NCBI GenBank assembly: GCA_005884005.1 | Contig: VAWI01000069.1 | Coordinates: 1-64,000, forward strand | DNA: 64,000 nucleotides | Direction of reading: 5' to 3' | From: Actinomycetota bacterium | GTDB taxonomy: Bacteria > Actinomycetota > Thermoleophilia > Gaiellales > Gaiellaceae | Shown: positions 1-64,000 of the stretch, piece by piece | How positions within the stretch are numbered: position 1 is the stretch's first letter | How the letters are laid out: every line of letters starts with the position of its first letter | Position numbers and translations under genes: made by a program | Notes under the pieces: model-generated | What the model was told of the DNA's origin: nothing | Database searches by the model: none | What the model saw: the letters and a program-made list of their open reading frames with translations, nothing else

Positions 1-514
1 GCGTTCGAACGGCCTCCAGCTCGACGATCTCGAGCGGCTCCGGTGAGGGGACGACGCGCCGCCAGCCCCGGCCGGCGTCGTGGGCGACCGTCCAGCCGCG
101 CTCGGACTCGAGCGCGCGTGCCTGCTCCTCGGCGTAGAAAGGCCCGACCGGCTTTGTCGGCCGCTCGAAAGCCGGATCGTCCTCGTCAACGCTCACATGT
201 GTGAGCACGCAGACGACCGGGCGATCGGCTACGGCTGCGAGCTCGGATTCGATCAGCGCTCCGATCTCCGCCTGTGTCTGTGCTACCGCAAGATAGAGAG
301 GCAGCGGCGGTACCTCGTCGGCGGCCCGCTCCTGACGGACGAGCTCGTTTCCCACCTGCGGCCCGTTCCCGTGGGTGACGACGAGCTCGCCGTCGGCGAG
401 CAGCGGCCGCAGGGCCGCACAAGTCGCCCGCAGGTTGGCGCGCTGCTCGGCCGCCGTTCCGCGCTCGCCGGGCCGGATCAGCGCGTTGCCGCCCAGCGCT
501 ATGACGCTGGTCAC
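1..514 (-). CDS. arcC: Carbamate kinase, 3' part cut off by the left edge
   Basis: Reading the minus strand from a GTG at 514 gives an open frame of 171 codons that leaves the window. It begins TSVIALGGNALIRPGE and contains THGNGPQVGNELVRQE. These are the nucleotide- and substrate-loop motifs of carbamate kinase (amino-acid kinase fold), which interconverts carbamoyl phosphate + ADP with carbamate + ATP. The GTG overlaps the TGA stop of the upstream gene (511-513), so the two are translationally coupled. The family is about 310 residues long, so roughly the last 140 are missing. The family call is firm. The physiological direction (ATP from arginine or purine catabolism, or carbamoyl-phosphate synthesis) cannot be told from here. 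Confidence 0.93.
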   Translation of the reverse strand, partial: MTSVIALGGNALIRPGERGTAAEQRANLRATCAALRPLLADGELVVTHGNGPQVGNELVRQERAADEVPPLPLYLAVAQTQAEIGALIESELAAVADRPVVCVLTHVSVDEDDPAFERPTKPVGPFYAEEQARALESERGWTVAHDAGRGWRRVVPSPEPLEIVELEAVRT

Positions 515-1848
515 ACCAGCGCGGTTTCGATGATGCCGCGCTCTTCGAGGATCTCGGCCAGCCCGGGCTTGTCCAGCTCCTGCAGGCGGTAGCTGACCCT
601 CAGGGCCGGCTTGTCGAGCTCGATCAGGCGCCGGAGGTCGATCGGCGTTCCGATCAGGACGAGCTCGGCGTCGGAGCGCGCGATCGTTTCACGCAGGTCT
701 TCCATCTGCTGGCGCCCGTAGCCCATCGCCGGCAGCAGGGTGCCGACGTTCGGATAATCCTCGAACGTCTGCGCGATCGAGCCGACGGCAAACGGCCTTG
801 GGTCGACGAGCGAAGCGGCGCCGTGCTCCTGCGCGGCGAGAACCGCCGCGCCGTAGGTCATCTCGCCGTGGGTCAGCGTCGGTCCGTCCTCGATCGCGAG
901 GACCCGCTTCCCGGCGATCTCGTTCCCGTTCTCCTCGACCGTGAACGGCGAGGCTGCGCGAACAACGCGCGCCAGCGGGTTCGCCTTGCGGATCGAGGCG
1001 AGCACCGCCTCGACACCTGCCTGCGGCGCCGAGTCGACCTTGTTGACGATGCAGACGTCGGCCATGCGCAGGTTCGTCTCGCCCGGGTGGTAGCGCAGCT
1101 CGTGACCGGGGCGGTGCGGATCGAGGACGACGATGTGCAGGGTCGGCTTGATGAACGGCGTGTCGTTGTTGCCGCCGTCCCAGAGGATCACGTCGGCCTC
1201 CTGCTCCGCGGCCTCCAGGATCGCCGCGTAGTCGATCCCCGCGAAGACGAGATTGCCCTCTTTCAGGTGCGGCTCGTACTCCTCGCGCTCCTCGATCGTG
1301 CAGTCGGCCGCGTCGAGATCCGCGTAGCTGGCGAACCGCTGGACGGCCTGCTTCTCGAGGTCGCCGTACGGCATCGGGTGCCGAAGGACAGCCACGCGCT
1401 TGCCCGCTGCCCGCAGCAGCCCGGCGACGTGCCGCGTCGTCTGGCTCTTGCCGGCTCCCGTGCGCACGGCGCAGACGGCGACGACCGGCTTCGACGAGGT
1501 CAGCATCGTCTCGCGCGGCGACAGCAGACGGTACGAGGCGCCGGCCGCGAGCGCGCGGGAACCGACGTGCATGACGTGCTCGTGCGTGACATCCGAGTAC
1601 GAGAAGACGACCTCTTCGGCCCCGTAGCGGGCGATCACGGACTCGAGGTCTTCCTCGGCGACGATCCGGATCCCGTTCGGATAGAGCTCGCCGGCGAGCG
1701 CACGCGGATAGAGCCGCCCTTCGATGTTCGGAATCTGCGTGGCGGTGAAGGCGACGACCTCGAAGTCGTCGCGGCCGCGGTAGACGAGGTTGAAATTGTG
1801 GAAGTCGCGGCCCGCGGCGCCTGCGATCACGACCCGTGTCCTCGACAT
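511..1848 (-). CDS. P-loop GTPase of the cyclic 2,3-diphosphoglycerate synthetase-like family
   Basis: This is a protein of 445 residues starting MSRTRVVIAGAAGRDFHNFN. The N-terminal third is a Rossmann-like domain. A Walker A motif, VRTGAGKSQTTR, follows near residues 134-145, and the switch region contains VILWDGGNNDTPF. Proteins with this layout are annotated as cyclic 2,3-diphosphoglycerate synthetase after the archaeal enzyme, but bacterial members are mostly uncharacterised. The 4-bp coupling to carbamate kinase suggests a shared step in carbamoyl-phosphate or purine metabolism (inference). The ATG at 1848 is chosen because similarity to the family begins there. The open frame continues upstream to 1992 without recognisable sequence and would overlap the divergent gene at 1912. 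Confidence 0.75.
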   Translation of the reverse strand: MSRTRVVIAGAAGRDFHNFNLVYRGRDDFEVVAFTATQIPNIEGRLYPRALAGELYPNGIRIVAEEDLESVIARYGAEEVVFSYSDVTHEHVMHVGSRALAAGASYRLLSPRETMLTSSKPVVAVCAVRTGAGKSQTTRHVAGLLRAAGKRVAVLRHPMPYGDLEKQAVQRFASYADLDAADCTIEEREEYEPHLKEGNLVFAGIDYAAILEAAEQEADVILWDGGNNDTPFIKPTLHIVVLDPHRPGHELRYHPGETNLRMADVCIVNKVDSAPQAGVEAVLASIRKANPLARVVRAASPFTVEENGNEIAGKRVLAIEDGPTLTHGEMTYGAAVLAAQEHGAASLVDPRPFAVGSIAQTFEDYPNVGTLLPAMGYGRQQMEDLRETIARSDAELVLIGTPIDLRRLIELDKPALRVSYRLQELDKPGLAEILEERGIIETALV

Positions 1849-1911
1849 GCGTAAAGCATATGCATGTATGCAGGACGGAACGCCGATCGGCGACTCATCC
1901 GTACCTGAGTC

Positions 1912-2391
1912 ATGCGGAAGCTCGCGCCGGCTCTTTGTCTGGTGGTTGCGCTCGTCTGCGCGGCCGGTGCATCCCCCGCGACCGGCACCCACGTCGTCGG
2001 GCTAAACGGGATCCGGGCAGTCGCACCGCCGAGCTGGCATCTCACCAACGAGGTGCTCTCCATCTGTACGAGCCCGTCTCAGACGATGGCGATTACGAAC
2101 GCTCGCGGCCTCATCCCCGCTGACGCAAAGTTGTCCGGGAAGGTGGGGCTCGTGCTGCTGATGGAAGCCAAGGGCGGCGGCGGGGAGGGCTTCACGCCTC
2201 GTCGGATGTTCGGCCGGCTGCCGAGCTCGAGCGCAATCGGCGGCTGCTGCGACATGCCTGAGGGCCGTGGCGTCGAATTCGTCTTTCGCGACCATGGCCG
2301 CGACTTCTACGCCTTTCTCTACGCGGCGGATCCCTCGATCGCAAGCGAGGGTCTAGCGATCCTCAACTCGCTCCAGGTGCGGAAGCTCTAG
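1912..2391 (+). CDS. Predicted secreted protein of unknown function
   Basis: This 159-residue protein has a clear Sec signal peptide: MRKL, then a hydrophobic stretch (about residues 5-21) ending at small residues before TGTHVVGL. The mature part has no motif I recognise. It contains a CC pair and single cysteines that could form disulphides. The gene lies divergently from the P-loop GTPase and converges on the peptidase gene, with stops overlapping in a CTAG. It is probably a small exported protein. I cannot assign a function. Confidence 0.7.
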   Translation: MRKLAPALCLVVALVCAAGASPATGTHVVGLNGIRAVAPPSWHLTNEVLSICTSPSQTMAITNARGLIPADAKLSGKVGLVLLMEAKGGGGEGFTPRRMFGRLPSSSAIGGCCDMPEGRGVEFVFRDHGRDFYAFLYAADPSIASEGLAILNSLQVRKL

Positions 2392-3878
2392 CGCAGGTCT
2401 TCGCCGACGCGCTCGGCGACCGCGGCCATCTCGAGCTCGGCGCCGGTGACGTCTTTGAGCAGCTCGTCGGCGTTGATCCGCTGGCCTTCCGACCAGAGCT
2501 CGCGCAGGAGCGAGCCTGCCTCGCGCTTGGTGAACCACGTGTTGCCGAAGCGCTCGCGCAGGTGGGCGCGAAGCTGCGCCTCGAACGCCCAGGAGCGCAG
2601 GTATTCGGTGACGTAGAAGCCCGAGTCGATGTCCGCGAGGTAGTCCGCCTCGCTCGGCTCGATCTTCAACGCCGAGCCGAGCAGCTCGACGTAGCGCGAG
2701 CGCAAAGGGGTCACGTCGTCGGCGGCGTGGAACTCGAGCTCGTAGAGGAGCTTGGCGCAGTAGCGGCGCACGAAGTACAGGAGCCCGGTCGCGCCCTCGC
2801 GCGCAAGCTCCTCGGGCCGGCCGACATCCAAGCGCCTGGTCAGCCAGGCTGGCTCGTCCGTCAGATGCTGAATCAGCATTGCCCAGCCTTCGGTGACCGC
2901 GTTGTCGCCGAGCCGGCGTTCCTCCATAGCCAGATCCGCCGACGTGTGCGCGAAGTGCTCGGTGTGCCCGGCCTCGTGGAAGAGGGCGCGCCAGTCGTCC
3001 GCGCCGCCGATCGGCTGGATCACGAGCATGACCTTGTCCGGGACCTCGATCGGGGCGCAGAAGGCGCGAGGGGACTTCGACGGCCGCTGCTCGATGTCGA
3101 GATGGACGTTCTCCTGGGCGCGCAGATCGATCCCGAAGTCGGCCAGCGTCGCCTCCAGCGCCGGCAGCATCTTGTCCGCCGGGAAGAACTCGTCCCAGAC
3201 CTGTGCGCGGAAGACGCGGGAAACGTCCCAGCGCTTGGCCTCGTCTAGGCCGAGACCGATCCGGTCGCGGAACAGCTTGTCAGTCGCTTCCTCGTACATC
3301 TGCTCGGTCGAATCGAGCACGGCTCGGCATTGCTCGGCGAGGCTGTCGAGCCGATAGCCGAAGCGGCGGTACAAATCGACGTAGGTCGGCGACCCGAGCT
3401 TGGGCACCTCTTGCTGGCTGATCGAGACCGCGTCGAGATGGATGGGATTGAGGTGCTCCTCGGTCAGCTGCGTACGGGCCTGGTCGAGCCGCTCGCGCTT
3501 GCCGCGATCTTCGGTGTTCGCGATCGTCGGGCGGAGCATCCGGAAGCCGACCTTCTCGCCGTCGACGTCCGCCTCGAGCTCGGTCTCGAGGGCCGCGAGC
3601 TTCTCGCTGTGCTCTTTTGTCAGGTTGCCGAGGTACCCATCGCAGGCGAAGCGCCAGAGCTCGCCGACGCGGCGGTCCCCGTCGACAGCCTCCTGGAGAG
3701 CCTGTGCCCACTCCAGCTTCGTCAGGTCCTGGTGGCGCTCGTAGATCGGCTCGAGCTCGAGCTTGTCCTTCAGGCCGGCGAAGTGGAGGTAGTACTCCTC
3801 GTCGAGCTCGGCGATGAAACGATCGGCGTCTTCGCGGTAGCTGTCGAGATTCTTCGGAGTGGGCGAGGGGCTCGGCAC
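2388..3878 (-). CDS. M3-like zinc metallopeptidase (oligoendopeptidase-type gluzincin)
   Basis: The 496-residue protein has the gluzincin zinc motif ALFHEAGHTEHFAH near residues 290-303, where the two His and the Glu bind zinc and activate water. A downstream EGWAMLIQHL segment supplies the third zinc ligand. The helical architecture resembles M3 oligoendopeptidases and the M3-like peptidases common in Actinomycetota. These act on short peptides in the cytoplasm, and no signal peptide is visible. The GTG at 3878 gives MPSPSPTPKNLDSYREDADR. The open frame runs further upstream but would overlap the divergent yjbQ gene, whose start is 18 bp away. The exact substrate is unknown. Confidence 0.8.
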   Translation of the reverse strand: MPSPSPTPKNLDSYREDADRFIAELDEEYYLHFAGLKDKLELEPIYERHQDLTKLEWAQALQEAVDGDRRVGELWRFACDGYLGNLTKEHSEKLAALETELEADVDGEKVGFRMLRPTIANTEDRGKRERLDQARTQLTEEHLNPIHLDAVSISQQEVPKLGSPTYVDLYRRFGYRLDSLAEQCRAVLDSTEQMYEEATDKLFRDRIGLGLDEAKRWDVSRVFRAQVWDEFFPADKMLPALEATLADFGIDLRAQENVHLDIEQRPSKSPRAFCAPIEVPDKVMLVIQPIGGADDWRALFHEAGHTEHFAHTSADLAMEERRLGDNAVTEGWAMLIQHLTDEPAWLTRRLDVGRPEELAREGATGLLYFVRRYCAKLLYELEFHAADDVTPLRSRYVELLGSALKIEPSEADYLADIDSGFYVTEYLRSWAFEAQLRAHLRERFGNTWFTKREAGSLLRELWSEGQRINADELLKDVTGAELEMAAVAERVGEDLR

Positions 3879-3896
3879 AGGCCGTAGGATAACGGC

Positions 3897-4295
3897 GTGC
3901 GCGAGATCAGCCTCAGGACCGAGCGCAAGACGCAGCTGCTCGACATCACGGAGGAGGTGCAGTCGACGCTCGCGGCGGCCAACGGCGCTTCGGCCGCGCT
4001 CGTCTATGTCCCGCACACGACCGCCGGCGTGACGATCAACGAGGATGCCGATCCAGCGCTCGCCGAGGACATCGAGTCGGCGATGGAGCGCATCGTGGAC
4101 GACAACGGCGGCTGGCGTCACTCGGACGCGGACGGGCCGAACGCGCCTTCGCACATCCGTGCCGCGCTGATCAGTCCGCAGGTGCTCGTCCCGCTCGACG
4201 ACGGGCGACTCGCCCTCGGCCGCTGGCAAGGGATCTTCTTTTGCGAGTTCGACGGCCCGCGGGAGCGGAAGGTGTACGTCACTCCGCTGACCTAG
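3897..4295 (+). CDS. yjbQ: YjbQ family protein (UPF0047), first copy
   Basis: The 132-residue protein contains VPHTTAGVTINEDADP and GRLALGRWQGIFFCEFDGPR, the signature of the UPF0047/YjbQ fold. E. coli YjbQ has weak thiamin-phosphate synthase activity, but the true function of the family is unsettled. The GTG start follows the divergent peptidase promoter region. The stop codon TAG (4293-4295) is also the first three bases of a palindromic repeat. A second YjbQ gene lies at 34501-34899, and the two are clearly diverged from each other. Confidence 0.88.
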   Translation: MREISLRTERKTQLLDITEEVQSTLAAANGASAALVYVPHTTAGVTINEDADPALAEDIESAMERIVDDNGGWRHSDADGPNAPSHIRAALISPQVLVPLDDGRLALGRWQGIFFCEFDGPRERKVYVTPLT

Positions 4296-4347
4296 TGATC
4301 TAGCCGGTGTTGCCCGCTTCCGGCCAAGCTCGCCGGTCAGGCCACTA
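4293..4347. repeat. Short copy of palindromic repeat family A
   Basis: The two ends are inverted repeats: TAGTGATCTAGCCGGTG at the left and the complement of TAGTGGCCTGACCGGCG at the right. These are the termini of the 167-bp family A elements at 47456 and 49891, but here only about 55 bp separates them. It looks like an internally deleted copy. The left TAG is the stop codon of the upstream yjbQ gene. Confidence 0.7.
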
Positions 4348-4413
4348 AGCTCGTAACGTCCGCTGAACGGATCCTTCATTCCAGCCCAACAGAGACCGAC
4401 TTACTTTTCTACT

Positions 4414-5856
4414 GTGCGGCGCCACCTCCTGATCGCGACTGCGCTCTGCCTCGTCGCGGTCGCAGCCGGCGCAGCGTTGATGCGCGGTGCCTCCTCACAC
4501 GAAGCGGTGCGCCCTCCAACAGTGCCGCTCGAGGGGATCCACAAGATCAAGCATGTCGTGATGATCATGCAGGAGAACCGCTCCTTCGACTCCTACTTCG
4601 GCACGTTTCCGGGCGCCGATGGGATCCCGATGGATCGTGGCGAGCCGCTGGTCTGCGCCTTCGACCCGAAGACCCGGAGGTGTATCGAGCCGTTCCACGA
4701 TCCACGCGACCGGAACATCGGCGGTCCACACGACCACCTGAACGCCATCCACGACATCAACCACCGCCTGATGGACGGGTTCGTCTGGCAGGAGCGGAAG
4801 GTGCTCCATCGCGCCTGCCTGGTCAGGAACGATCCCGCGTGTTCGGTGAGCGCGGACCGGATCGACGTGATGGGTTACCACGACGCGCGCGAGATTCCCA
4901 ACTACTGGGCCTACGCGCGGAACTTCGTCCTCCAGGACCACATGTTCCAGCCGGACACCTCCTGGAGCCTGCCGGCCCACCTGTTCGCCGTTTCGGAGTG
5001 GTCTGCGAAGTGCTCGCGGCGGGGCGACCCGATGAGCTGCGTCAACGCTATCCAGTCTCCTCCGTCGCCGCCAGGGGAGCCTCAGTCGAACGGAACGCGT
5101 CCCGACTATGCGTGGACCGATCTCACCTACCTGTTGCACAAGCACCATGTCTCCTGGCGCTATTACGTCTTCAAAGGCGGCGAGCCCGACTGCCAAGACG
5201 ACGGCGCAATGTTTTGTGGCCCGAAGAAGCAGAACGCCAAGACCCCTGGGATCTGGAATCCGCTGCCGTGGTTCACGACCGTCCGCCAGGATCACCAGGT
5301 CCGGAACATCACGTCGGTCAGCCACTTCTACTGGGCGGCCAAGCACGGCAAGCTCCCGGCCGTCTCGTGGGTCATCCCCAATAACAAAGTGAGCGAGCAC
5401 CCCCCGGCACTCGTCAGTCGCGGCCAAGCCTGGGTGACCGGCCTGGTCAACGCGATCATGCATGGCCCGAACTGGAAGTCGACCGCGATCTTTCTGACGT
5501 GGGACGACTGGGGTGGCTTCTACGACCACGTTGCGCCACCGATCGTCGACTGGAACGGCTACGGGCTGCGCGTGCCCGGGATCGTGATCTCGCCCTACGC
5601 CCGGCGCGGATTCATCGATCACCAGGACCTGAGCTTCGACGCATACGTGAAGTTCATCGAGGACGACTTCCTGCACGGCGAGCGGCTCGATCCGGCTACG
5701 GACGGGCGCCCCGACCCGCGCCCGAGCGTCCGCGAGACCTCGCCTCTCCTCGGCACTCTCGTCCGCGAGTTCGATTTCCGACAGAAGCCGCGGCCACCGC
5801 TCATCCTGCCGACGCATCCCGGATTCAAGGAGCGCCAGGCCAAGAACCGGGGTTAG
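4414..5856 (+). CDS. Secreted phosphoesterase, phospholipase C / acid phosphatase family
   Basis: The 480-residue protein starts [20 protein letters not shown], a signal peptide or membrane anchor. Next comes [20 protein letters not shown], the N-terminal metal-binding motif of the PF04185 phosphoesterase family (non-haemolytic phospholipase C and AcpA-like acid phosphatases). A later [15 protein letters not shown] motif and the [11 protein letters not shown] segment carry the other metal and active-site residues. It should hydrolyse phosphate esters, probably phospholipids, outside the cytoplasm. The GTG start at 4414 is the first before the signal peptide. It stands alone, 25 bp before the next gene. 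Confidence 0.9.
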
Positions 5857-5881
5857 GCAGCGCCCCGGTAGCCTGGGCGGC

Positions 5882-7246
5882 GTGGCCGCTCCCGTCGCCA
5901 GGGATCAGGAACTCGAGCTTCACATTGACTCGCTCGCCTACGGCGGCAATGGCGTCGCGCGCCTGAACGGGTTCGTCGTCTTCGTCCGCCGCGGTCTGCC
6001 GGGCGACACCGTTCGCGCGCGAGTCACGAAGGTCAAGCGCAGCCACGCGGAAGCCACCGCTGTCGAGGTCGTCGAGCCGAGCGCCAAGCGCGTCGAGGCG
6101 CCATGCGCCCACTACCCGGCCTGCGGCGGCTGCCGGTTCCAGGACCTCGCCTACGAGGCTCAGCTCGACGCGAAGCAGGAGCAAGTGCGCGAGGCGCTGC
6201 GAAGGATCGGCGGGATCGCCGAGCCGCCGGTCGAGTCGATCGTGCCCGCCGAGGCGCAGTTCTTCTACCGCAACAAGCTCGAGTACTCGTTCACAGCTAC
6301 ACCCGCGGGGCCCGCACTCGGCTTCCACAAGGCCGGCCGTTGGGACGAGGTGCTGGAGATCGAGAAATGCTGGCTGACGAGCGACCTCGGCAACGCGATC
6401 CGAGGCGCCGTCCGCGACTGGGCCCGCGAGGAGCGGCTCGAGGCGTACGACCAGCGCGAGCAGACCGGCTACCTTCGGCACCTCGTTGTCCGCGAGGGCA
6501 GGAACACCGGGCAGGTGCTCGTCCAGCTCGTCACGGCCGCAGGCGAGCGCTTCGATCGCGACCAACTCGTCGAGACGCTGCGGCGCTTTCCCGAGGTGCG
6601 CTCGATCCACTGGGCCGTCAACGAGACTCCGGCCGAGGTTACGAACCTGCCGACCACGCTGCTCTGGGGAGAGGACGCGATCGAGGAGCAGCTCTGCGGC
6701 CTGCGGTTCCGGGTCCGGCCGAACGCGTTCCTTCAGACCAACACGGCGATGGCGGAGCGCCTCTACGGAATCGCGGGCGAGTTCGCGGCGCTGACCGGTG
6801 GGGAGACCGTGTACGACCTCTACTGCGGGATCGGCACGATCGGCCTCTCCATTGCCTCGCACGCGCTGACCGTCTGGGGCGTCGAGGTCTCCGAGGAGTC
6901 GGTCGCGTGTGCGCTCGAGAACGCAGACCTGAACGGGATCTCCAACGCGGCCTTCTTCGCGGGCGAGACCGCGGACGCGCTGGCGGAGCTCCGAGATCGC
7001 GCAGGAGATCCCGACGTGATCGTCGTAGATCCGCCGCGCGCCGGGCTCTCGAACAAGGCCGTGCGGCGGCTCGGACGCCTCGAGGCGCCGCGAATCGTCT
7101 ACGTCTCATGCAACCCGACGACGCTGGCCGGCAACGTGAAAGAGCTCGCAGCGAGCTGGGGCTACACGCTCGAGCGGGTCCGCCCGGTAGACATGTTCCC
7201 GCACACGCCGCACGTCGAGTCGGTGTCGCTACTCGTGAAGCGATGA
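5882..7246 (+). CDS. 23S rRNA/tRNA uracil-C5 methyltransferase (RlmD/TrmA family)
   Basis: The 454-residue protein begins with a TRAM-type RNA-binding domain (about residues 8-65). It then carries the four-cysteine [4Fe-4S] motif in CAHYPACGGCRFQ, a SAM-binding loop YDLYCGIGTIGLSIA, and the catalytic cysteine in VYVSCNPTTLAGN. It methylates C5 of uridine in rRNA or tRNA using SAM. The iron-sulphur cysteines resemble RlmD/RumA more than TrmA, but which base it modifies cannot be decided by eye. It starts at GTG 5882. Confidence 0.92.
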   Translation: MAAPVARDQELELHIDSLAYGGNGVARLNGFVVFVRRGLPGDTVRARVTKVKRSHAEATAVEVVEPSAKRVEAPCAHYPACGGCRFQDLAYEAQLDAKQEQVREALRRIGGIAEPPVESIVPAEAQFFYRNKLEYSFTATPAGPALGFHKAGRWDEVLEIEKCWLTSDLGNAIRGAVRDWAREERLEAYDQREQTGYLRHLVVREGRNTGQVLVQLVTAAGERFDRDQLVETLRRFPEVRSIHWAVNETPAEVTNLPTTLLWGEDAIEEQLCGLRFRVRPNAFLQTNTAMAERLYGIAGEFAALTGGETVYDLYCGIGTIGLSIASHALTVWGVEVSEESVACALENADLNGISNAAFFAGETADALAELRDRAGDPDVIVVDPPRAGLSNKAVRRLGRLEAPRIVYVSCNPTTLAGNVKELAASWGYTLERVRPVDMFPHTPHVESVSLLVKR

Positions 7247-7415
7247 AGTCCGGCTAGCGCTGCGCCCGAGCCATGACGACTTAATGGCTAGGACGTTCGC
7301 TCGAAGCGCGCTTGTCGCGCCGGGCAAAGCCCGCCGCTCCGCGAAACCCCAAACCGAGTGCCGGGACGTGCGACGCCTCGCGGCGCGCTCAGGAATTGCC
7401 GCGTCGGGATGATCT
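7247..7415. other. Intergenic spacer with a relative of repeat family C
   Basis: This stretch between two convergent genes has no convincing ORF. It holds an AAGCGCGCTT palindrome near 7297-7306 and, around 7310-7341, a GCGCGCTTGTCGCGC hairpin followed by GGGCAAAGCCC. The order of a CTTG-loop hairpin and a GGGC-AAA-GCCC hairpin resembles repeat family C, but the match is loose. Confidence 0.4.
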
Positions 7416-8156
7416 TTAGATCACTCGTTTCGGCGTCGGTGTGCGCAGTCGGGTCCAGAGCAGATCCGCATTCGCCAGCACGAAGCCGACCGAGAGCAGC
7501 GGCAGCGCCGGCAGGCCCGGCTTGTTCCAGGCGACGGCGATCGCGATCGTGGCGCCGAAGGACGCGACGAGAAGGATCCAGGTCAGATAGACGCGCAGAC
7601 CGAAGCGCGCGGCCGCCGCGAGGAAGAGGCTGAAGAAGAGCAGGTCGGGCAGCCCGAGGTTCGCCGCGCTGTCCTCGCCTGGCACCGGAAAGGCGAACGA
7701 GAGCGTCGAGAAAACGTGGTGGTGCTTGTGGACGATGTGGTTCGTCGGCCCGCGCCAGACCGAGTAGGCGTCGACCCAGGGGACGATGCACGCGACGAGA
7801 ACGACCCACGAGAGCGCCTCGAAGAAGTTGAGGAACCAGAAGGCCGCGAAGGCCATCGCGCCGAGCTTCGCGAAGTCGGCGAGCGTGTTCAGTTCGGCCT
7901 GGTGGAGGATCACGGCCAGGATCGCGAAGGCGATCGCGACGAGGATCAGCTGCAGCTCGCGTGCAGCGCGCAGCGGCAGCGCGAGGTAGACCAGTCCGAG
8001 CACCGCCGGCATGAGAACGAAGGACAGGAAGGCGACATCGCCCCACGTGGACGTGTTCGGCAGCGACGCGTGGAAGCCGTAATAGAGACCGAGCGCGACG
8101 GCGAGCACACCGAACGCGAGGGCTCTCGGCGCTAGTAAGGCGGAAGCTCGGCCCAC
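7416..8156 (-). CDS. Multi-spanning membrane protein of unknown function
   Basis: The 246-residue protein has about seven hydrophobic segments. A histidine-rich loop, NHIVHKHHHVFSTLSF, lies in the second half, and acidic/aromatic stretches such as WFLNFFEALSW are visible. I do not recognise the family. The histidines could bind metal, but that is only a guess. The GTG at 8156 gives MGRASALLAPRALAFGV. The gene overlaps the 3' end of the upstream UDG-like gene by 25 bp and ends the minus-strand operon that starts at 13259. Confidence 0.75.
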   Translation of the reverse strand: MGRASALLAPRALAFGVLAVALGLYYGFHASLPNTSTWGDVAFLSFVLMPAVLGLVYLALPLRAARELQLILVAIAFAILAVILHQAELNTLADFAKLGAMAFAAFWFLNFFEALSWVVLVACIVPWVDAYSVWRGPTNHIVHKHHHVFSTLSFAFPVPGEDSAANLGLPDLLFFSLFLAAAARFGLRVYLTWILLVASFGATIAIAVAWNKPGLPALPLLSVGFVLANADLLWTRLRTPTPKRVI

Positions 8157-8722
8157 CAGGGGCCGAGTTGCTTGAACGCGTTCCAAAAGCGTGTCTTGGC
8201 GGGTTGTTCGTCGAGCGAAGCGTCGATGTCGGGAACGAGCAGTGCCTCGATCGTTGGCGTGAAGCGCTGCAGCTCGCCGACCTTCGGCTCCAGCGTATCC
8301 GCGAGCGGGAACTCGAGCTCGTTCAGGAACCTCAGCGCGTCTTCGCCCATGACGACGATCAGCTTCGGCTGGACGATGTGGAGCTCCCGCTCGAGCCACG
8401 GCCGCGCCTCGTCTTCCTCCTGAACGGCGAACTTGAGGCAATTCGTCCCGTAGACCGCGAGTGGGTCGACGTGGAGCCGCTGCAGCGACTTGAGTAGGGC
8501 CTGGCCTGCACGCCCGTAGAAGGCGACCCCCTCCTGCACCTCCGCGGCTTGCGGCCTGTGCTTGAGCAGGAAGACGTCGGCAAGCGGATGGCCGGATCCG
8601 AGCACAGGAACCCGCTCCCCGGCCGCCTTCGAGATCTCGTCGCCGAGCTCGTTGATCTCGGTGATGGCCTTTTGCAGGTACTTCTCATAGATCTCGTCAG
8701 TGGGCGTGGGGGACAAGGGCAC
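8132..8722 (-). CDS. Uracil-DNA glycosylase superfamily protein with an atypical active-site loop
   Basis: This 196-residue protein has GVAFYGRAGQALLKSL followed by YGTNCLKF and LIVVMGEDALRFL, matching the core of family 4/5-type uracil-DNA glycosylases (usually PFVGRAGQLL, YxTNxVKC, LxxLGxxA). The normal first motif, GExPGxxED, is replaced by LGSGHPLADVFLLKHRPQ, and the four iron-sulphur cysteines of family 4 are not evident. It may be a divergent glycosylase or a non-catalytic relative. It starts at GTG 8722, 15 bp after the glycosyltransferase-PHP gene, in the same operon. Confidence 0.7.
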   Translation of the reverse strand: MPLSPTPTDEIYEKYLQKAITEINELGDEISKAAGERVPVLGSGHPLADVFLLKHRPQAAEVQEGVAFYGRAGQALLKSLQRLHVDPLAVYGTNCLKFAVQEEDEARPWLERELHIVQPKLIVVMGEDALRFLNELEFPLADTLEPKVGELQRFTPTIEALLVPDIDASLDEQPAKTRFWNAFKQLGPWWAELPPY

Positions 8723-8737
8723 GGGTCGAGTTCTCCG

Positions 8738-10573
8738 CTAGCGGACCCGTTCCTTGGCCTGCGCCGCCCACTTGAGCGACTGCAGGTAGAGCAGCGACTT
8801 CGGGCGACGCAGTACCTGGGCCGAGCGGAGGCTGGCGAGGAACTCGTCGCGGTCGTGGAACTCGCGCATCCGGAGGGCGCCGGTGCCGACACCCTGGAGC
8901 ACGTGCGCGTCCGAGCCGGCGCCCATCGTCAGGTTGTACTTGCCCGCGAAGCGCAGCGATTCCTCGTTGTAGCCCTCGAAGAGCAGTCTCGCATTGTAGA
9001 CCTCGAAGACGTCGATCTCGTCGAGGTGGCGTCGAAGGGTCGCCGCGTCCGGAATCGAGTGCATGCGGTCGAACGGGTGGGGGAGATAGACAACGCCCCC
9101 CTGCTCGTGGATCGCTGCCAGCGTGTCGGCGAAGGGCAGTCCGCGGGGGATCTCCTCGGTCAGGAACAGGCCGATCACCTCGCCCTGGTCGCCCGTCTTG
9201 ATCTCCTCTCCCGGGACCACGGTCAGGCTCGTCGTTGCGGCGAGCGCCTCGAGCGCGCCGCCGAAGACGTTGTGATCGGTGATCGCGATCGCGCCGAGCC
9301 CTTCGGTCTCGGCGTGCGTGAGCAGGTCCAGAACCTCGATCGCGCAGTCGTGCGACCACGACGTGTGCATGTGCAGGTCGCAGACGATCCATTCTCGCCC
9401 CGAGAGAGGATCGTCTTTGCTGGCGGCGCGCCGCCGTTTCGCGAGCTTGCGGTAAAGCGCATCGTGCTCGCTCGCGAGCCGGGCGAAGGTCTCGCCTTCG
9501 GCCCGCTGTCGGTTCTCCCGGCCTTCGCGCTGGCGCAATGCGTCGTCCTCGGCAAGCCTCGCCGTTGCAGCGCCGGCCAGCTCGGGCTGCGCCCGCAGAC
9601 CGGGCGGCGCAGCGATCGCCGCGCCGGCGGCGGCCGCTTCGAGCGCGACCCGATCGAGGCCGTCGAGCGCGGGGACGAAGATCGCCGACTCGTTGAGCAA
9701 GGCTGCGCGTGCCGGGCCACTGCGAGCGGTGCGTACGCTGACTCGGCCGACGAGCGCGCGCGGGATCGTCGGCCGGCCGCTGAGAGGCTTCGTCCGCAGC
9801 AGGACGAGCTCCCACTCAGGCAGTTCTCTCAGCTCTCGCAGCACCGAGCGCGCGAGTTGCCGCTCCGTGGGCCGCCATTCGAGCACGATTCGCTTGTGCT
9901 CTTCGGCCGGCCGGAATAGCTCGGCGTCAACGCCTGTGAAGATGATCCGGTAGTCGCCGGGCAGGCGCTCTGCGGCAGCAGCCGCGGCCTCGGGGGAGGT
10001 CGCGAGCAGCGCGTCGACTCGGGAGAGCAGGCGCTCGCGCTGAGGCTTCCCGGGCGGGTAACCGAGCCGCTCCGCGGAGAGGAAGGTGGCGACGCCGAGC
10101 GCGTGCGAGTCGCGCAGCGCCAGGTACGACAGGCTTGGCAGGCCGGGCTCGAACCCGTGAACGATGTCGAAGCGGCCGCGCTGCAGCGCGAGTGCCAGGT
10201 TTGCCCGGACGCCAACCGGAACCCCGATCCGGCTTCGTCGCGAGACCGGCAGCGCCGGGCCGAGCGCGATCACCTCCGCGCTCCGTGGTGCAGATCGGCG
10301 GCGGGTGGCCCCCGACAAGCCGGTTTTGGCGGAGCCGCGGGCAAAGCCCGCAACTCCTTTTTGGTCGGCGCCGACAAGCGGCGCCTCAGCACCAACGCCG
10401 TCAAGCAATGCTCGTCTGCCGGCGACGAGGTCGGACGCGCGAGTCGAGGGGGCGAGCACCGTGACCTCGTGCCCGAGCGCTCGGAGCTCGCGGGCGAGGC
10501 CGTCGACGTGTTCGTTGACGTCGTGCGGCCGCGACCAGGCGAAAGGAGTGACCAGACAGACGCGGAGACCCAC
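8738..10573 (-). CDS. Fusion of a family-4-type glycosyltransferase and a PHP metallophosphoesterase domain
   Basis: The protein has 611 residues. Residues 1 to about 390 form a GT4-like glycosyltransferase, with an N-terminal Rossmann start MGLRVCLVTPFAWSRPHDVN, FDIVHGFEPGLPSL and PALDGLDRVALEAAAAG. From about 405 there is a PHP domain with DLHMHTSWSHDC, ITDHNVFGG, HPFDRMHS and GSDAHV, the metal-binding His/Asp set. It lies directly downstream of Ino1 and PI-phosphate synthase, which suggests glycosylation of an inositol lipid, with the PHP part hydrolysing a phosphate ester (inference). Residues of about 60-97 are a low-complexity insertion. It corresponds to an in-frame copy of palindromic repeat family C and interrupts the usual GT4 N-terminal fold. 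Confidence 0.85.
   Translation of the reverse strand: MGLRVCLVTPFAWSRPHDVNEHVDGLARELRALGHEVTVLAPSTRASDLVAGRRALLDGVGAEAPLVGADQKGVAGFARGSAKTGLSGATRRRSAPRSAEVIALGPALPVSRRSRIGVPVGVRANLALALQRGRFDIVHGFEPGLPSLSYLALRDSHALGVATFLSAERLGYPPGKPQRERLLSRVDALLATSPEAAAAAAERLPGDYRIIFTGVDAELFRPAEEHKRIVLEWRPTERQLARSVLRELRELPEWELVLLRTKPLSGRPTIPRALVGRVSVRTARSGPARAALLNESAIFVPALDGLDRVALEAAAAGAAIAAPPGLRAQPELAGAATARLAEDDALRQREGRENRQRAEGETFARLASEHDALYRKLAKRRRAASKDDPLSGREWIVCDLHMHTSWSHDCAIEVLDLLTHAETEGLGAIAITDHNVFGGALEALAATTSLTVVPGEEIKTGDQGEVIGLFLTEEIPRGLPFADTLAAIHEQGGVVYLPHPFDRMHSIPDAATLRRHLDEIDVFEVYNARLLFEGYNEESLRFAGKYNLTMGAGSDAHVLQGVGTGALRMREFHDRDEFLASLRSAQVLRRPKSLLYLQSLKWAAQAKERVR
10331..10385 (-). repeat. Repeat family C copy inserted in frame in a coding gene
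   Basis: Read on the minus strand, this is a first hairpin GGCGCCG-CTTGT-CGGCGCC (10367-10385), then GACCAAAAA, then a second hairpin with 12-nt arms around a TTT loop (arms 10331-10342 and 10346-10357, forward coordinates). The same order occurs at 14715-14767 and around 57531-57584. Here the element is translated as part of the glycosyltransferase-PHP protein without a stop or frameshift. Confidence 0.75.
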
Positions 10574-10600
10574 GACCCTCCGAGTCTAGTAGTGCCCGGG

Positions 10601-10635
10601 CGAAGGGCGGCCGGCAGGGGCCGGCCCGCCCTTCG
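10601..10635 (-). terminator. Strong hairpin between ino1 and the glycosyltransferase-PHP gene
   Basis: CGAAGGGCGG pairs with CCGCCCTTCG, and an inner CCGGC-AGGG-GCCGG stem stacks on it, giving about 15 base pairs with a single bulge. It lies 8 bp after the ino1 stop codon. No T-run follows, so it may stabilise or attenuate the transcript rather than terminate it. Confidence 0.5.
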
Positions 10636-10643
10636 GTGTCCGT

Positions 10644-11798
10644 CTAAGGCGTGGTCTCGACGTGCTCTGCCGCGGGCGTCTTCGCCGCCCCGCGCGCGTT
10701 CTGCGCGATGAAGTCCTCGACGAGCTCGCGGGCCGCGTCGTCCGTGTACTGAACGGGCGGTGACTTCATCAAGTACGCCGAGGGCCCCTCGAGCGTCCCC
10801 GTGATGCCGTTGTTCAGAGCCAGCTTCGCGAGCCTGACCGCGTCGATGACGACCCCGGCCGAGTTTGGCGAGTCCCAGACCTCGATCTTGAGCTCTGCAT
10901 TCAGCGGCACATCGCCGAAGGCCGTGCCCTCGAGACGGATGTACGCCCACTTTCGGTCCTCGAGCCACGGCACGTGGTCGGACGGGCCGACGTGGATGTT
11001 CTTGTCCTCGATCTCGTAGGGGACCGTCGACTTAATCGAGTAGGTCTTCGAGATCTTCTTCGACTCGAGCCGCTCGCGCTCCAGCATGTTCAGGAAGTCC
11101 GAGTTGCCTCCGAAGTTGAGCTGGAACGTGCGGTCAACCTTGACGCCGCGGTCGCGGAAGATGCCCATCAGCACGCGATGCGTGATCGTGGCGCCGACCT
11201 GAGACTTGATGTCGTCGCCGATGATCGGCACGCCGACCTTCTTGAAGCGGTCGTTCCAATACTTCTCGCGCCCGATGAAGACCGGCATGCAGTTCACCAT
11301 CGCACAGCCGGCGTTGAGGATCTGCTCCGTGTACCACTTCGTGGCCTCCTCGGAGCCGACCGGCAAGTAGTTGACGACGACGTCGGTCCCCGTCTGCTTG
11401 AGGATCTCGGTCACGTCGGCGGTTGAGCCCTTCGCTTTCGTGACCTTCTCGCCGAGGTACTTGCCAAGCCCGTCGTGGGTCATCCCCCGCGAGACCTTGA
11501 CGCCGGTCTTCGGCACGTCCGAGAACTTGATCGTGTTGTTCGGATAGGCCCAGATCGCCTCGTCGAGGTCCTTGCCGACCTTGCCCTCGACGACGTCGAA
11601 GGCGGCTGTGAACTCGACGTCGTGGACGTGGTAGCCGCCGAGATCGACATGCATCAGGCCCGGGACGAACTCGTCCGGCTTGGCGTCCTTGTAGTACTCG
11701 ATCCCCTGCACGAGCGAGCTCGCGCAGTTACCGACGCCGATGATCGCGACGCGCACCTTGTCTTCGGAGCGCGCCGCCTTACCGTTGGTCGAAGCCAT
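10644..11798 (-). CDS. ino1: myo-Inositol-1-phosphate synthase
   Basis: The 384-residue enzyme converts glucose-6-phosphate to inositol-1-phosphate using NAD+. The NAD loop [16 protein letters not shown] lies near residues 17-32, and the family signatures [17 protein letters not shown] and [11 protein letters not shown] are present. It is the short actinobacterial/archaeal-type enzyme. The start overlaps the stop of the upstream PI-phosphate synthase gene by 20 bp. The pair therefore makes inositol phosphate and transfers it to CDP-diacylglycerol, the first step toward phosphatidylinositol and inositol glycolipids. Confidence 0.96.
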
Positions 11799-12438
11799 GT
11801 GCTTCCTTTCGCAGAAGTTGTTTTCGAACGGACAGGATTCTCTGGAGCACGGTCAGGAACGCGGCCGCCGCCAGCAGGTAGATGAACCACTGCAACGGGA
11901 CGCCGAGCGGCGCCAGGATCAGGCCGCTCGAGATCACGATCACGCGCTCGGCGCGGCTGCCGATGCCGACGTCTCCCTTGAGGCCGATCAGCTCGGCCTT
12001 CGCGCGCGCGTAGGAAACGAGGAAGGAGCCGGCGACCGCTGCGACGCAGAAGATGACGGCGATGTCGTCACCGGAGCGCGCGAATACGAAGGCGATTGCC
12101 GCGAGCACGAACCCTTCGCTGACTCGGTCGGAAAGCGAGTCGAGGAACTCGCCGAACGGCGTCGCCTTGTCGCTCTGCCGGGCGAGGGCGCCGTCGAGGA
12201 TGTCGAGGATCGAGCCGACGATGAAGAGGGCCGCGGCGAGCCAGTAGAAGAGGAACTTGTTGCGGTCCTCGAAGGGGATCACGACGGCGGCTGCGGTACA
12301 GAGCAGCACGCCCCCGGCCGTCAAGGCATTCGGGCTAACGCGGGTGCGCGCGAGACGACCGACGTAGCGGGAGGCGAGGCGCCGGGTTCCGTCCGTATAC
12401 CCCTGCTTGACGGAGCCGATCGCTGCGCTTCGGTTCAC
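11779..12438 (-). CDS. pgsA: CDP-alcohol phosphatidyltransferase, probably phosphatidylinositol-phosphate synthase
   Basis: The 219-residue membrane protein carries the complete catalytic motif D-x2-DG-x2-AR-x8-G-x3-D-x3-D in [20 protein letters not shown] followed by LDSLSD. There are six predicted membrane segments. The neighbouring ino1 supplies inositol-1-phosphate, so transfer of inositol-1-phosphate onto CDP-diacylglycerol is the likely reaction. The motif alone does not separate it from phosphatidylglycerol-phosphate synthases. The GTG at 12438 gives [14 protein letters not shown]. The open frame continues upstream but only overlaps the preceding gene out of frame. Confidence 0.9.
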
Positions 12439-12506
12439 GTTCCGGACCGTAGCACCCGTCTCGCGGGGCAGCCTTCGCACAATCGGCGGGCGGTCGATCC
12501 GCGCCG

Positions 12507-13259
12507 CTAAGCGGCGCTCGGCTTTAGCCGGATGCGTCTCAGCGGCCGCCCGTAGACGATCCCGAGCGCCAGAAGAGCGACGAAGACGCCGGCGAGAACG
12601 TCGAGCCAGAAGTGGTTTCCCGTGGCCATCACCGAGAACCAGACCCAGCCGGGCCAAAGGACCCAGACGGCCTTCGCAAACCAGTTGCGGCAGACGGCGA
12701 AGAGGACGAGCCCGACGATCAACGCGTCCGCCGCGTGCAGACTCGGCATCGCTGCATAGGGATTGGCGAAGAAGTTGACCAGCCCGCTGCCGTGGTTGAG
12801 GCTCGCGAACTGCGAGAGCGTGTCGTCGAAGCCGAAGTCGGGAAACATGCGCGGCGGGGCCGTCGGCAGCAACACGTAGCCGACGAGGCCGATCACGTTG
12901 GCGAGCAGGATCGTGTTCCTGAAGCGTGTGAAGGCCTCGTGGCGGCGGAGATAGACCCACAGCAGCGCGAGCGCGACGACCGTGAACTCGGAGTTCCAGT
13001 ACGTCCAGGACGCCAGGTTCATCAAAAACCGCGAGGAGTCGACGAAGCGCTGGAACGACAGCTCGACCAGCCCGTGCATGTGCCGCTCGAAGCCGATCAC
13101 CTTCAGGCCGTTGTCGAACGCCTTGGGCGGATTCCTGTCGGCGATACCGCGTGCGGCCTGGTACGCGAACAGGAACCCGAACCAAATGGCGAGCTGTTTG
13201 GCCAAGTCGCCCCACCCGCGGGGCAGAACTCGGCGTCCGACTGCTGCAAGCGTCGTCAT
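12507..13259 (-). CDS. PAP2-superfamily membrane protein, AUR1/inositol-phosphoceramide-synthase-like
   Basis: The 250-residue protein has about six membrane segments and the PAP2 active-site motifs LLPTAPPRM, MPSLHAADA and NHFWLDVLAG. This arrangement matches the PF14378-type PAP2/AUR1 group. It heads the minus-strand operon with pgsA and ino1. A role in dephosphorylating phosphatidylinositol phosphate or in transferring inositol phosphate to a lipid is plausible by context. It starts at ATG 13259. Confidence 0.85.
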   Translation of the reverse strand: MTTLAAVGRRVLPRGWGDLAKQLAIWFGFLFAYQAARGIADRNPPKAFDNGLKVIGFERHMHGLVELSFQRFVDSSRFLMNLASWTYWNSEFTVVALALLWVYLRRHEAFTRFRNTILLANVIGLVGYVLLPTAPPRMFPDFGFDDTLSQFASLNHGSGLVNFFANPYAAMPSLHAADALIVGLVLFAVCRNWFAKAVWVLWPGWVWFSVMATGNHFWLDVLAGVFVALLALGIVYGRPLRRIRLKPSAA

Positions 13260-13279
13260 CGCGAGACCGGTCGATTCTA

Positions 13280-13297
13280 AAGGGCCGACCGGCCCTT
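13280..13297 (-). terminator. Hairpin terminator after moaA
   Basis: AAGGGCC and GGCCCTT pair around a 4-nt loop. On the minus strand the right arm ends in CCCTTTAG, a short T-run, which fits an intrinsic terminator for moaA. A direct repeat, ATTCCCTGGA twice, lies between it and the moaA stop at 13303-13322. Confidence 0.5.
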
Positions 13298-13323
13298 ACG
13301 AAATTCCCTGGAATTCCCTGGAG

Positions 13324-14313
13324 CTAACCGCCGATTTGGCTCATAGATCTCGATGCCCGAACAAAGCCAGGATCGTTGATCTTGTGCTTGAGCTCTTTGT
13401 GGGCGACCGCGAAACGGATCAGCTCTTCGAGCTGATCGTCCGACGAGCCGTCGCGAAGCGGCGTCTTCAGATCCCACTCGCGGCGAGAGAAGAGGCAGGT
13501 CCGCAGCTGCCCGTCGGCGGTCAGCCGGATCCGGTCGCACGTCGTGCAGAACGGCTCCGAAACCGGGTTGACGAAGCCGATCTCGCCGGCGCCGTCGGCG
13601 AAGCGGAAGCGCCGCGCCGTCGACGACGACTTCGCCGGGAGCTCCTCGAGCGGCCAGCGCTTCTCGATCAGCGCCCGGATCTCGCCGCCGGTCAGGACGT
13701 CGTCGCCCCGCCAAGCTTGGTCGGCGTCAAGGGGCATGAACTCGATGAAGCGCACGACGTAGGGCTTGCGGCGAGCGAGCTCGGCGAGCGCCGGAACCTC
13801 CTCTTCGGTGAACCCGCGGATCGCGACGCAGTTGACCTTGATCGGACGAAGCTCAGGGTGGCGCTCGGCCTCCGCGAGCCCGGCGAGGACGCGGTCGAGC
13901 GCGTCCCGGCGCGTGATCTCTGCGAAGCGAACGTGCGAGAGAGAGTCGAGCGAGACGTTGAGGCGCCGCAGGCCGGCCTCGACCAGCGGCTCGGCGAAGC
14001 GGTCGAGGAGGACACCGTTCGTCGTCAGCGAGAGGTCGCGGACGCCCGGCGTGCCGGCGAGCATTCCGACCAGCACCGGTAGGTCGCGGCGGACGAGCGG
14101 CTCGCCGCCGGTCAGCCGCACCTCGTCGACGCCCATCGCCGCGAGCACGCGCACGAGTCGCGCCATCTCCTCGAAGCTCAGCACCTCGTCGCGGCCCAGC
14201 CATTCGAGCCCCTCCGCCGGCATGCAGTAGCGGCAGCGGAAGTTGCACTTGTCGGTGACCGAGACCCGCAGTGATTTGATCTCCCGTCCCCAGGAATCGC
14301 GCAGCGGCTTCAT
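13324..14313 (-). CDS. moaA: GTP 3',8-cyclase (molybdenum cofactor biosynthesis)
   Basis: The 329-residue radical SAM enzyme makes the first molybdopterin intermediate from GTP. The N-terminal cluster motif is CNFRCRYC and the C-terminal cluster motif lies in FCTTCDRIRLTADGQLRTC. The protein ends in the conserved Gly-Gly (SQIGG), needed for activity. LTGGEPLVRRDL is the SAM-binding GGE motif. No other moa gene lies nearby. It starts at ATG 14313 and is divergent from the small Gly/Glu-rich gene. Confidence 0.96.
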   Translation of the reverse strand: MKPLRDSWGREIKSLRVSVTDKCNFRCRYCMPAEGLEWLGRDEVLSFEEMARLVRVLAAMGVDEVRLTGGEPLVRRDLPVLVGMLAGTPGVRDLSLTTNGVLLDRFAEPLVEAGLRRLNVSLDSLSHVRFAEITRRDALDRVLAGLAEAERHPELRPIKVNCVAIRGFTEEEVPALAELARRKPYVVRFIEFMPLDADQAWRGDDVLTGGEIRALIEKRWPLEELPAKSSSTARRFRFADGAGEIGFVNPVSEPFCTTCDRIRLTADGQLRTCLFSRREWDLKTPLRDGSSDDQLEELIRFAVAHKELKHKINDPGFVRASRSMSQIGG

Positions 14314-14323
14314 GCCAAGAGAC

Positions 14324-14355
14324 TAGTGGTCTGGCCGGTGGCGTTGCCACCGGCC
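14324..14355. repeat. Terminal fragment of palindromic repeat family A
   Basis: TAGTGGTCTGGCCGGTGGC matches the end of family A, and it runs into a perfect hairpin GGCCGGTGGC-GTT-GCCACCGGCC (14333-14355). Only one family A terminus is present. It sits 10 bp upstream of the moaA start, in the moaA leader region. Confidence 0.55.
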
Positions 14356-14417
14356 GCGTTTCAGGGGGTGCCGGGCGCGGAAAGCGGCGTCCTACATCCA
14401 CGAAGGAGGCAACAAAA

Positions 14418-14660
14418 ATGTCCGAATGGGAACAGGAAGGCGGTCAGGGCGGTACCGAGGAGGGTGCCGGCGGCTCCGAAGAGGGCGGTGGTATCGGTGA
14501 CGGCTCTGACGGTGAGTCGGGCGACGGCACGGGCGGCGGCACCGAAGAAGGCGGCGGCATGGGAGGCGGCGAGCGGCGAGTGGACGAGGAAGGCCAGCCC
14601 GCCGACGTCGAGACCGAGCCGAGCCCGCACGAAGGCGAAGAGGGGCAAGAGCCGGTCTGA
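14418..14660 (+). CDS. Small acidic Gly/Glu-rich low-complexity protein
   Basis: This 80-residue ORF is made almost entirely of Gly, Glu, Ser and Asp. It begins MSEWEQEGGQGGTEEG and has no hydrophobic segment. A textbook ribosome-binding site, GAAGGAGG, lies 8 bp before the ATG, one of the strongest in the window, which argues that it is translated. It is likely disordered and cytoplasmic. I do not recognise a family. It may be a stress-related hydrophilic protein, but nothing here proves that. Confidence 0.6.
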   Translation: MSEWEQEGGQGGTEEGAGGSEEGGGIGDGSDGESGDGTGGGTEEGGGMGGGERRVDEEGQPADVETEPSPHEGEEGQEPV

Positions 14661-14673
14661 TCCTTAGGTTTGC

Positions 14674-14767
14674 GCGGTGACGCGGCTTGCACTCGTCCTC
14701 GTCACCGCGGCCAAGGCACCGCTTGCGGTGCCGACATGGAGGACATGCGGGCTTTGCCCGCGTGTCC
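14674..14767 (+). repeat. Run of three hairpins including repeat family C
   Basis: The hairpins follow one another. CGCGGTGAC pairs with GTCACCGCG (14674-14682 / 14701-14709). Then comes GGCACCGC-TT-GCGGTGCC (14715-14732). Last is GGACATGCGGGC-TTT-GCCCGCGTGTCC (14741-14767). The last two, joined by GACATGGA, are the family C unit also seen at 10331-10385 and 57531-57584. The structure fills the space between the small acidic gene and the EamA gene. Confidence 0.75.
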
Positions 14768-14783
14768 GTCCTAGCGTTTGGCT

Positions 14784-15698
14784 GTGAGGTTCGCGGCGCT
14801 GATAGCAGTCAGTGCCGTTTGGGGGGTGACCTTCGTACAGGTGAAGGACGCGGTCGCGGTCTATCCGCTGTTCGCGTTTCTGGCCGTCCGCTACGCGATC
14901 GCGACGGGCGTGCTCGGGCTCGTGGCTGTCCGCCGAGTGCCTACGCTGGGGCGCTCCGGGCTGGGAGCAGGAGCGCTGCTCGGCGCACTGCTCGGCCTCG
15001 GGATCGGCTTGCAGACGGCAGGGCTCGAACGCACCACGGTCTCGAGCACCGGCTTTATCACGGGGCTGTACGTCGTCCTGACGCCGTTGTTCGGGCTCGT
15101 TCTGTTTCGTACGCGCGTCGGCGCCGAGGTCTGGCTCGGCGTCGTGCTCTCGGTCGTCGGCCTCGGTTTGCTCTCGGGCGTCCACGCAGGCTCGTTCGGA
15201 GGCGACGCGCTCGTGCTCGCCTCGACCTCGGCGCAGGCGCTGCAGATCGTGCTGGTCGAGCGCTACGCGACCCGCTACGACGCGATCGCGCTGACGTTCG
15301 TCGAGATGGCGACCTGCTTTGCCGGTTTCCTCGCGATCGCGCTGGCGCTCGGCGATCTAAGCGTCCCGCGCGGGTGGACGGTCTGGGGGGCGCTGCTCGT
15401 GACTGCTGTCTTCGCGAGCGCACTGGCCTACCTGATCCAGATCTGGGCCCAACGGCGGATGAGCGCCGCTCGGATCGCACTCGTCTTCGCACTCGAAACT
15501 GTCTTCGCAGGGCTGTTCGGCTACGTGCTCAAAGACGATCGCCTGGGCTGGCTCGGCTGGGGCGGCTGCGCCTTGATCCTCGCGGCGATCGTCCTTGCGG
15601 AGCCCGCCGCAGCGGACTTGCTCAGAGCAGCCAGCGCCCGTTCTCCTGGACGACTTCGCCGTCGCACAGGAGCTGCCCGCCCGGGCGCAGGTCCTTGA
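14784..15698 (+). CDS. EamA/DMT-family membrane transporter
   Basis: The 304-residue protein has ten predicted membrane helices in two EamA repeats. Each starts with a motif of the type AVWGVTFVQVKDAV or is preceded by ETVFAGLFGYVLKDD. Members export or import small metabolites such as amino acids or nucleotide precursors; the substrate is not predictable. The GTG at 14784 starts the first helix, and a TTG two codons upstream is also possible. The 3' end overlaps the convergent aminopeptidase gene by 77 bp, so its last 25 or so residues are basic and poorly conserved-looking. Confidence 0.85.
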   Translation: MRFAALIAVSAVWGVTFVQVKDAVAVYPLFAFLAVRYAIATGVLGLVAVRRVPTLGRSGLGAGALLGALLGLGIGLQTAGLERTTVSSTGFITGLYVVLTPLFGLVLFRTRVGAEVWLGVVLSVVGLGLLSGVHAGSFGGDALVLASTSAQALQIVLVERYATRYDAIALTFVEMATCFAGFLAIALALGDLSVPRGWTVWGALLVTAVFASALAYLIQIWAQRRMSAARIALVFALETVFAGLFGYVLKDDRLGWLGWGGCALILAAIVLAEPAAADLLRAASARSPGRLRRRTGAARPGAGP

Positions 15699-16716
15699 CC
15701 ATGTCCCAGTGGACCACGCTCTCGTTCTTGCCGCCGAGCGCTGGGAAGCCGGCGCCGATCGCGAGATGCACGGTGCCGTCGATCTTCTCGTCGAACAGGG
15801 TGTTCTTCATGTAGCGCTGGATTCCGGGGTTGCAGCCGATCCCGAGCTCGCCGAGCACGCGGGCGCCCTGGTCCCGGTCGAGCGTCTCGAAGAGGACATC
15901 CTCTCCGCGCACCGCGGAGGCCTCGACGACGCGTCCGCCCTCGTAAACCATGCGAACGCCCTCGAGCTCGTCCGGCTCCTGGAAGGCCGGGAACTCGGAA
16001 AAGTGAACGACGCCCTGGGTCTCGTCCTCGACCGGGCTGTAGTAGACCTCGCCGCCCGGCATGTTCGAGTGGCCGGCGTCGATCTCGCCTTCGCGACCAT
16101 CGAGGCCGAGGGTGAGGTCGGTGCCGGCGCCGACGATCCTCACCTCTGAGGCGCGGTCGAACCGCTCTTTGATCTTCGCCATCCGCTGGGCCTCGGCATC
16201 CCAGTCGCGCAGGCACGCCCCGTAGAGGAAATCCTCGAATTCGGCGAGGGACATGCGCGAGTCCTGCGCGAGCGCCGGCGTCGGAAACCGGCAGGCGACC
16301 CAGGGGATCTCGTCGGAAAGGCGGCGCATCCGCATCGCGTGTCGCGCCTTCGCCATCAGCGCGCGGCGCTCGGGTGAGAGCTCAAGGCCCGCAGCGGTGT
16401 TCTCGGGCGCGCCGATGTTCATCCAGGCGTCCATCGTCTCCCACGCATGGCGATCGGCGGGCGCGACTTCCACGAGCGCTTCTTCCGGAGCCTCGAGCGC
16501 CCACAGCGTTTCGAACGGCACATCTTCCATCGCAGCCCCTCCGAGCCGAACCAGCGGATAGGCACCTCGCCGCGCGATCAGGCGAACGACCTCTTCGACG
16601 AGCGGCCGCGCGAGGGGGGAGGAATTGATCCAGACCTGCCAGCCCGGCTGAACGTTCAGCGAGCGCTCGATCAGCAGCTTCGCGTAGGCCTCGATTCGCG
16701 GGTCCACCGCGGCCAT
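15622..16716 (-). CDS. M29-family aminopeptidase (AmpS/AmpT type)
   Basis: The 364-residue protein matches thermophilic M29 metal aminopeptidases. It contains [20 protein letters not shown] with Glu metal ligands, [13 protein letters not shown], a [17 protein letters not shown] segment and a C-terminal [14 protein letters not shown] with the His/Asp ligands. It removes N-terminal amino acids in the cytoplasm. The start is set at ATG 16716 ([20 protein letters not shown]). The open frame extends to 16755 but that part would lie in the dnaK promoter region. Confidence 0.9.
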
Positions 16717-16805
16717 CCTACGTTTGCTTGCGGCCCCGAGCATTGATACACTCACACTTAGATTTTCTCAGCCAGAGAAGCAAGCAACCAAAGGAGAAAC
16801 GAAGC

Positions 16806-18718
16806 ATGGCGAAGACAATCGGTATCGACCTCGGCACGACCAACTCTGCGATGGCGGTGATCGAGGGTGGCGAGCCGACCGTGATCCCGAACGCCGAGGG
16901 CGGGCGCACGACCCCGTCCGTCGTCGCATTCACGAATGACGGCCAGCGCCTCGTCGGCGCGCCGGCAAAGCGTCAGCAGGTGACGAATCCGCAGAACACG
17001 ATCTTCTCGATCAAGCGCTTCATGGGTCGCAAGTTCGGCGAGGTCTCGGAGGAGATGAAGATCGTCCCCTACGAGGTCGTGGAAGGGCCGAACGGGGACG
17101 TGCGCGTGAAGGCGTCGGGGAAGGACTACGCCCCGCCGGAGATCAGCGCGATGATCCTTCAGAAGCTGAAGGCGGACGCCGAGGCCTACCTCGGCGAGTC
17201 GGTCGACGACGCGGTGATCACCGTGCCCGCCTACTTCAACAACGCCCAGCGCGAGGCGACCAAGGATGCCGGCAAGATCGCCGGCCTCAACGTTCTCCGG
17301 ATCATCAACGAGCCGACGGCGGCCTCGCTCGCGTACGGGCTCGACAAGGAGGGCGAGGACCAGACGATTCTCGTCTTCGACCTCGGCGGCGGGACGTTCG
17401 ACGTTTCGGTGCTCGAGCTCGGCGAGGGCGTTTTCGAGGTCAAGTCGACGAACGGGGACAACCACCTCGGCGGCGACAACTTCGACAAGGCGGTCGTCGA
17501 CTGGATGGTCGCCGAGTTCAAGCGCGAGCAGGGCATCGACCTCTCGCAGGACAAGATGGCGCTCCAGCGCCTCTACGAGGCCGGCGAGAAGGCGAAGATC
17601 GAGCTCTCGTCCACGATGGCTACGCAGATCAACCTGCCCTTCATCACCGCCACGCAGGAAGGGCCGAAGCACCTCGACCTGCAGCTCACGCGCGCGAAGC
17701 TGAACGAGCTGACCGCCGATCTGCTCGATCGCACGGTCGGGCCGACCAAGCAGGCGCTCGCGGATGCGGGAATCGATGCTTCGGGGATCGACCACGTCGT
17801 CCTCGTCGGGGGCATGACTCGCATGCCGGCAGTGGTCGACAAGGTTCGCGACCTGATCGGCAAGGACCCCCACAAGGGCGTCAACCCGGATGAGGTCGTC
17901 GCCGTCGGCGCCGCGATCCAGGCCGGCGTGCTGCGCGGCGAGGTCAAGGACGTGCTCCTGCTCGACGTGACGCCGCTGTCGCTCGGAATCGAGACCAAGG
18001 GCGGCGTCTTCACGCGCCTGATCGAGCGCAATACGACCATCCCGACCAAGAAGTCCGAGGTCTTCACGACCGCGGAGGACAACCAGCCCTCGGTCGAGGT
18101 GCACGTCCTCCAGGGCGAGTCGGAGATGTCGCTCTACAACAAGACGCTCGGGAAGTTCCAGCTCGTCGGCATCCCGCCGGCGCCGCGCGGAATGCCGCAG
18201 ATCGAGGTCACCTTCGACATCGACGCCGACGGGATCATCCACGTGTCGGCGAAGGATCTCGGCACCGGCAACGAGCAGAAGATCCGGATCGAGGGCGGCT
18301 CCGGTCTGAAGCAGGAGGAGGTCGAGCGGATGATCCGCGAGGCCGAGTCCCACTCGGATGAGGCGCACCGACTGCGCGAGCTCGCAGACGCGCGTAACGC
18401 GGCGGAGAGCCTCGCGTACCAGACCGAGCGCACGCTCAAGGAGCACCGCGACAAGCTCGACGAGGCCGACGCCTCGACGATCGAGGGTCGCGTGATGGAG
18501 CTTCGCGGCGTGCTCGAGAGCTCGGACGTGAACGAGATCCGGCAGAAGACGGAGGCGCTCCAGGAGGCCTCGCAGAAGCTCGCTGAGGCGGTCTACGCGC
18601 AGGCGAGCGCGCAGCAGCAGCAGGCTTCCGCTGGCGGAGACGGCGACGGCGCCGCTGCCTCGGACGACGAGGTGATCGAGGACGCCGAGATCGTCGACGA
18701 GGAGGCGAAGACCTCCTA

Positions 18719-18719
<1 letters not shown>
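16806..18719 (+). CDS. dnaK: Chaperone DnaK (Hsp70)
   Basis: The 637-residue Hsp70 has the ATPase signatures [30 protein letters not shown] and [13 protein letters not shown], a substrate-binding domain, and an acidic Gln/Ala-rich C-terminal tail. A ribosome-binding site, AAAGGAGAA, lies 9 bp before the ATG. It is the first gene of dnaK-grpE-dnaJ-(small membrane protein)-hspR-clpB. HspR is encoded in the same operon, so autoregulation is expected from other actinobacteria. I do not see a canonical CTTGAGT-N7-ACTCAAG HAIR site in the 89-bp leader. Confidence 0.98.
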
Positions 18720-20604
<1,885 letters not shown>

Positions 20605-20605
<1 letters not shown>

Positions 20606-20973
20606 TGGACGACCGTCCGCGCTACATGATCTCGATCGCGGCTGAGCTCGTCGGCATGCACCCGCAGACGCTCCGAATCTACGAGAACAAGGGCCTCGTC
20701 AGTCCGAAGCGGACGCGCGGGAATACGCGTCTCTACTCGGAGGCGGACCTCGATCGGCTGCGCCTGATCCAGCGGCTGACCACCGAGCTCGGCCTCAACC
20801 TTGCCGGCGTCGAGGTCGTGCTGCGGCTCGAGGACGAGCTGCGCAGGGCCCACGAGCGCCTCGAGCGGCTCGATCGCCAGATGCGCGAAGAGATTCAGAA
20901 CGTTCACAAGCAGTACCGGCGCGATCTCGTGCTGTACCAGGCACCGCGGCCGGTCCCAACCCGACAGCACTAA
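20605..20973 (+). CDS. hspR: MerR-family heat-shock repressor HspR
   Basis: The 122-residue protein has a MerR winged helix, with [21 protein letters not shown] as the recognition region and [17 protein letters not shown] as the wing. A coiled coil, [20 protein letters not shown], follows. HspR represses dnaK and clpB operons in Streptomyces and mycobacteria, with DnaK as co-repressor. Its place between dnaJ and clpB is the actinobacterial arrangement. Confidence 0.95.
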
Positions 20974-20982
20974 GGAGAACGA

Positions 20983-23453
<2,471 letters not shown>

Positions 23454-23457
<4 letters not shown>

Positions 23458-23597
23458 TCCACGTCCGGGAAATAGTCGGCGCCGCCCCTCCTCGGGCGGC
23501 GCGCGTCCGAGATCGCGACGAGCTCGGCCGCTGGCGTCACCCCGGTCGACGAACTCGAGCTCGTCGGGGCGGAAGATGCTGTAGGAACCGGCGGGTT
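23454..23597 (-). pseudogene. Possible gene remnant between clpB and clpS
   Basis: On the minus strand one frame reads GSYSIFRPDELEFVDR. A single-base shift then leads into VTPAAELVAISDARRPRRGG and ADYFPDVD before a TAA at 23454-23456. The two halves look like one short protein C-terminus broken by a frameshift, possibly cupin-like. This is judged by eye only, and chance reading in GC-rich DNA is possible. The clpB terminator hairpin overlaps it. Confidence 0.25.
23479..23502 (+). terminator. Hairpin after clpB
   Basis: GCGCCGCCC (23479-23487) pairs perfectly with GGGCGGCGC (23494-23502) around a 6-nt loop, 22 bp after the clpB stop. There is no T-run, as is common for actinobacterial terminators. 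Confidence 0.6.
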
Positions 23598-23894
23598 CTA
23601 CCGCTCGAGCGGCGCCATCGTCAGGCCGAGCTCCTTGAGGCGCTCCCGGTAGAGCTCCGCGGGCTCGCGGTGGCCCGACCAGACGACGGCTTGGCCGGTG
23701 TTGTGGATCCGGTTCGCAAACGTCATACCCTGATCGAAGCCGACGCCGGGGAGGACGTCCGCCAGAGCCGCCGCGACGCCCTCGAAGGTGTTGTGATTGT
23801 CGTTCAGGACGATCACGCGCCAGGCATCGCCGGTGCGGCCGCCGGTGTCCCGCGTCGGACGTTCCTTCGTCGGTGTAGCGGGCGCGACGGTCAC
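23598..23894 (-). CDS. clpS: ClpS adaptor of the ClpAP/ClpCP protease
   Basis: The 98-residue protein has WRVIVLNDNHNTFEGVAAAL followed by HNTGQAVVWSGHREPAELY, matching the ClpS N-degron-binding core (usually DDVNTF and GRAVVxxG). It delivers N-end-rule substrates to the Clp ATPase. The first 20 residues form a flexible tail. The start is GTG at 23894. It is convergent with clpB and divergent from the membrane protein at 24063. Confidence 0.92.
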   Translation of the reverse strand: MTVAPATPTKERPTRDTGGRTGDAWRVIVLNDNHNTFEGVAAALADVLPGVGFDQGMTFANRIHNTGQAVVWSGHREPAELYRERLKELGLTMAPLER

Positions 23895-24062
23895 TGGGAG
23901 GCTCCGGGCCTGGTTGCGCTCATGCTCGGACGCTAGCGCTTGTTCCGCTTTTGTGGCAGACGCGTTTCACACCCGTCACAACTTCGGAATTAGCCTGTCC
24001 GTGGGCGGGAGTGGTGGCGACCCGAGTCTCGCGTGTACCTGTAACGGGTAGGTTCGTGGCCG

Positions 24063-24845
24063 ATGGCACGCCGAAAAAGGCGCCGCGGTCCACAGCCCAC
24101 ACCCCCGCCGCTCCCGCCGGCGACGCGCACGGTCGGACAGCTCGTGGCCGAGACGATTCGGCTCTACGGGCGCAGTTTCTGGCGCTCGCTTGCTCTAGGT
24201 ATCGCACCCGCCGCCGCAGGCCTCGCTCTCGCGGAGTCGCCGGGAGCCGTCCGGTTGGCGCTTGCGTTCACGATCGCGGCGGCCGCAGCGAGCCTTTCCT
24301 TCGCGCTTGCGACCGGAGTCGTCTCCGGAGAGCGACTGCCGCGGAGGCGACTTGCCGAGGCCACGGTGTTCGGAACGATCACGCTTGCTCCCGCGATCGT
24401 TCTGCTCGGCTTCCTCGGCATTCTCGGACTCCTGCCGGCTGTGATCTGCCTCGGCTTAGCCGGCCTGGTCGTCCCGGTGATCACTCTCGAGCGGCGACGC
24501 TCGTACAGCCGCGCCTTCGAGCTGGCGCGTGCCGACTTTGCGCACGCGGTCGGCTCGCTGGCCACGCTCGCGCTCGTCGGGTTGCTGACGGCATATGTTC
24601 TCTTCTTCACGCTCCGCTCTGCGGGTACGGCGGCGCTGCGCGCGTCGGCGTTCGTCTCCGTGCTCGTCATCTCGCCCCTGCTCTTCCTCGGCGGCGCGAT
24701 CCTTTATTACGACCAGGTTGCGCGTGTAGGCTCGGCGCCCCGACGGAGGAGGCGCAATGCCGACGTACATCCTGCTGTCCAGTCTGACCCCCCAGGGCGT
24801 TCAGACGCTCAAGTCGAACCCGGCCCGGCTGCGAGAAGTCAATAA
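24063..24845 (+). CDS. Integral membrane protein of unknown function
   Basis: The 260-residue protein has an N-terminal basic stretch (MARRKRRRGPQ). TVGQLVAETIRLYGRSFWRSLALG follows in two parts, then about six membrane segments. The pattern resembles membrane proteins in which a transport-like bundle repeats a short amphipathic helix. A segment PVITLERRRSYSRAFELARAD precedes the third pair of helices. The last 30 residues are charged and overlap the GYD gene by 89 bp in another frame. That tail may not be functional. Confidence 0.65.
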   Translation: MARRKRRRGPQPTPPPLPPATRTVGQLVAETIRLYGRSFWRSLALGIAPAAAGLALAESPGAVRLALAFTIAAAAASLSFALATGVVSGERLPRRRLAEATVFGTITLAPAIVLLGFLGILGLLPAVICLGLAGLVVPVITLERRRSYSRAFELARADFAHAVGSLATLALVGLLTAYVLFFTLRSAGTAALRASAFVSVLVISPLLFLGGAILYYDQVARVGSAPRRRRRNADVHPAVQSDPPGRSDAQVEPGPAARSQ

Positions 24846-25041
24846 GGACGTCGAGGAGCTCGGCGCCCGGGTGCTGCACCAGTGGGCGACGCTCGGACCG
24901 TTCGACTTCGTCAACGTCGTCGAGGCTCCGGATGCAGCGACGATCGCAAGGGTCTCGGTCGCGCTGGGCGCACGGGGTAGCGCGAAGCTGCAGACGCTGA
25001 CCGCGCTGACGATCGACGAGTTCTTGAGCGCGCTCGACTAG
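24757..25041 (+). CDS. GYD-domain protein
   Basis: The 94-residue protein begins MPTYILLSSLTPQGVQTLK and contains GARVLHQWATLGPFDFVNVV and ALGARGSAKLQTLTALT. This matches the PF08734 GYD family of small dimeric ferredoxin-like-fold proteins, whose function is unknown. A ribosome-binding site, GGAGGAGG, lies 5-12 bp before the ATG. Its stop overlaps the convergent psuG stop in a CTAG. Confidence 0.88.
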   Translation: MPTYILLSSLTPQGVQTLKSNPARLREVNKDVEELGARVLHQWATLGPFDFVNVVEAPDAATIARVSVALGARGSAKLQTLTALTIDEFLSALD

Positions 25042-25925
25042 CGGGCCGCGTAGGCGACCGCGACCTCCGCCGCAAGCGCGGCGTTGTCCGCGATCAGCCG
25101 CTTGTTGATCCGGACGCTCTCGCCGGCCGTGTCGCGGTGGATCCGGCTGAGCACGAACGGTGTCACGTCCTGTCCCGTCACTCGCTCCGAGCTCGCCTGG
25201 GCGAGCGCCGTCTCGATCAGCGCTTCGACGTCGAGGCTCTCGGCAGGCGGGTGCGCAAGCAGCAACCCGGTGCGGCCGAGTGACCAGTGTGCGCGGGCGA
25301 TCGCGGCGGCCTCGCTCGCAGTCGCCACCGTCGCCGGTACCAGCGGGCCGCCCTCGGCCGAGTAGAAGAGCGGCAGTGTCTCGGCTTGCCAGCCGAGTAC
25401 CGGCACCCCGAGGGCTTCAAGTGCCTCGAGCGTCGCCGGCACGTCGAGCAGCGACTTGACACCCGACGAGACGACGAGCACGCGTGCCCGGGCGAGCTCG
25501 CCGAGGTCGGCGGAGACGTCCGGCCGTTCCGCAAAGCCGCGGTGGACGCCGCCGATCCCGCCCGTTCCCAGGAAGCGAATCCCGGCCGCGGAGCACGCAG
25601 CCAGGGTTCCGCCGACAGTGGTCGCGCCGAGCACCCCTTTGGCGACGCAGACGGCCAGGTCGCGAGGACCAGCCTTGCGCGCCGATTCGCCCGCCGCCGC
25701 GAAGCGCTCGAGCTCGCCGGCGGCGAGTCCGAGCTGCACCCGGCCGTCGAGCACGCCCACCGTCGCCGGCACGGCGCCCGCGTCGCGGACCCGCCGCTCG
25801 GCCTCGAGCGCCACGTCGAGCCCTTCGCCGGCGGGAAACCCATGGGACACGAGTGTCGTCTCGAGGGCGACGACGGCCCGCCCGGAGTCGAGCGCCTCGC
25901 GTACGTCCGGCGCGACCTGGATCAC
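25038..25925 (-). CDS. psuG: Pseudouridine-5'-phosphate glycosidase
   Basis: The 295-residue enzyme cleaves pseudouridine-5'-phosphate to uracil and ribose-5-phosphate. Family motifs visible are VALETTLVSHGFPAGEGLDV near the N-terminus, KGVLGATTVGGTLAACSAAG, FLGTGGIGGVHRG and a C-terminal NKRLIADNAALAAEVA. The GTG at 25925 overlaps the stop of the upstream sugar kinase (TGA at 25922-25924). The pair forms the psuK-psuG pseudouridine degradation module. Confidence 0.95.
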   Translation of the reverse strand: MIQVAPDVREALDSGRAVVALETTLVSHGFPAGEGLDVALEAERRVRDAGAVPATVGVLDGRVQLGLAAGELERFAAAGESARKAGPRDLAVCVAKGVLGATTVGGTLAACSAAGIRFLGTGGIGGVHRGFAERPDVSADLGELARARVLVVSSGVKSLLDVPATLEALEALGVPVLGWQAETLPLFYSAEGGPLVPATVATASEAAAIARAHWSLGRTGLLLAHPPAESLDVEALIETALAQASSERVTGQDVTPFVLSRIHRDTAGESVRINKRLIADNAALAAEVAVAYAAR

Positions 25926-26752
25926 GGCTGGGCCCCCAGGCGCGACACGCATCGCGCGGCGGTCTCGAGCGCGAGCTCGACGCCGCCGACGAAATATCCG
26001 GCCGCGAACGCGTCGCCCGCACCGGTCGTGTCGACCACCTTCGTGGGCACTGCCGGAAATTCCGACCGCTCGTCGCCGCGGACGATGGCACAGCCGGAGG
26101 CACCTCGCTTCAAGATCCACGTTGCCTCTTCTGCGACAGCCGGCCCGACCTCGTCGTACTCCTCCTCGTTGGCGAAGACGAGCTCCGGACGGAGCTCCTG
26201 GAGCACCTCGCGCAGGCGCTGCGGGCCGAAATCCCTGATCACCCGGCTCGAGGCCGGGTCGACGCTGACGACCCCGCCGCCGGCGCGCGCCAGCCTGGCC
26301 GCGCGCGCCGCCGCGCCGTCGATCGGGGACGACATCAGGCTGTAACCGGAGAGGTGAAGGTGTGTGCAGCCTTCGAACCAGGCCGGCTCGAGCTCGTCGG
26401 CCGAAAGCGTCGGTGCCACGCCTCGGTCGCTCGCCATCGCGCGCTCGCCTCTCTCGCCGACGACCGAGACGACGACACCGTTTCGACCGAGCGCGACGGG
26501 GCCGAAGACGGCGACGCCGAGCCGCGCGAGCTCACCTGCGGCAAGCGATCCTGCCGGATCGTCGCCGCGCTTCCCGATAAACCGGGCCTCTCCGCCGAGC
26601 GCCGCCGCCCAGGCCGCGACGTTGGCCGCCTGCCCGCCGGCGCCCGTCCGAGTCTGCGCCGTGGCGTCGGTGCCCGGCTCCAACGGCTGCTCGAGGCGGA
26701 CGATCACATCGAGCAGCAGGTCGCCGAGCGTGCAGAGGACGAGGCGCGGCAT
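25922..26752 (-). CDS. psuK: PfkB-family kinase, probably pseudouridine kinase
   Basis: The 276-residue protein has the PfkB signatures GAGGQAANVAAWAAALGG and DTTGAGDAFAAGYFVGG, the latter holding the catalytic Asp and anion hole. Coupling to psuG makes phosphorylation of pseudouridine the most likely reaction, although ribokinase-like specificity cannot be excluded from sequence alone. The ATG at 26752 is selected because upstream sequence has no PfkB similarity. Confidence 0.88.
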   Translation of the reverse strand: MPRLVLCTLGDLLLDVIVRLEQPLEPGTDATAQTRTGAGGQAANVAAWAAALGGEARFIGKRGDDPAGSLAAGELARLGVAVFGPVALGRNGVVVSVVGERGERAMASDRGVAPTLSADELEPAWFEGCTHLHLSGYSLMSSPIDGAAARAARLARAGGGVVSVDPASSRVIRDFGPQRLREVLQELRPELVFANEEEYDEVGPAVAEEATWILKRGASGCAIVRGDERSEFPAVPTKVVDTTGAGDAFAAGYFVGGVELALETAARCVSRLGAQP

Positions 26753-26769
26753 CGCCGTACAATCGTCCC

Positions 26770-26976
26770 ATGGACGGGGAACGGCGGAGAGATCGCCTGC
26801 GGACGTTCGTGCTCGGTGGGCTCCTGGGAGCTTCCGCCGTGCTCGCTGCGGCCCGGCGCCGCCGCGCTGCCGCCAAGCGTCCGCCACGGGCCGGGTTGGC
26901 CGCTTTCGAGGACGCACCCTGCTACCGCGAGCTGGTCGAGCTCGAGCGCACGGAAGGGCGAGCGAGCACGGATTAG
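26770..26976 (+). CDS. Small basic protein with one hydrophobic helix
   Basis: The 68-residue protein starts MDGERRRDRLRTFVLGGLLG, with a membrane helix at about residues 12-28 followed by a basic stretch (RRRRAAAKRPPR). It is divergent from psuK, with starts 17 bp apart. It has no recognisable family. A single-pass inner-membrane protein is the most that can be said. Confidence 0.5.
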   Translation: MDGERRRDRLRTFVLGGLLGASAVLAAARRRRAAAKRPPRAGLAAFEDAPCYRELVELERTEGRASTD

Positions 26977-27025
26977 CGACCGCGTCTCGGCCGGTGTCGA
27001 AAGGACCCGCTGCTACTGTCAGAAC

Positions 27026-27310
27026 GTGCCCATATACGAGTACCGTTGTCCGAACGGACACGTTTTCGAGCTCTTTCAGCGGATCGGCGACGCGCCGCCG
27101 CCGAAGTGCGAGATCTGCGATGAGGGACCTCTCGAGCGCGTTCTCTACCCGGTGGCGGTGCACTTCAAGGGCTCGGGGTTCTACTCCACAGACTATGGGC
27201 GAGGCTCGCAGAAGAAGGAACCGTCCACGGACGGCGCCGGCGGCGATTCGGACTCAGGGTCCAAAAAAACCTCGGAGAAGAAACCCGAGACCAAGACCGC
27301 CGAGGGCTAG
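27026..27310 (+). CDS. FmdB-type zinc ribbon protein
   Basis: The 94-residue protein begins with MPIYEYRCPNGHVFELF and RIGDAPPPKCEICDEGP, the two CxxC-type halves of the FmdB/CxxC_CXXC_SSSS regulatory zinc ribbon. VHFKGSGFYSTDY follows. The C-terminal third is a Lys/Ser/Glu-rich disordered tail. The family is common next to metabolic and mechanosensitive-channel genes, but its job is unclear. It starts at GTG 27026. Confidence 0.88.
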   Translation: MPIYEYRCPNGHVFELFQRIGDAPPPKCEICDEGPLERVLYPVAVHFKGSGFYSTDYGRGSQKKEPSTDGAGGDSDSGSKKTSEKKPETKTAEG

Positions 27311-27339
27311 CCGAGAGAGCTAGCCGAGAGAGCTAGCCG
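27307..27339. repeat. 13-bp tandem repeat joining two convergent genes
   Basis: CTAGCCGAGAGAG occurs twice in tandem, followed by a partial third unit CTAGCCG. The TAG of the first unit is the stop of the FmdB gene and the CTA of the third unit is the stop of the LCP gene on the other strand. Confidence 0.85.
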
Positions 27340-28517
27340 CCGGGCGGCAATCGGTTGACGTAGCAGCCGGGCGGGTAGGTGTCGCCATTCGGCGGCGGCG
27401 GTTGCGGTGCCGACTCGCCCTTGACCATCGCGATCACCGCGGCATTGTCCTCGCTCGGATCGATGTAGCCGCCGTCGGCCGTGCCCCCGAGCCGGCAATG
27501 CAGCGTCGTCCCGGCGCGGAACTTCAGCCAGCCGATCTGAACCAGCTCGGTCGGCGACAGATCGGTCGCGAGCGGCTTCATCAGGTCTCCGCCGATGAAC
27601 GGGAGCTTGAAGAAGGTGCCGGCGCTCGAGAGCTTCGACATCAGCGCCTGCAGGACGGCCTGCTGCCTCGCGCCTCGGGTGATGTCGGTGTCGGCGGGGT
27701 TGAGCTTGTTCACGCGGACGCGCGAGTAAATCAGGGCGCGATAGCCATTCATGTGCTGCACGCCTTTCCGGAACCGCCAGCCCTTCCACCGCGCGCAGCG
27801 CTCGTTCGTCGCGTACGGGCAGTCGAACTTGTCCGAGAGGATCGGCTTGGGCACGTTGATATCGATTCCGCCCAGCTTGTCGATCAGCTTGCTGAAGCTG
27901 TGGAAGTTGACGACGACGACGTGGTTGATCGGCAGGCCGGTGTACAGGTGCACGGTGCGCTCGGCCAGACGAGCTCCCCCGATCTGGAAGGCGGCGTTGA
28001 TCTTGTCCGGCCCGTGCCCCGGAATGTCGGGGACGCGGAGGTCGCGCGGGATCGAGAGGTAGTAGAGCTTGTGGTGCTTCGGATCGGTGCGCAGGATCTG
28101 CATCGAGTCCGAGTGCTGGTCGGACGCGCGAGAGGCATTCAGCGAATGGTCGGTGCCGAGCAGAAGGATGTTGCTCGAGTGCGAGAGCATCATCCCGTTG
28201 TCGGGCACGAGCGCGAGCCGAGCTGACTCAGGCAGGCGCTTGTTTGCGTCCTTGACGCCGCTGCGGAAAGACAGGTAGCCCGCGACGACCCAGAAGACCA
28301 AGACCAGGAACAGGACGAGCACCGAGAGGCCGGTCCAACGCTTCCAGCGCCAGGCGCGCCACCCGGTGGCCGGTGGCTTTGCGCCGGGCCCACGGTAGTC
28401 GCGGCGCCCGTCTCCGTCGCCGCGCTCGCGCGTGGGTCGCGGGATCGTCGGGACCTTTCCCTTGACGCGACCGCCGCGATAGACGCGATATGGCTTCTCT
28501 CCGCGAGGAGCCGACAT
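27333..28517 (-). CDS. LytR-CpsA-Psr family cell-wall ligase
   Basis: The 394-residue protein has a basic cytoplasmic N-terminus and one membrane helix at about residues 63-86. The extracytoplasmic LCP domain carries LLGTDHSLNASRASDQHSDS, LSIPRDLRVPDIPGHGPDKI and ALIYSRVRVNKLNPADTDI, which hold the Arg/Asp residues that bind the polyprenyl pyrophosphate. LCP proteins attach secondary wall polymers to peptidoglycan. The C-terminal Pro-rich tail ends in a single Cys region. The gene is divergent from the ROK kinase. Confidence 0.92.
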   Translation of the reverse strand: MSAPRGEKPYRVYRGGRVKGKVPTIPRPTRERGDGDGRRDYRGPGAKPPATGWRAWRWKRWTGLSVLVLFLVLVFWVVAGYLSFRSGVKDANKRLPESARLALVPDNGMMLSHSSNILLLGTDHSLNASRASDQHSDSMQILRTDPKHHKLYYLSIPRDLRVPDIPGHGPDKINAAFQIGGARLAERTVHLYTGLPINHVVVVNFHSFSKLIDKLGGIDINVPKPILSDKFDCPYATNERCARWKGWRFRKGVQHMNGYRALIYSRVRVNKLNPADTDITRGARQQAVLQALMSKLSSAGTFFKLPFIGGDLMKPLATDLSPTELVQIGWLKFRAGTTLHCRLGGTADGGYIDPSEDNAAVIAMVKGESAPQPPPPNGDTYPPGCYVNRLPPGG

Positions 28518-28573
28518 TCCGGCGGGCTATGGTAGCCACGCGACGCGTCGGAGTTACGTACCTTCCGCGAAAC

Positions 28574-29476
28574 GTGACTGACAGGCGAGTCGTAGGGGTG
28601 GATGTCGGGGGGACGAAGATCCTCGCTGGCATCGTCGATCCGGCCGGCAGAGTCGAGCATCGCCGTGAAAGGCCAACCGAGCTCGACTCTCAGGATCGTT
28701 TGCTCGACGAGCTCGGCGCGGCGGCTGAGGAGTTGCTGGACGACTCGATCGCAGCGGTGGGGTTCGGCCTGCCTTCCCGAATCGACCAGCAGGCGGGCCG
28801 GGTCGACGGCTCCGTGAACGTCCCGCTTCAGGACGTGCCGCTGCGAGAGTTGATGACGAAACGGCTCGGCCGTCCGGTCGCGCTCGAGAACGACGGCAAC
28901 GCCGCCGCGCTGGCCGAGCACCGCGCCGGAGCCGGCCGCGGGGCCCCCACGATGGTCATGCTCACGCTCGGGACGGGCGTCGGCGGAGGCGTCGTCGTCG
29001 ACGGCAACCTGCTCCGCGATGGCGGCGAGCTTGGCCATACGGTGCTCGTCTACGACGGGATCCCGTGCCAGGGAACGTGCACGGGGCGTGGGCACCTCGA
29101 GGCATACGTCAGCGGAACGGCCGCGGCGAAGCTCGCGCAGGAGGCGTTCGGCCCGGCGGTCGACGCGCACCGGCTCGTCCGGCTCGCCGCCGAGGGCGAT
29201 TCGACCGCGGTCGAGATTCTCGACGAAATCGGCCGGAAGCTCGGTGCCGCCATCGGGAGCTTCGTGAACATCTTCAGGCCCCAGCTCGTCGTCATCGGCG
29301 GCGGCTTCGCCTCGGCGGGCGACTTCCTGCTCGAGCCGGCGCGCGAGACGATGCGCCGGGAAGCGCTGCCGCCTGCGCGGGGCCGCGTCCAGATCGTGCG
29401 CGCCGAACTCGGCACCGCGGCGGGCGTGATCGGCGCGGCACTCGTCGCCTACGACGAGCTCGGCTCAGCGGGCTGA
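28574..29476 (+). CDS. ROK-family sugar kinase (glucokinase-like)
   Basis: The 300-residue protein has the phosphate-binding motif VGVDVGGTKILAGIVD and the ROK segment LTLGTGVGGGVVVDGNLL. The substrate region reads GELGHTVLVYDGIPC. The usual zinc motif CxCGxxGCxE is altered to CQGTCTGRGHLE, so one cysteine is replaced by His. It likely phosphorylates glucose or an N-acetylated hexosamine. GTG 28574 is chosen because the earlier ATG (28490) would overlap the divergent LCP gene. The stop overlaps the rsmI ATG (TGATG). Confidence 0.9.
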   Translation: MTDRRVVGVDVGGTKILAGIVDPAGRVEHRRERPTELDSQDRLLDELGAAAEELLDDSIAAVGFGLPSRIDQQAGRVDGSVNVPLQDVPLRELMTKRLGRPVALENDGNAAALAEHRAGAGRGAPTMVMLTLGTGVGGGVVVDGNLLRDGGELGHTVLVYDGIPCQGTCTGRGHLEAYVSGTAAAKLAQEAFGPAVDAHRLVRLAAEGDSTAVEILDEIGRKLGAAIGSFVNIFRPQLVVIGGGFASAGDFLLEPARETMRREALPPARGRVQIVRAELGTAAGVIGAALVAYDELGSAG

Positions 29477-30279
29477 TGCTTACGGTTTGCGCGACCCCGA
29501 TCGGCAACCTCGAGGACGTCACGCTGCGGGTGCTGCGCGAGCTCGCCGAGACCGACCTCGTCCTCTGCGAGGACACGCGGCACACGCGGGGGCTGCTCGA
29601 ACGGCACGGGATCCGCGCGCGATTGCGCTCCTACCACGAGCACAACGAGGCCTCGCGAACCGCGGAGATGCTGCCACGTCTTCAGGCCGGTGAGCGCATA
29701 GCGCTCGTGTCCGACGCAGGCCTGCCGGGCATCTCCGACCCCGGCGCTCGGCTCGTCGCCGCCACGCTCGAGGCTGGTGTGGCCGTGACGGTTCTGCCGG
29801 GTCCTTCCGCTGTCGATACCGCCCTCGTCGCGAGCGGTTTCGCCGCCGAGCGCTATCAGTTCCTCGGTTTCTTGCCACGGGGCGAGCAGGCGCTGGGTCG
29901 GGTCTGGGAGGAACTGGCTCGGTGGCCCTGGCCTGCGATCGTGTTCGAGTCGCCGCGCAGGCTGCCGACGACGCTTCGCTCGCTCGCAGCTGTGGACCCC
30001 GACCGTGAGCTGGCCGTCTGCCGTGAGCTGACGAAACGACATGAGCAGATCGTCCGCGGTCGCGCAGGCGAGCTTTCGGAGCAATTCGCCGAGCCGCCGA
30101 AGGGTGAGGTCACGCTCGTGCTCGGGCCGGGCAGTGAACGTGGGCCAGCGTATGTGGCCGCAGCCACGGAGGCAGTCGCGGAGCTCGTCGCCGCAGGTCT
30201 CCCGCGCCGCCAGGCAGCTGCGGTTGTCGCCCGCCTGACGGGGCTTCCGCGCAAGCGCCTTTACGATACCTCTCTGTAG
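29476..30279 (+). CDS. rsmI: 16S rRNA (cytidine-1402-2'-O)-methyltransferase
   Basis: The 267-residue SAM-dependent enzyme has the N-terminal motif CATPIGNLEDVTLR, LCEDTRHTRGLLERHGI and ALVSDAGLPGISDPGARLV, all typical of RsmI (tetrapyrrole-methylase fold). It methylates the 2'-O of C1402 in the decoding centre. It is coupled to the ROK kinase by an overlapping start. Confidence 0.95.
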   Translation: MLTVCATPIGNLEDVTLRVLRELAETDLVLCEDTRHTRGLLERHGIRARLRSYHEHNEASRTAEMLPRLQAGERIALVSDAGLPGISDPGARLVAATLEAGVAVTVLPGPSAVDTALVASGFAAERYQFLGFLPRGEQALGRVWEELARWPWPAIVFESPRRLPTTLRSLAAVDPDRELAVCRELTKRHEQIVRGRAGELSEQFAEPPKGEVTLVLGPGSERGPAYVAAATEAVAELVAAGLPRRQAAAVVARLTGLPRKRLYDTSL

Positions 30280-30285
30280 TCCGTA

Positions 30286-30314
30286 TTGACAACAGCCGCC
30301 GCCCCAGGTATCGT
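30286..30314 (+). promoter_or_regulatory. Sigma-70-type promoter for the M23 peptidase gene
   Basis: TTGACA at 30286-30291 and TATCGT at 30309-30314 are separated by exactly 17 bp. The -35 box is a perfect consensus. Transcription would start around 30321, just before the ribosome-binding site AAGGAGAAG and the ATG at 30353. The leader holds an imperfect inverted repeat, TTGTT and ACAACAA. Confidence 0.7.
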
Positions 30315-30352
30315 GACGGTTGTTGGCAATCGAGACAACAAGGAGAAGCGAG

Positions 30353-31717
30353 ATGCGTCGAACCCTGATCGTCGTGTTCTTGGCGGCATTCGTGTTCGTG
30401 CCGTCAGCGGGAGCGTGGAGCTGGCCCGTCGACGGTCCCGTGCTCCAGAAGTTCGTGTTCGGCGACGATCCCTACGCCGCGGGTCAGCACCGGGGAATCG
30501 ACATCGGCGCTCCGAGCGGAGAAGGCGTCATCTCACCTGCGTCCGGGACTGTTTCGTTTGCCGGAACGGTGCCGGTAAGTGGCAAGAGCGTGACGATTCA
30601 AACCGCCGACGGCTTCTCGGTCACGCTGACTCATCTCGGCTCGATCAGCGTTCGGCGCGGCGACACGGTTCGTGAAGGCGCCGCAGTCGGGACGATCGGT
30701 CCGAGCGGCGAGCTGGAGCACGACGTCCCGTATGTCCACCTCGGCATCCGGCGCTCCGAGGATCAGAATGGCTACGTCGATCCGCTCCTGTTCTTGCCGG
30801 CGCAGCCTGCGCTGCCCCCGGCTCCGACCGCCGCTCCTCCGGCCACACCACCGCCGTCAGCTCCCGCGGCGCCGGCCCCCGCCGCTCCGGCCACGACCGC
30901 TCCCTCAGAAGTGGCGCCTGCGCCTGCCGCCTCTGCCGCGCCTGTGGCCACGATTGCAGTCGGCCCACCCCGGACTGCGCAGAAGGGTCAACCAAGTGGT
31001 CGGGCCGCCTCCCAGCTCGGCGTGCACGGCGCCGATGCCGTCAGGCCGGTTCAACTCGCCGTTTCCCCCACAGTCACTGTCTCGCGTACGCGTCGCCGCA
31101 TCGAGGCGCGTGACCGGCTCGCACCGAAGGCTGGAGCCGGTGCAGCTACCAAGACTGCGAAGCGCCCTCGGCCCGCAAACGAACGAGAGCAGCGACCGAC
31201 GCCTGGATCGGAGCCCGCCTTTGCATCGCCAGGCGAGGGCAAGGCCAGCGGCAACGGCAACGGCTCGAATCCCTCAGCGGCGACGGCCCGAGTGGACAAG
31301 CGCGGATCGCGCGCGGTCTGGCTCTGGCTGGCTGCGTTGTTGCCGGTCGGCGGTGTGCTGGCGCTCGCCGGGCGCCGGCGGCGCGCCTCGGGCTCGCCAG
31401 AGCCGGCGCCTATCATTGCCTCAAATGTCGCGCTACTACCTGACAACGCCGATCTACTACGTGAACTCGACCCCGCACATCGGGCACGCGTACACGACGA
31501 TCGCCGCCGACATCCTCGTGCGGCATCAGCGCCAGCGCGGCGACGAAACCTTCTTCTTGACGGGAACGGACGAGAACGCCTCGAAGAACGTGCGTGCGGC
31601 AGAGGAGGCCGGGGTCGACCCGAAGACGTTCGTCGACGACCTCGTCGAAGACCACTGGCGGCCGTTGCCCGCTCGAGTGGGCGCGTCTCCGGACTTCTTC
31701 ATACGCACGACCGATGA
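30353..31717 (+). CDS. Secreted M23-type peptidase-like protein with an anomalous C-terminus
   Basis: The signal peptide MRRTLIVVFLAAFVFVPSAG is followed by a lysostaphin-type M23 domain (about residues 20-150) with HRGIDIGAPSGEG, VTLTHLGSISVRRGDTV and YVHLGIRRSEDQNGY. Then comes a long Pro/Ala-rich linker and a C-terminal membrane helix with a basic end, AVWLWLAALLPVGGVLALAG and RRRRASG (about residues 320-345). A natural end would be expected there. Instead the frame runs on for roughly 110 more residues, overlapping metG by 293 bp, and is Arg-rich there. A frameshift or lost stop near 31400 is likely. M23 domains cleave peptidoglycan cross-bridges. Confidence 0.8.
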   Translation: MRRTLIVVFLAAFVFVPSAGAWSWPVDGPVLQKFVFGDDPYAAGQHRGIDIGAPSGEGVISPASGTVSFAGTVPVSGKSVTIQTADGFSVTLTHLGSISVRRGDTVREGAAVGTIGPSGELEHDVPYVHLGIRRSEDQNGYVDPLLFLPAQPALPPAPTAAPPATPPPSAPAAPAPAAPATTAPSEVAPAPAASAAPVATIAVGPPRTAQKGQPSGRAASQLGVHGADAVRPVQLAVSPTVTVSRTRRRIEARDRLAPKAGAGAATKTAKRPRPANEREQRPTPGSEPAFASPGEGKASGNGNGSNPSAATARVDKRGSRAVWLWLAALLPVGGVLALAGRRRRASGSPEPAPIIASNVALLPDNADLLRELDPAHRARVHDDRRRHPRAASAPARRRNLLLDGNGRERLEERACGRGGRGRPEDVRRRPRRRPLAAVARSSGRVSGLLHTHDR

Positions 31718-32954
31718 GGGCCATCATCGCTTCGTCCAGGAGTTCGTCCAGCAGATCTACGACAACGGGCACATCTACGAGGACATCTACGCCGGCTTGT
31801 ACTGCGTCAGCTGTGAGGAGTTCAAGACCGAAGATCAACTCACCCCCGACGGGCTGTGCCTCGAGCACGGGACCAAGCCCGAATGGATCGAGGAGCGCAA
31901 CTGGTTCTTCCGGCTCTCGGCATTCCAGGAGCAGCTGCTTCGCCTCTACGACGAGCGGCCCGACTTCGTGCTCCCAGACTTCCGCTACAACGAGGCCCGC
32001 AGCTTCATCGCGGGCGGCCTCCGAGATTTCAGCCTCAGCCGCGCGGGCCAGCCCTGGGGCGTGCCGGTGCCGTGGGACCCCGAGCAAGTGGTCTACGTCT
32101 GGGTCGACGCGCTGGTCAACTACCTGAGCGCGCTCACGTACGCACGGCCGGGCGAAGACCTACGCGAGGAGTTCTGGCCTGTGGCGCACCACCTGATCGG
32201 CAAGGACATCCTCCGCTTTCATTGCGTCTTCTGGCCTGCGCTCCTGCTGGCCGCGGGCTACGAGGTGCCCAGGCAGATCTTCGTCCACGGCTGGCTGCTC
32301 TTCGGTGATCGGAAGATCTCGAAATCGAGTGGCAACGTGATCGAGCCCCTCGAGCTGACCGAGATTTACGGCATCGACGCCCTCCGCTTTTACGCCGCGC
32401 GGGTCGCCCGCTTCGGCCAGGATGGAAACGCGTCCGCCGACGACCTGCACGAGCGCTACGAACGGGAGCTCGGCAACGATCTCGGCAATCTCGTCTCGCG
32501 GACGACGGCGATGATTGTTCGCTACCGCGAGGGCCGAATCGAGCCCGCGGCGTGGGACTCTCCTTTCCGGGCCGAGCTGGAGCAGCTCGCCCGCCTGGTC
32601 CCTGCGCGGCTCGACGAGTACGACCTGTCAGGCGCGCTGGAGGCGATCTGGGTCGTCATCCGTTCGCTCAATCGCTACGTCGAGGAACGGGCTCCGTGGC
32701 AGCTCGCAAAAGACGCAACCAAGTCCGAGGAGCTCGACCGGACGCTCTACGACCTCGCCGACGGCCTCCGGGCGGTCGCGATCGCCCTTGCCGCCTACCT
32801 GCCGGAGACCGCTTCGCGCATCCTCGTCGCGCTCGGCCAGTCGGACGACCTTGCCTGGGAAGGCGTCGCCTACGGTCGAACCGCGGCAGCTGAGGGAATC
32901 GCGGCCGCGGAGCCTCTGTTCCCGCGAGTCGAGCTCGAGACCGCCGTCGCGTGA
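31425..32954 (+). CDS. metG: Methionyl-tRNA synthetase
   Basis: The 509-residue class I synthetase has the HIGH motif in NSTPHIGHAYTTIAADI and the KMSKS motif as DRKISKSSGNVIEP. It is the short form lacking the C-terminal tRNA-binding dimerisation domain. A zinc-type knuckle, GLYCVSCEEFKTEDQL, is reduced compared with the four-Cys E. coli enzyme. The ATG at 31425 gives MSRYYLTTPIYYVN. It overlaps the following tatD start by 4 bp. Confidence 0.96.
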   Translation: MSRYYLTTPIYYVNSTPHIGHAYTTIAADILVRHQRQRGDETFFLTGTDENASKNVRAAEEAGVDPKTFVDDLVEDHWRPLPARVGASPDFFIRTTDEGHHRFVQEFVQQIYDNGHIYEDIYAGLYCVSCEEFKTEDQLTPDGLCLEHGTKPEWIEERNWFFRLSAFQEQLLRLYDERPDFVLPDFRYNEARSFIAGGLRDFSLSRAGQPWGVPVPWDPEQVVYVWVDALVNYLSALTYARPGEDLREEFWPVAHHLIGKDILRFHCVFWPALLLAAGYEVPRQIFVHGWLLFGDRKISKSSGNVIEPLELTEIYGIDALRFYAARVARFGQDGNASADDLHERYERELGNDLGNLVSRTTAMIVRYREGRIEPAAWDSPFRAELEQLARLVPARLDEYDLSGALEAIWVVIRSLNRYVEERAPWQLAKDATKSEELDRTLYDLADGLRAVAIALAAYLPETASRILVALGQSDDLAWEGVAYGRTAAAEGIAAAEPLFPRVELETAVA

Positions 32955-33715
32955 TCGACACCCACGCGCACCTCGACGGCTGCGAGTCGGGGCCGGAGGA
33001 GTTGCTCGCCCGCGCCCGTGAAGCCGGCGTCGACCGCGTGATCGCGGTCGGCTCGGGAATCGATTCGTGCCGAGCGTCGCTTGCGATCGCGGAGAGCGAG
33101 CGCGGTGTCTTCGCCGCGCTCGGGATCCATCCGCACCAAGCGGGTGGCGAGGAGGCTGAACGTCTCACCGAATTGGCGGAGCTCCTCCGTCACGAGCGCG
33201 CGGTCGCTGTCGGCGAGACCGGCCTCGACTTCTATCGCGACTGGGCGCCGCACGAGCGGCAGCGGCAACTGTTCGCGGCTCAGCTCGAGCTCGCGTCCCG
33301 GGTCGGCAAGCCGGTCGTCATCCACAACAGGGAAGCCGACTCGGAGACGGCGGATGCCCTCGCCGGCTTCGGAGGAGCCGTCATCCTCCACTGCTTTTCT
33401 TCACCGGGGCTCCTCGACGTCGCGCTCGAGCGCGACTACTACGTCTCGTTCGCCGGCAACGTCACCTACCCCAGCGCAGAGGAGCTGCGCGAGGCCGCGA
33501 AACGCATCCCCGCGGAACGCATCCTGGCTGAGACTGACAGCCCGTACCTGGCGCCCGTGCCGCGCCGGGGCCGGCCGAATGAGCCTGCCAACGTCGTCGA
33601 CACGGTCGGGGCGCTCGCGCAGGCCCGCGGTGAGCACCCAGACGACCTCGCCTCGCAGATCGAGGCCAACGCGACTGCCGCGTTCTCGTTGCCCGTCGGG
33701 TCGCCGGCCCCGTGA
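32951..33715 (+). CDS. tatD: TatD-family metal-dependent hydrolase/DNase
   Basis: The 254-residue TIM-barrel protein has the metal ligands in DTHAHLDGCE, ALGIHPHQAGG, GETGLDFYRD, VIHNREADSE, LHCFSS and AETDSPYLAP. TatD proteins show 3'-5' exonuclease or quality-control activity. GTG 32951 overlaps the metG stop, and the stop overlaps rsmA. The order metG-tatD-rsmA-ispE is common in Gram-positive bacteria. Confidence 0.94.
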   Translation: MIDTHAHLDGCESGPEELLARAREAGVDRVIAVGSGIDSCRASLAIAESERGVFAALGIHPHQAGGEEAERLTELAELLRHERAVAVGETGLDFYRDWAPHERQRQLFAAQLELASRVGKPVVIHNREADSETADALAGFGGAVILHCFSSPGLLDVALERDYYVSFAGNVTYPSAEELREAAKRIPAERILAETDSPYLAPVPRRGRPNEPANVVDTVGALAQARGEHPDDLASQIEANATAAFSLPVGSPAP

Positions 33716-34491
33716 GCACGCGGGCGAAGAAGGAGCTCGGACAGCACTTCCTTGCAGACGAGAACATCCTCCGCGTAATCGGCCGGCTCGCGGAGCTCGA
33801 CGACGCCGATGTCGTCCTCGAGATCGGCCCCGGTCGTGGCCTCCTGACCGCCTACCTCGCCGAGCGGGTTTCGGAGGTGCACGCGATCGAGCTCGACCGC
33901 TCTCTCGAGCCGGCGCTCGGCGAAGCGCTTGCCGGGCACGAGAACGTCGACCTGCAATTCGGCGACGCCCTGGCCTTCGATCTGGGCGCGCTCGTGCCGG
34001 CGCCGACGAAGCTCGTCGCCAACCTGCCGTACAACATCGCGACGCCCCTCGTTGCCGAGAGCCTGGACGGACTGCCGGGCGTCGCCCTGTGGTGCGTGAT
34101 GGTGCAGCGCGAGGTCGCCGACCGCTTCTTCGCCGAGCCCGAGACGAAGGCGTACGGGGCGGTCTCCGTGCTCGTTCAGCTGGCGGCCGAGCGGACGGGC
34201 TTTCACCCTGTATCGCGGAACGTGTTTCGGCCGCGTCCGAACGTCGACTCCGCCCTGGTCGCCTTTCGCCGGCGCGGAGCGCTGCCCGCCGACTACCCGC
34301 GTCTCAAAGCCGTCGTCGGAGCCGCCTTCGCGCATCGCCGCAAGCAGATGCCAAACTCGATCGAGCTGGTGGGGCTCGCGTCGCGCGAGCAAGCGGCCGA
34401 GGCACTCGCGCGGATCGGCCGCGACCCCTCGACGCGCGCCGAGGCGCTCGCTCCCGAAGAGTTCCTCGCGCTGACAAATGCGCTCGAATGA
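33712..34491 (+). CDS. rsmA: 16S rRNA (adenine1518/1519-N6)-dimethyltransferase (KsgA)
   Basis: The 259-residue enzyme has the N-terminal RAKKELGQHFLADENIL, the SAM loop EIGPGRGLLTAYLAE and the active-site NLPYNIATPLV. It dimethylates two adenines in the 3' hairpin of 16S rRNA. GTG 33712 overlaps the tatD stop. Confidence 0.96.
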   Translation: MSTRAKKELGQHFLADENILRVIGRLAELDDADVVLEIGPGRGLLTAYLAERVSEVHAIELDRSLEPALGEALAGHENVDLQFGDALAFDLGALVPAPTKLVANLPYNIATPLVAESLDGLPGVALWCVMVQREVADRFFAEPETKAYGAVSVLVQLAAERTGFHPVSRNVFRPRPNVDSALVAFRRRGALPADYPRLKAVVGAAFAHRRKQMPNSIELVGLASREQAAEALARIGRDPSTRAEALAPEEFLALTNALE

Positions 34492-34500
34492 GAATGGGCT

Positions 34501-34899
34501 ATGCGCGAGCTGAAGGTCGAGACCAAGCGTAAGACGCAACTGCTCGACGTGACGGACGAGGCGCGGGCGCTTGTCGCGGGGTCCGAGGGATCGCTCGCGA
34601 CGCTGTTCGTCCCGCACACCACTGCGGGCATCGTGCTGCAGGCAGCGGGTGAGGGTGCGACAGCGGTCGCCGGCGACATCGAGGGAGCCCTCGAGCGACT
34701 GATCGACGAAGGCTGGAGTTGGGGACACCTCCATGAGGGAGACGCGAACCCTTGGGCCCACGTCCGTGCGACGCTGACAGCCTCGTCCGTCTCGATCCCG
34801 CTGATCGCCGGAGAGCTCGCGCTCGGCGACCACCAAGCGGTCTTCCTCGCGGAGTTCGACGGTCCGCGGGAGCGCACGATCTGGATCACCGTCTCGTGA
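34501..34899 (+). CDS. yjbQ: YjbQ family protein (UPF0047), second copy
   Basis: The 132-residue protein contains RKTQLLDVTDEARAL, LFVPHTTAGIVLQA and GDHQAVFLAEFDGPRERTIW, matching the first copy at 3897-4295. The central segment differs strongly: here it reads IDEGWSWGHLHEGDANPWAH, where the first copy has DDNGGWRHSDADGPNAPSH. It lies between rsmA and ispE, overlapping ispE by 4 bp. The two copies may have different substrates. Confidence 0.88.
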   Translation: MRELKVETKRKTQLLDVTDEARALVAGSEGSLATLFVPHTTAGIVLQAAGEGATAVAGDIEGALERLIDEGWSWGHLHEGDANPWAHVRATLTASSVSIPLIAGELALGDHQAVFLAEFDGPRERTIWITVS

Positions 34900-35708
34900 G
34901 GGCCCCCGCGACGGCGAAGCTGAACCTCGCACTCGTTGTTGGCCGCCCGCGCGACGGCAAGCATGAGCTGACGACGGTGTATCAACGTCTCGACCTCGCA
35001 GACCGGGTCGCGCTCGCGCCCGCGACGCGGCTCCGCATCACAGGTTTTCGGGAGGACACACTCGTTCGGCGCGCGCTCGAAGAGCTGGCGGCCGCGGCCG
35101 GCGCCAGGCCGGACTGGGAGGCGCGGCTGACGAAGCAAATCCCGGTAGCGGCAGGCCTTGGAGGCGGTAGCTCCGATGCGGCGACGGCGCTGCGCCTTGC
35201 GAACGAGACCCTCGACGAGCCGCTGTCGGCGGCCGAGCTGCACGCGCTTGCCGCGAAGCTCGGCGCCGACGTGCCGTTCTTCCTCACCCAGGGCCCGCAG
35301 CTGGGCGAGGGCTACGGCACTGAGCTGACGCCCCTCAACCTTCCTCAGGACTACTGGGTCGTTCTCGTGCTTCCCCGTGACGCGAACAAGCACTCGAGCG
35401 GCGCGGTCTACGCAGATTTCGACGAGCGAGAAGGCCCCAAGGGCTATCGCAACCGGCGCGCAGCGCTCAAGCGCGCGCTCCGGGAGACGAGGCGGGCATC
35501 CGATCTCGCTCGACTGCCCCCGAACGACCTTGCCAGCTCGCCGCTTGCCGGTGAGCTTTCGGCGCAGGGAGCCTTCAGAGCCGATGTCACGGGGGCGGGC
35601 CCGGTCGTCTACGGCCTCTTTCGGCACCTCGAGGCCGCCCGTGCCGCCCGCGCCGCGCTCAGAGGCCGCGGCCGAACCTGGCTGACCGCACCCGCTTGGT
35701 ACGGTTGA
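34896..35708 (+). CDS. ispE: 4-Diphosphocytidyl-2-C-methyl-D-erythritol kinase
   Basis: The 270-residue GHMP kinase of the MEP isoprenoid pathway has APATAKLNLALVVGRPRDGK at the start and the ATP loop IPVAAGLGGGSSDAATALRL. The glycine-rich DVTGAGPVVYGLF lies near the C-terminus. It is slightly shorter than the usual 280-310 residues. GTG 34896 overlaps the yjbQ stop. Confidence 0.94.
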   Translation: MRAPATAKLNLALVVGRPRDGKHELTTVYQRLDLADRVALAPATRLRITGFREDTLVRRALEELAAAAGARPDWEARLTKQIPVAAGLGGGSSDAATALRLANETLDEPLSAAELHALAAKLGADVPFFLTQGPQLGEGYGTELTPLNLPQDYWVVLVLPRDANKHSSGAVYADFDEREGPKGYRNRRAALKRALRETRRASDLARLPPNDLASSPLAGELSAQGAFRADVTGAGPVVYGLFRHLEAARAARAALRGRGRTWLTAPAWYG

Positions 35709-35713
35709 CCGCG

Positions 35714-36073
35714 ATGGAGTACGGCGGGCCACTTGTTGAGCACGGGTCGAGCCGAATGGCGCGTTGGCTCCGCGCTCGCCGGGTCAGGATCGCTTTCTGG
35801 ATCGCGGTCGGCGAGGGGATCCTGGTCGTCTTCCACGCGATCTCATGGTGGGCGGCCGTCGCGATCGCCGTGCTCGTGGTCGTCGGCTGGTTCGGCTTCG
35901 CCCACCGTCTCCGATCCGAAACCGCGCGCCAGGCGGGCTGGATCGCCGCCGTCTCGCAGGCGCTTGTCGCCCTCGTGCCGGTCCTGGTACTCATCGTGGG
36001 CACGCTGGCGCTGATCCTCGTCGCCGTGCTTGCCGTCGTCGCACTCGTGTTGCTTTTCAGCTCTCGGGATTAG
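35714..36073 (+). CDS. Small integral membrane protein
   Basis: The 119-residue protein has three to four hydrophobic helices, the last (VPVLVLIVGTLALILVAVLA) very long, and RSETARQAGW between them. I do not recognise a family. It lies 5 bp after ispE and 37 bp before tRNA-Gln. The ATG at 35714 is preferred over an earlier GTG because it clears the ispE stop. Confidence 0.65.
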   Translation: MEYGGPLVEHGSSRMARWLRARRVRIAFWIAVGEGILVVFHAISWWAAVAIAVLVVVGWFGFAHRLRSETARQAGWIAAVSQALVALVPVLVLIVGTLALILVAVLAVVALVLLFSSRD

Positions 36074-36110
36074 ACTTTGCAGGTGGGCGCGAGGCTCTCC
36101 GGCGACGCGG

Positions 36111-36181
36111 TGGGGCGTAGCCAAGTGGTAAGGCAGCGGGTTTTGGTCCCGCGATCCCAGGTTCGAATCCTGGCGCCCCAG
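36111..36181 (+). tRNA. tRNA-Gln (UUG)
   Basis: The cloverleaf is complete. The acceptor stem is TGGGGCG/CGCCCCA, the D arm GCC/GGC, and the anticodon stem GCGGG/CCCGC with loop TTTTGGT. The T arm is CAGG/CCTG with loop TTCGAAT. The anticodon TTG reads CAA (Gln). The 3' CCA is not encoded. Confidence 0.97.
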
Positions 36182-36195
36182 CTCCATTTGAATCA

Positions 36196-37539
36196 GTGAC
36201 CGATCGAAAGCTCGCAGCTGTCGTCATGGCCGCCGGCCTCGGGACGCGAATGCGCTCCGAGACGCCGAAGCACCTTCACCCACTGCTCGGGCGTCGGCTG
36301 ATCGATTGGGTGATCGACGCAGTTCGCGCCCTCAACCCGGAGCCGCTCGTCGTCGTCGCCTCGCCGGAGACGGAGGCGGCGGTCGAGGCTCTCGGCGTCA
36401 CCGTGGCCGTCCAGCCGGAAGCGCGGGGCACCGGCGATGCAGTGGCCGCGGCGCGCGCCGCTCTCGCCGGCTTCGACGGCGATGTTCTGGTGCTGTCCGG
36501 GGACTCCCCGCTGCTGACGCCCGAGTTGCTCGAAGGCCTCATCGCCGAGCACCGCAGGAGTTCTGCCGCGGCGACGGTGCTCACATTCGAGCCGGTTCGG
36601 CCGCTGCCGTACGGCCGCATCGTCCGCGATGCCGGCGGCAAGGTCCGTGCGATCATCGAAGAGGGAGACGCGACCGAGCAGGAGCTGGCGATCCGCGAGC
36701 TCAACTCCTCGACTTACGTCTTCGACGCCGCCGAGCTCTGGACCGCGCTCGATGAGCTGAAGCCGGACAACGCTCAGGGCGAGCTCTACCTGACGGACAC
36801 GGTGCGATCGCTCGTCGATGCGGGCAAGCCCGTCGCGACCTACAAGTCAGACGACCCCGAGGCGCCGGTCGGCATCAATACCCGCGTCGAGCTCGCCGCG
36901 GCGGCTGCCGTGATCCGCGATCGCATCAACGAGCGGCACATGCTCGCCGGCGCGACGATCGTCGATCCCCAGGCGACCTGGATCGACTCCGAGGTCGAGC
37001 TCGAGCCCGACGCCGTCGTCCACCCGTTTACCGTCTTGCGGGGCGCCACTCGGGTGCTCCGCGGCGCCCATGTCGGCCCGCACGTCGTAGCGATCGATGC
37101 CGAGATCGGAGAACACGCGCTCGTGGGGCCGTTCTGTTACCTTCGGCCCGGAACCGTGCTGGAAGCCGGGTCAAAGGCGGGCACGTTCGTCGAGCTGAAG
37201 AACTCCCGGATCGGAGAAGGGACAAAGGTGCCGCACCTGTCCTACATTGGCGACGCCGAGATCGGCGCGGAGACGAACATCGGCGCCGGCGCGATCACCG
37301 TCAACTATCCCCACGAGCCGGGCAAGCCCAAGGGACGGACACAAATCGGCCGCAACGTCAGGACCGGCGTCCAGAATGCCTTCGTTGCACCAATCGAGAT
37401 CGGCGACGACGCATGGATCGCGGTCGGTACGGTCGTCACAGACGACGTCCCGCCCGGCTCGCTTGCAGGCTTCGCGCCACCCCAGGTGACGAAGGAAGGC
37501 TACGTCTACGACAAGCATGGAAGGCCAGCCGATGACTGA
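36196..37539 (+). CDS. glmU: Bifunctional UDP-GlcNAc pyrophosphorylase / GlcN-1-phosphate acetyltransferase
   Basis: The 447-residue protein has the N-terminal uridyltransferase motif MAAGLGTRMRSETPKHLHPL and LSGDSPLLTPELL. From about residue 240 it has a left-handed beta-helix of hexapeptide repeats with FVELKNSRIGEGTKVPHLSY, holding the acetyltransferase His. It makes UDP-GlcNAc for peptidoglycan. GTG 36196 lies 14 bp after the tRNA, and the 3' end overlaps prs. Confidence 0.96.
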   Translation: MTDRKLAAVVMAAGLGTRMRSETPKHLHPLLGRRLIDWVIDAVRALNPEPLVVVASPETEAAVEALGVTVAVQPEARGTGDAVAAARAALAGFDGDVLVLSGDSPLLTPELLEGLIAEHRRSSAAATVLTFEPVRPLPYGRIVRDAGGKVRAIIEEGDATEQELAIRELNSSTYVFDAAELWTALDELKPDNAQGELYLTDTVRSLVDAGKPVATYKSDDPEAPVGINTRVELAAAAAVIRDRINERHMLAGATIVDPQATWIDSEVELEPDAVVHPFTVLRGATRVLRGAHVGPHVVAIDAEIGEHALVGPFCYLRPGTVLEAGSKAGTFVELKNSRIGEGTKVPHLSYIGDAEIGAETNIGAGAITVNYPHEPGKPKGRTQIGRNVRTGVQNAFVAPIEIGDDAWIAVGTVVTDDVPPGSLAGFAPPQVTKEGYVYDKHGRPADD

Positions 37540-38581
37540 GACCGCCACGCTGCCTGGGCTCGAGACCGTCGACCCGCCCACGCCCGAGGGCGAGCGCAAG
37601 CGCTGGATCGAACGCGGCCCGCAAAAGCGGCTGATGCTGTTCTCGGGCAGCTCGAACCGCGAGCTCGCCGAGCGCATCGCGGAGACGCTGGGCGTCGAGC
37701 TCGGCGAGGTCCGGCTCAAGACCTTCGCGAACGGGGAGACGTACTGCCGCTACGAGGACTCGATCCGCGGCGCCGACGTCTTCATCGTCCAATCGGGCAA
37801 TGCGCCCGTGAACGACCACCTGGTCGAGCTCCTGATCATGATCCAGGCCGCGAAGCTCGCTTCCGCGAAGCGGATCACGGCGGTCGTCCCGTGGTTCCCG
37901 TACTCGCGACAGGACAAGAAATCAGCGCCCCGTGAGCCGATCACCGCCAAGCTCGTCGCCGACGCGCTCGAGGTCGCCGGGGTCGACCGCGTCGTGGCGA
38001 TGGACCTGCATGCCGGCCAGATCCAGGGTTTCTTCAACGTCCCAGTCGACCACATGACCGCGCTGCAGCTCTTCGCGCAGTACTACCGCGACAAGGGCCT
38101 GCAAGGCGAAGGAATCGTCGCGGTCTCGCCGGACCCCGGCCGCGCGAAGATGGCGCGCCGCTTCGGACAGATGCTCGACGGGGACCTCGCGATCCTGAAC
38201 AAGACCCGGCCCGAGCACGACAAGGCCGCTGTCACCGAGGTGATCGGCGACGTCCGCGGCAAGGTCGCGATCATGAGCGACGACATGATCGTGACGGGCG
38301 GCACGTTGATCGCCGGTGCCGAGGCGCTGCTGGGCGCAGGCGCGCTGGAGGTCTATGCGTGCGCGACCCACGGGCTCTTCCCGGGCGACGCGTTCGAGAA
38401 GCTCGCTACGAGCAAGATCACGCAGGTCACGGTGACGAACACCGTTCCAGTCGACCCGATCAAGCGCCCGGAGAAGATCGACGTCCTGCCGGTCACGACG
38501 CTCCTGGCCGAGACGATCATGAACGTCTTCGCCGACGACTCGGTGTCGGCGATCTTCGCCGGCGAGAACCAGCTCTTCTGA
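37532..38581 (+). CDS. prs: Ribose-phosphate pyrophosphokinase (PRPP synthetase)
   Basis: The 349-residue enzyme makes PRPP from ribose-5-phosphate and ATP. It has FANGETYCRYEDSIRG, VPWFPYSRQDKK (ATP loop), MDLHAGQIQGFFNVPVDHM and the PRPP loop SDDMIVTGGTLIAGAEAL. It carries about 30 extra N-terminal residues compared with typical enzymes. ATG 37532 has GGAAGG 8 bp upstream and overlaps the glmU stop; ATG 37517 is an alternative. Confidence 0.95.
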   Translation: MTETATLPGLETVDPPTPEGERKRWIERGPQKRLMLFSGSSNRELAERIAETLGVELGEVRLKTFANGETYCRYEDSIRGADVFIVQSGNAPVNDHLVELLIMIQAAKLASAKRITAVVPWFPYSRQDKKSAPREPITAKLVADALEVAGVDRVVAMDLHAGQIQGFFNVPVDHMTALQLFAQYYRDKGLQGEGIVAVSPDPGRAKMARRFGQMLDGDLAILNKTRPEHDKAAVTEVIGDVRGKVAIMSDDMIVTGGTLIAGAEALLGAGALEVYACATHGLFPGDAFEKLATSKITQVTVTNTVPVDPIKRPEKIDVLPVTTLLAETIMNVFADDSVSAIFAGENQLF

Positions 38582-38585
38582 GCTA

Positions 38586-38605
38586 AACCGCTCAACAAAG
38601 CGGTT
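38586..38605 (+). terminator. Hairpin terminator after prs
   Basis: AACCGCT pairs with AGCGGTT around a CAACAA loop, 4 bp after the prs stop codon. There is no long T-run. Confidence 0.6.
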
Positions 38606-39088
38606 CCGGCCGCGTTTCTACCGAAGCTCTCTACCGCGGGCGGTGGCGCCTAGACGAGCGCTCGTGCTCCGAGGACGCGCGCCACGATCAGCGGGGATCT
38701 GCCAATCCCTCAGTGCGTTCAAGATTAGATCAGACGCACTTGCTGCCGTCATGGGCACGTCACCAACTCTCTGCGAAAACGGGGGCGCCGACTCGCCTCA
38801 CGGACCGCAGGCGATTCCCTCACCCTTCCCCCTTTCCGGGGGTGGGGTGCGTCCAATCTGGCTCAAACTCCCGCAGTAGCGAGAGGACAAGCCTTGATTC
38901 TGTCTTGCAACCTGCCAACAATGAGCTAAAGCCGGGGCAGCGGCCTTGCCTCTCCCCACCGCCGGCGTTTGGCTGCCGCAGGGCCAAACGCCTGCCCCGG
39001 CTTTTGCAGATCATCCGCGGCCACTGGTCTCGGGCGCTTCCCCCATAGGTCTGGGTTGCCCGAACGTTTTGGGGGGTCGCGCTGGCGC
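38606..39088. other. Long intergenic region without a convincing gene
   Basis: About 480 bp lie between prs and the Flp pilin gene. Short ORFs exist on both strands but have no coding character. The stretch contains a CCCCC-TTTC-CGGGGG hairpin near 38830-38845 and a large nested hairpin at 38928-39005. I found no match to RNase P RNA, SRP RNA, tmRNA or c-di-GMP riboswitch core motifs by eye. Confidence 0.6.
38928..39005. ncRNA. Large nested hairpin, candidate structured RNA or bidirectional terminator
   Basis: AAAGCCGGGGCAG (38928-38940) pairs over 13 bp with CTGCCCCGGCTTT (38992-39004), followed by another T. Inside is a second perfect stem, CGTTTGGC / GCCAAACG (38966-38973 / 38983-38990). 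Both strands end the outer stem in TTT. It could terminate transcription from either side or be part of a longer RNA. Confidence 0.35.
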
Positions 39089-39289
39089 CTAACCGCCCGG
39101 AAGGATGTTCGCAATGCCGCTGATGGCGCCGCGGATGCTGGTCGAGAGCGCTGTGATCGCGACGACGACCGTAAGCACGATCACGGCGAGCACGACTCCG
39201 TACTCGGCCATCGTCTGGCCCTCTTCACGCCGAAGACCGATTAGCGCCTCGGACGCGGAAACCTGCCACGCAGTGACGAGCCTGAGCAC
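39089..39289 (-). CDS. Flp/Fap-type type IVb pilin
   Basis: The 66-residue protein contains REEGQTMAEYGVVLAVIVLT. The prepilin peptidase would cut after the Gly, leaving Glu at +5 and Tyr at +6 as in Flp pilins. A single hydrophobic helix follows, and the protein ends GAISGIANILPGG. GTG 39289 is chosen because AGGTGA lies 5 bp upstream. A longer start at 39355 would add 22 unrelated residues. No tad secretion genes are in the window. Confidence 0.85.
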   Translation of the reverse strand: MLRLVTAWQVSASEALIGLRREEGQTMAEYGVVLAVIVLTVVVAITALSTSIRGAISGIANILPGG

Positions 39290-39423
39290 TCGAGTCACCT
39301 TTCTGTCTGGGCGTGGCCGCGCCGCCGATTGCGATCGGTTGTCGAGCCACGTCATCGGCGCGGACGCCCTTTCACGGTATCCCTCGGCCGAGCTTCGGGC
39401 GTCGGTCGCTACACTTCGCCGCC

Positions 39424-40149
39424 GTGGCCGGCGAGCGAGTCAAGCTGTCCGTACGCGAGCGCGAGGGCCGGGGAACCGGCGATTCTCGGCGCCTGCGCCG
39501 CGAAGGAATGATCCCGGGTGTCCTCTACGGGCGCGGGAAGCAGCCGCATGCTATTTGCGTCGAGGAGCGGGAGCTGCGGCGGGTATTGACAGGCGATCAC
39601 GGCCTTCATGCGATTCTCGACGTGAGCCTCGACAAGCAAAAGACGACGCACGCCTCGATTCTCAAGGACTACCAGGTGCATCCGGTCCGCGGCTACGTGA
39701 CCCACATCGACTTGCAAGAGGTGAGGCTCGACCAGCCGATCCAGGCGCAGGTCGTCGTAGAGCTCGTCGGCGATCCTGAGGGCGTCAAGGAAGGCGGCGT
39801 CCTCTCGCAGGTACAGCGCGAGATCAACGTCGAGGCGCTGCCGCTCGAGATCCCCGAGCGATTGGAGCTCGACGTCAGCGGGATGGCGATCGGCGACACG
39901 ATGAGGCTCGCCGACCTGCCCGCGCACGAGGGTGTGACCTACCTCGACGATCCCGAGGAGACGGTGCTCGCCACGGTGGGGGCACCGACGCAGATCGTCG
40001 AACCGGAGCCCGAGGAAGAGGAGCTCGCAGAGGGCGAGGAGCTGCCCGAGGGCGAGGTGCCGGAGGGCGAGGAGGCACCGGAGGGCGCCGCCGAGGCGCC
40101 GGCCGAGCCGGAGGCGGACGCCGCCGGCGAGCAGGGCACAACCGAATAA
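39424..40149 (+). CDS. rplY: Ribosomal protein L25/general stress protein Ctc
   Basis: The 241-residue protein has an N-terminal L25 domain that binds 5S rRNA (VREREGRGTGDSRRLRREGM, IPGVLYG). A TL5/Ctc C-terminal beta domain ends near LPAHEGVTYLDDPEETVL, and a long Glu/Pro/Ala-rich acidic tail follows. The gene is followed directly by pth, the usual partner. It starts at GTG 39424. Confidence 0.93.
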   Translation: MAGERVKLSVREREGRGTGDSRRLRREGMIPGVLYGRGKQPHAICVEERELRRVLTGDHGLHAILDVSLDKQKTTHASILKDYQVHPVRGYVTHIDLQEVRLDQPIQAQVVVELVGDPEGVKEGGVLSQVQREINVEALPLEIPERLELDVSGMAIGDTMRLADLPAHEGVTYLDDPEETVLATVGAPTQIVEPEPEEEELAEGEELPEGEVPEGEEAPEGAAEAPAEPEADAAGEQGTTE

Positions 40150-40153
40150 TCGA

Positions 40154-40175
40154 GGAAAATGCGTTCGCATTTTCC
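40154..40175 (+). promoter_or_regulatory. Perfect hairpin containing the pth start codon
   Basis: GGAAAATGCG-TT-CGCATTTTCC is a perfect 10-bp stem. The ATG of pth (40159-40161) lies in the 5' arm and its AGGA ribosome-binding site at the base, so folding would hide the start. This could couple pth translation to ribosomes finishing the upstream L25 gene, 4 bp before. Confidence 0.45.
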
Positions 40176-40791
40176 GCGGGCGCTAGTTTCTCGCATCGCT
40201 TCGCTCGCGAACACGAAGAAAGGCGTCTCCTCCCTCGACCTGCTCGTCGTCGGGCTGGGAAACCCCGGGCGCGAGCACGAGCGCGAACGCCACAACGTCG
40301 GTTGGATGGCGGTTGACGAGCTCGCGCGTCGCACGGACGGCCGCTGGCGCGCCAAGTTCTCCGGTCAGCTCGCCGAGGTTCGCCTCAACGGGTTGCGGCT
40401 TGCCTTGCTCAAGCCCGAGACGTTCATGAACGACTCCGGCCGCTCAGTTGCGGCAGCGACTCGCTTCTTCAAGGTCGACCCGGAGTCGCTGCTCGTCGTC
40501 CACGACGACGTCGATCTCGACTCCGGGCGGCTCCAGGCCCGCGCCGGCGGGGGCCTCGCCGGTCACAACGGCCTGCGCTCGCTCGCGCAGGCGCTCGGGA
40601 CGCAGGACTTCCTGCGGCTGAGGATCGGCGTCGGTCGGCCCGGCCGAGGCGATCCGCGATCGGTTGCCGACTACGTGCTGTCTCCGTTCGAGCTCGAAGA
40701 GGACGTTGGGGCGCTTGTTTCCCGCTCCGCCGACGCGGTCGAAACGCTCGCGCGCGAAGGCGTCGAGGCAGCGCAGCAGCGCTTCAATTAG
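40159..40791 (+). CDS. pth: Peptidyl-tRNA hydrolase
   Basis: The 210-residue enzyme cleaves peptidyl-tRNA released from stalled ribosomes. It has LLVVGLGNPGREHERERHNV with the catalytic His, LLKPETFMNDSG, LLVVHDDVDLDSGRLQ with the catalytic Asp, and GGLAGHNGLRSLAQAL. The conserved protein begins at about residue 26. The first 25 residues, encoded by a palindrome-rich stretch, have no counterpart in typical Pth. There is no other ATG, GTG or TTG before the conserved start, so ATG 40159 is used. Confidence 0.93.
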   Translation: MRSHFPRALVSRIASLANTKKGVSSLDLLVVGLGNPGREHERERHNVGWMAVDELARRTDGRWRAKFSGQLAEVRLNGLRLALLKPETFMNDSGRSVAAATRFFKVDPESLLVVHDDVDLDSGRLQARAGGGLAGHNGLRSLAQALGTQDFLRLRIGVGRPGRGDPRSVADYVLSPFELEEDVGALVSRSADAVETLAREGVEAAQQRFN

Positions 40792-40845
40792 GCGGGTCGG
40801 CACGGCTACGATTCGAGCGCGGAACCGCGGGTTCCGTCTTTTGTG

Positions 40846-43800
40846 ATGGACCGACCCGTCTTGCACGCATTCGTCGACGAGCTCGTCGAGGACGAGAGGC
40901 TTGGCGCCTTCGCGGAGGCGCTGCCGACGCGTGCCCGCGTCTCTGAGCCGGCACTGCCGCTGCTGCTCGCGGCGCTCCACGACCGCCTCGGTCGCGGCCT
41001 CGTCTGCGCATTGCCGGAAGACGCCGACGCACGGGACGCGGCCGAGGCTGCTGCCTGGTTCCTCGGCGAGGAGCAGGTGGCTCTGCTGCCGAGCCGCGGA
41101 GTCCACTGGGCATCAGGCCTCGAGCCGCCGCCGCACCTCGTCGGCGAGCGGGCTCGGGCGCTCGACGTGCTCGCGCGCGGTGGCCTCGTCTGCACCTCGG
41201 CGACCGCGCTCGTCGAGGGCATGCCGCCGCCGAGCGAGCGGCCCGAGCCGATCGAGGTAGCGCAAGGGCAGGAGCCGGGGATTGACCTGCTGGCCGAGGC
41301 TTTTGCGCTCGCCGGGTACGAACGCGTCGAACGGGTCGAGGAGCGCGGCCAGTTCGCTGTCCGCGGCGGGCTAGTCGACGTCTTCCCGACCACCGGCAGG
41401 GAGCCATTGCGGATCGAGCTCTTCGGGGACGAGATCGAGTCGATTCGCGCCTTCTCGCCGTTCACGCAGCGGGCCCTGCATCCCGTCGAGAGCGCGGTCG
41501 TCTACCCGGCGGCCGAGCGCCGTCCCGACCTGAGCGAGCCGACCCTGCCCGATGACGACGAGTCCCCGCCGGGCGTGCCCACGGACCTGGTCCCGCCGTT
41601 CGCCGGCGCGCCGGATCTCGTCTGGGAGCCGGACGAGGTGCGCGCGGTCGCCCTCGAGGAGCTGAGCGTCGAGCTCGATCTCGACGGGTCGACCGAGCTC
41701 GACCCTCTGCCCGCGAACCAGCCATTCTCGTTCGAGGCGCAGCGGCCTGCGCTGGCGGCGCGCGGGCTCGCCGAGGCCGAGAACGAGCTCGGCGCGTTCG
41801 TACGGGCCGGCCAGCGGGTCGTCGTTGCCTTCCCGCACCGGGGTGAGGCTCTGCGGACGCAGAACCTGCTTCGGCGGATCGAGGCGCGACTGCTCGAGCC
41901 CGGCGAGCCGCTGCCGGACAAAGCGGAGCTTCTGTTCGCGGTCGCTCCGGCTCGGCGAGGATTCGTCTGGCGCGAGCTCGGACTCGTGCTCCTGGCCGAC
42001 ACGCAGGTCTTCCGCAAGCGTCCTCCCAGGGCGGACGCCAGGCTTGGGCGCGCTCTCCAGAGCTTCGCCGACCTTCGCACCGGCGACTACGTCGTCCACG
42101 AGGACCACGGCGTCGGCCGCCTGCAGGCCTTCGAGACGAAGGAGGTCGCGGGCGTCACCCGCGACTACCTGTTGCTCGCCTTCCGCGGGGAAGACCGCCT
42201 GTACGTCCCACACGAGCAGATCGGCAAGGTCTCGCGCTACGTCGGCGCGGATTCCCGGTCGCCAGCGCTCTCCAAGCTCGGGGGGAAGGCCTGGCAGAAC
42301 CTGAAGAGCCGCGCCCGCGCCAGCCTGCGCGAGCTGGCGGGAGAGTTGCTCGCGCTCTATGCCCGGCGCCAGCACGCCGAGGGCCAGCCCTTCGACCTGC
42401 GGAACGAGTGGCTCGAGCGGCTGGAGACCGAGTTCCCTTACCGGGAGACCGAGGACCAGCAGCGGGCGATCGAGGCGGTCAAGGAGGATCTCGAGGCGCC
42501 GCGCCCGATGGACCGGCTCGTCTGCGGGGACGTCGGCTTCGGCAAGACGGAGGTTGCCGTCCGCGCCGCCTTTGCAGTCGCCGTCAACGGCAAGCAGACG
42601 CTGATGCTCGTGCCGACGACGGTCCTCGCTCAGCAGCACTGGAACACGTTCCGCGAGCGCTACCGCGACTTCCCCGTCCGCGTCGAGATGGTCTCCCGCT
42701 TCCGGTCGCCGACCGAGGTGAAGCGCGTGCTCGCGGAGTACGCCGAGGGCAAGGTCGATGTCCTGATCGGGACCCACCGCGTGCTTTCGCGCGACGTGAT
42801 CCCGAAGGAGCTCGGCCTGATCGTCGTCGACGAGGAGCAGCGCTTCGGCGTCGCGCAAAAGGAGCTGCTGCGGCAGCTCAGGCTCGAGGTCGACGTTCTC
42901 AGCCTGACGGCGACGCCGATCCCGCGCACGCTGCACATGTCGCTCTCCGGCCTACGCGACATCTCGGTGATCGAGACACCGCCGCAGGGCCGCCGCCCGA
43001 TCCGCACCTTCGTCGGCGAATACGACGAGGAGCTCGTCCAGACCGCGCTCCGGCGGGAGAAGGAGCGCGCGGGACAGGCCTTCTACCTGCACAACCGGGT
43101 CGAGACGATCGATGAGGCCGCCGAACGCCTACGCCAGCTTTGCCCGGAGCTGCGCTTCATCGTCGCCCACGGCCAGATGCGCGAGAAGGAGCTCGAGGAC
43201 CACATGCTCTCTTTCCTCGCGGGCGACCGGGACGTGCTCGTCTCGACGACCATCATCGAGTCCGGCCTCGACATCCCACAGGCGAACACGCTCGTCGTTG
43301 AGCGCGCCGACGCGCTCGGGCTCGCCCAGCTCTACCAGATCCGGGGCCGCGTCGGTCGCTCCGACCTGACCGCTCACGCTTACCTCTTTTACCCGGACTC
43401 GCAGGAGCTGACGCCCGAGGCGCGGGCGCGGCTGGCGACGCTGGCCGACCACACCGAGCTCGGCGCCGGCTTCGCGATCGCGATGCGGGATCTCGAGATC
43501 CGTGGCGCCGGTGACCTTCTCGGCGCCGAGCAGTCCGGCCACGTCGCCGCTCTCGGCTTCGAGCTCTACGTCGAGCTGCTGGGCGAGGCCGTCGCCGAGC
43601 TTTCCGGACAGCGGCGACCGGTCGCGCGCCCGGTGCGCGTGGACGCCCGGGTCGACGCCTACGTGCCGGCGAGCTACATCGGCTCCGAAGCGCTGAAGAT
43701 CGACCTCCACAGGCGGCTCGCTCTGACCGAGTCGGAGGACGAGCTGCGGGAGCTCGAGGCTGCGACGGAAGATCGCTACGGCCCGCTGCCCGAGCCGGTC

Positions 43801-44052
43801 GAGAACCTGTTCGCGATCCAGGAGGCCAAGCTCAAGCTCGCTCGGTTGGGAGCGGACTACCTCGTCTTCCGTGGTGGGCGGGCCACCGTCGGCCCGGTCG
43901 AGCTGGGATCGGGCGAGCTCCGGGCGCTGCGAGGCCGGGTCGAGACGGCCGTCTACACGACCGCGCGCAGGGAAGTTTCGTTAAGAGACGAAGAATTCGA
44001 CGGAGCAATCCGCCTTGTCGATGCTATGCTCGAAACACGCCAAGCAGCCTGA
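40846..44052 (+). CDS. mfd: Transcription-repair coupling factor
   Basis: The 1068-residue protein has a UvrB-like N-terminal region (about residues 1-300) with VRGGLVDVFPTTGREPLRIE. The RNA-polymerase interaction domain has RTGDYVVHEDHGVGRLQAF. The RecG-like helicase motor has Walker A GDVGFGKTEVAVRAAF and the DEEQ box VDEEQRFGVAQKE. A C-terminal TRCF domain follows. It dislodges stalled RNA polymerase and recruits UvrA. The ATG at 40846 directly follows an in-frame GTG; either could start. Confidence 0.96.
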   Translation: MDRPVLHAFVDELVEDERLGAFAEALPTRARVSEPALPLLLAALHDRLGRGLVCALPEDADARDAAEAAAWFLGEEQVALLPSRGVHWASGLEPPPHLVGERARALDVLARGGLVCTSATALVEGMPPPSERPEPIEVAQGQEPGIDLLAEAFALAGYERVERVEERGQFAVRGGLVDVFPTTGREPLRIELFGDEIESIRAFSPFTQRALHPVESAVVYPAAERRPDLSEPTLPDDDESPPGVPTDLVPPFAGAPDLVWEPDEVRAVALEELSVELDLDGSTELDPLPANQPFSFEAQRPALAARGLAEAENELGAFVRAGQRVVVAFPHRGEALRTQNLLRRIEARLLEPGEPLPDKAELLFAVAPARRGFVWRELGLVLLADTQVFRKRPPRADARLGRALQSFADLRTGDYVVHEDHGVGRLQAFETKEVAGVTRDYLLLAFRGEDRLYVPHEQIGKVSRYVGADSRSPALSKLGGKAWQNLKSRARASLRELAGELLALYARRQHAEGQPFDLRNEWLERLETEFPYRETEDQQRAIEAVKEDLEAPRPMDRLVCGDVGFGKTEVAVRAAFAVAVNGKQTLMLVPTTVLAQQHWNTFRERYRDFPVRVEMVSRFRSPTEVKRVLAEYAEGKVDVLIGTHRVLSRDVIPKELGLIVVDEEQRFGVAQKELLRQLRLEVDVLSLTATPIPRTLHMSLSGLRDISVIETPPQGRRPIRTFVGEYDEELVQTALRREKERAGQAFYLHNRVETIDEAAERLRQLCPELRFIVAHGQMREKELEDHMLSFLAGDRDVLVSTTIIESGLDIPQANTLVVERADALGLAQLYQIRGRVGRSDLTAHAYLFYPDSQELTPEARARLATLADHTELGAGFAIAMRDLEIRGAGDLLGAEQSGHVAALGFELYVELLGEAVAELSGQRRPVARPVRVDARVDAYVPASYIGSEALKIDLHRRLALTESEDELRELEAATEDRYGPLPEPVENLFAIQEAKLKLARLGADYLVFRGGRATVGPVELGSGELRALRGRVETAVYTTARREVSLRDEEFDGAIRLVDAMLETRQAA

Positions 44053-44083
44053 CGTTTGGGCCTTGCTTGGCTCTTCCTACGTT

Positions 44084-45166
44084 ATGAAGCTCCTTCGTCT
44101 CGTTCCAATCCTCGCCCTGGTGGCGGCATTTGCGGCGGCCTGCGGCGGTGGTAGCGGCGCGCCAAAATCAGTGCCCAGCGACGCGGTCGCGGTCGTCGGC
44201 GGCGACACGATCACGAAGAACGAGTTCAACTCGACGCTCGACCAGGCCAAGCGCAGCTACACGGCCCAGGGGAAGGCGTTCCCGAAGGCCGGCACGCAGA
44301 CCTACGGCGCGGTGCGCGCCCAGATCATCCAGTACCTCGTCGAGCGCTCCGAGTACGCGCAGAAGGCCAAGGACCTCGGCGTCAAGGTCAGCGACAAGGA
44401 CGTTGAGACGCGGCTGGACCAGATCAAGCAGCAGTACTTCGGCTCCGGGACGACGCCGGGACAGAAGCCGAAATCGAAGGCCCAGGTCGAGAAGCTCTAC
44501 AAGCAGCAGCTGAAGGCGCAGGGCCTGACCGACAAAGACGTCAAAGACGGTATTCGCGCGCAGCTCGTGCAGCAGAAGATTTCGGAGAAGGTGACGAAGG
44601 ACGTGTCGGTCTCAGACAGCGACGCCAAGAAGTACTACGACGATCACAAGTCGCAATACGAGCAACCGGCCCAGCCCGCGAGCCGCGACGTCCGGCACAT
44701 CCTCGTGAAGACGCAGGCGCTCGCGCTGACCGTCTACCACAAGCTGAAGGCCGGCGGGGACTTCTCGAAGCTCGCGCTCAAGTACTCGACGGACTCGAGC
44801 AAGACCTCCGGCGGCCGCCTGACCGTGTGCAAGCAGAAAACGGTTAGCTGTCCCTTGAAGACGGTCGCGCCCTTCGAGAACGTCGCGTTCTCCCTGAAGA
44901 CGAACGAGATCTCCAAGCCGGTGCACACTCAGTTCGGCTGGCACGTCATCCAGGCGGTCGGTCCAGTGAATCCGCCGCGGAAGGCGACCACGATCCCGTT
45001 CGACCAGGTCAAGGCTGCGATCAAGCAGCAGCAGCTGCAGCAGAAGAAACAGGACGCCTACAACAAGTGGTGGAACGACACCAAGAGCGAGTTCGCGAAG
45101 AAGACGAAGTATCAGGTCGGCTACGAACCGCCGGCCTCGGCGACGCAGACCACCACCACCGGCTAG
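44084..45166 (+). CDS. Lipoprotein peptidyl-prolyl isomerase (PpiC/PrsA/SurA type)
   Basis: The 360-residue protein has a lipoprotein signal with lipobox AFAAAC (Cys20). An N-terminal SurA-like chaperone region (VNGE-type VVGGDTITKNEF) follows, then a parvulin domain (about residues 205-315) with DVRHILVKTQ and HTQFGWHVIQAV. It would fold exported proteins at the outer face of the membrane. An internal Cys pair, TVCKQKTVSC, interrupts the parvulin domain. The ATG at 44084 starts the signal peptide. Confidence 0.92.
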   Translation: MKLLRLVPILALVAAFAAACGGGSGAPKSVPSDAVAVVGGDTITKNEFNSTLDQAKRSYTAQGKAFPKAGTQTYGAVRAQIIQYLVERSEYAQKAKDLGVKVSDKDVETRLDQIKQQYFGSGTTPGQKPKSKAQVEKLYKQQLKAQGLTDKDVKDGIRAQLVQQKISEKVTKDVSVSDSDAKKYYDDHKSQYEQPAQPASRDVRHILVKTQALALTVYHKLKAGGDFSKLALKYSTDSSKTSGGRLTVCKQKTVSCPLKTVAPFENVAFSLKTNEISKPVHTQFGWHVIQAVGPVNPPRKATTIPFDQVKAAIKQQQLQQKKQDAYNKWWNDTKSEFAKKTKYQVGYEPPASATQTTTTG

Positions 45167-45186
45167 CCCGCCTTGTCTCAGGCGGG
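45167..45186 (+). terminator. Switchable hairpin after the PpiC gene
   Basis: CCCGCCT pairs with AGGCGGG around a 6-nt loop directly after the stop codon. The same left arm can instead pair with AAGGCGGG at 45189-45196, the start of a family B repeat. The two pairings exclude each other. Confidence 0.5.
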
Positions 45187-45214
45187 TTAAGGCGGGCCTG
45201 GCGGAACGTAGCTT

Positions 45215-47409
<2,195 letters not shown>

Positions 47410-47455
47410 CGCGACCGAAGAGGTCGAGAGGGCAAGCGTGTCGAAGACCCGGAGG

Positions 47456-47622
47456 CAGTGGCCCGATCGGCAATATTCGCCGGCTCCCTGGCCCGCGATC
47501 ACGCTGCGCCAGAGTCCACGCTCGCCCTTGTCAAGGCTGCAAGCCTTGCCTGCGGACGATCGCGGCCTCTGACTTGATGCTCGCGACCCAGGAAGCGGGC
47601 AACATTGCCGACCGGACCACTA
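47456..47622. repeat. Repeat family A, full copy 1
   Basis: This 167-bp element is an imperfect palindrome along its whole length. It starts CAGTGGCCCGATCGGC and ends with the complement of TAGTGGTCCGGTCGGC. The centre is CAAGGCTGCAAGCCTTG. It matches the copy at 49891 with about 17 differences and the same length. It fills most of the 224-bp gap between eno and pyk, ending 11 bp before the pyk ATG. Confidence 0.9.
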
Positions 47623-47633
47623 GGCTAAGACCC

Positions 47634-49049
47634 ATGATCGCGACCCCGCCGCGGAGAACCAAGATCGTCGCCACGATCGGCCCCGCCACCGGGACGGCCG
47701 AGGGTGTCCACGCCCTGGTCGAGGCCGGGATGGATGCCGCCCGACTCAACCTGTCGCACGGCAGCCGCGAGGAGCACGCGGAGCGGGCGCGACTCGTCCG
47801 CGGGGTACAGGAGGCGATCGGGCGCCCGCTCGCGCTGATCGCCGACCTGCAGGGACCGAAGCTTCGGATCGGCCACCTGCCGGCTCCGGTGACGCTCACG
47901 CGCGGCGACGAGATTGCCGTCGTCGGCGAGGAGAGCTCCCGCGACAGCGAGCTCCCCGTTCTGCCGGCTGTGATCGGCGAGGTGCTGCAGCCCGGACACG
48001 AGGTCCTGATCGACGACGGCCTCGTGCGCCTCCGCGTCGAGCGCGTCACGAGCGGCCGTGCCGAGTGCTCCGTGCTCGCCGGCGGCGTCGTCAGCTCGCA
48101 CAAGGGCGTCAACGTTCCGGGCGTCCCGGTGCCGATCCCCTCGCTGACGCGCAAGGACCTGGACGACCTCGAGTTCGCGCTCGCCCTCGACGTCGACTTC
48201 GTCGCCCTCTCGTTCGTCCGCTCCGCAGCCGACGTCCGTGACCTCAAGGATCTGATCCAGCAGGCCGGCGCGACGGCGAACGTGATCGCAAAGATCGAGA
48301 AAGCGGAGGCCGTCGACGCGCTCGACGCGATCCTGGAGGATGCCGACGCGGTCATGGTCGCACGCGGCGACCTTGGAGTCGAGATCGGCCCGGAGCTCGT
48401 GCCGCTCCTCCAGAAGCGGATCATCATCGGCGCCCTCGATCACGGCAAGACGGTGATCACGGCGACGCAGATGCTCGAGTCGATGATCCACCAGCCGGAG
48501 CCGACACGGGCCGAGGCGAGCGACGTCGCCAACGCGATCCTCGACGGTACCTCGGCGGTGATGCTCTCCGGTGAGACGGCCGTGGGCGAGTTCCCGATCG
48601 AGGCGGTGACGACGATGACTCGGATTGCCCGCGCCGTGGAGCCGAGTCTCGGCTACCGGCACCAGCTGCCCGAGGCGGGGGAGGAGCCGACCGTCGGGCA
48701 AGCGATGTCGAACGGCGCGTGCGATCTCGCGGAGACGCTTCGGGCAGCCGCGATCCTCGTCCCAACGTTCAGCGGGCGCACCGCCTCTGCGGTGGCGCGC
48801 CTGCGGCCGCGGCGGCCGGTACTCGGTCTGACGCACCACGAGTATGCGTGGCGGCAGATGGCGATCGAGTGGGGAGTGATTCCGCTGCGAATTCCCGAGT
48901 GCGCCGACGTCGAGGAGCTCTGGGAACGTTCGGTCGATGCCGCCCGTGAGTCCGGCGTCGTCGATCCCGGCGACCGCGTCGTGATCACGGCGGGCACCGC
49001 GGTCAATGTCGCCGGCTCTACGAACGTGATCAAGGTCGAAACCGTCTAG
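47634..49049 (+). CDS. pyk: Pyruvate kinase
   Basis: The 471-residue enzyme makes pyruvate and ATP from phosphoenolpyruvate. It has RRTKIVATIGPATGTAEGVH, the active-site MVARGDLGVEIGPELVPLLQ and MLSGETAVGEFP. The ATG at 47634 is chosen because pyruvate kinase similarity starts at MIATPPRRTKIVATIGPA. The open frame runs upstream through the family A repeat, but that part is not coding-like. Any promoter for pyk must lie in or just after the repeat. Confidence 0.96.
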   Translation: MIATPPRRTKIVATIGPATGTAEGVHALVEAGMDAARLNLSHGSREEHAERARLVRGVQEAIGRPLALIADLQGPKLRIGHLPAPVTLTRGDEIAVVGEESSRDSELPVLPAVIGEVLQPGHEVLIDDGLVRLRVERVTSGRAECSVLAGGVVSSHKGVNVPGVPVPIPSLTRKDLDDLEFALALDVDFVALSFVRSAADVRDLKDLIQQAGATANVIAKIEKAEAVDALDAILEDADAVMVARGDLGVEIGPELVPLLQKRIIIGALDHGKTVITATQMLESMIHQPEPTRAEASDVANAILDGTSAVMLSGETAVGEFPIEAVTTMTRIARAVEPSLGYRHQLPEAGEEPTVGQAMSNGACDLAETLRAAAILVPTFSGRTASAVARLRPRRPVLGLTHHEYAWRQMAIEWGVIPLRIPECADVEELWERSVDAARESGVVDPGDRVVITAGTAVNVAGSTNVIKVETV

Positions 49050-49097
49050 TACTTACAAGGCAGGAGCCGGCGCCTTCCACGCGAAGATCGACGCCCC

Positions 49098-49445
49098 GTG
49101 GCCGGTGGAGCGAAGAAACGCAGGCGCCGACCGCGGCGCGGAGTCCTCGTCCGACGCTGGCTCGGCGTCGGGGCGCTCTGCCTTGTCGGGCTTCTCTACT
49201 ACCGGCCGCTGCACACGTACGTCGACACGCGGCACACGCTCGTCGAGCGCACCGACCAGGTCGAGAGCCTTCAGACGGAGAGACGGCAACTTGAGCGGAA
49301 GCTCGCGGATTCAACAAGCGACTCGGCGCTCGTCAAGGAGGCCCGTAGTCTCGGACTCGTCAAGCCCGGCGAGCGTCTCTTCATTGTCAAAGGGATCGAA
49401 GCGTGGAAGCACGTGCAGCATACGATCAGGCGGCATGGAGGATGA
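49098..49445 (+). CDS. DivIC/FtsB-like septum-formation initiator
   Basis: The 115-residue protein has a basic cytoplasmic start, one membrane helix at about residues 21-37 and an extracytoplasmic coiled coil (QVESLQTERRQLERKLAD). SLGLVKPGERLFIVKG then follows, the typical end of DivIC/FtsB proteins. It would take part in the FtsL-DivIC-FtsQ complex of cell division. The order eno...DivIC-DUF501 is a conserved actinobacterial arrangement. It starts at GTG 49098. Confidence 0.85.
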   Translation: MAGGAKKRRRRPRRGVLVRRWLGVGALCLVGLLYYRPLHTYVDTRHTLVERTDQVESLQTERRQLERKLADSTSDSALVKEARSLGLVKPGERLFIVKGIEAWKHVQHTIRRHGG

Positions 49446-49893
49446 GGCCGTCGTTGCGAGACAGCTCGGTCGTCCGCCTCGCGCCTTCCGGCGCGTAGCC
49501 GTCCGCTGTCCTTACGGCCGGCCGGCCGTGACAGAACAGTGGCCGCGCGACGCTGCCGGCGCGCCGTTCCCGACCACCTACTACCTGACGTGCCCGCACC
49601 TCGTCGCGGCGATCTCCCGACTGGAGGCAGGCGGCGGCGTCGAGCGCTGGACGCGCGCCGTCCAAGATGATCCCGCGCTGCGCGCAAGCCTCGAACGCGC
49701 GAACGAGGATCAGCATGAGCTGCGACCCGAGCTCCCTGGTGGGATCGCGGGGTCGACGCGCACCGGCAGTCTGAAGTGCCTCCACGCGCACGCGGCATTC
49801 GCGCTTGCACGCCCGGGGTACGAGCTCGGCGAGCAGATCTTGGCCGAGCTGGACCGGCTCTGGCCCGATTCAGGCTGTTGCAGCGCGGATTAG
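49435..49893 (+). CDS. DUF501 family protein
   Basis: The 152-residue protein has VVARQLGRPPRAFRRVAVRC, PTTYYLTCPHLVAAISRLE and KCLHAHAAFALARPGYELG, the conserved cores of DUF501. The paired Cys and His residues suggest metal binding. The function is unknown. It overlaps the DivIC gene by 11 bp. Its TAG stop (49891-49893) is the first three bases of a family A repeat. In many actinobacteria an exopolyphosphatase gene follows; none does here. Confidence 0.88.
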   Translation: MEDEAVVARQLGRPPRAFRRVAVRCPYGRPAVTEQWPRDAAGAPFPTTYYLTCPHLVAAISRLEAGGGVERWTRAVQDDPALRASLERANEDQHELRPELPGGIAGSTRTGSLKCLHAHAAFALARPGYELGEQILAELDRLWPDSGCCSAD

Positions 49894-50057
49894 TGGCCTG
49901 ACCGGCAACGTTCGCCGGCTCCCTGGCCCGCGATCACGCGGCGCCAGAATCCACGCTCGCCCTTGTCAAGGCTGCGAGCCTTGCCTGTGGGCGATCGCGG
50001 CCTCTGGCTTGGTGCTCGCGACCCAGGAAGCGGGCAACGTCACCGGCCAGACCACTA
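49891..50057. repeat. Repeat family A, full copy 2
   Basis: This 167-bp element starts TAGTGGCCTGACCGGCAACG and ends with the complement of TAGTGGTCTGGCCGGTGACG. The two arms pair imperfectly along their whole length and meet at CAAGGCTGCGAGCCTTG. It is about 90% identical to the copy at 47456. Its first three bases stop the DUF501 frame. No ORF of its own is present. Confidence 0.9.
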
Positions 50058-50073
50058 GGTTTCGGGCACGCGC

Positions 50074-50388
50074 ATGCCGATCGCCCTCGAACAGACTCGC
50101 CGCGAGTGGGAGCTCGGTCATCGCCGGCTCCAACGGGAGGTGCGGGAGACGCCATGGGGGGAGGCCTGGCTTTCCGAGCTCGAAGCGGTTACGGCCGAGC
50201 TTCGCCGCAGCGTCGGCCAGAGCTTCACGCTCGCCGAGCTTGCGGACGCCTACGCGTCGGCCGAGGTCTGGAGCCGGGAGGCAGTCGAAGAGACCGAACC
50301 GGCAAGCGGATGGCCGCGACGGCTCTCCACGGTCACGGACGCAGCCTTCCATCTCTACTCGCGCGGCGCGGTTGACTACGAGCCGTGA
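50074..50388 (+). CDS. Small uncharacterised protein
   Basis: The 104-residue protein begins MPIALEQTRREWELGHRRLQ and contains ELADAYASAEVWSREAVEE. It appears helical and soluble, with no membrane segment. I do not recognise a family. It follows the family A repeat by 16 bp and overlaps the next small gene by 4 bp, so the two form a unit. Confidence 0.6.
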   Translation: MPIALEQTRREWELGHRRLQREVRETPWGEAWLSELEAVTAELRRSVGQSFTLAELADAYASAEVWSREAVEETEPASGWPRRLSTVTDAAFHLYSRGAVDYEP

Positions 50389-50609
50389 CCTCGCCTGCGA
50401 TACCGCCCCGTAGCACCCGTAACAGCACCAACCGGCGCCGGCCTAAGGACCGTTCGTACCGGAGCAAGATCTTGCTCGGCCTCGCGCTCGTCGTCGCCTT
50501 CGCCGTCGGTGTCGCGCTGGGGCAGGCGCTCCACGACAATCCGCGTCCCGGCGGCGCGCAGACATCCGTCAGGACGCTGCCGCCGCTAACGGCGACGCGG
50601 GCAGGTTAA
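50385..50609 (+). CDS. Small single-pass membrane protein
   Basis: The 74-residue protein has a basic N-terminus (TNRRRPKDRSYRSK), one helix (ILLGLALVVAFAVGVALGQA) and a short Pro/Thr-rich outer part. The GTG overlaps the stop of the preceding gene. No family is recognised. Confidence 0.55.
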   Translation: MTSPAIPPRSTRNSTNRRRPKDRSYRSKILLGLALVVAFAVGVALGQALHDNPRPGGAQTSVRTLPPLTATRAG

Positions 50610-50639
50610 GAAGCGGAAGCTTTGGGTAGCTTTTCAGGT

Positions 50640-51233
50640 ATGGCCCGCCGCGAGTTTCCCGGGAGACGTGCTCCCACGAGCGATCCGGACTGGCTGACGC
50701 TCGGCCAGGCGGCGAAGTACCTCGGTGTTGCCCAGAGTACGATTCGCAAGTGGTCCGACCAGGGGCGCGTCCCGGCGTTCTACACGCCCGGCGGGCACCG
50801 TCGTTATCGCCGCCCTGACCTCGACAACTTCCTCAGCCGCTCCGGCCCAGGCGGCACCGCGCAGCAGGGGCCGCTCGTCTTGATCGTCGACGACGACGAG
50901 CGTGTTCGCGAGTACGTTCGTGTGAATCTCGAGATGGAGGGTTACGCGGTGCGCGAGGCCGGCAGCGCGGACGAGGGGCTGGCGGTGCTCGAGGAAGTCT
51001 CGCCCGACTTGATCCTCCTCGACGTGATGATGCCCGAGGTCGACGGGTGGGAAATGCTCCGGCGAGTCCAGGAACGGCACGGAGTCGGCGCGATCCCGGT
51101 GGTGATGTTCAGCGGGAAGGTCGACGAGCAAAACGCCGCAGAGGCGACCGCCCGGGGTGCGCAGGGGTTCCTTGGCAAGCCTTTTGATCCGCAGCAGCTG
51201 ATCGAGCACGCGAAGCAGCTGCTTCCCGCCTGA
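50640..51233 (+). CDS. Helix-turn-helix domain fused to a response-regulator receiver
   Basis: The 197-residue protein has an excisionase/MerR-type HTH at residues 18-66 (LTLGQAAKYLGVAQSTIRKW and a wing YTPGGHRRYRR). A receiver domain follows at about 78-196 with acidic residues Asp84-86, phosphoacceptor Asp128 in LILLDVMMPEVDG and Lys180 in FLGKPFD. The output domain is N-terminal, the reverse of the usual order. No histidine kinase is adjacent. The start could also be TTG 50622. It probably binds DNA in response to phosphorylation. Confidence 0.85.
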   Translation: MARREFPGRRAPTSDPDWLTLGQAAKYLGVAQSTIRKWSDQGRVPAFYTPGGHRRYRRPDLDNFLSRSGPGGTAQQGPLVLIVDDDERVREYVRVNLEMEGYAVREAGSADEGLAVLEEVSPDLILLDVMMPEVDGWEMLRRVQERHGVGAIPVVMFSGKVDEQNAAEATARGAQGFLGKPFDPQQLIEHAKQLLPA

Positions 51234-51751
51234 GTTACGACCGGCAGCTCGAGCGCTGGACCGTCCACCACCGGGTCGGTTGGCTCAACCCGTTCTTCGA
51301 GGGGCTGTCGTGGATCGGCGGCCAGGGCTTGGTCTGGCTCGCGATCGCGCTCGTCCTCGCCCTCTGGTGGCGACGGCCATGGCTCTTCCTGCAGATCGCG
51401 CTCGCCGATTTCGCCGGGCAGATGGTCTCGTACGGGCTCAAGCAGGCGCTCGGCAGGGAGCGGCCGAGCGAGGTCTACACGACCCCTAAGCCCCTCGTGC
51501 GCGCTCCGACCGACGGCTCGTTCCCGTCCGGCCACGCAACGGTCAGCTTCGCCTGCGCGACGATCCTGGCCTTCTACGCTCCGCGCGCGGCACCGGCCTT
51601 CTTCCTACTGGCGGCTGCGATCGCCTGGTCGCGCGTCTACGTCGGCGTCCACTACCCGCTCGACGTGCTCGGCGGCGCTGTCCTCGGGGTCGCGATCGCC
51701 TTGGCCCTCAGGGTCCTGGTGCGACGCGAGGCGCGCCGGCCAGGAGCCTGA
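51230..51751 (+). CDS. PAP2-family phosphatase with a probable CTG start
   Basis: The 173-residue membrane protein has the three PAP2 motifs KQALGRERPSE, FPSGHATVSF and SRVYVGVHYPLDVLGG. It probably dephosphorylates a lipid pyrophosphate or phosphatidic acid. The conserved start LSYDRQLERWTVHHRVGWLN has no ATG, GTG or TTG before it back to an in-frame TGA. The only candidate is CTG at 51230, overlapping the upstream TGA. The alternative TTG at 51329 would remove the first 33 residues. Confidence 0.85.
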   Translation: MSYDRQLERWTVHHRVGWLNPFFEGLSWIGGQGLVWLAIALVLALWWRRPWLFLQIALADFAGQMVSYGLKQALGRERPSEVYTTPKPLVRAPTDGSFPSGHATVSFACATILAFYAPRAAPAFFLLAAAIAWSRVYVGVHYPLDVLGGAVLGVAIALALRVLVRREARRPGA

Positions 51752-51754
51752 GAG

Positions 51755-52237
51755 CTATAGCTCCTCGCTGGCTGTCAGGAGCCCCGCGCCGATCACGGCG
51801 AGCGAGGCCAGCAGGCTGATCCAGATTCCAATCCCGCGTCCGCTAGCCGGAAGGAACTCGTCGGGGATCGAGATCAGGCGGATCAGGACGAAGATCGTCG
51901 AAAGCGAGCCGAGCGCGATCACGATCAGGCTCTCCGGGACCGCCGGCGGCAGCTCGATCCCGGCCTCGTGGAGCGACACCAGCGCAACGACTGCCAACCC
52001 GATGAAGAAGACAAGCTTGCCGAGCGTGCCGGTATGCCAGCCGATCACCCCGATCGTCGGACCGACGGAGCCGGAACCGGCATACCAATCGGTGAAGGCC
52101 GAGACGCTGAGCACCAGGCCGGCGATCCAGGTGGCCCGCTCGCCGAGTGCGGTCATGCCGCCGCCCGGCATCGCCTGAGCGCCGCCGACAGGCCTGCGGC
52201 TCACGCCGCCGGGAGAGAGCGGTTCCTCTGTCGCCAT
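51755..52237 (-). CDS. Small multi-spanning membrane protein
   Basis: The 160-residue protein has four predicted helices, including WIAGLVLSVSAFTDWYAGSG, LGKLVFFIGLAVVALVSL and WISLLASLAVIGAGLL. The family is not recognised. ATG 52237 (MATEEPLSPGG) is chosen over a longer frame starting near 52306. It converges on the PAP2 gene with a 3-bp gap. Confidence 0.65.
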   Translation of the reverse strand: MATEEPLSPGGVSRRPVGGAQAMPGGGMTALGERATWIAGLVLSVSAFTDWYAGSGSVGPTIGVIGWHTGTLGKLVFFIGLAVVALVSLHEAGIELPPAVPESLIVIALGSLSTIFVLIRLISIPDEFLPASGRGIGIWISLLASLAVIGAGLLTASEEL

Positions 52238-52296
52238 GGTGGAAGTATGTGCATCTTCGTGGTTAGATTCACACGTTGCCGATCTAGGGGGTCGGG

Positions 52297-52518
52297 ATGA
52301 CCGCATCCCGGAAGAGTCCGACCGCAGCCGCCGACGGCGACGTAATCCCGCTTTCTGCCGCCGGCGATCATGTGAAAGGGGAGTTCCGCTGCGCTGAGTG
52401 CGGATATGCGATCACGGTCTGCCGGAAACTGCCTCCGTGCGCGATGTGCGGCTGCGAGTCGTGGCAGGCGGGCCTGTGGCGGCCGTTCAGACGGGCGCTG
52501 GAAACGTCCACGTTTTAG
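52297..52518 (+). CDS. Small zinc-ribbon protein
   Basis: The 73-residue protein has FRCAECGYAITVCRKLPPCA followed by MCGCESW. The two CxxC-type knuckles look like a rubredoxin-like or zinc-ribbon fold. The function is unknown. Its TAG stop (52516-52518) is the end of the following family B repeat. Confidence 0.65.
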   Translation: MTASRKSPTAAADGDVIPLSAAGDHVKGEFRCAECGYAITVCRKLPPCAMCGCESWQAGLWRPFRRALETSTF

Positions 52519-52689
52519 GAGGGCTTGGCGAAACGCAGTCTGTGCCGTCGGGCCGCGCTGCTCGCTACCGGCTCCGCCTTGGTATCGCAGTCGCGCCCGT
52601 AGCATTTAGCTACGAACACCTCCCTGCTTTCTTGCCTCGGAACGACCATCGCGCCCCGACGACGAGCGGCGTTCCACCAAGCCCTCCTA
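52516..52689. repeat. Repeat family B, copy 2
   Basis: This 174-bp element has perfect ends TAGGAGGGCTTGG and its complement. The inner hairpin is CGTAGC-ATTTA-GCTACG, which replaces the different but equally paired stem of copy 1. It sits exactly between two convergent genes. Its left TAG stops the zinc-ribbon gene and its right CTA stops the gene on the other strand. Confidence 0.85.
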
Positions 52690-52917
52690 GAGGCCAAACA
52701 GCCTCTGCACCTGGTGCCACATGGCGATGCTCAGGTAGATGCTGAGCACGAGCAGGGCCAGCACGATCAGCCAGAAGCGAACGTTCGCCGCGCGCCGCTC
52801 GCGGGTACGCCGGAGGCGGGCCTCGCGTTTCGCCCGTTGGCGCCGGTATTCGCGACGGACGACGCCCGGGTCATATACGGGCACGTCCGGCGGCATCTTC
52901 CGTGCGGGCTCCGCCAT
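52687..52917 (-). CDS. Small basic single-pass membrane protein
   Basis: The 76-residue protein has a long basic helix-like segment (REYRRQRAKREARLRRTRER) and one C-terminal membrane helix (FWLIVLALLVLSIYLSIAMW). The family is unknown. The stop codon TAG belongs to the family B repeat. Confidence 0.6.
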   Translation of the reverse strand: MAEPARKMPPDVPVYDPGVVRREYRRQRAKREARLRRTRERRAANVRFWLIVLALLVLSIYLSIAMWHQVQRLFGL

Positions 52918-52928
52918 CCGCGCAAGTT

Positions 52929-52964
52929 TAGTGGTCTGATCGGCGACGTTCGCCGGCGACCACC
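52929..52964. repeat. Short copy of repeat family A
   Basis: TAGTGGTCTGATCGGCGACG matches the family A end and closes as a hairpin: TGGTC/GACCA and CGGCGA/TCGCCG. It lies between two divergent genes, 54 bp before the GAF-phosphatase start. Confidence 0.6.
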
Positions 52965-53018
52965 AGTGACCGGCAGAACTCCGGCGCGCTCTGCCGCCAT
53001 ACTTTGCGGCGGGGGACG

Positions 53019-55688
53019 ATGAGCATCGAACCGGGCCGAACGACGGGGACAGCGCAGGACGCGACGGCGCTCAAGTCGCTGACGGCCGCGTTGCGGCGGC
53101 TGGCGGAGGGAAGCTCTCTGGAGGAGGCGCTGGGGGCGATCGCCGACGCTGCTGCTGCTGCCACGGCGGCCGAAGTCGCAGTCGTGCGCGTGCTCGACGA
53201 GACGGGCCGTTCGCTCGAGGCTCGCGCGGTCTCGGCCTCGTCGACGTCCGTCGCCGCTGAGCTCCAGGGCTCGCGGATGGCGACTTCCGCCGACGGTGAC
53301 GCCCTGCGCTCGACTGGGCACCGGCTCGGGCTCGGCGTTGCCCTCGGGCTGCCGATCGCCCTCCGGGATCGGGAGCTCGGCCGGCTTGAGCTTTTCAGAC
53401 GCGCAGAGCCCTTCACGGCGGCGGAGGAAAGCCTCGGGCGGCTGGCGGCCGAGCACGCCGCAGTGGCGCTCGCGAGCTTGGGTGGAAACGGAAAGAGCGC
53501 CCCGCCCCTTCCCGCCCGCGACCTGCTACGTCTCGGCGGCGACGCGCTCGCGACCGGCCTTGACGAGCAGCGCACGGCGGAGGAGATCGCGCGGCTGGCG
53601 GCGCAGGCAAGCGGCGCCGTGGGCGCCGTTGTCTGGCGGTTCGCCGACGACCTGCAGCCGTACGTCGCCGGTTCTTTCGGCGCTGAGGGGCAGGACGGGC
53701 GCGACGTCGTCGAAGCAATCGCGGCGCGCGCGGCCTTTACCGTCACCTCAGGCTCGTGGGTCCTGCTGCTCGGACAGCCCCCGTCGGGCGCCCTCCAGCT
53801 CCGCTTCGAGCAGCCGCTCGTCCCCTCCGACGAGGTGCTCGACGCACTGACGACGTTCGCGGCGCGCGCGGCGCACGCTCTGCGCTCGAGCGAGCGGGCG
53901 CAGCGGCAGTCTGTGGAGCTGGAGCGCAGCCGCGCGCTCGTGGCCGTCGTCGGCCAGGCGATCGCGCAGCTCTCCCTGGCCCACACGCTCGAGACCGCGA
54001 TCGAGCGGATCGCGGAGCTGCTGGGCGCCGAGCGGCTCGCCGTCTATCTGCTCGAGCCAGACGAAGGGCGTCTGCTCGAGGCCGCTGGCCGCGGACTCGC
54101 GGGGCCGCATACCCGTGTCGCCGAGCGTCTGATCGACCTCGCTCGCGGACCACGCGGACACGAGGCGATGCTGATCGACGACGCGAGGTCAGATTTCCGC
54201 CTGGCCTCAGTTCGCGAGCAGCTCACAGAAACCGGGATCGAGGCCGCCGTCGGGTTGCCCCTTCGCGTCCGCGAGGACTTGATCGGCCTGCTCGCCGTCT
54301 ATCCGCCCAGCGGGCGCACCCTGACGCCGGACGAGCTCGCGCTGGTGACTGCGCTCGCCGCGCAGCTCGCTGTCGCCGTCCAGAACGCGCGCCTCCACGA
54401 GCAGGTGAAACGGCGCGAGGCCGAGCGACGCGAGGCGCTCGAGGCGGAGCAGCAGGCGTCCCGGACGCTGCGCTCCCTCTACGAGATCTCGCGGACATTT
54501 GCCCAGAGCCTCTCGTTGGAGACGACACTCGAGGCGCTCGTGCGGACGTTCGCAGAGCTGCTCGTGCTCGACGCAGTCGGGATCCGGATGCCCGACGAGC
54601 GCGGCGAGGCACTCGTCACGCAGGCCCTGCACGTTCGTGACGAGCGGATGACCGAGGCGGTCAAGACGATCCTCTTGCGGCCCCAGCCGTTGTCGCCGCG
54701 GCTTCGCAGCCTCTTCGCCGGTGGGCGACCGTTCATGCTCGATCCCGGAATCGCCCACGAGCTTGGGGGCGCGTATGGGCTGCTGGTCCCCTTCCTCGAG
54801 CGCGGCTCGACGACGGCGATCGTTCCGGTCTCGACGCCGGCGGAGGTGCTGGGCACTCTCACGCTGCTCTCGCTCGATCCCGGCAGACCGCTCGGCCAAG
54901 CCGACCTCGAGCTGGCGCTCTCGGTGGCGGGCCAGGCGGCGCTCGCGCTCGAGAATGCACGGCTCTATCAGCAGCAGAAGCGCTTCTCGGACACGATGCA
55001 GAGGTCGCTGCTCCCCCGGGTGTATCCGAAGATCGAGGGCCTCGAGCTCGGCGATGTCTACGAATCCTCGGCGCGTCTAGATGTCGGCGGAGATGTCTAC
55101 GACTTCCTCAGGCTCGATGACGGGCGGCTCGCGGTCACGCTCGGAGACGTAACGGGACACGGAATCGACGCAGCGGCAGACATGGCGATGGCGAAGTTCG
55201 TCTTTCGCTCGCTGGCGCGCGAGCACCCCGAGCCGGGCGACTTTCTCGCGGCCGCGAACGAGGTCGTCGTCGGCGAGGTCGCGCTGAGCAAGTTCATCAC
55301 GATGCTCTACCTCACCGTCGATCCTGCAACCGGCGCAGTTGCCTGCGGCTGCGCGGGGCACCCCTGGCCGCGTCTCGTGACCCCGGCCGGCGACGTCACC
55401 GCCCTCGAGGCAGGTGGGCTCGCGCTCGGAGTCGACGCCGGACAGAGCTACAACGAGTTGCGTGAGCAGCTTCCCGTGGGAGGTGCGCTCGTCCTCTACA
55501 CGGATGGTGTGATCGAGGCTCGGCGAAGCGGCGAGCCCTACGGCGACGAGCGGCTCGACGCCCTGATCGCAGCGCACGCCGGACTGCCTGCGGCAGAGCT
55601 GGCGCGGGCCCTAGTCGACGACTGCCGCGCTTTCACGGGCGGCGATCTCACGGACGACTGCGCAGTCGTAGTCATTCGCAGGACTTGA
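53019..55688 (+). CDS. Multi-GAF sensor PP2C-type serine phosphatase (RsbU/SpoIIE type)
   Basis: The 889-residue protein has about four GAF-like sensory domains in series (about 15-155, 165-290, 315-460 and 480-640). Short coiled-coil linkers such as KRREAERREALEAEQQASRT separate them. A C-terminal SpoIIE phosphatase domain follows with QRSLLPRVYPKIEG, DVGGDVYDF, GDVTGHGIDAAADMAM and VLYTDGVIEAR, which bind two metals. Such proteins activate anti-anti-sigma factors in stress signalling, but no sigma-factor partner genes are in the window. ATG 53019 has GGGGGA upstream. Confidence 0.9.
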   Translation: MSIEPGRTTGTAQDATALKSLTAALRRLAEGSSLEEALGAIADAAAAATAAEVAVVRVLDETGRSLEARAVSASSTSVAAELQGSRMATSADGDALRSTGHRLGLGVALGLPIALRDRELGRLELFRRAEPFTAAEESLGRLAAEHAAVALASLGGNGKSAPPLPARDLLRLGGDALATGLDEQRTAEEIARLAAQASGAVGAVVWRFADDLQPYVAGSFGAEGQDGRDVVEAIAARAAFTVTSGSWVLLLGQPPSGALQLRFEQPLVPSDEVLDALTTFAARAAHALRSSERAQRQSVELERSRALVAVVGQAIAQLSLAHTLETAIERIAELLGAERLAVYLLEPDEGRLLEAAGRGLAGPHTRVAERLIDLARGPRGHEAMLIDDARSDFRLASVREQLTETGIEAAVGLPLRVREDLIGLLAVYPPSGRTLTPDELALVTALAAQLAVAVQNARLHEQVKRREAERREALEAEQQASRTLRSLYEISRTFAQSLSLETTLEALVRTFAELLVLDAVGIRMPDERGEALVTQALHVRDERMTEAVKTILLRPQPLSPRLRSLFAGGRPFMLDPGIAHELGGAYGLLVPFLERGSTTAIVPVSTPAEVLGTLTLLSLDPGRPLGQADLELALSVAGQAALALENARLYQQQKRFSDTMQRSLLPRVYPKIEGLELGDVYESSARLDVGGDVYDFLRLDDGRLAVTLGDVTGHGIDAAADMAMAKFVFRSLAREHPEPGDFLAAANEVVVGEVALSKFITMLYLTVDPATGAVACGCAGHPWPRLVTPAGDVTALEAGGLALGVDAGQSYNELREQLPVGGALVLYTDGVIEARRSGEPYGDERLDALIAAHAGLPAAELARALVDDCRAFTGGDLTDDCAVVVIRRT

Positions 55689-56452
55689 CGCACCTTCGAC
55701 GCGGCGCCCGCGTGCTGCGAATCGGCCATCGTGGCGCCGCGGCCCTTGAGCGCGAGAACACGCTGGCGGCATTCCAGCGGGCGAACGAGGTCGGCGTGGA
55801 CTTCGTCGAGTTCGACGTCCTCGACCTCGCGGACGGCACACTCGTGCTCGCCCATTCGGATGATCTCCTAGAAGTCAGCCACGGCCTAGTCGCCGGCCGG
55901 GTCCGGCCGCTGCGGCTCGAGGAGCTTCGGGAGGTCGCCCCTGAGCTGCCGACCTTAGACGAGGCGCTCGAGTTTCTCTCCACGGTCGGAGTCGGGCTCC
56001 AGGCCGACGTCAAATCCCGTCGGCACGGGCGCGAGATTGCCGCCGCGTTACGTCGGCACGGCCTGGTCGAGCGTGCGGTGGCAAGCTCATTCTGGAGGAC
56101 CGCGCTCCGCGACCTGCGGGCGGAGGAGCCACGACTGGCCCTCGGGATCACCTACCCGGAGGATCGACGCAGACTTGCACGCCGGCGACTCCTGGCGCCG
56201 CTCGTCCCGCCAGCAGTCGGCCTGCTCGGACGAGCGCTGCCGCGTCGACTCCCTCGCTGGCTCGACTCGGCGGGCGCGACCGTCGCGATGCTTCACTACG
56301 CCGTCCTTTCGCAAGCGGCAGTCGCGCGATGTCATGAGAGGGGCGCCGCCGTTTGGGTCTGGACCATCAACGAGCCCGAGCTGCTGGAGCAGGTCGTCGC
56401 GCTCGGCGCCGACGGCGTGATCAGCGACGATCCGCGGCTCTTCCTACAATGA
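55685..56452 (+). CDS. Glycerophosphodiester phosphodiesterase
   Basis: The 255-residue TIM-barrel enzyme has RIGHRGAAALERENTLAAF with the catalytic His-Arg and Glu, VEFDVLDLADGTLVLAHSDD, and the C-terminal INEPELLEQVVALGADGVIS. It hydrolyses deacylated phospholipids. TTG 55685 overlaps the phosphatase stop by 4 bp, and the stop overlaps the next ATG. Confidence 0.92.
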   Translation: MTHLRRGARVLRIGHRGAAALERENTLAAFQRANEVGVDFVEFDVLDLADGTLVLAHSDDLLEVSHGLVAGRVRPLRLEELREVAPELPTLDEALEFLSTVGVGLQADVKSRRHGREIAAALRRHGLVERAVASSFWRTALRDLRAEEPRLALGITYPEDRRRLARRRLLAPLVPPAVGLLGRALPRRLPRWLDSAGATVAMLHYAVLSQAAVARCHERGAAVWVWTINEPELLEQVVALGADGVISDDPRLFLQ

Positions 56453-57471
56453 CTCGCGTGAGACGCGGTGCGCTCGCAGGGATTTTCGCGCTTGCGCTTG
56501 CTGTTGCAGGTCTTCTCGCGGCTGCGGTCGCCTCGGGCGCGCGACCGCTCTCGGTTCTGACGACGACGGGAACCACCGGCGCCACGACCACGACGCCGGC
56601 GCCCTCGATCGCGGCCGGCGTCACGATCGGAGGAGTCCCGGTCGGAGGGCTGACCGCGGCTGACGCTTACGATGCGGTCAACGAGTCGTTCTCGCAGCCG
56701 CTCGTCATCATCGTTGCGGCCCACCGACTCGCACCTCAACCCGCAAACCTCGGCGCCGTGGCCCGGATCGGCGAAGCGGTCGCCAGAGCGGGAAGCGCTC
56801 TGCCGGGAGCGCAAGTCCCGCTCGCAGTCTCGGTCAACCGAGCCCGGGTTCGTGCGTATGTCGGTGTGCTCGCGAAGCGGTTCGATGCGCAACCGGTCGA
56901 CGCGCGGCTCTTCCTCCGGAACCTCCGCCCCTGGATCGCGAAGCCGGTCGTCGGCCTCGCGATCTACCGCGCCCGGGCGGAGGTGGCAATCGTCAGCGCG
57001 TTACTCGGCAATAAGCGTGGCCCCCTGCGGCTCCGCCAGAAGGTGGTTCCGCCGACAACAACGCGGGTTAATTTCGGCCCCGTGATCGTGATCCGGCGAG
57101 GTTCCAACCGGCTCTATCTGTATCGGGGAATGCGGCTCTGGCGGATGTTCCCGGTGGCGACCGGCCAGGCGAGCTACCCGACCCCGCTCGGTCGGTTCCA
57201 GATTGTCGTCAAGTGGAGGAACCCGTGGTGGTACCCACCGAGTTCCCCCTGGGCTCAGGGACTCAAGCCGGTTCCTCCGGGGCCGGGCAACCCGCTCGGG
57301 ACGCGGTGGATGGGCCTGAGCGCGCCCGGCGTGGGTATTCACGGAACGCCCGATGCCGCCTCGATCGGCTACTCCGCCTCGCACGGCTGCATTCGGATGC
57401 GGATTTCCGAGGCCGAGTGGCTGTTTCGGCAGGTTCGCATCGGCACCACGGTTTTCATCGTTTCGGCATGA
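56449..57471 (+). CDS. L,D-transpeptidase (YkuD family)
   Basis: The 340-residue protein has a signal anchor (residues 7-28). A PG4-like middle domain begins at VTIGGVPVGGLTAADAYDAV. The C-terminal YkuD domain has the active-site HGTPDAASIGYSASHGCIRM, where the Cys attacks the peptide. It forms 3-3 cross-links in peptidoglycan. ATG 56449 overlaps the GDPD stop. Confidence 0.93.
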   Translation: MTRVRRGALAGIFALALAVAGLLAAAVASGARPLSVLTTTGTTGATTTTPAPSIAAGVTIGGVPVGGLTAADAYDAVNESFSQPLVIIVAAHRLAPQPANLGAVARIGEAVARAGSALPGAQVPLAVSVNRARVRAYVGVLAKRFDAQPVDARLFLRNLRPWIAKPVVGLAIYRARAEVAIVSALLGNKRGPLRLRQKVVPPTTTRVNFGPVIVIRRGSNRLYLYRGMRLWRMFPVATGQASYPTPLGRFQIVVKWRNPWWYPPSSPWAQGLKPVPPGPGNPLGTRWMGLSAPGVGIHGTPDAASIGYSASHGCIRMRISEAEWLFRQVRIGTTVFIVSA

Positions 57472-57530
57472 GCCTTCCAAACCCGGCTTGTGGAATCGGC
57501 GTGGTTGCGGAACAAACTGGGGGTCGTATG

Positions 57531-57584
57531 AGCGGTTGCTTGCGATGCCGACCTGGAGGCCGTAGCGGCTTTGCCGCTGCGGCC
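57531..57584 (+). repeat. Repeat family C, second intergenic copy
   Basis: GCTTGCGATGCCGACCTGGA leads into a perfect-length hairpin, GGCCGTAGCGGC-TTT-GCCGCTGCGGCC (57558-57584). The 12-3-12 layout, the single G-U wobble at stem position 6 and the TTT loop match the copy at 14741-14767. The first hairpin is degenerate here. Direct repeats CCAAACCCGGCT flank the region (57478 and 57587). The whole 163-bp spacer (57472-57634) has no gene. Confidence 0.75.
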
Positions 57585-57634
57585 GTCCAAACCCGGCTGA
57601 GGGAACAGCCTCCCCCAGGGAGGGCCGACGCGGT

Positions 57635-58174
57635 ATGAGCATGCGCCCGGTTCGTCTCGCTTTGCAGGCGCTCGCGCTGGCGGGAGTTGCGGGACTCCTT
57701 GCCCTGCTCATATGGAAGCTGACGCACGATCCCGGCGGCGGCGTCGCGGCTCAGCTCTCCCAGGGCAAGCGACCGACCGCGCCCAACTTCACGCTCCCAC
57801 GGCTTGACGGGGACGGAACGGTTGACCTCGCCGCGATCAAAAAGCCACGCGTGCTCGACTTCTTCGCCTCCTGGTGCTACGCGTGCCCTCGCGAGTCGCA
57901 GCGGCTCGAGCGCTATTCGCACAAATACGGCAACGAAATCGCCTTCGTCGGCGTCAACACCGACGACTTCAGCGCTGACGCGAAGCGGTACGTGCGCCGC
58001 TACGGCCTCACCTACACGATCGTTCGCGAGCAGGGCCGCAAGGTGCTGAACGCCTGGGGCGGCCTGCCGATCCCCCGCATCTTCTTCATCGACCGCAACG
58101 GCAAGGTGGTCGGACAGATGCAGGCCGAAGAGGATCTGCCACGGTTTCTGAAGCAGCTCACGGCCAAGGCATGA
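57635..58174 (+). CDS. TlpA/ResA-type thiol-disulphide oxidoreductase
   Basis: The 179-residue protein has an N-terminal membrane anchor (about 9-28). The thioredoxin domain carries the redox motif FASWCYACPRES and the cis-Pro segment LPIPRIFFIDRNG. It would reduce apocytochrome c thiols outside the cytoplasm. It is coupled to CcmH and CcdA, which supports that role. Confidence 0.93.
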   Translation: MSMRPVRLALQALALAGVAGLLALLIWKLTHDPGGGVAAQLSQGKRPTAPNFTLPRLDGDGTVDLAAIKKPRVLDFFASWCYACPRESQRLERYSHKYGNEIAFVGVNTDDFSADAKRYVRRYGLTYTIVREQGRKVLNAWGGLPIPRIFFIDRNGKVVGQMQAEEDLPRFLKQLTAKA

Positions 58175-58638
58175 TGCGGCTTGCTCTTCTTGGCGCGGTG
58201 GCGCTCCTGCTCGCGCCGGCCGCGCTCGCGAGCGAGCGCCATCCGACGCTGAACGAGCTCGAGAACGAGGTCATGTGCCCCGTGTGCAATACGACGCTCG
58301 CGCAGTCGAACTCGGATGCTGCCAAGGCGATCGAGCGCGAGATCCAAGACAAGATCGCCGCGGGGTGGACAAAGACCCAGATCAAGGACTTTCTTATCCA
58401 GCAGTACGGCGAGTCGATCCTCGCCGCGCCGCCGAAGCACGGCTTCAACCTGCTGGCCTGGTTGCTTCCGCTCGTCGGCATCGGCCTCGCGGCTGCGGTG
58501 CTCGGCTTGGCCGCTTGGGGGTGGACCCGGGGGAGAGCTGATCCCATGCCCGACGGCGTGCAGTCGTCCAACGGCCAAGGGCCCACCGATCCGTACTTCG
58601 AGCGGCGGGTGGACGAAGAGCTCTCCCGGTTCGAGTAA
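58171..58638 (+). CDS. ccmH: Cytochrome c maturation protein CcmH
   Basis: The 155-residue protein has a signal helix, the redox motif MCPVCNTTLAQSNSDAA, a three-helix domain and a C-terminal membrane helix (LLAWLLPLVGIGLAAAVLGL). It handles haem-binding cysteines during cytochrome c assembly. It overlaps the upstream TlpA gene by 4 bp and CcdA by one base. Other ccm genes are not in the window. Confidence 0.92.
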   Translation: MMRLALLGAVALLLAPAALASERHPTLNELENEVMCPVCNTTLAQSNSDAAKAIEREIQDKIAAGWTKTQIKDFLIQQYGESILAAPPKHGFNLLAWLLPLVGIGLAAAVLGLAAWGWTRGRADPMPDGVQSSNGQGPTDPYFERRVDEELSRFE

Positions 58639-59348
58639 TGGCGGGGCAGATCCCGGTGGCCTTCCTCGCGGGGCTGGTGTCGTTCATCGCTCCGTGCGTG
58701 CTGCCGCTTGTTCCGGGTTACCTGTCAGCGGTTTCTGCGGTCGAGGCAGGACGGCTCGGGGAGGCCGGAACGACCAGGCGAGTCTTCCTCGCCAGCCTCC
58801 CGTTCGTGGCCGGCTTCACAGTCCTTTTCGTCGCGCTCGGCGCGGGGGCGGGTCTCGTCGGCAACGCCGTCTCGCTGAACTCGACGCGGGTGCAGGCTGT
58901 GGCAGGCTTCGTCGTGGTCGTCTTCGGGCTCGCGTTCGCCGGCCTTCTGCCGTTTCCCGAGCGTCTCGTTGCGCCCGGACTCGTCGGCGGCGCGAGGCGT
59001 CGCGGGTCGGGAGCGCTACTCGGAGCCGCGTTCGCGGTCTGCGCTGCGCCCTGCATGGGCCCCGTTCTCGGGACAATTCTCGTCCTTGCCGGCTCGACGA
59101 CCACGGTTGCGCGCGGCTCCGTCTTGTTGCTTGCCTACTCGCTTGGCCTCGCGCTGCCCTTCGTCTTGACCGGAATCGCGTTCTCGCACGTGATGGGACC
59201 CTTCCGGTGGCTTCGCGATCACTACGTCGCGATCCGAACAGTCAGCGGCACTCTGCTGGTCGGGATCGGCCTGCTGCTCTTCTTCGACCGAATCTGGTGG
59301 CTGAGCGTCGGCTTCAACCGAGCGCTCGATGCGGCCGGGCTGCACTAG
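58638..59348 (+). CDS. ccdA: CcdA-type transmembrane electron carrier
   Basis: The 236-residue protein has six membrane helices and the two conserved cysteines in FIAPCVLPLVPGYL and CAAPCMGPVLG. It passes electrons from cytoplasmic thioredoxin to the extracytoplasmic TlpA and CcmH. The TAATG overlap shows coupling. Confidence 0.93.
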   Translation: MAGQIPVAFLAGLVSFIAPCVLPLVPGYLSAVSAVEAGRLGEAGTTRRVFLASLPFVAGFTVLFVALGAGAGLVGNAVSLNSTRVQAVAGFVVVVFGLAFAGLLPFPERLVAPGLVGGARRRGSGALLGAAFAVCAAPCMGPVLGTILVLAGSTTTVARGSVLLLAYSLGLALPFVLTGIAFSHVMGPFRWLRDHYVAIRTVSGTLLVGIGLLLFFDRIWWLSVGFNRALDAAGLH

Positions 59349-59515
59349 GCCTGTGGAGTCCGGGCGGGAGCGGCCTATGGGTTGCGAAGTTTCACATTTG
59401 TTCCAAACATGGCACCCACAGGCGCGCAACTCGACGCTAGGCTCGCTTGCAGAGGGAGGTGGGAAGGAGCCCCACCCAAATAAAGCGTGGGGGTGCGCGC
59501 GTGCACGCGCATGAA
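59349..59515. other. Spacer between convergent genes with hairpins
   Basis: No gene is visible. CCCCAC (59471-59476) and GTGGGG (59489-59494) can pair, and a TGCGCGCGTGCACGCGCA palindrome lies at about 59495-59512. The last bases, read on the minus strand, are CAGTGGTCTAG at the DUF309 stop, resembling a family A end. Confidence 0.4.
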
Positions 59516-59848
59516 CTAGACCACTGGTTGCGGGAGCTCGAGCGAGCCTGTTTCGACGGTCTCGGCGGCCGCCTCGAGCTGTCGCAGCAGCGCAGCGACG
59601 TCGACCCCACGGTGCGACGGGGCGTAGGGCGCGAGTCGCCGACGCGCTTTCTCCAACTGCCGTTCGCAGCCGACTCGGTTGCCGCGACCCGCCTGGTACC
59701 AGGCGACGGCGACGTGTACGAGACCCTGGAGGAAGTCACGCTCGGCCGGATCGGCGGCCCGCCACGCGTCTTCCAGCTCCTCGTGGGCGGCGAAGAATTC
59801 GCCGTCCCGAATCAGCTCCAGCCCGCGCTCGAGGGGATCCCGTCCCAT
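59516..59848 (-). CDS. DUF309 family protein
   Basis: The 110-residue helical protein has the DUF309 signature FFAAHEELEDAWRAADPAER with the His-Glu-Leu-Glu core and DFLQGLVHVAVAWYQ. The function is unknown; a metal site is likely. It lies 46 bp downstream of the Rieske gene on the same strand. Confidence 0.88.
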   Translation of the reverse strand: MGRDPLERGLELIRDGEFFAAHEELEDAWRAADPAERDFLQGLVHVAVAWYQAGRGNRVGCERQLEKARRRLAPYAPSHRGVDVAALLRQLEAAAETVETGSLELPQPVV

Positions 59849-59894
59849 CCCGGCGCGCGAAGGCTCTGTCGGGGAGTCTTTCCGAGACGATTTT

Positions 59895-60206
59895 CTAGAC
59901 GGCGACCTTGACCTCGCCGCCTTCGACCTTCACCTCGAAGGTTTGCAGCCTGATCGCGTGGTCGAACTCGTTCTTCCCGGTTCGCACGTCGTATTGCCAG
60001 CCGTGCCAGGGACAGCTCAACACCGCACCTTCGAGCCGCCCTTGCGAAAGCGGCCCGTGCAGGTGCAGGCAAGCATGTTGAGTTGCGAAGAATTCGCCGC
60101 CGACGTTTGCGATCGCAATCGTCTGCTCGTCGACCTCCACGGCCGTGATCGTCCCCGGTGGGATGTCCTCCACACGCGCGACGTTCCGGAACTCGGCCCC
60201 CGCCAC
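59895..60206 (-). CDS. Rieske-type [2Fe-2S] ferredoxin
   Basis: The 103-residue protein has the two cluster motifs CLHLHGPL (C-x-H) and SCPWHGWQYDV (C-x2-H), about 20 residues apart as usual. It is the stand-alone Rieske ferredoxin type that serves oxygenases or other redox partners. GTG 60206 is preferred over TTG 60230. Confidence 0.92.
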   Translation of the reverse strand: MAGAEFRNVARVEDIPPGTITAVEVDEQTIAIANVGGEFFATQHACLHLHGPLSQGRLEGAVLSCPWHGWQYDVRTGKNEFDHAIRLQTFEVKVEGGEVKVAV

Positions 60207-60271
60207 GCAGGCGAGCGTAGCACCCTCCAAAAACGCTATGGAGTGGTGACCCGGAGTGTTACCCTCGTCAC

Positions 60272-60577
60272 GTGGCGACGATCCTGCTGGCGGGAGTCGA
60301 CCTCTACTTTCGCGGCAAGCTCGAAGGACTTCTTTCGGGTTATCACCTCGTCACGATCGACAGCGTCGACCCGCCTGATCTCGTGATTGCGGATATCGCT
60401 CGGGTCGACCCTGACGAGGTCGCGGACACCTATCCGGATGTCCCGATTCTCGGTTTCACCAATCACACCGACACCTCGGGATTGCGACGCGCTCACGAAG
60501 CCGGCTTCGACCAGGTAGTCGTGAAATCCGCCCTCACAGAGCGCGCCAAGGACCTCGTCGAGGAGCTCACGGCCTGA
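60272..60577 (+). CDS. Stand-alone receiver-like domain
   Basis: The 101-residue protein has the receiver fold: Asp41 in DLVIADIARVD at the phosphoacceptor place, Thr63 in LGFTNHTD, and Lys85 in QVVVKSALT. The N-terminal acidic pair is reduced to GVD. It has no output domain. It lies 18 bp before the ferredoxin gene on the same strand and divergent from the Rieske gene. It may be a phosphorylated switch or a pseudo-receiver. Confidence 0.75.
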   Translation: MATILLAGVDLYFRGKLEGLLSGYHLVTIDSVDPPDLVIADIARVDPDEVADTYPDVPILGFTNHTDTSGLRRAHEAGFDQVVVKSALTERAKDLVEELTA

Positions 60578-60595
60578 GTACACTGACCGACTCCG

Positions 60596-61840
60596 ATGAC
60601 CTACATCATCGCCGAGCCCTGCATCGACATCAAAGACCTCTCGTGCGTCGACGTCTGCCCTGTCGATTGCATCCACGAGTTCGAGCGGATCCTGATCATC
60701 GACCCGGAGGAGTGCATAGACTGCTTCGCGCCGTCTGAGCAGCTCCTCACGACTCAGGGCGTCCGGACCTTCGAGGAGCTCGAGGGCCAGGCGTGCGGGG
60801 TGCTGACCGACGATGGTTTCAAACCGGCGGCGGTGAAACGTTTCAACCGCAAGCCGCTGGTCAAGCTCGAGTTGGCTCCTGCGTTCGAGGAACGAACGCG
60901 GTACGGGGGCACCCGTCTCACCACTCGCAACATCTCGCGGTTCAGGCGAACGATCTGGGCGACCCCCACACATGCCTGGCTCCTCGCCGACGGCGAACGA
61001 ACCGACTCATTGGCGGCGGGTCAGTTCGTTCCGTCGGCCAGCGTGCACCCTCGCCGCGACTCCGAGACGTACCGGCTCGGTGTGTTGCACGGCCTCGTTT
61101 TCGGAGACGGCAGCTGGAACAAGCAGGAGATTCGTTCTGGCCAACATCTCCATTACGTCCAGCTCTATGGCGAGAGGGTCGCGAGGTTCAAGGATTTCTT
61201 CGATCAGGTCATTTTTTCGCCGTGCCTCGACGTTCATCCCGGCTATGTCGGGACCGGCGTTGTCCGCGCTTCGGCGAATCTGAAGCGTTCTCTTCCGGAA
61301 ACCGCGGATGTCGAGTACATCGCCGGCTTCGTCGACGGTTGGCTCGCTGCCGACGGGGATCCCGTGAAGGCAGAGTCGTGGCGCCTCCGCTCGACCGACC
61401 ACGAGGCGCTCGCATGGCTCGAGGTTGCAGCGCCGTACGCTGGGTTCGTGGCGGTCGGTTCCGGCGAGGAGTCGAGCGTGGAGACGAACTTCGGCGTTCG
61501 CAGCCGTGCGATCAAGTGGCTCTATCTCGCCACCCGCGAGGTTTACTGGCGCGTGATGAGCGTCGAGAACCAGGAGGCCGAAGCGGCCGAAACATTCTGC
61601 GCTGTCGTGCCGGGCAAGCACGCGTTCACGCTGGCCGGCGGGGTCTACACCGGCAACTGCGGGGCCTGCGAACCGGAGTGCCCGGTCGAAGCGATCTTTC
61701 CGGAGGACGCGCTGCCGGAGAAGTGGAACGACTTCGTGAAGATCAACTACGCCTACGGCGAGGGCGCCGACGTCATCAACCAGCTCACGAACGAGTACGC
61801 GACCGAGCACAACGTGCAGAACCCACCCCTCGAGGGGTAG
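60596..61840 (+). CDS. fdxA: 7Fe ferredoxin (FdxA type) interrupted by an intein
   Basis: The frame codes 414 residues. Residues 1-42 and 355-414 together give a normal 102-residue ferredoxin, starting MTYIIAEPCIDIKDLSCVDV and joining EECID to CGACEPECPVEAIFPED. By comparison with Azotobacter FdI, Cys9, Cys17 and Cys50 (spliced numbering) would bind a [3Fe-4S] cluster, and Cys21, Cys40, Cys43 and Cys46 a [4Fe-4S] cluster. The 312-residue insert has intein splicing motifs. Both clusters take ligands from both sides of the intein, so the precursor cannot be a working ferredoxin. The protein carries electrons to cytochrome P450s or similar partners in related bacteria. Confidence 0.95.
   Translation: MTYIIAEPCIDIKDLSCVDVCPVDCIHEFERILIIDPEECIDCFAPSEQLLTTQGVRTFEELEGQACGVLTDDGFKPAAVKRFNRKPLVKLELAPAFEERTRYGGTRLTTRNISRFRRTIWATPTHAWLLADGERTDSLAAGQFVPSASVHPRRDSETYRLGVLHGLVFGDGSWNKQEIRSGQHLHYVQLYGERVARFKDFFDQVIFSPCLDVHPGYVGTGVVRASANLKRSLPETADVEYIAGFVDGWLAADGDPVKAESWRLRSTDHEALAWLEVAAPYAGFVAVGSGEESSVETNFGVRSRAIKWLYLATREVYWRVMSVENQEAEAAETFCAVVPGKHAFTLAGGVYTGNCGACEPECPVEAIFPEDALPEKWNDFVKINYAYGEGADVINQLTNEYATEHNVQNPPLEG
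60722..61657 (+). mobile_element. LAGLIDADG-type intein in the ferredoxin gene
   Basis: The 312-residue intein starts with Cys43 in CFAPSEQLLTTQGVRTFEEL (block A) and has block B as WATPTHAWLL with the TxxH motif (Thr123, His126). It ends FTLAGGVYTGN before Cys+1. The usual penultimate His is Gly here. Two dodecapeptide motifs, LGVLHGLVFGDG (161-172) and YIAGFVDGWL (241-250), mark a homing endonuclease domain. Both keep their acidic residue, so it may be active. By hand count the GC of 61141-61260 is 67 of 120 bases, below neighbouring genes, which suggests recent gain. Confidence 0.93.
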
Positions 61841-61857
61841 CGGCGTTACATCCGGCG

Positions 61858-61888
61858 CTCGCTGGGCACAACCGAGGCGTCCAGCGAG
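61858..61888 (+). terminator. Hairpin after the ferredoxin gene
   Basis: CTCGCTGG pairs with CCAGCGAG around a 15-nt loop, 18 bp after the stop codon and 12 bp before the next ATG. No T-run follows. Confidence 0.4.
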
Positions 61889-61900
61889 AAAGGGGTTTCG

Positions 61901-62236
61901 ATGCCACAGCAGGCCTGGAGCGCGAAGCGCGAACGTCAGTACGAGCACATCAAGGAAGCCGAGAAGAAGCAGGGGCGCTCGACCAAGCGAGCGAAGGAGA
62001 TCGCGGCCGCGACCGTCAACAAGGAACGCGCGCGCAAAGGCGAGGCGAAGTCCGCGTCCCGGAGCTCGATCCGTGACATCTCGTCGGGCCGGCGCGGCGG
62101 GCTGCGTTCCGGAAGCGGTTCAGGGGGCCGCACGAAGGAACAGCTCTATAACGAGGCCAAGCGGCGCGGGATCAAGGGGCGTTCGCGAATGAACAAGGCC
62201 CAGCTTCAGCGCGCCGTCGCGGCGAAGAGCCGGTAG
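61901..62236 (+). CDS. Basic Rho_N/SAP-like protein (annotated elsewhere as plasmid stabilisation protein)
   Basis: The 111-residue protein starts MPQQAWSAKRERQYEHIKEA and has KKQGRSTKRAKEIAAATVNK. A C-terminal Rho_N/SAP-like helix pair follows (RTKEQLYNEAKRRGIKGRSR, then KAQLQRAVA). It is strongly basic and probably binds nucleic acid. The ribosome-binding site AAAGGGG precedes the ATG. The plasmid-stabilisation label in databases is historical and does not fit the chromosomal setting. Confidence 0.8.
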   Translation: MPQQAWSAKRERQYEHIKEAEKKQGRSTKRAKEIAAATVNKERARKGEAKSASRSSIRDISSGRRGGLRSGSGSGGRTKEQLYNEAKRRGIKGRSRMNKAQLQRAVAAKSR

Positions 62237-62283
62237 GTCGGGAAGCTCTCGGTCAGCTACCTGCTCATGGTTATCCTGCCGCG

Positions 62284-62985
62284 GTGAGGCCGCGGACACT
62301 CGACCACGTCGCGCTTTGGGTCGCGGAGCGCGATCCAATCGCGGATTTCGTGACCGCTCACGTCGGCATGCACGTGATCGAGCGGACTGACAAGTTCACG
62401 CTCGTCGGTTCGGACGCTCGCCGCGGCAAGCTCACGCTCTTCGAGGCGGAGGGGCCGCGTGAGCGCGGGGCGCTGAAGCACATCGCCCTCCGCGTGTCCG
62501 ACCTCCGGGCGGCGATCGCAGAGCTGCCTGAAAACCTCGAGGTCGAGCAGCCTCGCGAGGGCGAGGCCTATTTCGACCTCTACGAGGGCCTGCGGCTAGG
62601 GCTCGTCGAGGGGCGAACCGACGTCGACTACGACCTCGACCACACGGCGTTGTTCTCGCGCGACCCGACCGCAACCGCGCGGGCCTACGAGCGCCTCGGC
62701 TTCCGTTACGCCCCGCCCGGGGCCTCGGAGCAGCCGCGTGTCGAGGTCGGCGGCGCCTTTGTCGAGCTGCATGAAGGCGACCCGGGCGAACCCGAGCGAC
62801 CGCTGCTGAACCATCTCGCTGTGCTCGTCGACTCGACCGAGGAACACATCTCCGAGGCTGAGGAGCTCGGCGTCGAGATCGACGACGTCGTCGACGCTCC
62901 GAACACGTACGCGGTCTTCCTCTGGGGACCCGAGCGCGTGCGGATCGAATACGTCGAGCACAAAGCAAGCTTTTCCTTGACGTAG
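62284..62985 (+). CDS. Glyoxalase/VOC superfamily protein with two domains
   Basis: The 233-residue protein has two VOC modules: residues 1-115, starting LDHVALWVAERDPIADFVTA, and 118-225, starting LDHTALFSRDPTATARAYER. The second ends RVRIEYVEH. The paired His/Glu ligands fit a metal-dependent dioxygenase or lyase. The substrate is unknown. It starts at GTG 62284. Confidence 0.85.
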   Translation: MRPRTLDHVALWVAERDPIADFVTAHVGMHVIERTDKFTLVGSDARRGKLTLFEAEGPRERGALKHIALRVSDLRAAIAELPENLEVEQPREGEAYFDLYEGLRLGLVEGRTDVDYDLDHTALFSRDPTATARAYERLGFRYAPPGASEQPRVEVGGAFVELHEGDPGEPERPLLNHLAVLVDSTEEHISEAEELGVEIDDVVDAPNTYAVFLWGPERVRIEYVEHKASFSLT

Positions 62986-62994
62986 GTGACCTAG

Positions 62995-64000
62995 GTGGTC
63001 GTCGCAGGCGCCGGCATGGCCGGGTTATGCGCGGCCGCGCGCGCCCGCGAGCTTGGCGTCACGCCGACCGTCGTCGAGAAGGGCGACCGGCCGGGCGGCT
63101 CGATGCTGCTGTCGAGCGGAGTCGTCTGGCGCTACCGCTCGTTGGACGATTTTCGCCGCGAGTGCCCCAACGGCCACCCGCGGCTTCAAAGGCTGATCGT
63201 CGAACGGCTCGACGACGCGCTCGAATGGTTGGAATCGCTCGGCGCTCCGGTCGTCGAGGCCGAGACCGGCAATCCGCGCACGATCGGGCGGCGGTTCGAC
63301 CCGCGGGGACTGACCGAGGCGCTTGTCGGGGCGGCCGGTGACGTCCGGACCGGACGTGCCATGGGGTCAGACCCCAAGCCACGTCCGGAGGAGCCGCTTG
63401 TGCTCGCGACCGGCGGCTTCCCCGTGCGGCTCGCCCGAGAGCTCGGGCTGGCCATTCGCTCGAACGCGTGGAGTGAGGGTGACGGCCTCGCTTTCGGACT
63501 TGCGTGCGGCGCCGATACAACGGCGGGGATGCACGAGTTCTACGGCCGGGCGATGCCGGCGCCGCCGGCGAGGTGGGGGGAGGACGAGTTCGTCGACCAC
63601 GCCCAGCTCTATGGACGTCTTGCGCGCGTCTTCGACGAGAGCGGCGACGAGATCGCCGTCGAAGGCGACGACTGGTCGGAGAACGGGCTCGTCCAGGAGA
63701 TCGGCCGGCGCGGCGGGCGAGCCTGGTTCGTCGTTGATCGGGACAACCTCGCCCAGGAGACGCCGTATGGAACGGTCGCCGACCTCGTCGAGCGTGCCCG
63801 AGCCGCGGGCGCGACCGTTGAGGAGCGGGACGGCAGCCTTGCGGTTCACGTTGTGGCGGCGGTCACACACACGATCGGCGGTCTTGCGATCGACGAGCGC
63901 GCCCGCGTGCTCGGCGCAAACGGAGCTCCGATCGCAGGTCTCTATGCGGCCGGAGTCGACGCAGGCGGCTGGTCCACCGGCGGGTACGCGAGCGGGCTCG
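62995..64000 (+). CDS. FAD-dependent dehydrogenase (fumarate reductase/ketosteroid dehydrogenase type), cut by the right edge
   Basis: From GTG 62995 an open frame of 335 codons leaves the window. It begins VVVAGAGMAGLCAAARAREL (dinucleotide-binding motif) and has VVEKGDRPGGSMLLSSGVVW, EEPLVLATGGFPVRLARELG and GLYAAGVDAGGWSTGGYASG. This is the FAD_binding_2 layout of succinate/fumarate and 3-ketosteroid dehydrogenases. The stretch before LVLATGG is short and carries a 15-bp palindrome in frame. The substrate is unknown. Confidence 0.88.
   Translation, partial: MVVAGAGMAGLCAAARARELGVTPTVVEKGDRPGGSMLLSSGVVWRYRSLDDFRRECPNGHPRLQRLIVERLDDALEWLESLGAPVVEAETGNPRTIGRRFDPRGLTEALVGAAGDVRTGRAMGSDPKPRPEEPLVLATGGFPVRLARELGLAIRSNAWSEGDGLAFGLACGADTTAGMHEFYGRAMPAPPARWGEDEFVDHAQLYGRLARVFDESGDEIAVEGDDWSENGLVQEIGRRGGRAWFVVDRDNLAQETPYGTVADLVERARAAGATVEERDGSLAVHVVAAVTHTIGGLAIDERARVLGANGAPIAGLYAAGVDAGGWSTGGYASGL
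63362..63376. repeat. 15-bp perfect palindrome inside the FAD-dehydrogenase gene
   Basis: TGGGGTCAGACCCCA is self-complementary around its central base. It is translated in frame as part of AMGSDPKPRPEE, a place where relatives have a longer loop. Confidence 0.6.

Follow-up and report, generated by a model that had tools for sequence, protein, structure and literature searches.

A double-hairpin repeat lying in frame within a GT4-PHP gene and other conserved genes of Gaiellaceae

Rickettsia palindromic elements are said to have been described by Ogata et al. in 2000 and 2002. They are short palindromic repeats that are present in many copies and lie in frame within conserved protein genes (PMC2229807, PMC10969869). 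The GTAG and CGTC classes of REPs are single hairpins of 20–40 nt with a tag at one end, and intragenic REPs are recorded in Opitutus, Thauera, Xanthomonas and others, in a paper whose main text does not contain the word 'Actinobacteria' (PMC3733652). Bacterial MITEs, as outlined in two papers, are non-autonomous, shorter than 200 bp, bear target-site duplications and occasionally form in-frame fusions to genes (PMC2229807, PMC10969869). For Actinomycetota, the RepRanger paper gives REP counts for three species in a main text without the terms 'intragenic' or 'coding sequences' (PMC12306157). Judged by titles and the starts of abstracts, searches of one library of openly licensed papers yielded no report of in-frame palindromic inserts in this phylum.

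Here we analyse a 64,000-nt stretch of DNA (the window) from the genome of an uncultured member of the Gaiellaceae (Thermoleophilia, Actinomycetota; G000), together with its congeners G001 and G002. Its GT4-PHP gene contains one copy of an element that shares two features with Rickettsia palindromic elements: a many-copy palindromic repeat family in one genome, and in-frame inserts of about 100 nt in conserved genes whose orthologues lack them. The Rickettsia elements belong to an alphaproteobacterial parasite, whereas the present element occurs in a free-living, GC-rich actinobacterial lineage. Also unlike them, it consists of two hairpins and a tail, shows direct repeats of 13–21 nt at some copies, forms tandem arrays of ~110-nt units and is dominated by one reading frame of its main hairpin. 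By analogy, the element would thus work like a Rickettsia palindromic element. The earlier note had drawn this parallel, and it holds as a likeness of behaviour, not of sequence kinship.

The other two classes offer partial matches. As with the GTAG/CGTC REPs set out in PMC3733652, the hairpins lie mostly between genes and near gene 3' ends, with a minority inside genes and presumably translated; as in that account of CGTC elements, no transposase is known. The present element is ~90 nt long, has two hairpins and lacks GTAG, and thereby departs from the published single-hairpin form. In the consensus, hairpin 2 is indeed followed by CGTC, but its stem has 12 pairs and the tail reads CTAAACCCGG, whereas the CGTC stems described in that paper have 8–9 bp and a short tail. 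With MITEs as outlined above, the element shares a non-autonomous nature, a length under 200 bp and in-frame fusions; target-site duplications are possible at a minority of copies. In contrast to MITEs, the element has so far been linked to no parent insertion sequence, nor were terminal inverted repeats recognised in it.

The insert in the GT4-PHP gene

The GT4-PHP ORF is free of stops throughout, with GT4 domains (PF13439, PF13579) in its N-terminal part and PHP domains (PF02811, PF13263) in its C-terminal part. Alignment of 18 orthologues showed that columns 61–97 are occupied only in the window gene and its G001 counterpart, the segment being absent from the other 16. The G002 gene represents an empty site, reading RRALLDGVSAEVIALGP, where the G000 protein is longer by 37 residues; in G001, 37 residues stand at the position matching the G000 insert. 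These results bear out the claim, first made from the window sequence, that a family copy lies in frame in the N-terminal half of the protein and adds about 37 residues (about 60–97) without stop or frameshift, and the same residues did not turn up in distant orthologues. The coordinates proposed at that time, 10331–10385, take in hairpin 2 and most of hairpin 1 and fall short of the whole insert (Table 1).

Table 1 Positions of the GT4-PHP gene, its insert and the repeat copies in the window
Feature	Positions	Strand	Basis
GT4-PHP protein gene, 611 aa	8738–10573	−	ORF, Pfam, 18-row alignment
In-frame insert of 37 codons, 111 nt in all; residues ~61–97, ends uncertain by a few codons	10283–10393	−	Site empty in G002 and in 15 further rows
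Repeat core, matched by R1 over all 70 model positions	10316–10387	−	68.9 bits
Hairpin 1, 7-bp arms, 5-nt loop	10367–10385	−	Arms 10367–10373/10379–10385, perfect inverted repeat
Hairpin 2, 12-bp arms, 3-nt loop, read in the protein as VAGFARGSA	10331–10357	−	Arms 10331–10342/10346–10357
Second copy, between presumed moaA-like and EamA-like genes (names read from translations)	14713–14782	+	Single-sequence search, R1
Third copy, between presumed L,D-transpeptidase-like and TlpA-like genes (names read from translations)	57529–57599	+	R1

The identity of the segment was examined with a covariance model, R1, built from 41 copies of G000. R1 matched the GT4-PHP copy with an E value of 5e-13, this copy being one of the 41 training rows. 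Independently of the model, the repeat stretch of the window used as a single-sequence query retrieved other copies in the genome at E values of 2.6e-14 and 7e-12. The minus strand at 10305–10395 folded more strongly than all of 200 dinucleotide shuffles (z −2.7). Similar segments are common in GC-rich genomes, and the peptide search gave many weak matches, as would be expected if the segment were an ordinary lineage-specific loop expansion, or a low-complexity GC-rich stretch merely resembling the repeat. Such an origin is nevertheless scarcely credible: dispersed copies match the repeat stretch at the nucleotide level and in both orientations, the G001 site, outside the training set, was matched by R1 at 50.9 bits, and the same element occurs at six further sites in other genes.

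Comparison of the two bearers showed that hairpin 1 is identical letter for letter and the tail similar; hairpin 2 differs in sequence, with its folding kept. One insertion event in the common ancestor of G000 and G001 is the simplest reading. We also considered whether 33 identical nucleotides in the two GT4-PHP copies were exceptional, and rejected this, as other parts of the gene have identical stretches as long as 63 nt. For the gene without the insert, dN/dS is 0.11 between G000 and G001 and 0.10 and 0.13 against G002; within the insert it is 0.53 between the two bearers (36 codons). The gene is therefore under constraint, and the insert more loosely so.

In an AlphaFold2 model of the GT4-PHP protein (18 sequences, mean pLDDT 67), residues 60–98 form a coil with pLDDT below 50, between a helix (46–57) and a strand (101–104). 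The low pLDDT fits a surface loop without proving it. This moderate model places the segment in a loop, as had been anticipated, and the wording that the repeat 'breaks' an otherwise normal fold was too strong for a low-confidence coil predicted between a helix and a strand. Collectively, the segment is very probably a copy of a small non-autonomous mobile element, tolerated as an in-frame insertion in the gene.

The repeat family and its spread

The element is ~90 nt long and consists of two GC-rich hairpins with a short spacer between them, followed by the tail. R1 gave at least 150 scored matches in G000, at least 144 of them at E ≤ 1e-3, and 149 in G001. Carriers make up 15 of the 61 genomes searched and all belong to one family: all four genomes of the genus carry the repeat, together with 11 from further genera. 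Under stricter filters, R1 matches were absent from 22 of 37 genomes of the same family and from all 24 of other families. Named neighbours are metagenome bins of Gaiellaceae and Thermoleophilia. Both sides have changed in 13 of the 18 base pairs of R1, and 95.1% of alignment cells are paired compared with 82.0% in shuffles, although the structure was derived from that same alignment, which favours it over slid controls. Both hairpins covary, and the copies form a double-hairpin repeat family. Its copy number and the pattern of presence and absence suggest that the element is mobile.

The window holds three clear copies, two of them intergenic and one inside the GT4-PHP gene. An Rfam search of the window returned tRNA only, and a scan of viral contigs with a 30-nt piece of the consensus gave no match. 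Other long direct repeats, 80–90% identical, are also present in the window (45187–45354/52514–52688 and 47457–47624/49892–50059). For 295 copies of G000 and G001, 12 cases of a tRNA gene no more than 40 nt away were counted; as one copy was counted at two tRNAs, they represent 11 copies. Copies near tRNAs include L122, L132, L245, L333, L437 and others, and some arrays repeat a tRNA 5' or 3' end along with the element. In G001, the locus L400 (G001:C103:24837–26507) has a copy at ~801 in a ribosomal protein operon, between genes that we take to be rplC and rplD. At many gene-end copies (for example L107, L112 and L129), the frame of the upstream gene often stays open until the element begins, and the opening bases of the element (TGAGG or similar) may provide the stop codon of that gene.

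Tandem neighbours are spaced 106–119 nt apart in 53 of 54 pairs, mostly 109–111 nt, and the repeated unit takes in local flank such as tRNA gene ends. We compared the flanks of 94 single copies with mismatched pairs: scores of at least 12 were reached by 8.5% and 1.0%, respectively (rank test p 2e-4), a resemblance that is clear in a minority only. At L247, 20 of 20 flanking nucleotides are identical, with 89 nt from the model start to the second copy. The 4Fe-4S site described below has 14 of 20 alike, and its net gain is 111 nt. No direct repeat was detected at GT4-PHP (score 4.6) or LipB (4.0); the control mean, from somewhat longer flanks, was 7.3. The direct repeats of 13–21 nt at some copies may be decaying target-site duplications. 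Those typical of MITEs are shorter than this. Four of the seven genic sites described below gained only 60–63 nt, short of a full unit; thus trimming or a second insertion mode must be assumed.

The many copies, the hairpins and the places near gene ends, together with one Y1 transposase gene in G000, recall classical REPs spread by a RAYT (Y1 tyrosine) transposase. However, Y1 genes occur in 37 of the 61 genomes irrespective of the repeat (Fisher p 0.13), and none was found in three carriers (G003, G024 and G028). Moreover, no copy lies within 1.5 kb of the sole Y1 gene of G000 (best E 0.63), and the eight Y1 loci examined, this one included, held no repeat match at E < 0.01. A GTAG (or GTGG) head at the hairpin end is absent from the consensus of 41 copies, and the account in PMC2817692 has IS200/IS605 enzymes making no larger target-site duplications. 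Spread by RAYT is therefore unlikely, and a RAYT transposase is not supported as the mobilising enzyme.

In-frame copies in other conserved genes

To locate genic copies, we scanned the 295 copies of G000 and G001 with E < 1e-4 (weaker ones were listed as well), applying a codon model to both flanks, reading the translations and requiring a single frame to stay open through the copy. Recognisable proteins contain eight copies, at seven sites, each stop-free and in frame. Besides the GT4-PHP copies (sense, +37 residues in each of G000 and G001), there are three more in G000 and three others in its sister species G001, so the search for further in-frame copies that the earlier note had proposed was productive. 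In G000, LipB carries a sense copy (+37 residues) absent in 26 of 28 parsed loci (of 30), a count of loci without the long insert, a few of which have some extra residues of their own. A 4Fe-4S subunit carries an antisense copy (+37 residues; absent in 7 of 8 parsed, L321 having nine other residues), and TrpE a sense copy (+20 residues; absent in 16 of 17 parsed, of 30). In G001, an Lhr-like helicase carries an antisense copy (+21 residues relative to G000 and G002; absent in 5 of 6 parsed), and sense copies add 21 residues each to TrpC (absent in 3 of 4 parsed) and PurL (6 of 7). The net gains are 60–63 or 111 nt. Pfam assigned the segments at these sites to LplA-B, chorismate-binding, 4Fe-4S, helicase C, IGPS and AIRS_C, from which the gene names were read. 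All of these assemblies are metagenome bins, and for six of the seven sites the evidence comes from a single bin each. The genic count is a lower bound, because old copies and copies near gene ends escape the scan.

A peptide search for further in-frame copies gave mostly chance matches (51 of 61 genomes at E ≤ 1) and was discarded. The LipB locus L140 of G004, a different genus, has a 50-residue insert at the same position as that of G000; without any R1 match, it was rejected as a copy of the element. Its DNA forms a stronger fold than most shuffled versions (z −2.1; equalled by 8 of 200). The LipB loop carries unrelated hairpin-rich inserts in G000 and G004, as if it were a hot spot.

A control scan dropped the demand for the same frame and covered 283 testable copies, the TrpE and G000 GT4-PHP copies falling below its threshold. 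Coding-like open flanks on one strand were found at 34 copies; the frame was kept across 13 of these and changed across 21. Judged by eye, all 21 frame-changing cases are junctions of neighbouring genes, and the 13 same-frame cases comprise seven gene junctions and six interrupted genes. By this visual inspection rather than homology search, no out-of-frame interruption of a recognisable gene was found. These data bear on whether the segment is removed or skipped, as would be the case for introns, inteins and translational bypassing elements, leaving a mature protein without it. The strong hairpin and an enzyme fold that does not need the segment would suit such a process. Nevertheless, a segment that is taken out could do without both frame and freedom from stops, and all eight genic copies keep both; no frame-changing interrupted gene was seen, and the dN/dS of 0.53, from 36 codons only, likewise speaks against removal. 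We consider it very unlikely, and prefer a tolerated insertion whose segment is presumably translated.

The sense-oriented sites further share a reading frame. At all five, the codons across hairpin 2 are GGC-TNN-GCC, which encode GFA, GSA or GLA, and the peptides are rich in Gly, Ala and Arg, with stretches such as GRTGFARAAAS. The loop could be placed in all but 78 of the 295 copies; of the 210 non-genic copies counted, 106 have no stop in this frame across the core, and the other two frames are open in 147 and 148. The consensus tail gives TAA in the GGC-TNN-GCC frame. Were sites drawn by the share of open frames, five of five in one frame would have a probability of 0.0013, for a small sample (five sites) and a hypothesis formed on the same data.

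A possible history of the element and its meaning

We propose that the GT4-PHP gene received the element once, in the ancestor that the two congeneric species share. Insertion probably duplicates 13–21 nt of target, a full unit adding ~110 nt, so that repeated ~110-nt units of element plus duplicated target would build up the tandem arrays. Most copies would persist between genes or at gene ends, and a genic copy would survive only if its net length were a multiple of three, it held no in-frame stop and its peptide were harmless. In GT4-PHP, the main hairpin would be read as a Gly/Ala/Arg-rich stretch that forms a flexible loop at a helix–strand junction of the N-terminal domain, and the enzyme presumably keeps working despite it.

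A further-reaching version can be offered only tentatively. The element may be copied by a non-RAYT enzyme that cuts the target strands 13–21 nt apart, and its central hairpin may encode, in one frame, a flexible Gly/Ala/Arg-rich linker. Copies lacking the tail stop in that frame could then serve as a standing supply of in-frame loops for core enzymes, with selection acting on both the DNA hairpin and the peptide.

Features that look new are the phylum, the presence of two hairpins, the direct repeats and the bias towards one frame. So far, discussion of protein-coding palindromes has centred on Rickettsia and a number of other species, most of them proteobacteria. Here, a small, selfish-looking DNA hairpin with more than 100 copies in a soil bacterium sits inside several conserved enzyme genes and leaves their reading frame intact. 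The seven sites, for each of which empty orthologues are available and which include core enzymes such as LipB, TrpC and PurL, make enzyme tolerance and frame selection, an old question, directly testable and provide a natural set of presumably tolerated loop insertions of 20–37 residues. That the element occurs in a free-living, GC-rich family of actinobacteria, many of whose species have been sequenced, suggests that neither parasitism nor genome decay is a requirement for the phenomenon.

Follow-up and report, generated by a model that had tools for sequence, protein, structure and literature searches.

The double hairpin repeat that we call family C is very probably a high-copy, non-autonomous mobile DNA element, similar to REPs and MITEs. 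We think so because most of the sites that we compared are specific to one species, because an occupied site is longer by about the length of one array unit, because a significant minority of insertions have flanking repeats, and because the element prefers intergenic locations, has inserted in frame in a gene, and forms head-to-tail arrays. Three copies lie in the window (by which we mean the whole 64,000-nucleotide stretch that we analyzed), whose host, an uncultured actinobacterium from soil, belongs to the Gaiellaceae (Thermoleophilia). We did not find any paper on the repeats of this group.

Both hairpins are parts of one element, with a consensus of about (C)YRAGGCGTCGCTTGCGATGCCGACCTGGAGGCCGTGGCGGCTTTGCCGCTGCGGCCGTCTAAACCCGG. 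The conserved core is about 67 nt (the repeat is about 70 letters) and comprises a 5' YRAG, the first hairpin (H1, about GGCGTCG-CTTG-CGATGCC), a short linker, the second hairpin (H2), and then TCTAAACCCGG. On its 3' side, the core is followed by a tail that is poorly conserved and about 5-26 nt long. H2 has a perfect 12-bp stem of variable sequence and a TTT-type loop, and its helix extends beyond one bulged G. An earlier note on this DNA had missed the fixed parts around H2, namely this helix extension (TGGA / T-C-Y-A, with the bulged G) and the conserved 3' flank TCYAAACCCGG.

The first copy in the window (14709-14784, plus strand) has H1 at 14715-14732 and H2 at 14741-14767 (GGACATGCGGGC-TTT-GCCCGCGTGTCC). 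With the outer extension (TGGA / TCC, bulged G at 14768), which is indicated by the sequence, the fold, and covariation of the extension pairs, its second helix spans 14737-14771. In the second copy (57526-57601, plus strand), H1 is degenerate: its 5' arm is lost and reads GGTTG in place of GGCGTCG. The H2 of this copy is intact (57558-57584, GGCCGTAGCGGC-TTT-GCCGCTGCGGCC), and the conserved 3' flank follows (TCCAAACCCGG). The third copy is on the minus strand (10314-10391, or 10284-10394 with its tail and duplication). Its H1 is at 10367-10385 and its H2, which runs from 10357 to 10331, is GGAGTTGCGGGC-TTT-GCCCGCGGCTCC, with two wobbles. The three copies belong to one family. Their DNA-fold z-scores are -6.4, -3.8, and -3.4. 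A covariance model built from 22 copies (R1) found all three in a 463-kb search at E = 1e-15 to 1e-10, which is far beyond chance, with 76.8, 82.5, and 60.6 bits, respectively. The details of the stems in the earlier note were correct, as can be read directly from the sequence. The H2s at 14741 and 57558 have the same 12-TTT-12 layout and one wobble each (a T-G at pair 6 in both), and at five stem pairs (3, 5, 7, 8, and 9) they differ with both partners changed. The change from A-T to G-C in H1 is also real (GGCACCG-CTTG-CGGTGCC at 14715-14732, GGCGCCG-CTTGT-CGGCGCC at 10367-10385).

The earlier note's interpretation would have failed if there were no further copies, but there are many. A pattern for H2 only has 82 matches in the genome, as compared to 7 for a reversed control. 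R1 has at least 146 matches in the host's 2.7-Mb genome, and it has 62 matches in 463 kb of contigs. We read 20-kb stretches of contigs from the host and from its congener G001, so the total number of copies, which is probably about 300 or more, is partly extrapolated. Three congeners have many copies as well (the counts from the R1 search are lower bounds). Elsewhere in the family, seven genera have 26-77 copies and many have none, so the distribution is patchy; in 24 genomes of the order that belong to other families, R1 had no match at E 0.01. Among the matches listed, the named records with the exact core pattern are all from soil Actinobacteria, including uncultured Gaiellaceae and Thermoleophilia. 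We rejected carriage by phage or plasmids, as the exact core pattern was not found in viral contigs and had no plasmid match. We also noticed a subfamily in other genera (L072, L075, L076, L087, L088, and L090) with a different conserved 3' tail, about AAACGACCGGTCGAMCCGC; in L088, its array pitch is 141 bp.

Comparison of the host with its congener G001, over five collinear blocks (about 87 kb at about 84% identity), gives the clearest view of how the element moves. At 14 of 16 distinct sites, the element is present in one species only, and the empty site is otherwise collinear. On either side of the element, filled and empty sites can be aligned, and the filled one has about 110 bp more (about 98-114 bp in the clean single-copy cases). 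This gain equals the pitch of the head-to-tail arrays, in which neighbors are 94-119 bp apart (median 110). Furthermore, the sequence immediately to the left of the element is found again on the other side, about 42 bp beyond the core: this holds at 16 or more of 20 positions for 17 of 101 arrays but for none of 505 mismatched pairs. It follows that an array unit is the core, the tail, and one copy of the duplicated target. In a wider set, 34 of 210 sites have flanking direct repeats of about 20 bp or longer, while 0.7 were expected. Such repeats are the mark of insertion with a long target duplication.

The best case is L119:19102, which has a perfect 21-bp direct repeat. The duplications vary in length, from about 19 to 37 bp in the clear cases, some of which are inside arrays. 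In the window's genus, 36-46 bp separate the core from the far end of the direct repeat. We considered that all of the approximately 43 bp after the core might be target duplication, but in L119:19102 and L111:8409 the repeat ends sharply at about 20 bp, so we dropped this idea. Most sites lack a recognizable target duplication, which fits decay but does not prove it. As for the origin of the tails, the 22-nt tail of the youngest-looking copy (L119:19102) has no other match with up to 3 mismatches in its own genome or in three congeners. Most tails have no copy nearby beyond what is seen in shuffles. Strong dispersed matches to tails are few, except for a subfamily that shares GGCAAAGCCGATGCC and for copies that are nested in another repeat. 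Two such nested copies, L107:4585 and L112:8375, have no tail and no visible duplication.

The repeat in which family C is nested in L107 and L112 is a second hairpin family, GGAAAATGC-GTTC-GCATTTTCC and then GCGGGCGCTAGTTTCTCGCATCGCTTCGCTCG, which is also found at 40128-40210 of the window, L102:5055-5077, and L103:11972-11988 (in L107 it is at 4570-4690). We came across several other repeats as well. A repeat of about 165 bp lies at 47457-47624 and 49892-50059 of the window and at L107:5519-5688 and L117:2980-3303, with two tandem copies in G001. It is up to 98% identical between the host and G001, as compared to about 84% for the collinear genes; it is either recently mobile or strongly constrained. 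A further dispersed pair (45187-45354 and 52514-52688 of the window) is 80-87% identical over blocks of 64-69 bp. Separately, at L133:4512-4876 and L096:3033-3220, arrays sit at tRNA genes, and each unit contains a repeat of the 5' portion of the tRNA gene next to it.

At 57.5 kb in the window, there are three similar direct repeats on the plus strand that end in ATGAGC. The first, CGGCATGAGC (57464-57473), resembles a target duplication and is at the stop of an upstream L,D-transpeptidase-like gene. The second, TCGTATGAGC (57524-57533), is fused to the second copy of the element. The third, GCGGTATGAGC (57630-57640), is 107 bp from the second and contains the start codon of a TlpA/thioredoxin-like gene. 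These repeats delimit a reduced first unit and a nearly whole second unit of 107 bp. Judging from the layout of the array and a match to the 3' flank, the first unit (57474-57523, plus strand) would be a remnant that comprises the 3' end of an element (CCAAACCCGGCTTG, 57477-57490) and its tail, with both hairpins deleted. The same site is occupied in the congener G003 and empty in G002, where the two genes nearly abut, and in G001, where only a short gap separates them. At 10.3 kb, the element with its tail and duplication forms an in-frame insertion of 111 nt (37 codons) in a glycosyltransferase/PHP-type gene (8738-10573, minus strand). In alignments, this insertion (10284-10394) is absent from G002 and G006 and present in G001. 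The element at 14.7 kb stops right before an EamA-type transporter gene begins. We see no target duplication for this copy, and the matches from G024 and G001 do not include the upstream region.

The earlier note proposed a covariance model and a test for covariation, and when these were carried out, the covariation was significant and exceeded that of all 500 shuffles. In the 22-sequence alignment, 92.3% of cells pair, and there are 41 cells with double changes, as compared to 14.8 after shuffling. For 59 distinct sequences, 91.8% of cells pair, double changes are found in 145 cells (48 after shuffling), and the score for covariation is 0.342 (0.140 after shuffling). This second alignment is biased towards the structure, since it was fitted to the model, and the copies are related paralogs, but the effect is still large. 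If the partners are slid by 1-3 columns, the score falls to 0.03-0.09. For the family as a whole, this supports the claim that selection or copying acts on the folded form.

The origin of the paired changes is another matter. They might be mutational, if one arm serves as the template for correcting the other (quasi-palindrome correction) or if blocks are exchanged, with no selection on the fold; we consider this possible but less likely than not. At the 10.3-kb site, the host's copy and its ortholog in G001 have identical H1s, including the unusual 5-nt loop, and homologous tails, yet H2 is wholly different (GGAGTTGCGGGCTTTGCCCGCGGCTCC in one and GGCCGCGCCGACATGCGCGGCGCGGCC in the other). Similarly, in the array at L111:5888, the H1s of neighboring copies differ by three complete pairs. 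Judging by sequence, both differences look like the block exchange of hairpins rather than stepwise compensation. Also, among 36 pairs of tandem neighbors that are at least 85% identical, single stem changes broke 24 pairs and kept 8. On the other hand, a purely mutational origin leaves unexplained why stem lengths, loop, and bulge are preserved over hundreds of copies. This account complements mobility of the element rather than competing with it.

The tandem neighbors also show that resident copies decay. They diverge by 2.2% in stems, 4.2% at unpaired positions of the element, and 7.6% in the tail and duplication. The slower divergence of the stems could reflect selection, composition, or conversion. 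Because stems diverge more slowly than unpaired positions, some selection may still act on resident copies. But an RNA or structured-DNA role for resident copies, as the earlier note suggested, does not fit with the turnover of sites, the lack of an orientation preference, the lack of a T tract or promoter at 14.7 kb, and the broken pairs. Instead, it looks like the fold is needed, or is copied, during mobilization. A structured-DNA role in transposition is the half of the earlier interpretation that survives. More broadly, covariation in a repeat family can stem from mobilization and hairpin exchange rather than from the function of a resident RNA, which is a caution for covariation-based searches for new RNAs.

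If family C is a mobile element, how might it move? We envision an enzyme, acting in trans, that recognizes the DNA fold of H1, H2, or both, cuts the target with a stagger of at least 20 bp, and inserts the element there. Units would then be gained or lost in an array as the duplicated targets undergo unequal exchange or slippage, or as the same site receives another insertion. Covariation would arise as only those copies that can fold are mobilized and also from the exchange of whole hairpins between copies, presumably by gene conversion. Our searches for Y1_Tnp, PF00078, and NF033594 did not tie any transposase to family C. Our guess is that a DDE-type enzyme would be the most natural, because the IS200/IS605 family makes no larger target duplications (PMC2817692), while elements of the IS1202 group make duplications of 16-28 bp (PMC10132070).

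A specific version of this guess is that family C is a MITE whose DDE transposase makes target duplications of unusual length, much as in the IS1202 group. We view this version as somewhat unlikely. Besides its perfect duplication, L119:19102 has imperfect inverted ends (CGAGGCGTCGCTTG / CAAGCGGCGTCTCG), and L102:11242 has inverted ends at the same offset. However, inverted ends are not significant over all copies, and the duplications seem to reach 31-37 bp in some copies. The one DDE family that we surveyed was NF033594 (ISNCY_2), which we take to be the model for IS1202-type transposases. It had no match in G000-G003, so we rejected an IS1202-type transposase. Nor did we notice separated halves of the element that bracket a gene among the half-element matches in 0.86 Mb (parts of two genomes).

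It is also conceivable, although rather improbable, that family C represents a new class of mobile hairpin DNA: two hairpins with no coding parent, exchanged as cassettes and moved by an undescribed enzyme that always adds about 110 bp. As part of the same improbable proposal, the added sequence would be the core, a unique filler tail, and a target duplication of at least 20 bp.

It is very unlikely that family C is a classical REP or REPIN that is mobilized by a RAYT (a Y1 HUH transposase). Like REPs, it is palindromic, intergenic, present in hundreds of copies, and has complementary stem changes (PMC2817692), and the host does have Y1_Tnp genes. But R1 had no significant match in 22 stretches around Y1_Tnp genes (84 kb from seven genomes). 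The phyletic pattern does not fit either: G024 (which is 91% complete) and G003 have many copies and no Y1_Tnp, while G005, G011, G020, and G021 have Y1_Tnp and no copies. The hairpin that brackets the host's best Y1 gene is a different one (GGGCGTGTCC...GGACACGCCC). Larger target duplications would be foreign to this enzyme family, and head-to-tail dimers, which are common here as arrays, are absent or rare among REPs (PMC3733652). So the context of Y1_Tnp genes and the phyletic pattern largely refute a RAYT. As an aside, the Y1/RAYT-like gene at L032:1519-2148 (G000:C10:28832-29158) is bracketed by GGGCGTGTCC..GGTCTGGCACC..GGACACGCCCC, which is probably its own REP.

Slightly less likely still is a cis-acting structured RNA (a riboswitch, leader, processing site, or terminator) that is kept by selection on the transcript of a neighboring gene. 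The covariation is strong, the RNA folds are very stable, the location is intergenic, and the stems diverge more slowly than unpaired positions, as expected for such an RNA. A simple coding model gives a predicted coding fraction of 0.87 for the sampled stretches, yet of the 43 host arrays in them, 37 lie between genes and 5 overlap genes that the model predicts. Relative to the element, the flanking genes are convergent (+-) in 12 cases, divergent (-+) in 9, co-directional (++) in 9, and opposed (--) in 7, so the 37 intergenic arrays have no orientation bias relative to either flanking gene. A leader RNA or a terminator would favor one side, so a cis-regulatory RNA is unlikely. The high turnover of sites relative to the congener and the prevalence of pair-breaking changes in stems also count against it. 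A scan of the 14.7-kb copy found no terminator-like T tract after H2 and no sigma-70 promoter-like site, and a scan of the window with Rfam 15 found tRNA only and no known structured RNA family at the element. On the basis of site turnover, orientation, and the missing T tract, we rejected an RNA regulator or terminator.

Least plausible of all is a SINE-like retroelement that is copied by a reverse transcriptase in trans: the precise 5' end, variable 3' tail, and variable-length duplications do resemble target-primed reverse transcription, but there is no A-rich tail, and we rejected this route as none of the family's 37 genomes, all carriers included, has a match to RVT_1 (PF00078) (these are draft genomes, so this is not absolute).

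Returning to family C as a mobile element similar to REPs and MITEs, how does it compare to the known classes? Like the GTAG and CGTC superfamilies of REPs (PMC3733652, PMC2817692), it is a GC-rich palindrome with hundreds of intergenic copies, occasional copies in genes, and stem variation that preserves complementarity. But REPs are 20-40 bp, while family C has a two-hairpin core, and it has no GTAG head: instead of an unpaired GTAG or GTGG, the aligned copies have YRAG before H1 and a paired TGGA before H2. The layout of CGTC REPs (a stem of 8-9 bp, a loop of 4-5 nt, and a terminal unpaired CGTC) is not seen either, as H2 has a 12-bp stem and a 3-nt loop. There is a CGTC at the 3' edge of H2, but its C is in the stem and its TC pairs with the GA of the extension. 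H1 (7 bp with a 4-nt loop) lacks the CGTC tag. REPs also differ in that family C has long target duplications and head-to-tail arrays of about 110 bp and no association with a RAYT that we could find: in the 22 Y1_Tnp stretches, no RAYT gene is flanked by the same repeat in inverted orientation. In the sampled stretches, the arrays are on the same strand, with no opposite-strand copy within 200 bp, so we see none of the inverted (head-to-head or tail-to-tail) dimers that predominate among REPs. REPINs are two REPs that are mobilized as a unit (PMC3116915), and similarly the two hairpins of family C move together and have no gene of their own. However, a REPIN is an inverted pair of one REP, while family C has two unlike hairpins in a fixed order.

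Bacterial MITEs are also short, non-autonomous, intergenic elements with target duplications and high copy numbers, and in family C the empty sites and the excess of flanking repeats match this description. Terminal inverted repeats stand out in two copies, L119:19102 and L102:11242, where they have the same offset, but they are not significant over all copies. Family C also differs in that its duplications are about 19-37 bp and in that we did not find a parent insertion sequence. The IS1202 group has similarly long duplications, but its members encode a transposase and have terminal inverted repeats, and carriers in this genus have no match to NF033594. The palindromic elements of Rickettsia, some of which are CGTC repeats (PMC3733652), can lie in frame in genes, much like the 37-codon insertion at 10284-10394, but for family C the copies within genes are a small minority.

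So family C acts like a REP or a MITE, yet it fails the defining features of REPs that we tested and shows only part of those of MITEs. It bears on the question of how bacterial repeats that are short, palindromic, and gene-less are able to spread; for the CGTC-type REPs, no transposase is known (PMC3733652). Family C offers handles on this question that most REP families lack: its empty sites in congeners are clean, its target duplications can be measured, the size of an insertion is constant, and its arrays keep a record of repeated events.
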